Positions 1-36,968 of a DNA stretch of 36,968 nt are shown piece after piece (positions within the stretch are counted from its first letter, which is position 1; every line of letters starts with the position of its first letter). The translations under genes were made by a program, and so were the position numbers. Under the pieces are notes generated by a model, which did no database searches, was not told where the DNA came from, and saw nothing but the letters and a program-made list of their open reading frames with translations. Source of the stretch: Mucilaginibacter sp. (GTDB lineage: Bacteria > Bacteroidota > Bacteroidia > Sphingobacteriales > Sphingobacteriaceae). The stretch spans positions 1-36,968 of the forward strand of contig JAQBOY010000410.1 of assembly GCA_028287805.1 (NCBI GenBank), given 5' to 3'.

Positions 1-577
1 CATTAAATGTGGTAGAAAGATGGTGTGAATTGATGCCGTTAATAATGCCTGCAGCAGTAGTTCCTGTTCCGCATGCACAAAAAATATGATCATAGTTTTC
101 GGTCAACTCATCAATTAATTCACTGCAACCTTTAGTAGCTTCTGCCGATGCACCGCCTTCATCAATAAAGAAAGCATCTTCAGCATTATGAAAATATTTG
201 TTAAAAAGCGCCTGTTTATCGCGATAGCTTTCCCTATCAGTAAATATTAAGCTCATTCCATGCAACCGGCATAGAAACAATATATCATTTTCTACCTTTT
301 CACCACGTACTATGCCTGTGGTTTTAAAGCCAAATTTGGCTCCTGCCGCGGCTGTTGCCAGTAAATGATTAGAATAAGCCCCGCCAAACGTTACCAGATG
401 AGTTTTGTTGGCTGCTAACGCCTGTTTAAGCGGATATTTTAACTTGCGCCATTTATTGCCCGATATAACAGGATGTATCAGGTCATCGCGTTTGATAAAA
501 ACCTTTAAGCCCTGTTCATCAAACAATTGATCATTAATTTGATGAACGGGACTAAAAATTTCTAAATCAATATTCAT
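1..577 (-). CDS. 1-aminocyclopropane-1-carboxylate deaminase / D-cysteine desulfhydrase family PLP enzyme (C-terminus cut by window edge)
   Basis: Reverse-strand open frame from ATG at 577 translates MNIDLEIFSPVHQINDQLFDEQGLKVFIKRDDLIHPVISGNKWRKLKYPLKQAL...THLVTFGGAYSNHLLATAAAA; the SGNKWRKLKY and FGGAYSNH motifs are typical of this PLP family. Not in the ORF track. Confidence 0.85.
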   Translation of the reverse strand, partial: MNIDLEIFSPVHQINDQLFDEQGLKVFIKRDDLIHPVISGNKWRKLKYPLKQALAANKTHLVTFGGAYSNHLLATAAAGAKFGFKTTGIVRGEKVENDILFLCRLHGMSLIFTDRESYRDKQALFNKYFHNAEDAFFIDEGGASAEATKGCSELIDELTENYDHIFCACGTGTTAAGIINGINSHHLSTTFN

Positions 578-585
578 TAAATATA

Positions 586-1650
586 TTAAAAGCCAAAACC
601 AATTCCGGCGTTAACAGATTGATATTGTGCAATGCTGTAAGAAGCATAGACACGGAATATAGCCAAATTTAACTGAAACCCTAAATCTGTGCGCATACCA
701 TTGATGCTTTTTTCATTTATAGTTACAGGATTGGTATAGGTAATGTATCTCGGGCCAGCAAGAACCGAACTGGATGATGATACCGGATAATTGCCCATTG
801 CACCAACACTTGAGTTAGCAGAATTATAGCCTACAGATAAAAATGGAGTGAAGAAAAGTAGTTTTTTAGATATAATTGCCTGTACCATAAAGCTATTGAA
901 ATGGCCTTCAATGTGCTGGTTTGAAAAATCAGTACTTTGCTGTGCATTTGCTGGCTGCGCATTAGCCGAAGGCTGTACGCTAACAGGTATATTAAGATTT
1001 AAACGACTATAACCAAATGCTACGGCCAGGTCAAACGGTACTATAGTTGCCGCTTTGCCCAAAAAGTCATGCATTAAATTATGTTTTAACCCCAAACCAA
1101 ACATCGAAACCGACCCCAGGTTACTGCCTAAGTTAATGCTTGGGATGGCACGTACAGTAACGTCGGTGTTTTGAATAAGACCGATAGTTAATTGCACAGT
1201 CGGTGCCGGAATAATTGAAGTGTAACCCTTAGGCAAGGTAAACTGATCAACAGGTTTTCCGTTGTTGTCGTTAATATTCATTACAGGGCCGGGATTAGAA
1301 GAACCACCAATTGTCGGAGCTATAGTTTTTGTAGGATCAGCCGGTGTTACCGCGCTTGATAAGCCAATTTTGGTTACATCAAAAGTTTTATCAGAAACAG
1401 GTACAAAAGCAGCTGAGGCTGTTATTCTCAGATCAAAATGAAGTAGTTTTTTTGTGGCTGCTGTGTTGTTCCAGCCACTATTTAAACCTACACCGAAGCC
1501 TTTAAATAAAGGATTTGCGTAGGCGCTAACTAATTTTGTGGCATCGCCGGGACCGGATTTAAGTAAGTTATCAAATCCACTTTGGGCATTTGCCTGTAAG
1601 GCTACGGTTATTAAAATAGCAGCGGCAATTAAGGGGTAAAATTTTTTCAT
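586..1650 (-). CDS. DUF6588-like exported/outer-membrane protein
   Basis: 354 aa ORF with signal peptide (MKKFYPLIAAAILITVALQANAQ) and beta-rich body; resembles the Bacteroidota DUF6588 family from memory. Confidence 0.65.
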   Translation of the reverse strand: MKKFYPLIAAAILITVALQANAQSGFDNLLKSGPGDATKLVSAYANPLFKGFGVGLNSGWNNTAATKKLLHFDLRITASAAFVPVSDKTFDVTKIGLSSAVTPADPTKTIAPTIGGSSNPGPVMNINDNNGKPVDQFTLPKGYTSIIPAPTVQLTIGLIQNTDVTVRAIPSINLGSNLGSVSMFGLGLKHNLMHDFLGKAATIVPFDLAVAFGYSRLNLNIPVSVQPSANAQPANAQQSTDFSNQHIEGHFNSFMVQAIISKKLLFFTPFLSVGYNSANSSVGAMGNYPVSSSSSVLAGPRYITYTNPVTINEKSINGMRTDLGFQLNLAIFRVYASYSIAQYQSVNAGIGFGF

Positions 1651-1686
1651 ATTTAATTTTTATGGGTTAGGTATTCAAAAATATAA

Positions 1687-1704
1687 AAGTAATATATATT
1701 ACTT
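1687..1704. promoter_or_regulatory. 18-nt perfect palindrome in divergent intergenic region (possible operator)
   Basis: AAGTAATATATATTACTT equals its own reverse complement; lies between the divergent DUF6588 and rluD-like genes. Confidence 0.35.
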
Positions 1705-1764
1705 AATATCACACGGGGAAAAGAATAACTATACTATTATCTGAATAATACACAGGAAAACGAG

Positions 1765-1772
1765 TATTTTTG
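1765..1772 (+). promoter_or_regulatory. Bacteroidota-type -7 promoter element
   Basis: TATTTTTG matches TAnnTTTG, 6 nt before the ATG at 1779. No clear -33 TTTG seen. Confidence 0.45.
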
Positions 1773-1778
1773 CAATAA

Positions 1779-2816
1779 ATGGACCAGCAACCCGAATTAA
1801 TTGAGCAGGAAGAACAAGACCTGTATGAGCATTTACGCATAGTTGTTGATAAGGGTCAATCCCTGTTGCGTATTGATAAATTTTTAATGCACCGTGTTGA
1901 AAATGCATCCCGCAACAGGGTGCAAAATGCCATTGAACTGGGTAATGTGCTGGTTAACGATAAAACTATAAAGGCGAGTTATAAAGTTAAGCCATTAGAT
2001 GTTATATCGGTAGTTTTACCTCATCCGCCACGCGATACAGAAGTATACCCCGAAGACCTGCCCATAAATATTTTTTATGAAGATCATGATGTGCTGGTAG
2101 TTAATAAGGCTGCAGGTATGGTGGTGCATCCGGGTTATAATAATTATACGGGTACCCTGGTTAACGCGCTTGTTTATCATTTTCAGCAGCTGCCAACTTT
2201 ACCCGGAAATGATGGCCGCCCGGGATTAGTGCACCGCATTGATAAAGACACTTCAGGTTTGTTGCTTATAAGTAAAAATGAGCGTTCCATGACCTGGCTG
2301 GCCAGGCAGTTTTTTGAACATACCATTACCCGTAAATACATTGCGCTTGTTTGGGGAGACCTGGAAGAGGACGGGACCGTAACAGGTTATATTGGCCGGA
2401 GTATAAACGACAGGCGGGTAATGTCAATTTATGACGACCCGGAGAAAGGAAAATGGTCTGTAACACATTATAAAGTTTTAGAGCGGATGAATTATGTTAC
2501 TTTAATAGAATGCGAACTGGAAACAGGCCGTACACATCAGATCAGGGCACATATGAAGCATATCGGGCATCCCTTATTTAGCGATGCAATATATGGTGGC
2601 GATAAAATTTTAAAGGGGACTGTTTTTAGCAAATACAAGCAATTTATTGAAAACTGTTTTGAAATAATGCCGCGGCAGGCCCTGCATGCTCAAACATTAG
2701 GATTTATGCATCCAACATTAAAAAAATATATCCATTTCGAAGCTCCTCTTCCGCCCGACTTTGAGACTGTTTTACAAAAATGGCGTAAGTATACAGGAAA
2801 TGCTATAGACGCATAA
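1779..2816 (+). CDS. rluD: RluA/RluD family 23S rRNA pseudouridine synthase
   Basis: N-terminal S4-like region, then GRPGLVHRIDKDTSGLLLISKN catalytic motif and ELETGRTHQIRAHMKHIGHPLFSDAIYGG. Confidence 0.9.
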   Translation: MDQQPELIEQEEQDLYEHLRIVVDKGQSLLRIDKFLMHRVENASRNRVQNAIELGNVLVNDKTIKASYKVKPLDVISVVLPHPPRDTEVYPEDLPINIFYEDHDVLVVNKAAGMVVHPGYNNYTGTLVNALVYHFQQLPTLPGNDGRPGLVHRIDKDTSGLLLISKNERSMTWLARQFFEHTITRKYIALVWGDLEEDGTVTGYIGRSINDRRVMSIYDDPEKGKWSVTHYKVLERMNYVTLIECELETGRTHQIRAHMKHIGHPLFSDAIYGGDKILKGTVFSKYKQFIENCFEIMPRQALHAQTLGFMHPTLKKYIHFEAPLPPDFETVLQKWRKYTGNAIDA

Positions 2817-2891
2817 TTAAACAGGATGTAGCAATCATTATATAAGCTTGAATGTTATACCCAATCAACCGATGCAGATAAAGCTTAAACA

Positions 2892-2928
2892 AAATCTGCA
2901 CATTTGCACAGTAATCATCTGCATATTT
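2892..2928 (+). repeat. Short intergenic repeat, copy A (GCACATTTGCACA..CATCTGCATATTT)
   Basis: AAATCTGCACATTTGCACAGTAATCATCTGCATATTT; nearly the same string occurs on the minus strand at about 11839-11872. Confidence 0.6.
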
Positions 2929-2938
2929 AATAATTTAA

Positions 2939-3778
2939 ATGACGCCTTTATTTATAAACTTTAATGGACAAATACTTCCCGATGACAGTAAATTACTGAC
3001 TGTTGCTAACCGTTCATTCCGTTATGGCGACGGTTTATTTGAAAGTATGCGGCTGCTAAAGGGGCATCTTAAATTTGCAGATCTGCATGCTGACCGTTTA
3101 CAGCGGGGTATGAAGGCGCTGAAAATTGATGGTTATTCGCAAATGGATGCCTGGTTTTTGAAGGATATTACTGAGCAACTGGCTATCCGGAATAAAGTAA
3201 AGCATGCCCGTTTACGCTTAACAGTTTACCGCGATTCTGAAGGGTTATATACACCCACGCAAAACTCCATGGGTTATTGCCTTGAGTTAACACCGGTTGA
3301 TGAGCCCCGCTATTTTTTAAACCCCAAAGGTTTGATTGTTGATATTTTTACTGATCTGCCAAAATCATCCAACTACCTGTCAAATATAAAAACGTGTAAT
3401 TCGCTTATTTATGTAATGGCTGCAATTTTTAAAGCGCAGAACAATTTGAACGAAGTTTTTTTACTGAACCAGAATGGATTTTTATGCGAAGCGGGCAGCG
3501 CCAATGTGTTTGTGTATTATCAAAATCATTTGTACACGCCTGCTTTAAGCGAAGGCTGCGTAGAAGGGATAATGCGGCAGGTGGTTATTAACCTGGCTAA
3601 AAAAATAAATATCCCGGTTACCGAAGCGCAGATAAATCCTGAAATTTTATATGAAGCTGATGAGGTTTTTATAACCAATGCCACCCGTGGCATACAATCA
3701 GTAATGGGTTACGGGGTAAGGCGTTATTTTAATAAAATTAGTAAGGTGCTGATGGATGAGTTGAATAAGTTGCCCTAA
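2939..3778 (+). CDS. Aminotransferase class IV (branched-chain aminotransferase / aminodeoxychorismate lyase-like)
   Basis: FRYGDGLFESMRL near N-terminus, catalytic-Lys region SNIKTCNSLIYV, EAGSANVFV motif. Confidence 0.85.
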   Translation: MTPLFINFNGQILPDDSKLLTVANRSFRYGDGLFESMRLLKGHLKFADLHADRLQRGMKALKIDGYSQMDAWFLKDITEQLAIRNKVKHARLRLTVYRDSEGLYTPTQNSMGYCLELTPVDEPRYFLNPKGLIVDIFTDLPKSSNYLSNIKTCNSLIYVMAAIFKAQNNLNEVFLLNQNGFLCEAGSANVFVYYQNHLYTPALSEGCVEGIMRQVVINLAKKINIPVTEAQINPEILYEADEVFITNATRGIQSVMGYGVRRYFNKISKVLMDELNKLP

Positions 3779-3808
3779 AAATGATTTAAATAGAAGCTTT
3801 GATCTCAA

Positions 3809-4603
3809 TTATTTCAATACAACTTCCTGTTTTCCTATAGCATTCAGTATACCATTCCAAAGGGCTATCCGTTCTTTTAAGGCTTCTTTAACAGCTTCAG
3901 TTGCTTCTTCCCATTTTGCGTCGTCATCCCCGCATAGATCGGCCGTCATTTGATAGGCTAATTGCGAATGATGGTCGCCGTCAACTTCAATATGGCGTTC
4001 TAAATAATAAAGCAATACATCTACTTTGCCCGGTAACTGATCATTAAGCTCTTTTACCATACTGATAAACATATCCGGTATCAGGTCTTCACGTCCGAAA
4101 GTAAAAACCGCTGCCTGTAAATAATTTTTATCGGTATCAATAACATCAAAAGTATGCTGAACAAAATTACGGACAGCCACAGGAATATTTGAATCAGCTA
4201 AAGCCTTGTTAATGCTTTTTCCATAACTTAATTCCTTAAATAAAGCGGTAATGGCATCAGCCCGGCAACCTGCCTGCTGCATTGCTCTTAAGTACAATTC
4301 AAAATGACTGGTGCGGTTGCCTTTTTCGTCGACATCACTTTCTTCGCCGGTCACAATTTCATTGATCAGGTAACGGGTATTGGCATTGCCAACAGGCATC
4401 CATGGTAAAATTGTACAAGTAAGGTTTTGTTGTAATGATTTAAGCAGCGACATGAAATCCCAAACGGCAAATACATGGTGCTCCATAAAAATGGCCAGTT
4501 CATTAATGGACTGGATATTTTTGTATAAGCTATGTTCTGTCAGTTGCCTGCGTAGTGGTTCAATTTGAGTTTTTAAAATTTCAATTCTGTTGCTGCTTTC
4601 CAT
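3809..4603 (-). CDS. DUF3050 domain-containing protein
   Basis: 264 aa; [18 protein letters not shown]...[13 protein letters not shown] pattern typical of DUF3050 (heme-oxygenase-like fold group). Confidence 0.75.
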
Positions 4604-4746
4604 ACTTGAGATATTACCCAGGGCAAAAGTAATAGTTTGAATGAAAAGGATACTACTATTAGTTTTTTGACTTATAATTGATGCATTTTTTCAGCTGATT
4701 TAATTAGATATAATGTTTAATATTTATGACTTTACAAGCAAATTAT

Positions 4747-5664
4747 TTAAGGTTTAACGCCTCTCAAAAATTCCTCAATCCCCATACGTTTTTTACCTTC
4801 AAGCTGCACATCAGTAACGTTAATAAAGCCGTTCTTGGTGGCAAATTTTAAATGGGTTTTATTATCTGTTAAAAAGCCTCCTGGTTGTATGCCGGGTTGG
4901 GTATGCTGCAATTCTGCTTTAAATATTTTTAATATTTTTCCGTTGAGCGTTGTATAAGCGGTTGGAACAGGGCTTAGTCCGCGTATTAAATTGTATACTT
5001 CCTCTGCTGGTTTGGTCCAGTCGATATTACAAAGTTCTTTAAAAATTTTAGGAGCTGATTTTAATCCTGTATCCGGCAGATGCTCGGATTGCGGGTGCTC
5101 GTTATATCTGCCGCTTTCAACCGCTTTAACAGTTTTTACAAGTAAGCCCGCGCCTTTGTTCATTAAGCGGTCATGCAATTCTCCGGCGGTTTCATGACCG
5201 TTCAACGTTATTTTTTCGGTAAATAAAATATCGCCTGTATCAATTTCATGTTTCAAAAAAAAGGTAGTAACACCGCTTTCCTTTTCGCCATTTATCAGCA
5301 CCCAGTTAATAGGCGCAGCCCCACGATATTGCGGCAGTAAGGAAGCATGCAAATTAATGGTTCCTTTAGGTGGCATATTCCAAACAGCTTCGGGTAACAT
5401 ACGAAATGCCACTACCACCTGCAGATCCGCTTGCAGCGATTTCAACTCCTCTAAAAATTCCGGGCTTTTTAAATTTTCGGGCTGTAAAACTTTTAAACCA
5501 TTAGCAACGGCATATTGCTTAACCGCAGATTCGCTAACCTTTTGTCCGCGACCAGCTGGCTTATCAGGTGCTGTTATTACACCTGCAATATCACAACCCG
5601 CCTGTATCAATGCATCCAAAGATGCTACGGCAAATTGGGGAGTGCCCATAAATACAATTCTCAT
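4747..5664 (-). CDS. fmt: Methionyl-tRNA formyltransferase
   Basis: MRIVFMGTPQFAVASLDALI, NLHASLLPQYRGAAPINWVLINGE, DTGDIL motifs. Confidence 0.97.
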   Translation of the reverse strand: MRIVFMGTPQFAVASLDALIQAGCDIAGVITAPDKPAGRGQKVSESAVKQYAVANGLKVLQPENLKSPEFLEELKSLQADLQVVVAFRMLPEAVWNMPPKGTINLHASLLPQYRGAAPINWVLINGEKESGVTTFFLKHEIDTGDILFTEKITLNGHETAGELHDRLMNKGAGLLVKTVKAVESGRYNEHPQSEHLPDTGLKSAPKIFKELCNIDWTKPAEEVYNLIRGLSPVPTAYTTLNGKILKIFKAELQHTQPGIQPGGFLTDNKTHLKFATKNGFINVTDVQLEGKKRMGIEEFLRGVKP

Positions 5665-5733
5665 ATTTACTTTGTGTTTTGTATCAATTCAATTTTTATA
5701 AAAATGTTTTGCCGAGTTATATTGATTTTTAAT

Positions 5734-6954
5734 TTATTGATATAACAAGTATTTGCGCCGCATGGTCTTAAAGTTGCTTAATGCAGGTTCCCAGCTATCG
5801 CGTATTTCTTTTTCACTTTTGCCTGCTTCAATTTGTTTTCTAAGCGTTTCTGTTCCGGCCAGCTTAGTAAAATAGGCATTAAAAAAATGAGCCTTATCCG
5901 GAAATGCTTTATATAGCTCTATCAGCCATGTTAAATTGATCTTTCCGCTACTTCTTAATTTATCGGTATTATAGCCTTTAAGGTCAATTCCATAACAAAG
6001 CTGATTTTTTTGCGGTGGATCTTCACTCATGCCGGCTATGCTAACCGGTGTAAATGAATAGGTATATTTCCCTTTTAATAACGGATGGCCAATTACCTGG
6101 AAAGGAAACAGGGTTCCGCGCCCCAAACTTAATGTTGTGCCTTCAAATAAACATACACTTGGGTAAAGTAATATGGATTGTGCCGTATTTAAATTAGGTG
6201 AAGGATTAACAGGTAACTGATAGCTTAACGAATGGTTATAATTAGCTATCTTAATTATTTTCAGGTTACATTTTACATGATTTTTTAACCAGCCTTCGCC
6301 ATTGATCATTTGCGCGTATTCACCTATGGTCATACCGTGTGTTACAGGTATAGGATGCATCCCCACAAATGAGCGGTAATTAGTGTCTAATACCGGCCCG
6401 TCAACAGTATATCCATTTGGGTTGGGCCGGTCTAATATCAGCAGTTCCAGGTTATTTTCGGCGCAAGCCTCCATTACATAATGCAGGGTAGATATATAAG
6501 TGTAAAACCGGGCGCCTACATCCTGTATATCAAAAATAACCAGGTTAAGCCCCTGCAAATCTGCCGGTGTTGGTTTAAAATGCTTGCCATATAATGAAAT
6601 TACAGGTAGCCCTGTTGCCGGGTCAGTACTGTCATTAACATTGGCGCCATTGCTGGCATCGCCCCTGAAGCCATGTTCGGGGCCAAAGATTTTTTTAATG
6701 CTTATACCTGATTTAAGAAGGCTATCAACACTTACTGTGCGGCGGTTACCAATAACAGAAGTTTGATTAACAACCATCCCTATATTTTTTCCCTTAAGGT
6801 AGTTAATGTATAGGTTAGTTTGGTCGGCTGCAGGAATTATTTTTTTAATGGGCTCCTTTTTATTGTTATAGCTTACATTGTTTTGCGCAGCTGCACTACT
6901 AAGCATTAAAAAGGCTATGACTGCAAATTGTGAAAGAAATTTGTTCGGGATCAT
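5734..6954 (-). CDS. DUF1343 family exported protein, probable exo-beta-N-acetylmuramidase (NamZ-like)
   Basis: Signal peptide; KNIGMVVNQTSVI, KKIFGPEHGFRGDASNGANVNDSTDP, LVIFDIQDVGARFYTYISTLHYVMEA, LILDRPNPNG typical of DUF1343/NamZ. Confidence 0.9.
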   Translation of the reverse strand: MIPNKFLSQFAVIAFLMLSSAAAQNNVSYNNKKEPIKKIIPAADQTNLYINYLKGKNIGMVVNQTSVIGNRRTVSVDSLLKSGISIKKIFGPEHGFRGDASNGANVNDSTDPATGLPVISLYGKHFKPTPADLQGLNLVIFDIQDVGARFYTYISTLHYVMEACAENNLELLILDRPNPNGYTVDGPVLDTNYRSFVGMHPIPVTHGMTIGEYAQMINGEGWLKNHVKCNLKIIKIANYNHSLSYQLPVNPSPNLNTAQSILLYPSVCLFEGTTLSLGRGTLFPFQVIGHPLLKGKYTYSFTPVSIAGMSEDPPQKNQLCYGIDLKGYNTDKLRSSGKINLTWLIELYKAFPDKAHFFNAYFTKLAGTETLRKQIEAGKSEKEIRDSWEPALSNFKTMRRKYLLYQ

Positions 6955-7038
6955 AAATAACGATGCTTAAGTAATTTTTAAGTGCCGGTTTAACCGCAAA
7001 AACCGCATATTTGCGAAGGTACAAAAAATCATTCTGCA

Positions 7039-8259
7039 TTGAGTTTCTCCTCTTTTATAGCCGGACGTATTACACTAAAGTCTAAGCGTACGTTTTCAAA
7101 GTTAATTGTACGTATAGCTATAGTGGGCATTATGCTGGGCCTTGGCGTAATGATCCTGTCATTAGCTGTTGTAAGGGGATTTAAACAGGAAATAAAAGAT
7201 AAGGTGCGCGGTTTTGACGGCGATATAAAAGTTGTTAAATATGATTTGAACGCATCCTATGAAAATTCTTCTTTTAAGGAAGATGCCGATTTTTTTAAAT
7301 TAGCTAAGCGTAGCCCTCTCATTACCCAAGTAATGCCTTTTGCTACTAAACCCGGTATTATTAAAGCTAATAACGAAATTGAGGGCGTAGTGCTAAAAGG
7401 GGTTGACAAGACTTACGATTGGTCATTCCTGAAAAAAAGTATGGTTTCGGGTAGTGTGATTGATTTTACCGATACGGCCGAAGCAAAAAAAGAACTCCTG
7501 ATATCTGAAGTAACCGCCAACCGTTTAAAACTTAAAACAGGCGACAAGCTTTTGATGTATTTTGTGCAGCAACCCTTAAGAAAGCGGCCATTTAAAGTAA
7601 AAGGTATTTTTAGCGCCGGAATTGAAGATATTGATAAGACTTATGTAATTGGCGACCTTTCCCTTATAAAGAAATTAAATAATTGGAATGCTGATACCAT
7701 TGGCGGTTATGAATTGCGGGTAGCCAATTTTGATGAGCTCACATTAGCAGCAAATTTTATTGACAATATATTACCCACCCGGTTAAAAGCTTATACTATA
7801 GTTGAAAATTATCCCAATATATTTGAGTGGCTAAAACTGCTGGATGTAAACGCGCAAATCATATTGGTGCTGATGTTAATTGTAGCCGTCATTAATATGA
7901 TTTCGGCCCTGTTAATCATGATACTGGAACGTACCACTATGATTGGTATATTTAAGGCTATGGGCGCAGGCAACTGGAGCATACAAAAAATATTTTTGTA
8001 CAATGCAGCCTACCTTATAGGCCTGGGTATAATTTTCGGCAATCTGTTTGGATTGGGGTTAAGTATATTTCAATTAAAAACCCATCTTTTTAAGCTCGAC
8101 CCGGAATCATACTATATGTCTTTTGTTCCCATACAACTTAACTGGCTTGATGTTATACTGCTCAACATTGGTACGATGCTCATTTGCTTGCTGGTATTGA
8201 TCATTCCTTCCATGCTGGTGTCCCGGATAACCCCGGTAAAGGATATCAGGTTTAAATAG
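7039..8259 (+). CDS. ABC transporter permease, FtsX/LolC-LolE-like
   Basis: Four predicted TM segments around an extracytoplasmic domain; MILERTTMIGIFKAMGAGNWSIQKIF motif. Start codon appears to be TTG. Confidence 0.87.
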   Translation: MSFSSFIAGRITLKSKRTFSKLIVRIAIVGIMLGLGVMILSLAVVRGFKQEIKDKVRGFDGDIKVVKYDLNASYENSSFKEDADFFKLAKRSPLITQVMPFATKPGIIKANNEIEGVVLKGVDKTYDWSFLKKSMVSGSVIDFTDTAEAKKELLISEVTANRLKLKTGDKLLMYFVQQPLRKRPFKVKGIFSAGIEDIDKTYVIGDLSLIKKLNNWNADTIGGYELRVANFDELTLAANFIDNILPTRLKAYTIVENYPNIFEWLKLLDVNAQIILVLMLIVAVINMISALLIMILERTTMIGIFKAMGAGNWSIQKIFLYNAAYLIGLGIIFGNLFGLGLSIFQLKTHLFKLDPESYYMSFVPIQLNWLDVILLNIGTMLICLLVLIIPSMLVSRITPVKDIRFK

Positions 8260-8372
8260 TTAAAATATCCGGTACTGATTCCAAAACGTAAAAGCCGGCT
8301 TTGGGCATTCTAGCTATATAAATAAGTTGCTGATAAAATGCTCAATAATCAATAAGGTAAGTAAATACTTTT

Positions 8373-9767
8373 TCATTTTTTTGAAGATTTAAAATCAAAC
8401 TTTAAGTTTAATCCGCCTGCTCCAAAACGAATTTGCTGCTGACCCAAACCATTAAGCGGATACTTTAAAAAAGGCTCAACAATGAGGTGGTTTTTACCTA
8501 ACGGATAGCCCAGACCAAAAGAAACATTTAAGGTTTTGGCAAAATAAAAGTTACTAAAACTGTTATTAGTTGTTTGAGACTGGGTTTGCGGTGCAGTTAA
8601 AAAGGCATTAGAATAGTTGTATTGATAAGTATAAGATTCATTGATGAAGGTTCCTGAACTTAAGCCCACCAAAACATAGCTGCTGTTTTTTTGAGGATTA
8701 AACTCATATTTCAAATTTACAGGAACATCTAAGGCAACTAATTGTGCATTGTAGTTTTTAAAAGTAGGAGAAGTATTACCGGTGTTACTGAGATAAGCAC
8801 TGGCAATGCTACTATGTTGAATGTTGGATGATAACAGGCTTTGCTGAACAACGGGTATTTGAGTAGCAAAGTTTAGAGTGTTTTGTGCAATAGCTACGCC
8901 TGTAGAAAGCTTTAAATTTTTACTGAGCTTAATATCAGATGTAATACCGGCACCTAAATTTAATTGTGTGTTACTGCCCCTGGCATAATTAAAGTAGGTA
9001 GCCGCATAAATACCAAACTCAATCTTTTTCTGGTTATCTTCTTTTTTTCTAACGGTTTCCTTGTATTTTAATTCATTATCCTTGTTATTAGTAAGCAATG
9101 GATTATTAGTAAGCAATGGAGTTTTAAGTTTGGGCGCTGGTTTTTCAGCGGAAGCTATCATACCATCTTTGCTAATTGTATCATTAACTGCCATAGGCAG
9201 ATTTGACTGATTATTGCTTGCGGCAAGATTATCACTACTGCCTTTTTCAGATTTATCAGCAGGTATAGTTGCGGTGGAATTTTCAGCGATATAATGATTC
9301 ACAGGAGGTTTGGGCGTAGCCCCTTTATCCTTGTTTTTAATACGAGCAGCCTTGGTTGCTATTAACGGTAAATTATTGGGGGGGAGTACATGATTTTTAG
9401 GGAGTACATGAACTGCAACAACTGCATTGTCAGTATCCGTTTTGTTTAAACCATCCGGCTTTTTATTTTTAATGATTGGCTGATTTTTATAAAGTAGTTT
9501 ATTTTCTTCCCGGTAAGTTTTAACCCGTTTGTAAGCCAATTTTTTAGGTTCCTCTTGTTGGTAATTAACCCATGTGCCAATTCCCAACAACAGCAGTAAA
9601 ATAGCGGCGGCCAAACCTCGCCATAACCATATCACACCCCGGTCTTTTTCCTTTTCAGGGAATTTTTTCCGGAGCAGCAACCAGCCTTCATCAGCAGAAG
9701 GGGCTTCGAAATTTTCGAACACCTCTCTGATGTGGTTCTTTAGGTTATTATTAAACTGCTCATCCAT
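8373..9767 (-). CDS. Predicted dual-membrane-spanning anti-sigma factor: cytoplasmic N-terminus, single TM, long periplasmic linker, C-terminal outer-membrane beta-barrel-like domain
   Basis: FENFEAPSADEGWLLLRKKF N-terminus, TM IWLWRGLAAAILLLLLGIGTWV, low-complexity Lys/Asn/Pro linker, then alternating-strand barrel-like sequence FGIYAATYFNYARG...LKFDFKSS. Start overlaps the sigma factor stop. Confidence 0.7.
   Translation of the reverse strand: MDEQFNNNLKNHIREVFENFEAPSADEGWLLLRKKFPEKEKDRGVIWLWRGLAAAILLLLLGIGTWVNYQQEEPKKLAYKRVKTYREENKLLYKNQPIIKNKKPDGLNKTDTDNAVVAVHVLPKNHVLPPNNLPLIATKAARIKNKDKGATPKPPVNHYIAENSTATIPADKSEKGSSDNLAASNNQSNLPMAVNDTISKDGMIASAEKPAPKLKTPLLTNNPLLTNNKDNELKYKETVRKKEDNQKKIEFGIYAATYFNYARGSNTQLNLGAGITSDIKLSKNLKLSTGVAIAQNTLNFATQIPVVQQSLLSSNIQHSSIASAYLSNTGNTSPTFKNYNAQLVALDVPVNLKYEFNPQKNSSYVLVGLSSGTFINESYTYQYNYSNAFLTAPQTQSQTTNNSFSNFYFAKTLNVSFGLGYPLGKNHLIVEPFLKYPLNGLGQQQIRFGAGGLNLKFDFKSSKK
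9085..9120 (-). repeat. Perfect 18-bp tandem duplication inside the anti-sigma linker
   Basis: TTATTAGTAAGCAATGGA twice (9085-9102, 9103-9120), encoding PLLTNN-type hexapeptide repeats. Confidence 0.95.
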
Positions 9768-10314
9768 GATTTTGCTGTTCTTTATTAAGGATATTCCTTA
9801 GTTTCTCTTTAGCCCTGGTTAAATAAACACGTGATGAACTTGGCGACAGGCCAAGTATTTGCGCAATTTCATCATGGTTATAACCATCTATTTCATATAA
9901 ATTAAAAACAGTTATTTGTACTGCCGGAAGCTGCCTCATTAGTTTTAAAATGTCCTGAGCATTCAGGTTATCAATGGCAGTTACCGTATAACTTAATGCT
10001 TCTGCATTTTCCAGATCAGTATTGAATTGAAATTTCAATTCTTTTCGCCTCCTGTCAATAGCGGTATTAATAATGATACTGCGTAGCCAGGGCTTAAAGG
10101 GTTTGTCAGTAGCATAACTGCTTATAGCGTTAAATACTTTTATAAATGCATCGTTCACCACTTCAACCGCATCCTCCCTTGAAAAGCAATAACGTAAACT
10201 AATCCCCATAGCATAGCCATAGAATAGCTTGTACAGCATTTCCTGATATTTTAAGCTGCCTGTTTTACAGTGGCGAATAATCTCTTCTTCAGCAACGCCC
10301 GGGCGTAGATGCAT
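9760..10314 (-). CDS. RNA polymerase sigma-70 family (ECF) factor
   Basis: Region 2: YGYAMGISLRYCFSREDAVEVVNDAFIKVFNAI...FKPWLRSIIINTAIDRRRK; region 4: YNHDEIAQILGLSPSSSRVYLTRAKEKLRNIL. Confidence 0.95.
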   Translation of the reverse strand: MHLRPGVAEEEIIRHCKTGSLKYQEMLYKLFYGYAMGISLRYCFSREDAVEVVNDAFIKVFNAISSYATDKPFKPWLRSIIINTAIDRRRKELKFQFNTDLENAEALSYTVTAIDNLNAQDILKLMRQLPAVQITVFNLYEIDGYNHDEIAQILGLSPSSSRVYLTRAKEKLRNILNKEQQNHG

Positions 10315-10522
10315 TAAAATTTTTTATATCAATAAATATCTTTTTGTTTTTTATCCTTTACGTAACAAAGGCCATACTTGCTACAAGTAAAGCAAATTAA
10401 TTAACAGATAAAATCAAGTCATTAATATAATGGCTGAAAAAGAGGAGCGGGAGAACATTAACTGATATGCCTGTTTATTTTTTTAGAATAAACAAGCATA
10501 TTGCTATAATCTACGTACTATA

Positions 10523-10969
10523 TTATTTAGCTTTCAGCACATAATTATAACCTATAGTATCGGCCGAAGATGCAAAAAGTTGAAGGTTTGTACCATCATA
10601 GAGGTATTGATACACGCCGTTTAAATGAATTTTACCGGATGGGCTTGTTTTTACTGTAGTTGTACCCGAAGGTAAGGTTAGGTCGATAAACTGGATATAT
10701 TGACTATCAGCAATATAGGAACCACGGCTGCCGGCCTGTAGGGTTGTTGTATCACCTGTTACAGCGTATCCGGTAGTGGCAGACATAGTTAATACGATGT
10801 TAGCCGATGTAGTGTCCTTTTTGTTTGTTTGGGAGTTTAAATGTATAACCACAAACGGGCCGCTAAAAGTGCCGGATGGTAAAATAACAGGAGTAGGCGT
10901 GTATTTTGTTGAGCATCCGGCTATTAACAACAATACAGATGGCACCAGGCAGGTAAATATTTTTTTCAT
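10523..10969 (-). CDS. Putative lipoprotein of unknown function
   Basis: Signal peptide with lipobox LLIAGC; beta-rich 148 aa. Confidence 0.7.
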   Translation of the reverse strand: MKKIFTCLVPSVLLLIAGCSTKYTPTPVILPSGTFSGPFVVIHLNSQTNKKDTTSANIVLTMSATTGYAVTGDTTTLQAGSRGSYIADSQYIQFIDLTLPSGTTTVKTSPSGKIHLNGVYQYLYDGTNLQLFASSADTIGYNYVLKAK

Positions 10970-11030
10970 AACAATTCATTTTATAGGTATTACGATAAAA
11001 TTATTAAATACGCTACAGTAAAAATTAAAT

Positions 11031-11834
11031 TTATAATTTTTTTGCTTCATTCCAAAAAACATCCATTTCCGCCAAGGTCATATCATGCAGTTTTTTCCCG
11101 TTTTCATGGGCCTTGTTTTCAAGGTATTGAAAGCGTTTGATGAATTTACGATTAGTTTTTTCCAGGGCGTCTTCAGGATTTATATTGATAAACCGGGCAT
11201 AATTGATCAAAGAAAACAGCAGGTCACCAAATTCATTCTCCGCTTTTTCATGATCTATCGCACATTCATCATCCACGTTAAATTCAGCTTTAAACTCCTG
11301 CATTTCTTCTTCAACCTTAGCCCATACCTGGCTTTTTTCTTCCCAGTCAAAACCAACGCCACGCGCTTTTTCCTGTATACGGGATGCTTTTACCAATGCC
11401 GGTAATGATGCCGGCACACCACCCAGAACAGATTTATTGCCTTCCTTCAGTTTAATCTGTTCCCAGTTACGCTTAACGTCATTTTCATCCCGTACTTTAA
11501 CATCACTATAAATATGCGGATGACGGTTAATTAGTTTATCAGAAATGCTATTTAGTACATCAGTTATATTAAAATCATTGGTTTCTGAACCTATTTTAGC
11601 ATAAAAAACCAGGTGAAGCATAATGTCGCCCAATTCTTTTTTAATCTCCTGCATATCGCCGCTTAATATCGCGTCAGATAGTTCATAAGTCTCTTCAATA
11701 GTTAAATGGCGCAGGCTTTCTAATGTTTGCTTTTTATCCCAGGGGCAATTTATACGAAGATCATCCATAATAGTGAGCAAGCGTTCAAAAGCAGCAGCAG
11801 GAGTGGAGGCGGTTATGGGTGCGGTTATAGCCAT
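11031..11834 (-). CDS. mazG: Nucleoside triphosphate pyrophosphohydrolase MazG
   Basis: CPWDKKQTLESLRHLTIEETYELSDAI, KKELGDIMLHLVFYAKI, ENEFGDLLFSLINYARF; tandem MazG domains. Confidence 0.96.
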   Translation of the reverse strand: MAITAPITASTPAAAFERLLTIMDDLRINCPWDKKQTLESLRHLTIEETYELSDAILSGDMQEIKKELGDIMLHLVFYAKIGSETNDFNITDVLNSISDKLINRHPHIYSDVKVRDENDVKRNWEQIKLKEGNKSVLGGVPASLPALVKASRIQEKARGVGFDWEEKSQVWAKVEEEMQEFKAEFNVDDECAIDHEKAENEFGDLLFSLINYARFININPEDALEKTNRKFIKRFQYLENKAHENGKKLHDMTLAEMDVFWNEAKKL

Positions 11835-11838
11835 ATAT

Positions 11839-11953
11839 TAATGTGCAAATATGCAGATGTGCAAATGTGCGGAATATTTTTTGATGTGCGAATACGTAGA
11901 TGTGCAGATATGCACATCAAAAAAATCATCCTCACATCAAAAATCAGCACATC
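11839..11953 (-). repeat. Degenerate short repeat cluster, copy B, between mnmD and mazG
   Basis: Clustered ATGTGCAAAT / GATGTGC / GCACATC words, including inverted repeat GATGTGCAGATATGCACATC at 11899-11918; minus strand carries GCACATTTGCACATCTGCATATTTGCACAT, matching copy A. Confidence 0.75.
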
Positions 11954-12617
11954 CTCTCAACATCTCCCGTTTACCGGCAGCGCCGGGTATTTTTTGAATC
12001 GTTAAGCCTAATGCTTTAAGCATCCGTTTTAAGTTTCCGGTTATAGCATAAGTGACAAATATGCCACTGGGTTTTAAAAATTGTATGGTATGTGCTATTG
12101 ATTCCTCATTCCACATTTCGGGTTGGTGGGATGCGGCAAAAGCATCAAAATAAATAATATCATATTTATTAGCTGATCGGTAATTCAGCAGTTTGCAATT
12201 AGCAATTTGTAGTGTGCAATAAGTGTTTAATGCAACAGAAGAACCAAGCAGCCCCTCATAATTATCCATAAACTGTTGCCATAAAGTTGAGGATGTGTAT
12301 TGATCATAACCCGTTTTACCAATCATTTCGGTACTTAAAGGGTAAGCTTCTATTCCTGTATAGTACAGTTTGACTTTTTGATTTATACAAAGATCAGCGC
12401 TTAATAAAAAGTTAAGCCCGGTACCAAAGCCAACCTCTAATACCGATACTTCCTTTACATTATTTTTAGTTAAAAAATAGTTTAAGCCCGAATTAACAAA
12501 TACATGCCGGCTCTCCTGTAAAGCACCATTGCGCGAGTGGTAATTTTCTCCTACTTCTGGATTATAAATCGTATTTGAACCATCAGCGGTAAGTGTTATT
12601 TTTAGTTCATGGTTCAT
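11937..12617 (-). CDS. mnmD: tRNA 5-methylaminomethyl-2-thiouridine methyltransferase, MnmC1/MnmD-like
   Basis: LTADGSNTIYNPEVGENYHSRNGALQESRHVFVNSGL, VLEVGFGTGLNFLLS, YDIIYFDAFAASHQPEMWNEE. Confidence 0.93.
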   Translation of the reverse strand: MNHELKITLTADGSNTIYNPEVGENYHSRNGALQESRHVFVNSGLNYFLTKNNVKEVSVLEVGFGTGLNFLLSADLCINQKVKLYYTGIEAYPLSTEMIGKTGYDQYTSSTLWQQFMDNYEGLLGSSVALNTYCTLQIANCKLLNYRSANKYDIIYFDAFAASHQPEMWNEESIAHTIQFLKPSGIFVTYAITGNLKRMLKALGLTIQKIPGAAGKREMLRGCADF

Positions 12618-12658
12618 AAGAGATGGTTGTACTACCTGTAATATAAATGATTATTGCG

Positions 12659-12666
12659 CAAAGATA
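12659..12666 (-). promoter_or_regulatory. Bacteroidota-type -7 promoter element for mnmD
   Basis: Plus strand CAAAGATA = minus TATCTTTG, matching TAnnTTTG upstream of the start at 12617. Confidence 0.4.
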
Positions 12667-12903
12667 GGTGTTTGCCGTATGAAGTTATGCTGTTAACAAT
12701 AAACTCACAGCTAACTAAAGTTTTTTAAAAGATTAGTATAAATGAAATAAGCATTTAATATCTGTAACAATATTTAATCACAAGCGTCTTAAAAGCCGAT
12801 AAAACTGATACTTTAAGATTTCAGGCATACCAATAGCTTTAATAAAGAAACTCCTTTCTACCTTATTAAATAATCAATACTTTAGCAATAAATAATATTA
12901 AAT

Positions 12904-14238
12904 ATGCAAATAAAGAAACATGTTTTAGGTGCAATAGCCGCAATAGCCTTAATGGGGTTTCAGGCAAATGCACAAAAAATAGAATTTACAGAATATAACT
13001 TGCCTAACGGCTTGCATGTTATTCTTCATGATGATCATCATGCACCGGTGGTAGCCGTGTCGGTTATGTATCATGTGGGTTCAAAAAACGAGGCTGCCGG
13101 CCGCACCGGCTTTGCGCACTTTTTTGAACACTTGCTATTTGAGGGTAGCGAAAATATTAAACGTGGCGAATTTATGAAGATCGTATCGGCTAATGGCGGT
13201 CAGAATAATGCAAATACCACACAGGACAGAACATTTTACTACGAAGTATTTCCATCAAACCAACTGGAAACCGGCCTTTGGATGGAAAGCGAACGTATGA
13301 TGCATCCGGTTATTAATGAAATTGGTGTAAAAACACAAAATGAGGTTGTAAAAGAAGAAAAACGTCAAAGTTTGGATAACCGGCCTTACGGCAATGTTAT
13401 TACCTATATAAGCGAAGGCTTGTTTCCAACCCATCCGTACCACAATGGGGTAATAGGTTCTATGAAGGATCTTGATGCGGCAAAGCTGGATGAGTTTAAA
13501 GCATTTTTTAAAAAGTATTATGTTCCCAATAACGCGGTGTTAACCATTGCCGGTGATATTGATGTAGCTAAAACCAAACAATTGATAAACGCGTATTTTG
13601 GCCAGGTGCCCCAAGGTGAAAACATTGTTTATAAAAAGACAGATGAGGCTCCAATAACAAAACAAATTATTGATACGGCGTATGACGCCAATATTCAGAT
13701 ACCTTTAATTGCATCAGCTTATCGTGTGCCGGGCAGGGATACAAGGGATTCAAGGGTAATGGAAATGATATCCTCTATTTTATCAGGTGGTGCAAGTTCA
13801 AAATTGTACAAAAAAATGGTTGATGATAAAAAAGACGCGTTACAAGTTTTGGCCCTCAATTATGCATTGGAAGATTATGGGATGTATATCGTTGGCGCTT
13901 TGCCAAATGGCGGCGCTTCTCCGGCAAATTTATTAACTGATATGGACGAGGAGATTGTAAAGCTGCAAACCAACCTCATTAGCCAGGAAGATTATGAAAA
14001 ATTGCAAAACCAGTTTGAAAATAATTTTGTGAGCGCCAATACCCGTATGCTGGGCATTGCAGAAAATTTGTCTAACGGTTATACCTTTTATCATAAAGAT
14101 ACCAACGAGATTAATAACGAATTAAAAGAGATAAAATCAATAACCAGAGAAGAAATAAGGGATGCTGCAAAGAAGTACCTTAATTCTAATCAACGCCTTT
14201 TATTGTATTATTTGCCCGGAAAAGGTAAAGCTCTATAA
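12904..14238 (+). CDS. M16 family zinc peptidase (predicted active)
   Basis: Signal peptide; HVGSKNEAAGRTGFAHFFEHLLFEGSENI contains the HxxEH motif HFFEH, with NEVVKEEKRQ downstream. Confidence 0.95.
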   Translation: MQIKKHVLGAIAAIALMGFQANAQKIEFTEYNLPNGLHVILHDDHHAPVVAVSVMYHVGSKNEAAGRTGFAHFFEHLLFEGSENIKRGEFMKIVSANGGQNNANTTQDRTFYYEVFPSNQLETGLWMESERMMHPVINEIGVKTQNEVVKEEKRQSLDNRPYGNVITYISEGLFPTHPYHNGVIGSMKDLDAAKLDEFKAFFKKYYVPNNAVLTIAGDIDVAKTKQLINAYFGQVPQGENIVYKKTDEAPITKQIIDTAYDANIQIPLIASAYRVPGRDTRDSRVMEMISSILSGGASSKLYKKMVDDKKDALQVLALNYALEDYGMYIVGALPNGGASPANLLTDMDEEIVKLQTNLISQEDYEKLQNQFENNFVSANTRMLGIAENLSNGYTFYHKDTNEINNELKEIKSITREEIRDAAKKYLNSNQRLLLYYLPGKGKAL

Positions 14239-14263
14239 TTAATTTATATCACTAAAAAAGATC

Positions 14264-16348
14264 ATGAAGAAATATATAATGATAGCTGCCGGCGTATTAT
14301 TAATGCAATATGCGCATGCACAAGTAACAATTGACCGCAGCAAGCAACCAAAGCCTGGCCCGGCCCCGGTTTTAAATATTAAAGATCCGGTTGTTTATAA
14401 ATTAGCTAACGGCATAACAGTTTTGGTTGTTGAAGATCACCGGTTACCCAAAGTTTCAGCAAGTTTTGTTATTGATGCCGGGCCTGTTACCGAGGGTAGT
14501 AAGGCCGGTGCATTCTCTTTAATGGGTGCAATGCTGAACGAAGGAACCAAAACAATGCCCAAAGCCGTGTTTGATGAAGCTGTCGAAAAAATGGGGGCTA
14601 ATGTAAGTCTTAGTGCCTCGGGCGGATCCGCATCTTCGTTAACCCGTTATTTTAAAAGCGCTTTTACGCTGATGGGGCAGGGACTAAAAGAACCTGCATT
14701 TACCCAGGAGTCATTTGATAAGCTTAAAACACAGGAGATAACAGGGTTAAAATCACAAGCTAAAAATGCCCCTGCTATTGCCTCACGTGTTACCAACGCC
14801 CTTACCTATGGTAAAACCCATCCTAGTGGTGAATTTGAAACAGAAGAAGGTATAAAAAATCTGACTTTGCTTGACGTTAAAGCTTTTTACAATAAATATA
14901 TTACACCATCCAGAGCTTATTTAACATTTGTTGGAGATATTAAGCCTGCAGAAGCTAAACTTTTGGCAACAGAAGTATTTGGCTCATGGAAAGGAGCAAT
15001 GTTAACCTTGCCCAAACTTCCTGAGGTGGCTAATCCGCCAAAAACTGAGGTTGATGTAGTTGATTTGCCAAGCGCTGTACAATCAGAAATTCGTGTAGTT
15101 AACCTGGTTGATCTGAAAAAAAACAATCCTGATTATTTCCCTGCCTTATTAGCCAATTATATATTAGGAGGTGGTGCCCAGAGCCGTTTGTTTATGAACC
15201 TGCGCGAAAAACATGGGTTTACTTACGGGGCTTACTCCAGCATAGGTTCGGGAAGGTTCCAGACCTTGTTTAATGCCTCTGCTTCGGTAAGAAATGCTAA
15301 AGCAGACAGCGCTGTTGCCGAATTTTTAAAGGAGATCAACCGCATTCGTTCAGAAAAGGTATCGGTTGAGGAATTAAACATTGCCAAAGCGCTTTATAAT
15401 GGTTCATTCGCATTGGGATTGGAAGACCCGGCGCGTACAGCAACTTTTGCAAGTACCATATTAATTAATGACCTGCCGGCTGATTTTTATAAAACTTACC
15501 TGCAAAAGGTAAATGCAGTAACTGCTGACGATATACTTCGTGTGGCTCAAAAGTATTTTAACTATAACACACGGATAGTAGTAGTAGGCAATACAGCACA
15601 AATGCTTGACGGGCTTAAAAAGAATGGGTACCCGGTAAAATTATATGATGTATATGCTAATCCTGTTACTGCGAGTTCGGCAACAAATCCAGTTCCTGAT
15701 ATAAAAGCAACTGATATTATCAAAAACTACCTGAATGCTATTGGTGGTATTGATGAACTGAATAAGATGAAATCATACGAGTTAACAATGACTATGGCCA
15801 TGCAGGGGATGAATTTGAATGTTGATGAGAAAAAGTTGGCGCCCAATAAGGAATTGATGACTGTTTCGATGGGTAGCAACGTGGTGATGAAGAACGTATT
15901 TGATGGCGATAAGGGCTATCAGCAACAGATGGGTCGCAAAAAAGATCTTTCTGCTGAAGAAATTGCGCAAAAAAAGGTTTTTACTTCCTTAATAGAACAA
16001 ATTGATTATCTAAATAATCCGGCATTTAAACTGGTTGTAAAAGGCATACAAAAGGTAAACGGTTCAGATGCTTACCAGCTTACGGTTACCGACCCTACCG
16101 GCAAAACTTCAACAGAATATTACGACATAAAAAGTAAACTGCTGGTAAAAAACGAAAGCACTACAGTAGCTAATAATGCCGGTGTAACACAAACACTTGA
16201 ATTGAGCGATTATCGTAAAGTGGGCAATTTGATGTTTCCTTATAAACAAGCATTAACAATAGCTGCAGCGGGTCAGGAACAAAACCTGGTAATGAATGTA
16301 ACAGATGTTAAAGTAAATGCAGGTGTAACTGTTGAGGATTTTAAATAA
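14264..16348 (+). CDS. M16 family peptidase-like protein lacking HxxEH, with about 220 aa C-terminal extension
   Basis: VYKLANGITVLVVEDHRLPKVSASFVIDAGPVTEGSKAGAFSLMGAMLNEGT aligns with M16 but without zinc ligands; EKHGFTYGAYSSIGSG is typical of M16. Confidence 0.93.
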   Translation: MKKYIMIAAGVLLMQYAHAQVTIDRSKQPKPGPAPVLNIKDPVVYKLANGITVLVVEDHRLPKVSASFVIDAGPVTEGSKAGAFSLMGAMLNEGTKTMPKAVFDEAVEKMGANVSLSASGGSASSLTRYFKSAFTLMGQGLKEPAFTQESFDKLKTQEITGLKSQAKNAPAIASRVTNALTYGKTHPSGEFETEEGIKNLTLLDVKAFYNKYITPSRAYLTFVGDIKPAEAKLLATEVFGSWKGAMLTLPKLPEVANPPKTEVDVVDLPSAVQSEIRVVNLVDLKKNNPDYFPALLANYILGGGAQSRLFMNLREKHGFTYGAYSSIGSGRFQTLFNASASVRNAKADSAVAEFLKEINRIRSEKVSVEELNIAKALYNGSFALGLEDPARTATFASTILINDLPADFYKTYLQKVNAVTADDILRVAQKYFNYNTRIVVVGNTAQMLDGLKKNGYPVKLYDVYANPVTASSATNPVPDIKATDIIKNYLNAIGGIDELNKMKSYELTMTMAMQGMNLNVDEKKLAPNKELMTVSMGSNVVMKNVFDGDKGYQQQMGRKKDLSAEEIAQKKVFTSLIEQIDYLNNPAFKLVVKGIQKVNGSDAYQLTVTDPTGKTSTEYYDIKSKLLVKNESTTVANNAGVTQTLELSDYRKVGNLMFPYKQALTIAAAGQEQNLVMNVTDVKVNAGVTVEDFK

Positions 16349-16369
16349 TAATTATAGTAATGATATTGG

Positions 16370-16402
16370 AAAGAGCTTGACTATTGGTCAGGCTCTTTTT
16401 GT
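16370..16402 (+). terminator. Rho-independent terminator after the M16 pair
   Basis: AAAGAGCTTGAC-tattg-GTCAGGCTCTTTTTG: 12-bp stem with one G-U pair and a T tract. Confidence 0.85.
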
Positions 16403-16483
16403 TTCTTAACCCAGGCAGCATATTTAATTTAAGGATATGACACTTGTGCCGGATAAAATTTAAGCTATAATAAAATTAAAAAT

Positions 16484-16511
16484 ATTGATTTAATCAAAAT
16501 ACCTACTTTTG
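16484..16511 (+). promoter_or_regulatory. Bacteroidota-type promoter for the deoxyhypusine synthase homologue
   Basis: TTG at 16484-16486, 17-nt spacer, TACTTTTG (TAnnTTTG) at 16504-16511, 24 nt before ATG 16536. Confidence 0.65.
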
Positions 16512-16535
16512 CGCCATTATCTATCAGCTATAATT

Positions 16536-17516
16536 ATGAGCAATACAAGAGGACCCATATCACAATTTATTGAAAGAAACTATCTGCATTTTAATGCAGC
16601 GGCATTGGTTGACGCGGCAAAGGGTTATGAAACACACCTGGCCGAAGGCGGGAAAATGATGGTGACTGTGGCCGGAGCCATGAGCACAGCCGAAATGGGC
16701 ATTTCACTGGCCGAAATGATAAGGCAGGATAAAATTGCTATTATCTCCTGTACCGGCGCTAACCTGGAAGAGGACATTATGAATTTGGTAGCGCATTCTT
16801 TTTATAAGCGTGTACCTAATTACCGCGACTTGAGTCCGCAGGATGAATGGGATCTGCTGGAAAATCATTACAACCGGGTAACAGATACCTGTATACCCGA
16901 AGAAGAGGCTTTCAGGCGCTTGCAAAAGCATATCTACAAAATATGGAAGGATGCCGATAATAATGGCGAGCGATTTTTCCCGCATGAGTACATGTACAAG
17001 ATATTGTTAAGCGGCGAATTGGAGCAATATTATGAAATTGATCCTAAAAACTCATGGATGCTGGCAGCGGCTGAAAAAAATTTACCGATAGTAGTACCCG
17101 GATGGGAAGACTCCACCATGGGTAATATATTTGCATCTTATATTATTAAAGGTGAAATTAAGGCCAGCACTATGAAGAGCGGAATTGAATACATGGCATG
17201 GCTGGCTGATTGGTATATAAAAAACTCTTCAGGAAAAGGAATAGGGTTTTTTCAGATCGGCGGTGGTATAGCGGGCGATTTTCCGATATGTGTTGTACCG
17301 ATGCTTTATCAGGATATGGAAATGCCGGAGATACCTTTTTGGAGTTATTTTTGCCAGATATCCGATTCCACAACCTCTTATGGGTCTTACTCAGGCGCGG
17401 TGCCTAATGAAAAAATAACCTGGGGAAAACTTGATATTCACACACCAAAATTTATTGTAGAGTCTGATGCGACCATTGTAGCTCCGCTGATATTTGCATG
17501 GATACTGGGGCAATAA
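16536..17516 (+). CDS. Deoxyhypusine synthase family protein (bacterial homologue)
   Basis: GGKMMVTVAGAMSTAEMG, ISCTGANLEEDIMN, IVVPGWEDSTMGN, SYGSYSGAVPNEKITWGKL; the Lys in ITWGKL aligns with the active-site Lys of eukaryotic DHS. ATG at 16536 preferred over the TTG at 16509 used in the ORF track because of the promoter position. Confidence 0.92.
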   Translation: MSNTRGPISQFIERNYLHFNAAALVDAAKGYETHLAEGGKMMVTVAGAMSTAEMGISLAEMIRQDKIAIISCTGANLEEDIMNLVAHSFYKRVPNYRDLSPQDEWDLLENHYNRVTDTCIPEEEAFRRLQKHIYKIWKDADNNGERFFPHEYMYKILLSGELEQYYEIDPKNSWMLAAAEKNLPIVVPGWEDSTMGNIFASYIIKGEIKASTMKSGIEYMAWLADWYIKNSSGKGIGFFQIGGGIAGDFPICVVPMLYQDMEMPEIPFWSYFCQISDSTTSYGSYSGAVPNEKITWGKLDIHTPKFIVESDATIVAPLIFAWILGQ

Positions 17517-17703
17517 TAAAAACATTTAAATCTTTAATGGTGAATTAGTGGAGTATAAAAAGAAATTAAATATTTGATTTTCTGCAACAATAGCTATTGC
17601 GGCATGTTAATATTTAAAATTTTTTTATTGCCCCTCCCGTATGTTTTTCGATACTTTTATCCATTATTTAGAACGATTATAAATTATTTATTACTGTCAT
17701 TAA

Positions 17704-17737
17704 TTTGTCAGCGATAGTGTAATAAATTATACTTTTG
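17704..17737 (+). promoter_or_regulatory. Candidate promoter of the ACIII/cytochrome oxidase cluster
   Basis: TTTG at 17704-17707, 22-nt spacer, TACTTTTG (TAnnTTTG) at 17730-17737; about 80 nt before actA. Confidence 0.55.
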
Positions 17738-17819
17738 TCACTGAAAATTCGGATAAAGGTTACATCTTTCGTCAGTTTCAATACATTAATAAAATAACTA
17801 TTTAGCACATAAACACTTT

Positions 17820-19100
17820 ATGAGAAGTATCTCATTGATTTTTAAACAATTCTCAAGGTCGGTTTTACTGGTTGCCGGTTTTGCTGTTTGGGGATTTTCT
17901 GCTCAGGCGCAGGGAGACGCTGCAAAAGGTGAAGCCTTGTTTAAGACCAAATGTACCACATGTCATAAAATTGATGTGCGGTTAACCGGTCCGGCTTTAG
18001 GTCCAACTATTGCATCAGAAACAGATGACAAATGGTTAACTCACTGGATACAGAACAACCAGGCATTAATTGCGGCTAAAGATCCAAAGGCGCTTGCAAT
18101 TTATAACCAGTATAACCAGCAGGCCATGACGGTATTTACCGAACTTTCTGACGCTGATGCCGGTAATATTATAGCTTATGTACGGGATGATTGGAAAAAA
18201 ATGCAGTCGGCAAAACCTGCTGCAGGTGCTCCCGGAGCCGCTACTGCAGCTGCAGTAGATAACGGGCCAAGTGATTTGGTTATATATGGTTTAATAGCCG
18301 TTATAGTTATCGCCTTTATTGTTATACTGGTACTTAATAAGGTTATTGCCACTTTAGAACGTCTGTTATTAAACAAAAGAGGTTTATTACCAGAAGAACC
18401 TGAAGTTACTGAAGAGCATGAGCCTGTTGATCGTTTAGCAATTTTAAAGAAGATAGCCAAAAATAAAAAACTGGTATTCTTTATATTATTATGCGGTACT
18501 ATAGCTTTAGGAAGCTGGACTTGGGTTTCTTTATGGAACACCAATGTTCATACTGGTTACCAACCGGTTCAGCCTATTAAATTCCCTCATGATTTGCATG
18601 CCGGTGTTATGAAAATTAATTGCCAGTATTGCCACTCAGGTGCTTACAAATCAAAAAATGCGTCTATACCATCATTAAACGTGTGTATGAACTGCCACAA
18701 AGTTGTTAAAACTGAGTCGCCTGAGATACATAAAATATATGATGCGTTGGGTTACGATTCGCAAACCCAGAAATATGACAGCACTAAAGCAAAACCTATT
18801 CAATGGGTACGTATTCATAACCTGCCTGATTTTGCTTACTTCAACCACTCACAGCACGTAAAAGTTGCCGGCTTAAAATGTCAGCAATGCCACGGCCCGG
18901 TTGAAACTATGAAAGAAGTGTATCAATATTCACCGTTGACCATGAAATGGTGTATACAATGCCACAAGCGTACTGACGTAAATATGAAAGGTAACGCTTA
19001 TTATGAAAAAATGGTTGCGGTACATGAGCTGATCAAAAGGAATGGCAGGGTTACAGAGGCCATGATGGGCGGTATTGAGTGCGGCAAGTGCCATTATTAA
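17820..19100 (+). CDS. actA: Alternative complex III subunit ActA: N-terminal mono-heme cytochrome c, two TM segments, pentaheme domain
   Basis: Six CxxCH motifs: CTTCH, CQYCH, CMNCH, CQQCH, CIQCH, CGKCH. Confidence 0.95.
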   Translation: MRSISLIFKQFSRSVLLVAGFAVWGFSAQAQGDAAKGEALFKTKCTTCHKIDVRLTGPALGPTIASETDDKWLTHWIQNNQALIAAKDPKALAIYNQYNQQAMTVFTELSDADAGNIIAYVRDDWKKMQSAKPAAGAPGAATAAAVDNGPSDLVIYGLIAVIVIAFIVILVLNKVIATLERLLLNKRGLLPEEPEVTEEHEPVDRLAILKKIAKNKKLVFFILLCGTIALGSWTWVSLWNTNVHTGYQPVQPIKFPHDLHAGVMKINCQYCHSGAYKSKNASIPSLNVCMNCHKVVKTESPEIHKIYDALGYDSQTQKYDSTKAKPIQWVRIHNLPDFAYFNHSQHVKVAGLKCQQCHGPVETMKEVYQYSPLTMKWCIQCHKRTDVNMKGNAYYEKMVAVHELIKRNGRVTEAMMGGIECGKCHY

Positions 19101-19144
19101 TTAAAACGAACTTAGCATTACAGTTTATATATTATATAGCTTAA

Positions 19145-22100
19145 ATGGATAGCAATAAAAAATACTGGAAAGGTTTAGAAGAACTAAACAAAACACCGGA
19201 ATTTGTTGAGAAAAACAAACACGAATTCGCTGAACCTATTCCTATCGAAGATGTTTTAAGCGGAAACGGTTTAATGGGGAAAACTCCCCGCCGCGACTTT
19301 TTAAAGGCAGTAGGCTTTGGCGTTGGCGCCGTTACGCTGGCTGCTTGTCAAAAAGTACCGGTACATAAATCTATACCTTATTTAATTAAGCCAGAAGAAG
19401 TAACACCGGGCGTAGCTAATTACTATTCCTCAACTTATGATGGACACGCTATTTTGGTTAAAACCCGTGAAGGCCGTCCTATTAAAATTGAAGGTAATCC
19501 TAATGATCTTTTATCTAAAGGCGGTTTAAGTGCCCAGGCACAAGCTTCAGTATTGGATTTATATGACGTTAACCGTCTGAAAAATCCAATGAAGGGTACC
19601 ACTGAATACGAGTGGAACGAAATTGACGCCTTTGTAATACGCGAACTTGCAGCTATTAAAACAAGCGGCAAACAAATACGTATTGTTTCATCAACAGTAC
19701 ACAGTCCTTCAACATTAGCTGTAATAGCTGATTTTATTGCACAGTACCCTACTACAAAACATATCAATTATGATGCGGTATCCTATACTGGTATCATACA
19801 AGCCAATCAAAATAGTTTCGGAAAAGCAATCTTGCCTCACTACCGTTTTGATAAGGCTGATGTTATCGTAAGTTTCGGTGCAGATTTTCTGGGTTCATGG
19901 ATATCTCCAACTGAATTTACTACCCAATACGTACAAAATCGTAATAACAAATCGCTGCAAAGCAAAAAAATGTCACGTCATATCCAGTTTGAAACCGGTA
20001 TGAGCCTGACAGGTACTAACGCTGATGTACGTATTCCTATCAAAGCATCTGAAGAAGGTGTTGCACTGGTGAATTTATACAATGCTATTGCAGGTACTAC
20101 TTTACCGGGTACAAAAAAATTAGCTAATAATTCAGCTAATAACGCTATCATCCTGGCTGCGAAAGAATTAGAGGCCGCTAAAGGTAAAGCGTTGGTAGTA
20201 GCAGGTTCAAATGATGTAGCTACACAAGTATTGGTTAATGCCATCAATTCATTATTAGGCAGCTATGGTACTACTATTGATATGGATAATTACTCCAATC
20301 AATATGCAGGAAACGATGCTGAATTTGTTGAATTTATAAATGAGATTAAACGCGGAGATGTTGACGCGGTATTTTTCCTGAACGCTAACCCGGCTTATGA
20401 TTACTTTAATAGTAAAGATATTACCGACGCGTTGGCTAAAGTACGGTTAAAAGTATCTTTCTCTGATCATAAGGATGAAACTACATCACTTTGTAATGTT
20501 ATAGCACCCAACCATTATTATCTGGAATCATGGGGCGATGATAATATTATAGAAGGATATTATACGGTTTTACAACCAACTATTAACCCGGTGTACAATA
20601 CCCGCCAGGCTGAACAAAGCTTGTTGGTATGGTCTGATGCTCCGGTTAAAGAATACTATACTTACGTTAGAAATAACTGGGATAAAAATCTTTTAGCTAA
20701 AGGCGGCTTATCCGGTCAAAAAGGATGGGAAACCTTATTGCAAACAGGTTTTATAAAAGTAGCTGATAAACCTGCAGGTATTTATTCATTCACACGTGAT
20801 TTGAATGCGGTTGCAGGTACTATATTGGCACAAAGCGATCAGCTGGTAGCATCCGGAGATAAAAAGATGGAACTGCAGCTTTACAAGAGCGTTGCCATGC
20901 AGGATGGTAAACGCGCCAATAATCCATGGTTACAGGAATTGCCTGATCCGGTATCAAAAGTAACCTGGGATAACTTTGCAGCATTATCACTAACAGATTT
21001 TAAAAAATTAAACCTTAATGAGGGTGATGTTATAACTATTGACGCCAATGGTTATTCTATAGCGCTACCGGTATTATTACAACCCGGCCAGGCAGAAGGT
21101 ACAATTTCTGTAGCCTTAGGTTATGGTCGTACAATGGCTGGCCCGGTAGGAGATGGCGTAGGGAAAAATGCTTTCCCTTTCCGCAAATTCCGTAATGGTA
21201 CATTACAATCTACCAATGTTGTAACTATCGGAGCAACTGAGGATAACATAATACTGGCTCAAACTCAAACACACCATTCATACGAAGGCCGTAATGTTAT
21301 TCGTGAAACGGTATTAAAGGATTATGTAAAAGATCCTTATCATGGTACCGGTCATACTACCGAGCATAAAGCTTACAAAAGCTTGTGGAATGAGTATCAG
21401 CGCCCAACCTATAACTGGGTAATGGCTATTGACTTAAATGCCTGTACCGGTTGCGGTGCCTGCGTAGTAGCCTGTAACGCTGAAAACAACGTTCCGGTTG
21501 TAGGGCGTGATGAAGTTCGTCGTCGCCGTGAAATGCACTGGATACGTATTGACCGTTACTACAGCTTTAATGAGGCTGGTACAACTGTAACCGAAGAGAA
21601 AGAAATTGGTAAACTGGATAACCTTAACAATGTGTCGGTTGTGCATCAGCCAATGCTATGTCAGCATTGTGATCACGCGCCTTGTGAAACAGTTTGCCCG
21701 GTATTAGCTACCGTTCACTCATCAGAAGGTTTAAACCACATGGCTTATAACCGCTGCGTAGGTACACGTTATTGCGCTAATAACTGCCCGTATAAAGTAC
21801 GCCGTTTTAACTGGTTTAACTACTGGAACGACTCACGTTTTGAAAACTATATTCAAAATGAGCATACGCTATTAGTATTAAATCCTGACGTAACTACACG
21901 TTTCCGTGGTGTAATGGAAAAATGCAGCATGTGTATACAACGTATCCAGGCTGGAAAGTTAAAAGCTAAAATAGAAAAACGCCCGCTTAAAGATGGTGAC
22001 GTTAAAGTTGCCTGTCAGCAAACTTGCCCTGCTAATGCTATTGTTTTTGGTAACGGAAATGATCCGGAATCAGAAGTTTCAAAAGCATTAAGAAGTGAAA

Positions 22101-22189
22101 GAACTTATTACGTGCTGGAAGAATTAGGTGTGCAGCCGGGTATTGGTTACCAGGTAAAGGTTAGAAACAGAACTGAATTAGAAGCTTAA
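19145..22189 (+). CDS. actB: Alternative complex III subunit ActB (TAT signal, molybdopterin-oxidoreductase-like, Fe-S domain)
   Basis: TPRRDFLKAVGFGVGAVTLAAC twin-Arg plus lipobox; clusters CTGCGACVVAC, CQHCDHAPCETVCP, CVGTRYCANNCPY, CSMC...CQQTCP. Confidence 0.97.
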   Translation: MDSNKKYWKGLEELNKTPEFVEKNKHEFAEPIPIEDVLSGNGLMGKTPRRDFLKAVGFGVGAVTLAACQKVPVHKSIPYLIKPEEVTPGVANYYSSTYDGHAILVKTREGRPIKIEGNPNDLLSKGGLSAQAQASVLDLYDVNRLKNPMKGTTEYEWNEIDAFVIRELAAIKTSGKQIRIVSSTVHSPSTLAVIADFIAQYPTTKHINYDAVSYTGIIQANQNSFGKAILPHYRFDKADVIVSFGADFLGSWISPTEFTTQYVQNRNNKSLQSKKMSRHIQFETGMSLTGTNADVRIPIKASEEGVALVNLYNAIAGTTLPGTKKLANNSANNAIILAAKELEAAKGKALVVAGSNDVATQVLVNAINSLLGSYGTTIDMDNYSNQYAGNDAEFVEFINEIKRGDVDAVFFLNANPAYDYFNSKDITDALAKVRLKVSFSDHKDETTSLCNVIAPNHYYLESWGDDNIIEGYYTVLQPTINPVYNTRQAEQSLLVWSDAPVKEYYTYVRNNWDKNLLAKGGLSGQKGWETLLQTGFIKVADKPAGIYSFTRDLNAVAGTILAQSDQLVASGDKKMELQLYKSVAMQDGKRANNPWLQELPDPVSKVTWDNFAALSLTDFKKLNLNEGDVITIDANGYSIALPVLLQPGQAEGTISVALGYGRTMAGPVGDGVGKNAFPFRKFRNGTLQSTNVVTIGATEDNIILAQTQTHHSYEGRNVIRETVLKDYVKDPYHGTGHTTEHKAYKSLWNEYQRPTYNWVMAIDLNACTGCGACVVACNAENNVPVVGRDEVRRRREMHWIRIDRYYSFNEAGTTVTEEKEIGKLDNLNNVSVVHQPMLCQHCDHAPCETVCPVLATVHSSEGLNHMAYNRCVGTRYCANNCPYKVRRFNWFNYWNDSRFENYIQNEHTLLVLNPDVTTRFRGVMEKCSMCIQRIQAGKLKAKIEKRPLKDGDVKVACQQTCPANAIVFGNGNDPESEVSKALRSERTYYVLEELGVQPGIGYQVKVRNRTELEA

Positions 22190-22211
22190 ATTTACAACAG
22201 CGATTTAAAAT

Positions 22212-23684
22212 ATGGCATCTCATAATGAATCAATAATAAGGGAACCGTTAGTAACGGGAAAAGACATCACGTATGCTAAGGTTACGGAAGATGTACTCTC
22301 TCCTGTTGAAAATAAACCCAACAAAGCCTGGTGGATAGGCTTTACCGTAGCTTCCTTAGGCGCATGCCTTTGGGTATTTGCTGTAAGTTATACATTTTGG
22401 TATGGTATAGGATCATGGGGATTAAATAAAACAGTAGGATGGGCCTGGGATATCACAGGTTTCGTATGGTGGGTAGGTATTGGTCACGCCGGAACACTTA
22501 TTTCGGCAGTGTTATTATTGTTCCGTCAAAAATGGCGTAACTCCATTAACCGCTCGGCCGAGGCGATGACTATTTTCGCTGTAATTTGCGCCGCTACTTA
22601 TGTAGTATCTCACATGGGGCGCCCATGGATGGCTCTTTATACCTTACCATTACCCAATCAATACGGATCATTATGGGTTAACTTTAACTCGCCATTAATC
22701 TGGGACGTATTTGCGATATCTACTTATTTTTCGGTATCGTTAGTATTCTGGTATATCGGTTTATTGCCTGATATTGCTACTATTCGTGACCGTGCTTCGG
22801 GCCTTCGCCGCAGAATTTATTCTATCTGTTCATTTGGTTGGACCGGTTCTGTAAAAACATGGCAGCGTTTTGAAACCGTATCACTTATTCTGGCTGGTGT
22901 GGCTACACCGCTTGTACTATCAGTACACACTATTGTATCTATGGACTTTGCCACTTCCCTTGAACCGGGATGGCATACTACTATATTCCCGCCTTACTTT
23001 GTTGCCGGGGCCATATTCTCTGGTTTTGCTATGGTGCAAACTTTGTTATTGGTAACCCGTAAAGTATTAGGTTTAGAGAATTATATTACCATGTTCCACA
23101 TTGAATCCATGAACAAGATCATCCTTGTAACCGGATCAGTAGTAGGCGTGGCTTATTTGACAGAATTTTTTATCGCTTACTATTCAGGCGGCGAATACGA
23201 GCAGTATACTTTCTTAAACAGGTTTATTGGTCCGTACTGGTGGGCAGGTTGTATGATGTATGGCTGTAACATCCTGATGACCCAATTAATGTGGTTTAAA
23301 AGGATACGTACAAGCATCCCTATTTCATGGGCATTATCAATCGTCGTAAACATCGGTATGTGGTTTGAACGTTTTGTGATTATCGTTACTTCACTTCACC
23401 GCGATTTTATTCCTTCAAGCTGGGCCATGTTTTATCCAACGTGGGTTGATGTGAGCGTGTTCATCGGTTCAATTGGGTTATTCTTTACTTTGTTCCTGTT
23501 GTTTTTACGTGTACTGCCTTCAATAGCAATGGCCGAAGTGAAATTATTATTGAAGAGCTCAAGTGAGCAGGCTAAGAAGAAATTAATTGATGAGGGACAT
23601 CTTGATAAATCGCAGGTTGAGTATTATAAAGAGTCATTAATTAATTATGACAGTGTGAAAATATCTGACTACGAAAAAGTATAA
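22212..23684 (+). CDS. actC: Alternative complex III subunit ActC (NrfD/PsrC-like quinol-binding membrane protein)
   Basis: Polytopic; VWWVGIGHAGTLISAVLLLFRQKWR and NMGMWFER-like motif (NIGMWFERFVII). Confidence 0.95.
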   Translation: MASHNESIIREPLVTGKDITYAKVTEDVLSPVENKPNKAWWIGFTVASLGACLWVFAVSYTFWYGIGSWGLNKTVGWAWDITGFVWWVGIGHAGTLISAVLLLFRQKWRNSINRSAEAMTIFAVICAATYVVSHMGRPWMALYTLPLPNQYGSLWVNFNSPLIWDVFAISTYFSVSLVFWYIGLLPDIATIRDRASGLRRRIYSICSFGWTGSVKTWQRFETVSLILAGVATPLVLSVHTIVSMDFATSLEPGWHTTIFPPYFVAGAIFSGFAMVQTLLLVTRKVLGLENYITMFHIESMNKIILVTGSVVGVAYLTEFFIAYYSGGEYEQYTFLNRFIGPYWWAGCMMYGCNILMTQLMWFKRIRTSIPISWALSIVVNIGMWFERFVIIVTSLHRDFIPSSWAMFYPTWVDVSVFIGSIGLFFTLFLLFLRVLPSIAMAEVKLLLKSSSEQAKKKLIDEGHLDKSQVEYYKESLINYDSVKISDYEKV

Positions 23685-23689
23685 CTAAA

Positions 23690-24226
23690 ATGAGCAGCAC
23701 CAAATATATTTTAGGCCTTTTTGACGATCCCGATGATATGATGCACGGGATTGACAAACTACAGAAAAATAGTATTCCTATTTATGATGTATATACGCCA
23801 ATGCCTATACACGGTATTGAAGCAAAATTGGGTATTAAAGATTCCCGCTTAGGTTATGCAGCTTTTATGTTTGGCTGTTTAGGCGGTACGGTAATATTTA
23901 GTATGGTTTATTACTTCCTGGTACATGACTGGCCTATAAACATTGGCGGTAAACCAAATTTTGCCATACCGGATTTTATCCCTCCAACCTTTGAGTGGAC
24001 AGTGTTGTTTGCTGCATTTGGTATGTCATTTACCTTTTTCTATGCAACGCACCTGTTTCCAGGACGTGCACCACGGGTAATGGATCTTAGAGCTACAAAC
24101 GATCGTTTTGTAATAGCTATTGATGCTAAAGGAAATGTACCTCATGAGGATATCACTAATTTGTTAAAAGAAGCAGGAGCAGTAGAAGTTAAGCATAACG
24201 ATAGAAAATATGTTAGCTATGAATAA
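23690..24226 (+). CDS. actD: Alternative complex III subunit ActD (DUF3341)
   Basis: ILGLFDDPDDMMHGIDKL...YDVYTPMPIHGIE, two TM segments. Confidence 0.94.
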   Translation: MSSTKYILGLFDDPDDMMHGIDKLQKNSIPIYDVYTPMPIHGIEAKLGIKDSRLGYAAFMFGCLGGTVIFSMVYYFLVHDWPINIGGKPNFAIPDFIPPTFEWTVLFAAFGMSFTFFYATHLFPGRAPRVMDLRATNDRFVIAIDAKGNVPHEDITNLLKEAGAVEVKHNDRKYVSYE

Positions 24227-24794
24227 ATTTAGAATATTGGGTTTAGCGGTAATTACTATTGCTGCATCGATAGTTGTTACGTCGTGCAAAGATAAAAGGA
24301 GCACCGGATGGGAGTACGCCCCCAATATGTATGAACATATCGCTTATGACCCGGATCAGAAAAATCCGAATTTTAAGGACGGAAAAACAGCACAGGTACC
24401 ACCAGCAGGTACTGTACCGGTGGGTTTTGTTAAGTTTGATTATCCAAATACAAAGGATGGTTACGAGCAGTCAGGTTTGGAAGCAAAAAATCCATTAGCG
24501 GCATCTGAGCAGAACCTTGCTGACGGACAAGTATTATTTGAACATTTTTGCTCTCCATGCCATGGCACAAGCGGCCAGGGTGATGGTTTAGTGGTTCAGC
24601 ATGGTTTCCCGCCACCACCGTCTTATTCAAAAGGACAATCATCACGCGGTGGCGCTATGAAAGATCTGACTGACGGTAAAATTTATCATACCATTACTTA
24701 TGGTGTAAATGCTATGGGATCATATGCTTCGCAATTAGCACCTGAAGAACGGTGGAAAGTAATTATGTATGTTCACCATTTACAAACTTTATAA
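24219..24794 (+). CDS. actE: Alternative complex III subunit ActE (mono-heme cytochrome c lipoprotein)
   Basis: Lipobox VVTSC, FEHFCSPCHGTSGQGDG heme motif. Second ATG (24219) preferred; overlaps the actD stop by 8 nt. Confidence 0.94.
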   Translation: MNKFRILGLAVITIAASIVVTSCKDKRSTGWEYAPNMYEHIAYDPDQKNPNFKDGKTAQVPPAGTVPVGFVKFDYPNTKDGYEQSGLEAKNPLAASEQNLADGQVLFEHFCSPCHGTSGQGDGLVVQHGFPPPPSYSKGQSSRGGAMKDLTDGKIYHTITYGVNAMGSYASQLAPEERWKVIMYVHHLQTL

Positions 24795-24806
24795 GAATTA
24801 GATTTA

Positions 24807-26075
24807 ATGAAGACTCATAATAGTTTTGACGAACGATTTGAATTTACAGGTAATATTAAAACCTGGAGCTTAATCGCTATAGTTATAGGTATATTAGTTA
24901 TCGCGTTGGGCTTTATTACAAATCAGGGTGAGCGCACTTTTGACAACTTGTTGTTAATGGGCTACTACTTTACATGTGTATGTATAGCAGGCGTGTTCTT
25001 TTGCGCCATTCAATATGTAGCACAAGCCGGATGGTCAGTTGCCATACTTAGGATACCGCATGCATTTATTAAAGTGTTGCCTTATGCAGCGGCTATATTA
25101 ATAGCAATTATTGTTGCCGGTTTATTTTTAACCCATACAGGTGTCTCAGAAGAAGGCAAAGAGGTAGTTGTTCCTTATTTATATAAAACCTGGGCTGCTA
25201 AAGGGCTTACTAATACAGGAAGCGAGAATTATGATGCTATTATAGCAGGTAAATCAGGCTATCTGAATATTCCTTTCTTTCTGGCCAGAATGATAATTTT
25301 CCTGGGTAGCTATTCTCTGCTGGGCTGGTTATTAGTAAAGTATTCTAATAACGAGGATTCACTGGGCGGTATGTTTAATTATGACAAGAGCTTTAAAGTT
25401 GCCTGTTTATTCCTGGTAATATTTGGTTTTACTATCCCGCTATTCGCTTTTGATGCTATTATGTCATTAGAAGCACACTGGTTTTCAACAATGTTTGGCT
25501 GGTACAACTTCGCTGCTTTGTGGGTTAGCGGGTTATCGGTAATTACATTGGTTACTATTTATTTAAGAGACAAAGGTTACCTGTCATGGATTACTGAAGA
25601 CCATTTACACAATATGGGCCAGTTAATCTTCGGTTTCTCCGTATTCTGGACCTACTTATGGTTTGCACAATTCCTGTTAACCTATTATGCGAATATTCCT
25701 GAAGAAACTGAATATTTTTATAAAAGATGGGAGCCACAATTTAAAATTTGGTTTTGGTTAAACATTGTTATCAACTTTGCTACACCGCTGCTGGTATTAA
25801 TGTCCCGCGATTCCAAACGTATGATTCCCATATTAAAAACAGCTTGTATTATTTTGATATTAGGCCACTGGCTGGATTATTTTATCATGATTATGCCGGG
25901 CACGGTTGGTCCGCAATCAAGCTGGGCTACTGAAATTGGATGGATTGAAGCAGGTGTATTTATTGGTTTTGCAGGGTTATTTACCTTTATGATATTCACT
26001 GCATTGAGTACATTCACCTCTCTTATACCTAAAAAACATCCTTTATTGGAAGAGAGCCTGCATCATCACATATAA
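24807..26075 (+). CDS. actF: Alternative complex III subunit ActF
   Basis: Polytopic ActC/NrfD-like; position after ActE and FDAIMSLEAHWFSTMFGWYNFA motif. Confidence 0.93.
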   Translation: MKTHNSFDERFEFTGNIKTWSLIAIVIGILVIALGFITNQGERTFDNLLLMGYYFTCVCIAGVFFCAIQYVAQAGWSVAILRIPHAFIKVLPYAAAILIAIIVAGLFLTHTGVSEEGKEVVVPYLYKTWAAKGLTNTGSENYDAIIAGKSGYLNIPFFLARMIIFLGSYSLLGWLLVKYSNNEDSLGGMFNYDKSFKVACLFLVIFGFTIPLFAFDAIMSLEAHWFSTMFGWYNFAALWVSGLSVITLVTIYLRDKGYLSWITEDHLHNMGQLIFGFSVFWTYLWFAQFLLTYYANIPEETEYFYKRWEPQFKIWFWLNIVINFATPLLVLMSRDSKRMIPILKTACIILILGHWLDYFIMIMPGTVGPQSSWATEIGWIEAGVFIGFAGLFTFMIFTALSTFTSLIPKKHPLLEESLHHHI

Positions 26076-26123
26076 TAATTGTTAAATTTGCAACATAATA
26101 CAGAATACCAAACAAACGATACA

Positions 26124-27329
26124 ATGGCATTCAAAAGACTAATAAATTCTAAAAAAATATTTTCGCTTTTCGCAGTGTTTTCCCTGTTGGGTACAAACCT
26201 GTTAATGGCACAAGATACCGCAACACCTACAGTTTCCTCGGTAACAGGTGGTGATGCAACAGCTACACCGGGCATGTGGATGAGCGTAGGGTACTATGTT
26301 TTACTTTTCCTGGTGTTATGCGTTGTTATAGCTATTGTAGGTAAAATTTTGAAAGTGTATGACCTTTCCCTGCAACTTCAAAATAAAAAACAAATAAACT
26401 GGAACAATATAATGGGTGCTATATGCATCCTGTTTATGATTGTTGGTTTTTATGGAGCTTATTGGTCAATAACCGAACAAGGTAGTATGACATTACCTGA
26501 AGCGGCTTCTAAACATGGCGTTAAAATTGACCAAATGTTTTTAACCACTTCAATACTTACCCTTTTTGTATTTGTTCTTACACAATTTTTATTGTTTTTC
26601 TTCGCGTTTAAATACCGCGGATCAGATAAAAGAAAAGCATACTTTTTACCACATAACAATACCATTGAAAAAGTATGGACAATTGTACCAGCTATTGTAT
26701 TGACTATACTGGTTGTGTTCGGGTTTTTTACCTGGCAGGAAATTACAAACAGTACAGATGGCAAGGGCGAATCATCTATTAATATAGATGTTACCGGCCA
26801 CCAATTTGCCTGGGAGTTGCGTTATCCTGGTAACGATGGTAAGTTGGGCAGAAAGAATTACACCTTAATTGGCGGAAACAATAAATTAGGTATTGATTAT
26901 AAAGACAGAAATTCTTTTGATGACTTAGCCGCAGATACCATGGTAATTCCGGTAAATAAATCAATCAGGCTAAATATAAATGCACAGGATGTTATTCATA
27001 GCGTTTATATGCCGCATTTTAGGGTACAGTTAAATGCTGTTCCGGGATTGCCTACGTTTTTTAGGTTTACACCTACTATCACTACGGCTGAAATGCGTAC
27101 GAGAACTGATAACGCTAAATTTGAATACCTGCTTTATTGCAACAAAATATGCGGAGCTTCTCACTATAATATGCAAAAGGTAGTGCGTGTAGTTACTGAT
27201 TCAGAATATAATGAGTGGATTGCCAGGCAGAAACCCTATTTAACCGATGGGTTAAAGAAGGAATTGAAGTTAGCTGAGGGAAATCAGAAAAAGAATATAT
27301 CACAAAATAGGTTAGCGTTAAACAATTAA
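26124..27329 (+). CDS. coxB: Cytochrome c oxidase subunit II
   Basis: Two TM segments, GHQFAWELRYPG, CuA site CNKICGASHYNM. ATG 26124 preferred to the TTG at 26079. No fused cytochrome c domain. Confidence 0.95.
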   Translation: MAFKRLINSKKIFSLFAVFSLLGTNLLMAQDTATPTVSSVTGGDATATPGMWMSVGYYVLLFLVLCVVIAIVGKILKVYDLSLQLQNKKQINWNNIMGAICILFMIVGFYGAYWSITEQGSMTLPEAASKHGVKIDQMFLTTSILTLFVFVLTQFLLFFFAFKYRGSDKRKAYFLPHNNTIEKVWTIVPAIVLTILVVFGFFTWQEITNSTDGKGESSINIDVTGHQFAWELRYPGNDGKLGRKNYTLIGGNNKLGIDYKDRNSFDDLAADTMVIPVNKSIRLNINAQDVIHSVYMPHFRVQLNAVPGLPTFFRFTPTITTAEMRTRTDNAKFEYLLYCNKICGASHYNMQKVVRVVTDSEYNEWIARQKPYLTDGLKKELKLAEGNQKKNISQNRLALNN

Positions 27330-27338
27330 TTAGCGATT

Positions 27339-29222
27339 ATGTCAACATTAGCAGTTCAGGATCACGGGGTAGTACATCATGAAGAGGGTCACGAGCATCA
27401 CCACGATACTTTCCTGACCAAATACATATTTAGCCAGGATCATAAAATGATTGCCAAGCAATTCCTGATAACAGGGATCACTATGGCATTTATTGCAATG
27501 ACCTTATCAATCTTATTCAGGATACAATTAGCTTATCCTGATAAAACATTTCCATTATTGCAAACACTGCTTGGCCGTTTTGCACCTGACGGGCGTTTAG
27601 ATCCGAACTTCTACCTGTCATTAGTAACTATACATGGTACCATCATGGTGTTTTTTGTATTAACAGCAGGCTTAAGCGGAACCTTTAGTAATTTGCTGAT
27701 ACCTTTACAGGTAGGGGCAAGGGATATGGCATCACCATTTATGAACATGCTATCCTATTGGTTCTTTTTCATAGCTTGTGTAATTATGTTAAGCTCATTC
27801 TTTGTACAAAAAGGCCCTGCCAGCGGTGGATGGACTGTTTATCCGCCATTATCAGCTTTACCAAAAGCTATGCCTGGTTCAGGTGAGGGTATGACCCTTT
27901 GGCTTATCAGTATGATATGCTTTATCGGATCATCATTAATGGGTGGTATTAATTACGTAAGTACTGTACTAAATATGCGTACCAAAGGCATGGATCTTTG
28001 GAAGATGCCTTTAACTATCTGGGCTTTTTTCTTAACAGCTGTATTAGGTGTTTTGGCATTCCCGGTTTTGGTAGCAGGTGTTGTGCTGTTGATATTTGAC
28101 CGCAGCTTTGGTACCAGTTTTTATCTTTCAGACATTGTTATTGCCGGACAGGTAATGCCTTTTGAAGGTGGCAGCCCTATATTGTTCCAGCATTTATTCT
28201 GGTTCCTTGGTCACCCAGAGGTATATATCGTAATTATGCCTGCAATGGGTATAGCATCCGAGGTAATGTCAGTAAATTCACGTAAGCCTATTTTTGGTTA
28301 TCATGCCATGGTTTACTCGCTTATTGGTATTACTGTATTATCATTTATTGTATGGGGGCACCATATGTTTGTAACTGGTATGAATCCGTTTTTGGGAGGT
28401 GTGTTTATGATCACTACCCTTATTATAGCGGTGCCATCGGCGGTAAAAACATTTAACTGGTTGGCTACATTGTGGCGCGGTAACATACGTTTTACCCCTG
28501 CTATGTTGTTTGCTATCGGTATGGTTTCCTTCTTTATCTCTGGTGGTTTAACCGGTATATTTTTAGGTAACGCAGCGTTGGATATCAATTTACATGATAC
28601 TTATTTTGTGGTAGCTCACTTTCACCTGGTAATGGGTTCTGCTGCCATATTTGGTATGCTTTGCGGTGTATATCACTGGTTCCCTAAAATGTTTGGCCGT
28701 TTAATGGATACTAAATTAGGCTTTCTGCATTTTTGGTTAACCTTTATTGGTGCTTACCTGGTGTTTTTCCCAATGCACTTTATGGGCTTAGATGGTGTAC
28801 CACGCCGTTATTATGCATTTACTGAATTTGAATCCATGAAACAATGGTTATCTGTTAACGTATTTATTACATGGTCGGCAATTATAGCCGGTTTAGCACA
28901 GGTAGCATTTTTGTATAACTTTGTTCACTCTATATTCTGGGGCGAAAAAACAACACAAAACCCATGGCAAGCCAATACACTGGAATGGACCACGCCTGTT
29001 GAACATATACACGGTAACTGGCCGGGAGAGATTCCTACCGTTTACCGCTGGCCATATGATTATAGCAAGCCGGGCAATGATTCGGACTTTATACCACAAA
29101 TTATTCCTTTTTCACAAACCATGAGTTCAAATATTCCAAGTGATTTTGAAGATAATACAGGTGGTCTTGAGGCACAATCAAAATGGTCAAGTACACAAAA
29201 AGCTAACGAACAAGTAAAATAA
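27339..29222 (+). CDS. coxA: Cytochrome c oxidase subunit I
   Basis: FWFLGHPEVYIVIMPAMG, WGHHMFVTGM, HDTYFVVAHFHLVMG. Confidence 0.98.
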   Translation: MSTLAVQDHGVVHHEEGHEHHHDTFLTKYIFSQDHKMIAKQFLITGITMAFIAMTLSILFRIQLAYPDKTFPLLQTLLGRFAPDGRLDPNFYLSLVTIHGTIMVFFVLTAGLSGTFSNLLIPLQVGARDMASPFMNMLSYWFFFIACVIMLSSFFVQKGPASGGWTVYPPLSALPKAMPGSGEGMTLWLISMICFIGSSLMGGINYVSTVLNMRTKGMDLWKMPLTIWAFFLTAVLGVLAFPVLVAGVVLLIFDRSFGTSFYLSDIVIAGQVMPFEGGSPILFQHLFWFLGHPEVYIVIMPAMGIASEVMSVNSRKPIFGYHAMVYSLIGITVLSFIVWGHHMFVTGMNPFLGGVFMITTLIIAVPSAVKTFNWLATLWRGNIRFTPAMLFAIGMVSFFISGGLTGIFLGNAALDINLHDTYFVVAHFHLVMGSAAIFGMLCGVYHWFPKMFGRLMDTKLGFLHFWLTFIGAYLVFFPMHFMGLDGVPRRYYAFTEFESMKQWLSVNVFITWSAIIAGLAQVAFLYNFVHSIFWGEKTTQNPWQANTLEWTTPVEHIHGNWPGEIPTVYRWPYDYSKPGNDSDFIPQIIPFSQTMSSNIPSDFEDNTGGLEAQSKWSSTQKANEQVK

Positions 29223-29241
29223 TTTATTACTTATCTGATCT

Positions 29242-29292
29242 TTTAGGGTACCTGTGCAGGAAATATTTCCATAACAGGTACCCTAAATTTTT
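29242..29292 (+). terminator. Strong hairpin with T tract between coxA and ctaA (intra-cluster terminator/attenuator)
   Basis: TTTAGGGTACCTGT (29242-29255) pairs perfectly with ACAGGTACCCTAAA (29274-29287), followed by TTTTT; loop contains inner palindrome GGAAATATTTCC. Confidence 0.85.
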
Positions 29293-29304
29293 AGAAATAT
29301 TTAG

Positions 29305-30366
29305 ATGAGCAAAGCAACATCCAAAATTCAATTTCAAAAAATTAATTTGCTGAGTATTATTCTGCTTTTTATTTTAATATTAGCAGGTGGGGTGGTACGC
29401 AGTACAGGTTCAGGAATGGGATGCCCGGATTGGCCAAAATGTTTCGGTTGTTATATTCCGCCTACCAATAGTTCTGAATTGCCCGCTAATTATAAAGATA
29501 AATATGTTAACGGCCGTATAGCCAAAAATCAAAGATTTGCTAAAACGCTTGATGTTTTTGGCTATACAGACCTGGCCAAACGGATACGTGAAGACAAATC
29601 CATATTAATGCCCGAAGAATTTAACGCTGCAAAAACCTGGACGGAATACATTAATCGTCTTATTGGCGCAGCTTCCGGATTGTTTTTATTGGCAGCAACT
29701 ATATACTCCTTTAGCTACTGGAATGTTAATAAATGGATTCCTTTTTTAAGTACGTTTAACTTAATATTAATAGGTTTCCAGGCCTGGCTGGGTTCTATAG
29801 TAGTATCAACCAATTTAACCGCCTGGATTATTACGGTGCATCTTTTATTAGCCTTAGCTATTTTAGCGTTAAGTATCACTACTTATCACTTAGCAAAAGT
29901 AAACGGTAAATACAAGCTTAATGTTAGCCCAATATTATATGTGGTTACCCTGCTCGTATTACTATTGAGCATTGTACAGATAACATTTGGGGCTCAGGTA
30001 CGCGAAAGTATAGATGCCATAGCCAGCCGGTTACAGGAAGGATACAGGAGCGATTGGGTTAACAATGCCGGGAGTGTTTTTTTTCAGCATAGGGATGTTG
30101 CGGTATTGGTATTATTGGGCAATATCGTTTTATACGCTTTAATTCGCCGGGGATTTGGCAGGCATTCCATCCAACAACAATTAATGAGTTTCACGTTTCT
30201 GGTAATTATCCTTCAAATAGTCACCGGGATATTATTATCGTATTTATCGTTACCACCATTTGCACAGGCGGCACATATTTTATTAGCAAGCCTTATATTT
30301 GGCGCGCAATTTTATTTGCTGCTTAATTTATATCAATCAGAAAATAAGCAGGAGGCTCATAGATGA
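29305..30366 (+). CDS. ctaA: Heme A synthase (COX15/CtaA)
   Basis: GGVVRSTGSGMGCPDWPKCFGCYIPP, EYINRLIGAASG, HLLLALAI. Confidence 0.93.
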   Translation: MSKATSKIQFQKINLLSIILLFILILAGGVVRSTGSGMGCPDWPKCFGCYIPPTNSSELPANYKDKYVNGRIAKNQRFAKTLDVFGYTDLAKRIREDKSILMPEEFNAAKTWTEYINRLIGAASGLFLLAATIYSFSYWNVNKWIPFLSTFNLILIGFQAWLGSIVVSTNLTAWIITVHLLLALAILALSITTYHLAKVNGKYKLNVSPILYVVTLLVLLLSIVQITFGAQVRESIDAIASRLQEGYRSDWVNNAGSVFFQHRDVAVLVLLGNIVLYALIRRGFGRHSIQQQLMSFTFLVIILQIVTGILLSYLSLPPFAQAAHILLASLIFGAQFYLLLNLYQSENKQEAHR

Positions 30367-31220
30367 AGTGGAGTGATTTTTCAAAACTGATTAAGTTCCG
30401 TTTAACTTTCCTGGTAGTTTTCTCCGCCTCTATATCTTATTTAATAGGCTGTAAAGTAAATGGTGTTATTGTTTGGAAGGACTGGTTAATTCTGATTGCC
30501 GGGGGCTTTTTAGTTACTTCGGCTGCTAATTGCTTTAACGAGATTATTGAGAAGGACCTTGACCGTTTAATGAAACGTACAGCCGACCGGCCAATACCTG
30601 CAGGACGTATGACAACAGGCCAGGCGTTGGTATTAGGCTTATTTATGGCTATAAGCGGCACTTATTTATTAGGAGGCTTAAATTTAACAACAGGATATCT
30701 GTCTGTATTTTCAATTTTATTGTATGCTTTTGCTTATACGCCATTAAAACGTAAATCGCCAATAGCGGTATTTGTAGGGGCTATACCGGGGGCCTTACCG
30801 CCGTTAATTGGTTATGTAGCGGCGCATGGTAAAATTGATTACATTGCTTTATTATTATTCGCTATTCAGTTTGTTTGGCAGTTTCCACATTTTTGGGCTA
30901 TTGCATGGGTATTGGATGATGATTATAAACTGGCCGGGTTCAGATTATTGCCAAGCGGCAAAAGAAATTTACCGAGTGGAATTATTACTTTTATACTCAC
31001 CTTAATTTTACTTCCGGTAAGTTTATTGCCTACTTATTATCATTATGGTGGTTATTATTTAGGTGGTGTATCATTAATTTGCAGTTTAATATTTTTATAC
31101 CAGGCATTTAACCTGATGCGTACGCTTCAAATAGAAGCCGCAAGGAAGTTAATGTTTGGCTCTTTTATATATTTGCCGGTAGTACAACTAATGTTTTTAT
31201 TTGATTTTATAGGAAAGTGA
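30363..31220 (+). CDS. ctaB: Protoheme IX farnesyltransferase
   Basis: NCFNEIIEKDLDRLMKRTADRPIPAGRMT, YTPLKRKSPIAVFVGAIPGALPPLIGY; 4-nt ATGA overlap with ctaA. Confidence 0.96.
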   Translation: MKWSDFSKLIKFRLTFLVVFSASISYLIGCKVNGVIVWKDWLILIAGGFLVTSAANCFNEIIEKDLDRLMKRTADRPIPAGRMTTGQALVLGLFMAISGTYLLGGLNLTTGYLSVFSILLYAFAYTPLKRKSPIAVFVGAIPGALPPLIGYVAAHGKIDYIALLLFAIQFVWQFPHFWAIAWVLDDDYKLAGFRLLPSGKRNLPSGIITFILTLILLPVSLLPTYYHYGGYYLGGVSLICSLIFLYQAFNLMRTLQIEAARKLMFGSFIYLPVVQLMFLFDFIGK

Positions 31221-31221
31221 A

Positions 31222-31800
31222 ATGATGGCTCAAATACAACAAGAAGATAAGCTTAACCTGGGTGCCAAAAAATTCAATATGTGGATATTTGTATTCACAT
31301 CCTTTATGTTTTTTGCGGCTCTTACCAGTGGCTTTATAGTTTACAGCGGTGGCAGAGGGCATGGCATACACTTAATATTGCCGCATGCTTTTATATATAG
31401 TACAATATGTATTTTGTTAAGCAGTGTTACACTGTTTGTAGCTTCAAACGCGGCTAAACGTTTACAATTTGCCAAACAACGGCTTTATTTAGGATTAACC
31501 CTTTTATTTGGCGTCCTGTTTTTTATTATTCAGATATACGCCTGGACCCTGTTAATTAAAATGGGGGTTTACTTTGTAAATAATAATGCATCCCAATCAT
31601 TTATCTATGTATTTACCGGGATGCACTTAGTGCATATAATTGCGGGTTTGTTCCTGATAGGAAACACGCTGAAAGGCAGCTATAATAATATACCGCAGGT
31701 TAAAAATTTATTCCGAATGGAGATGTCTTCTATTTTTTGGCATTTTGTCGATATTATATGGATTTATCTTTATGTTTTTTTACTTTTGAACCAATATTAA
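31222..31800 (+). CDS. Cytochrome c oxidase subunit III-like protein (short paralogue)
   Basis: 192 aa, heme-copper oxidase subunit III fold signature SFIYVFTGMHLVHIIAGLF and FWHFVDIIWIYLYVFLLL. Confidence 0.88.
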   Translation: MMAQIQQEDKLNLGAKKFNMWIFVFTSFMFFAALTSGFIVYSGGRGHGIHLILPHAFIYSTICILLSSVTLFVASNAAKRLQFAKQRLYLGLTLLFGVLFFIIQIYAWTLLIKMGVYFVNNNASQSFIYVFTGMHLVHIIAGLFLIGNTLKGSYNNIPQVKNLFRMEMSSIFWHFVDIIWIYLYVFLLLNQY

Positions 31801-31821
31801 ACAAACAACTATTTAATTCAA

Positions 31822-32541
31822 ATGAGCGTAGCAGTATCACCAATTGATGAAGTAAAAACAACCCCTTGGTCGGGTGGCAGATCCCCCTTCAATGTTGAGT
31901 ATGGAAAAATGATGATGTGGTTTTTTCTCCTTTCGGATGCATTTACCTTTTCATCACTATTGATCTCTTACGGTTCATTACGTTTTAGTTCAGCTGTATG
32001 GCCCGGAGCTGATAAAGTTTTTCAATCTGTACCTGGATTAGTTGAGCATGGCGCACCATTAGTATTTGTTGGTTTAATGACCTTTATATTAATTATGAGC
32101 TCTGTTACTATGGTATTGGCTGTTGAGGCCGGCCATCGTAATGCTAAAAAGGAAGTAATTACCTGGATGATATTAACCGTTATTGGTGGTTTTATGTTCC
32201 TGGGATGCCAGGCATTAGAATGGTCACACCTGCATAGCGAAGGTTTTTGGTGGTCAAGTATTCCTAATGCTGAAACTTTAAAAGAGTTTTTTACAACGGG
32301 CGCACTTGCAGATCAGCAAAGATCAGCTCACCAGTTTGCTAACTTATTCTTTACCATAACCGGTTTCCATGGTTTCCACGTATTTACAGGGGTTATCATT
32401 AATATCATTATTACCATTAATGTTTTACTGGGTACTTATGAAAAACGTGGTAGCTATTTAATGGTTGAAAAAGTTGGCCTTTACTGGCACTTTGTTGATT
32501 TGGTTTGGGTATTTGTATTTACCTTCTTTTATTTAGTCTGA
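31822..32541 (+). CDS. coxC: Cytochrome c oxidase subunit III
   Basis: ALEWSHL, FTITGFHGFHVFTGVIINI, YWHFVDLVWVFVFTFFYL. Confidence 0.93.
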   Translation: MSVAVSPIDEVKTTPWSGGRSPFNVEYGKMMMWFFLLSDAFTFSSLLISYGSLRFSSAVWPGADKVFQSVPGLVEHGAPLVFVGLMTFILIMSSVTMVLAVEAGHRNAKKEVITWMILTVIGGFMFLGCQALEWSHLHSEGFWWSSIPNAETLKEFFTTGALADQQRSAHQFANLFFTITGFHGFHVFTGVIINIIITINVLLGTYEKRGSYLMVEKVGLYWHFVDLVWVFVFTFFYLV

Positions 32542-32568
32542 AAAAAATAATATTAAACTGATTTATAT

Positions 32569-32913
32569 ATGTCATCAGAACCTACAGCAGTTCACGCCGA
32601 CGGCGAAGAACATGAAACCATGACCAGGGGAAAAATATGGAAAGTATTTTTCATATTATTAGCCATAACCTGTGTTGAATTTATTATAGCGCTTTGGATG
32701 GTACCAAGTGGTATAATACCCGGACATGTTGCTAACCCTGTATATATTGTTTTAACTTTATTTAAAGCATTTTACATTGTTGCCTATTTTATGCACCTTA
32801 AATTCGAAAAATTGGGTTTGGCATTGGCTATCATAGTTCCTATTCTTTTCATTATCGGTTTAATCCTGGTACTTACAAATGAGAGTCACCACTGGATTGA
32901 TCTGAGGGGATAA
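32569..32913 (+). CDS. Cytochrome c oxidase subunit IV family protein
   Basis: Three TM segments, FKAFYIVAYFMHLKFE motif. Confidence 0.88.
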   Translation: MSSEPTAVHADGEEHETMTRGKIWKVFFILLAITCVEFIIALWMVPSGIIPGHVANPVYIVLTLFKAFYIVAYFMHLKFEKLGLALAIIVPILFIIGLILVLTNESHHWIDLRG

Positions 32914-33614
32914 TGAACAAGTTGAGGTTAGTAAAAAAAATCATAATCCTGGTGCTTATATTAGCTTTACCAGGATTTTTGTATTATTTGCTTACCGTAG
33001 GAGGTAAGAACCGATATAAGCCTTTGCCCATTTTCGGTCCAAAACAGATAGCGAAAACATCGCATAAGGTACATGGCAAGGATATACCGGATACTATTTT
33101 CCATACCCTTGGCAATTTTAAATTAAAGGATCAAAATGGCAGGGAGGTATCCTTTAAAACCTTCAACAAAAAGATATTTATCGTTAACTTCTTTTATACG
33201 CATTGCCCAACGCTTTGTAACCAGATAAATGTTAATGTGGATAGCCTGTCGGCAAATTATGCTAAAAATAAAATGGTATATTTTGCAACCATTACAGTTG
33301 ATCCGGCACGTGATTCAGTAGCTGCTTTAAAAAGCTATGCAGAAAAATTAAAGCCCAAATCGGCAAACTGGTTGTTTTTAACCGGCGATACCACCACCAT
33401 ATACAGCCTTGCCCGTAAAGGTTTGCTGGTAGATGCATTGAAAGCGGGGAATGATGATTTTATATACAACAATAAGCTTATTCTTATTGACGGTGAAAAA
33501 CGCATCAGGGGTTATTATTCAGGTGTATTGACAGATGATATTAACCGGCTTAATGACGAGATTAAAGTATTGATAACTGAGGAATTGCGAAGAAACGATA
33601 AGCCGTTGTATTGA
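32913..33614 (+). CDS. SCO1/SenC family copper chaperone
   Basis: FIVNFFYTHCPTLCNQINVNVDSL (CxxxC), ATITVDPARDSV; start overlaps the previous stop (TAATG). Confidence 0.94.
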   Translation: MNKLRLVKKIIILVLILALPGFLYYLLTVGGKNRYKPLPIFGPKQIAKTSHKVHGKDIPDTIFHTLGNFKLKDQNGREVSFKTFNKKIFIVNFFYTHCPTLCNQINVNVDSLSANYAKNKMVYFATITVDPARDSVAALKSYAEKLKPKSANWLFLTGDTTTIYSLARKGLLVDALKAGNDDFIYNNKLILIDGEKRIRGYYSGVLTDDINRLNDEIKVLITEELRRNDKPLY

Positions 33615-33697
33615 GTAGCAGTGAGCAGTAGTAATGATGTAAGCAGAAATGGAGATGCTGGAAATGCTTTAATTTCTGATTCAGACAAATAAATAAT

Positions 33698-34270
33698 ATG
33701 ACAGATAAATTTATATTTCGTTTTGTAGCTGCAGTATCCATATTTGTATTTGTTGTAGTTATTATTTTAAACCGCAGAATCATTCCGGCGCCATCAGTTG
33801 TGCCTTCCTTTACGCACTATTTACCTCAATTAAATGCTATACTAAATGGTACCTGCAGCATACTGTTATTAATTTCTCTTTATTTTATTACGCGTGGAAA
33901 AGTCACTCTTCATAAACGTATTAATATATTAACTTTTTGCCTGTCATCACTCTTCCTGGTATCGTACATTTTCTTTCATTACCTGGCACCCGAAACCCGT
34001 TATGGCGATCTTAATGGCGACAGTGTATTATCAGCACAGGAAATTGCTATAGCAGGAAATACCCGGTATTTTTATTATGTACTTTTAACCTCGCACATTA
34101 TACTTGCAGCGGGGGTTTTACCGTTAATTTTACTGAGCTTTTACAGGGGCTTGCAAATGCAGGTAGAGAAGCATAAAAAATTGGTAAGATGGGCATTTCC
34201 GATATGGTTATATGTAACAGTTACGGGCGTAATTGTGTATTTAATGATATCGCCTTATTATCATTTCTAA
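33698..34270 (+). CDS. DUF420 domain-containing membrane protein
   Basis: LPQLNAILNGTCSILLLISLYFITRGKVTLHKRINI and LGMHKK-like HKKLVRWAFPIWLYVTVTGVIVYLM. Confidence 0.88.
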   Translation: MTDKFIFRFVAAVSIFVFVVVIILNRRIIPAPSVVPSFTHYLPQLNAILNGTCSILLLISLYFITRGKVTLHKRINILTFCLSSLFLVSYIFFHYLAPETRYGDLNGDSVLSAQEIAIAGNTRYFYYVLLTSHIILAAGVLPLILLSFYRGLQMQVEKHKKLVRWAFPIWLYVTVTGVIVYLMISPYYHF

Positions 34271-34294
34271 TTAATAATTGAGTAAATTTGTATC

Positions 34295-34576
34295 ATGATA
34301 AAATGCTTGAAAATAATATTGATACTGTTTGTTTGCAGTTTAATAGCCGGCACTTTTATACAACCGGTTAAAGCGCAATGTGCAATGTGTACCACCGCTG
34401 TTGAAACCAATGCTCAAAGCGGTAAAACAACAACCAATGGCTTAAATAACGGCATTATGTATTTATTGGCGGCTCCATATATAGCCGTTGCAGCAGTAGG
34501 TTATATTTGGTACAAAAAGTATCGCCGCAAAAATGTAGTTATCGATATGCGCGATGAAAGGCTGCATTTAAATTAA
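34295..34576 (+). CDS. Small exported CxxC single-TM protein, function unknown
   Basis: Signal peptide then QCAMCTTAVETN...NNGIMYLLAAPYIAVAAVGYIWYKKYRRK. Confidence 0.78.
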   Translation: MIKCLKIILILFVCSLIAGTFIQPVKAQCAMCTTAVETNAQSGKTTTNGLNNGIMYLLAAPYIAVAAVGYIWYKKYRRKNVVIDMRDERLHLN

Positions 34577-34608
34577 TCAAAAGTCTAAACGGGCTATAAC
34601 CTACCGTC

Positions 34609-35016
34609 ATGTCAAAAACTCCAAAAGCCTGGGCTATGCTGCATGCCAAATGTCCGCGCTGTAGGCGGGGGGATATGTTTGAAGGCCAGATGTACAGTAT
34701 CAGCCAAAATAAGATTAGACAGGATTGCCCCAATTGCGGCTTATATTTTGAAATAGAGCCTGGATATTTTTATGCCGCTATGTATGTAAGTTATGCCCTC
34801 AATATAGCCGAGGGAGGCGCATTGGTAACAGGCACTTATCTGTTAACACATAATACTACTTCTCCCTGGTTATATTGCATAGTATTAATAGGCGGTTGCT
34901 TTTTACTTTCGCCTATAACATTCAGATATTCGCGTGTATTACTTTTATATTGGCTATCACCAAAAATACATTACCAGCCTTATTTAGATATCGATGATAA
35001 ACCAGCAAACTATTGA
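34609..35016 (+). CDS. DUF983 domain-containing membrane protein
   Basis: Zinc-ribbon-like CPRCRRGDMFEG...CPNCGLYFEIEPGYFYAAMYVSYA plus two TM segments. Confidence 0.92.
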   Translation: MSKTPKAWAMLHAKCPRCRRGDMFEGQMYSISQNKIRQDCPNCGLYFEIEPGYFYAAMYVSYALNIAEGGALVTGTYLLTHNTTSPWLYCIVLIGGCFLLSPITFRYSRVLLLYWLSPKIHYQPYLDIDDKPANY

Positions 35017-35656
35017 TTTTTTAGCCGGACTTGTTGAAAATAATAACCGGGAATGGTTTTTAGCTAATAAGGACCAATATGATGAAGCCCGTGAAAATGT
35101 TATTGACCTAACCGGTGAATTGCTAAAACTATTGCACAAAATAGATCCGGATATTTCAGAGGAACTTGATCCTAAGAAATGTGTTATGCGTATATACCGG
35201 GATATCAGGTTCAGTAAAAATAAAACACCGTATAAAAATAATTTTGGCGTAAGTATTCCCACATCAGGCACCAGGCTTGGTGGAGCAGAATATTATATGC
35301 ACATTCAGCCGGGAAAATCATTTATCGCAGGTGGCTACTGGATGCCGGAGGCAACTCATTTAAAGGCGATAAGACAAGAAATTGATTATAATGCCGCTGC
35401 TTTAAAAGCCATAATTGATGACCCAGCTTTTATTAAATTATTTGGTAATTTCAGGAGTCAGGACCAATTAAAAACGGTCCCCCGCGAGTATAGTGCAGAC
35501 AATGAAAATATTGAGTTATTGAAACTTAAAAGCTTTATTGTTTCGCACCCCCTAAAGGATAAGGATTTGCTAAAAAAAGATTGCGCAACAAACATAGCGC
35601 AGATATGCAGCAAAATTAATCCGCTTAACGCCTTTTTAAAAAATGCAATCGTTTAA
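34994..35656 (+). CDS. DUF2461 domain-containing protein
   Basis: FLAGLVENNNREWFLANKDQYDEAR, RIYRDIRFSKNKTPYKNNFGVSI, GGYWMPEA; overlaps the DUF983 gene by 23 nt. Confidence 0.94.
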   Translation: MINQQTIDFLAGLVENNNREWFLANKDQYDEARENVIDLTGELLKLLHKIDPDISEELDPKKCVMRIYRDIRFSKNKTPYKNNFGVSIPTSGTRLGGAEYYMHIQPGKSFIAGGYWMPEATHLKAIRQEIDYNAAALKAIIDDPAFIKLFGNFRSQDQLKTVPREYSADNENIELLKLKSFIVSHPLKDKDLLKKDCATNIAQICSKINPLNAFLKNAIV

Positions 35657-35671
35657 ATTATACCTTATATC

Positions 35672-36541
35672 ATGAAATTAAAATATCTTTTAGCTGCAGC
35701 CTTTTTATGTGCCGCATTACATTCGTGCGTAGTACTATCACCTAAAAAATATAAAGCGTTAGTGGCCCAACGCGATTCTTTAACCAACCGCACCGGTAAC
35801 CTGGAAGCTGAAGTTTCAAAATTACAGGCTGATACCGCAAGTTTGCATCATCAGATAGCCGAACTAAACCACCAGGCTGCTGATTTGAGCCAGCGTATAA
35901 AAGGCCTGCATGGTAACTTATCTGATCTGCAAAAAAAATATGAGGGGCTCAATACAAATTATAACGCCACTACCTCAAAAGTAAGTGAGCTATCATCAGA
36001 CCTGCAAAAAAGAGAAGCCCGTTTAAAAGAGGTTGAAGATATATTACGTAAACGCGATGAAGCAAGCAATGCTTTAAAAAATAAGTTACAGCAAGCTTTG
36101 TTAGGTTTTCAGCAAAGTGGTTTAACAGTTGATATCAGGAACGGAAAGGTATATGTTTCGTTGGCAGATAAGCTGCTTTTCCCATCAGGCAGTATTGTTA
36201 TTAATGAGAATGGTAAAGCTGCGTTAAAACAATTTGCAACTGTGCTGAATAAAGAGCCGGATATTAATATAGCTGTTGAAGGCCATACAGACGATAAAAA
36301 AGTAATTAACCTGGGCCAGATAAAAGACAACTGGGACCTGAGCGTGCTTCGTGCCACATCAGTTACCCGTTATTTAACCGAAGTTGAAAGCGTTGACCCG
36401 CATCGTTTAACTGCCACAGGTAAAAGCCAGTATCAACCGGTAGATGCGACAAATACTAACGAGGCCCGTACTAAAAACAGGCGTATTGAAATTGTACTTA
36501 CTCCTAAACTGGATGAGTTATATAACTTGATTACGAAGTAA
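35672..36541 (+). CDS. OmpA family lipoprotein with coiled-coil region
   Basis: Lipobox LHSC, long heptad-like region, VEGHTDDKK...LSVLRATSVTRYL...ARTKNRRIEIVLTP. Confidence 0.94.
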   Translation: MKLKYLLAAAFLCAALHSCVVLSPKKYKALVAQRDSLTNRTGNLEAEVSKLQADTASLHHQIAELNHQAADLSQRIKGLHGNLSDLQKKYEGLNTNYNATTSKVSELSSDLQKREARLKEVEDILRKRDEASNALKNKLQQALLGFQQSGLTVDIRNGKVYVSLADKLLFPSGSIVINENGKAALKQFATVLNKEPDINIAVEGHTDDKKVINLGQIKDNWDLSVLRATSVTRYLTEVESVDPHRLTATGKSQYQPVDATNTNEARTKNRRIEIVLTPKLDELYNLITK

Positions 36542-36552
36542 GAAAAACCAAT

Positions 36553-36590
36553 AAACAAAAAACCTCCAAAATTTTGGAGGTTTTTTGTTT
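36553..36590 (+). terminator. Rho-independent terminator (bidirectional-type)
   Basis: 38-nt perfect palindrome AAACAAAAAACCTCCAAAATTTTGGAGGTTTTTTGTTT directly after the OmpA gene. Confidence 0.93.
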
Positions 36591-36638
36591 ATATCTAAAT
36601 ACTCTTCTTTATTGCGGGTACATATTATGTTTAGTAAA

Positions 36639-36738
36639 ACGAAGAGATTGCTTCGTGGCCCTTGCCGGCCAATCTATACGCTCCCCGCAATTGACATAGC
36701 CTTTAAACAACCGTATCGCTCCTTGCTATGAGCGATGA
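36639..36738. repeat. Degenerate interspersed palindromic repeat relic
   Basis: Nested inverted repeats ACGAAG/CTTCGT, TGGCC/GGCCA, ATCGCTC/GAGCGAT; minus strand CTATGTCAATTGCGGGGAGCG...GAAGCAATCTCTTCG resembles the common intergenic GTCATTGCGAG...GAAGCAATCTC element from memory. Confidence 0.55.
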
Positions 36739-36747
36739 TAGTTCGGG

Positions 36748-36968
36748 TTAAAAAGGGCTTTTATAGTCCTTAAACAAAGGCAATAGTTCATCTTTTGGCG
36801 ATATTAGCACATCACTTTCAGCTATACCCCAATTAATAGCCAGCGTTTGGTCATTCCATTTTACACCGGTTTCACATTCTTTACTGTAATAGTTATTTAC
36901 TTTATAGGCAAATATGGTATTATCTTCTAATGTAGCAAAGCCATGTAAAAAACCTTCAGGAATAAGAA
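36748..36968 (-). CDS. rfbC: dTDP-4-dehydrorhamnose 3,5-epimerase (C-terminal part, cut by window edge)
   Basis: Reverse frame reads LIPEGFLHGFATLEDNTIFAYKVNNYYSKECETGVKWNDQTLAINWGIAESDVLISPKDELLPLFKDYKSPF*. Not in the ORF track. Confidence 0.9.
   Translation of the reverse strand, partial: LIPEGFLHGFATLEDNTIFAYKVNNYYSKECETGVKWNDQTLAINWGIAESDVLISPKDELLPLFKDYKSPF

Follow-up and report, generated by a model that had tools for sequence, protein, structure and literature searches.

Dma and Reo proteins have been reported to connect, each within a single polypeptide, the outer membrane with transcription, and they have effects on vesicles, toxin resistance and gut fitness. The locus studied here raises the question of whether an ECF sigma factor gene and the 464-aa ORF overlapping it form such a switch in Mucilaginibacter, a soil-type bacterium, and which genes the sigma factor would control. 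The window, i.e. the whole stretch of 36,968 nt that was analysed, is an entire contig, C58; the genome assembly to which it belongs has a completeness of 85%. A preliminary description of this DNA had delimited the two ORFs, and re-checking of the ORFs together with Pfam searches returned the same coordinates, strand and 8-nt overlap (9760-9767). The features discussed below are collected in Table 1.

Table 1. Features of the sigma-dma locus and of the neighbouring lipoprotein gene (positions in the window)
Feature	Position	Strand	Basis or remarks
Third operon gene, 21-codon remnant	8314..8376	-	Begins in ATGA overlap with dma stop, as in relatives
dma, anti-sigma ORF	8373..9767	-	464 aa
Anti-sigma residues 249-464, C-terminal outer-membrane barrel	8376..9023	-	AlphaFold2, Foldseek; PF13568 E=4e-5, just below cut-off
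Anti-sigma residues 70-248, disordered periplasmic tether, 179 aa	9024..9560	-	Mostly pLDDT<50
Anti-sigma residues 45-69, single transmembrane helix	9561..9635	-	Sequence; helix 43-69 in AlphaFold2 model
Anti-sigma residues 1-44, predicted cytoplasmic sigma-binding domain, two helices	9636..9767	-	60% mean identity, 56 relatives; homology to NigD-linked Dma
ECF sigma factor gene (Das/EcfO-type)	9760..10314	-	184 aa; Pfam Sigma70_r2 9e-12, Sigma70_r4_2 3e-14, both above cut-off
Predicted ECF promoter of sigma-dma operon, TGTAGC-N17-CGTA	10359..10385	-	Pattern in 61/79 sigma upstreams, spacing 17 in 54
RNA hairpin after lipoprotein gene	10455..10525	-	-17 kcal/mol, z=-3.7
Small lipoprotein gene, predicted cis target of sigma	10523..10969	-	148 aa; conserved Cys19 after signal peptide; syntenic in 74/80 loci
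Predicted ECF promoter of lipoprotein gene, TGTAGC-N17-CGTA	10991..11017	-	Pattern in 71/75 lipoprotein upstreams

Gene order and architecture of the anti-sigma factor

The sigma gene lies upstream of dma in 78 of 80 relatives, and the overlap between the two genes recurs in most of them (8 or 20 nt), so the arrangement is not due to chance. The gene order in relatives is MazG, small lipoprotein, sigma, dma, in some a secreted outer-membrane-type protein, and then a convergent LolC/E-like permease, NamZ and Fmt. The secreted protein (about 235-256 aa) is encoded by a third operon gene in approximately 25 of the 80 relatives. As had been remarked in the preliminary description, the pair has no adjacent TonB receptor, its neighbours being the LolC/E-like permease, the lipoprotein and MazG; a domain search of the window found neither a FecR domain in the anti-sigma factor nor an adjoining TonB-dependent receptor. 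The locus thus resembles FecI-FecR in combining an ECF sigma factor with a membrane-bound anti-sigma partner and a predicted outer-membrane signal, but differs from it on both of these points and in that the anti-sigma factor has its own predicted barrel.

Two further genes of the window may be mentioned here. The LolC/E-like lipoprotein-releasing permease (7039-8259, + strand) is convergent with dma, and a gene of the same size and strand occurs in 66 of the 80 relatives; its place beside a predicted regulator of lipoproteins is perhaps a chance of synteny. Farther away, positions 19145-22189 (+) encode a molybdopterin-oxidoreductase-like protein fused to 4Fe-4S domains, within a same-strand run from 17820 to about 33600 that resembles an alternative complex III plus oxidase operon.

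An AlphaFold2 model of the anti-sigma factor was built on an alignment of 57 sequences. The preliminary description had noted a short cytoplasmic region, one transmembrane segment and a linker of about 180 aa, and the model agrees with this layout, giving 44 aa, a helix at residues 43-69 and a disordered tether of 179 aa. The N-terminal region forms two helices (residues 3-18 and 24-35) with invariant alignment columns at F17, G28, W29, L32 and P37. The transmembrane helix carries basic residues on its N side, and a cleavable signal peptide is absent. Nearly all of residues 75-222 have pLDDT <50. Across relatives the tether shows 17% identity, its length ranging from 142 to 246 aa (coefficient of variation 0.12), and the mean identity is 56% in the barrel vs 60% in the N-terminus. 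Judging from the alignment, a segment that is free in sequence yet constrained in length is the pattern expected of a physical tether across the periplasm.

The C-terminal sequence had been called barrel-like, and a soluble periplasmic domain had been named as the outcome that would speak against this; no such domain appeared, and the model gave a confident barrel of eight strands (residues 249-458, pLDDT mostly 85-96). The top Foldseek matches in the PDB are 8-stranded outer-membrane barrels, namely OmpA (5.7e-7), Ail, NspA and OmpX, with a probability of 1.00. A match to PF13568 at E<=0.01 was obtained for 20 of the 57 relatives, and a sequence search of the anti-sigma factor against solved structures returned nothing useful.

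One relative (L029, 1148-2788, - strand) has its N-terminal anti-sigma module repeated in tandem, with three almost identical units of about 33 aa each, and two others (L244 and L251) have apparently two diverged copies. The tandem modules delimit the predicted sigma-binding unit, and they may change the stoichiometry of the system.

Distribution and relationship to Dma and Reo

An orthologue of the anti-sigma factor (E<=1e-20) was found in 132 of 150 Mucilaginibacter genomes. Its close relatives are nearly all from this genus, on which ground we take the window for part of a Mucilaginibacter MAG, and many other genera of Sphingobacteriaceae also have an orthologue. In a class-wide search, many more loci of similar layout were found in which a sigma gene is paired with the gene of a long membrane anti-sigma factor.

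Members of the Dma family are defined as having an anti-sigma domain, a transmembrane helix, a disordered tether and a barrel at the C-terminus, with an ECF21 sigma factor encoded next to them, and the family is restricted to Bacteroidota (PMC13088901). The preliminary description had pointed to dual membrane-spanning anti-sigma factors in Bacteroides thetaiotaomicron linked to outer-membrane vesiculation. Such a family does exist, comprising Dma1 and Dma2 of B. thetaiotaomicron (PMC13088901), in which the vesiculation phenotype is known, and also the EcfO-associated Reo of B. fragilis and P. vulgatus (PMC9308784, PMC13114119). The assignment of the window locus to this family was supported as well: all four architectural parts are present according to AlphaFold2 and Foldseek, and profile matches were obtained at both ends.

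The sequence link to Dma and Reo was sought via NigD, the lipoprotein family under the control of EcfO and Das1. In two genomes (L280 and L281), the NigD gene and a sigma-anti-sigma pair are arranged head to head, and the anti-sigma factor of this pair has a C-terminal barrel domain above the Pfam cut-off. The N-terminus and transmembrane segment of the window family matched those of NigD-linked, Bacteroidales-type anti-sigma factors (hhalign probability 91, E 1e-6), and for the barrel a match was obtained to a set of 14 distant barrel proteins linked to sigma factors (probability 99.2, E 8e-20). The sigma factor shares 29% identity over 175 aa with that of a NigD-linked pair; in NCBIfam, generic ECF is the sole level at which it scores above cut-off. 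No mention of Dma together with Sphingobacteria was found in the open-licence papers searched.

Taken together, sequence and model support the view that the locus encodes a Dma/Reo-type switch in which one protein connects outer membrane and cytoplasm, with sigma binding, signal and release as predicted steps. The 464-aa protein adds a member to a known family; what is new is the predicted promoter, the predicted lipoprotein regulon and, within it, the replacement of NigD by lipoproteins of other families.

The genome of the window carries a second sigma/Dma pair (L262, G000:C186:1-7500, positions 2675-4626, - strand), after which YceI and DUF5777 outer-membrane genes follow.

Promoter motif and predicted lipoprotein targets

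In the window as in most relatives, one motif, TGTAGC-N17-CGTA, stands before the sigma gene and again before the adjacent lipoprotein gene. Among spacings of 13 to 21, strict matches in the loci number 88 at N17, 17 at N16 and at most five at each other spacing. A recognisable copy upstream of the sigma gene is missing in 18 of 79 relatives, and the sigma-operon promoter of the window itself has three mismatches to the longer consensus given below. The strong hairpin probably separates the lipoprotein transcript from the sigma transcript, giving two transcripts. While the preliminary description was right about the architecture of the pair, it missed the promoter and the lipoprotein regulon, the most informative part of the locus.

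The cis lipoprotein is modelled with eight strands (pLDDT 87). We call its predicted fold lipocalin-like from strand number and shape only; Foldseek gave no significant match (best E 0.04), and the window's protein matched no Pfam family. Among 51 cis lipoproteins no NigD match was obtained, and no NigD_N domain was found in the genome of the window.

With the longer consensus, TGTAGCGTT-N14-CGTAA, many sites were found in 61 genomes of the genus, while the reversed control gave a single one. With duplicates as well as the cis lipoprotein and sigma genes taken out, 32 of the 47 trans sites (68%) precede lipoprotein genes vs 8.7% of background ORFs (binomial 2e-23, a value that overstates the independence of the sites); the lipoprotein signal was called by our own pattern rule, which was the same for targets and background. 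The trans targets belong to many lipoprotein families unrelated by BLAST. Among sites fetched later, whose N-termini were read, 7/7 in the genus and 6/10 in other orthologue-bearing genera stand before lipoprotein genes.

The motif also co-occurs with the anti-sigma factor. Among good genomes of the genus, it is present in 73 of 109 with the orthologue vs none of nine without it (Fisher 1e-4), and outside the genus in 13 of 47 vs 3 of 119 (5e-6); the genomes are related rather than independent samples, and the p-values are guides, not exact. In orthologue-free genomes, two of three motif sites fall inside ORFs on the opposite strand. Many orthologue-bearing genomes have no perfect motif.

For the motif signal to be seen, the longer consensus and a comparison across genomes are required. 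A first loose pattern, applied to the genome of the window, gave no excess over control (22 vs 28). A two-mismatch search there returned mostly background (35 sites vs 28 in the reversed control), and therefore the selection was restricted to sites closely followed by a start codon. Two more lipoprotein genes of this genome, on contigs C326 and C457, have the motif 8-9 nt before the start codon.

The non-lipoprotein trans sites include glycosyltransferase genes. In two orthologue-bearing genomes of other genera (L291 and L292), a gene resembling those of glycosyltransferases has the motif upstream and may be a target outside the lipoproteins. Loss of the anti-sigma factor in P. vulgatus also alters LPS, and a glycosyltransferase gene is upregulated (PMC9308784).

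These distributions suggest that TGTAGC-N17-CGTA is most likely the sequence that the sigma factor reads, and that its targets are mostly small surface-type lipoproteins. As predicted from the promoter motif, the circuit would regulate itself and would comprise a set of lipoproteins gated from the outer membrane, in analogy to the control of NigD lipoproteins by EcfO. The upstream regions of NigD-linked pairs did not show the motif; thus, conservation of the Mucilaginibacter promoter does not extend across orders. In front of the sigma gene of the second pair, inspection by eye revealed GGCAACC-N15/16-CGTG, which is common to two relatives (L264 and L266), and therefore the two pairs of this genome seem to use different -35 elements.

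The closest known systems can be compared on this basis. In EcfO-Reo of Bacteroides fragilis and Phocaeicola vulgatus (M0N98_03761/03760), the sigma gene is followed by that of a dual-membrane anti-sigma factor with a C-terminal barrel, and activity of the system goes along with strong induction of the sigma gene (PMC9308784, PMC13114119). EcfO-Reo and Das1 control NigD lipoproteins (PMC13114119, PMC9308784, PMC13088901). The P. vulgatus nigD gene M0N98_03762 has a locus tag next to those of the sigma (03761) and anti-sigma (03760) genes (PMC13114119, PMC9308784), from which we infer that the three are adjacent. The window thus shares with EcfO-Reo, in kind, the cluster of lipoprotein, sigma and anti-sigma genes as well as a lipoprotein regulon, which here is predicted from the promoter motif. 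In contrast to the NigD lipoproteins of EcfO-Reo, those predicted here are lipocalin-like or belong to several other families and lack a NigD domain, and the bacterial family is a different one. Das1-Dma1 and Das2-Dma2 of Bacteroides thetaiotaomicron, compared via the NigD-linked relatives, show the same four-part architecture with an adjacent sigma factor; a vesiculation phenotype is known for these systems.

Proposed mechanism, alternatives and significance

We propose that the locus is a Dma/Reo-type switch which releases a sigma factor for a TGTAGC-N17-CGTA regulon, and we put the probability of this whole explanation at roughly 0.78. The computation supports the architecture and the homology as well as the conserved synteny, the promoter motif, the class of the targets and the phyletic co-occurrence, while we infer the binding and release of the sigma factor, the signal and what the lipoproteins do. 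In this mechanism, the N-terminal 44 residues would most likely keep the sigma factor bound at the inner membrane, with the single transmembrane helix serving as a signal anchor, and the disordered, length-constrained tether would span the periplasm to the 8-strand outer-membrane barrel. A disturbance of the outer membrane, such as barrel misassembly, a ligand, or a change in the membrane or its spacing, would be the trigger; it would be transmitted along the tether or would trigger cleavage, and the sigma factor would be freed by a pull, a conformational change or cleavage. The free sigma factor would then read TGTAGC-N17-CGTA promoters, amplify its own operon, so that more anti-sigma factor is made too, and turn on the adjacent lipocalin-like lipoprotein together with a scattered set of small lipoproteins.

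Several alternatives have to be weighed against this. Bacteroidota genomes usually contain several ECF sigma factors, and the architecture could be as described while the motif is read by another of them that also drives the operon, the sigma factor of the locus having different targets of its own. The generic ECF shape of the motif and the second sigma/Dma pair of the genome would fit this possibility, which we consider unlikely, since the sigma operon itself carries the motif, operon and motif co-occur, and the second pair has a different upstream motif, GGCAACC-N15/16-CGTG. We regard it as quite improbable that the barrel is a mere anchor or part of a receptor, with the signal given by a separate outer-membrane protein, either the third operon gene or another, in the manner of FecA-FecR. 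The ATGA-coupled secreted gene behind dma in about 25 of 80 relatives points in that direction; however, most relatives lack this gene, and the window retains a remnant of 21 codons, with sigma and dma kept, and there is neither an adjacent TonB receptor nor a FecR domain. An ordinary single-membrane anti-sigma factor with a soluble periplasmic beta domain at its C-terminus is very improbable: the Pfam barrel match of the window protein does fall just below cut-off, but the model is confident, its best structural matches are outer-membrane barrels, and relatives match barrel families, above cut-off in the NigD-linked ones.

The nature of the signal is a separate matter. Instead of general outer-membrane stress, the barrel might sense a specific surface ligand such as a glycan, which would be a compatible variant of the switch proposed above. 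Deletion of Dma2 has a phenotype on glycan-use loci, for which glycan sensing has been proposed (PMC13088901), and the strand 3-4 region of the barrel is long and variable. We hold this variant to be rather unlikely, as outer-membrane toxins, oxygen and conditions in the gut are what EcfO-Reo, a close relative, responds to (PMC9308784, PMC13114119), and none of the immediately neighbouring genes was recognised as one for sugar use. This response of EcfO-Reo favours outer-membrane stress as the signal of the proposed switch, and a role of the window's Dma in vesicle formation is plausible, by analogy alone.

With the motif and the predicted targets at hand, and with about 130 orthologue-bearing genomes in the genus, several of them of cultured strains, the regulon becomes directly testable outside the gut. 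Tentatively, and with somewhat less than even odds, Dma-type anti-sigma factors may constitute a general outer-membrane homeostasis system across Bacteroidota, the constant output of which would be small lipoproteins. The architecture of sensor and tether would persist, whereas promoter sequence and lipoprotein families would be freely exchanged (NigD in Bacteroidales, lipocalin-like and other families in Sphingobacteriaceae), and paralogous pairs in one cell would be insulated by different -35 elements. The motif and the target list suggest that the conserved feature is the lipoprotein output, not the NigD family.
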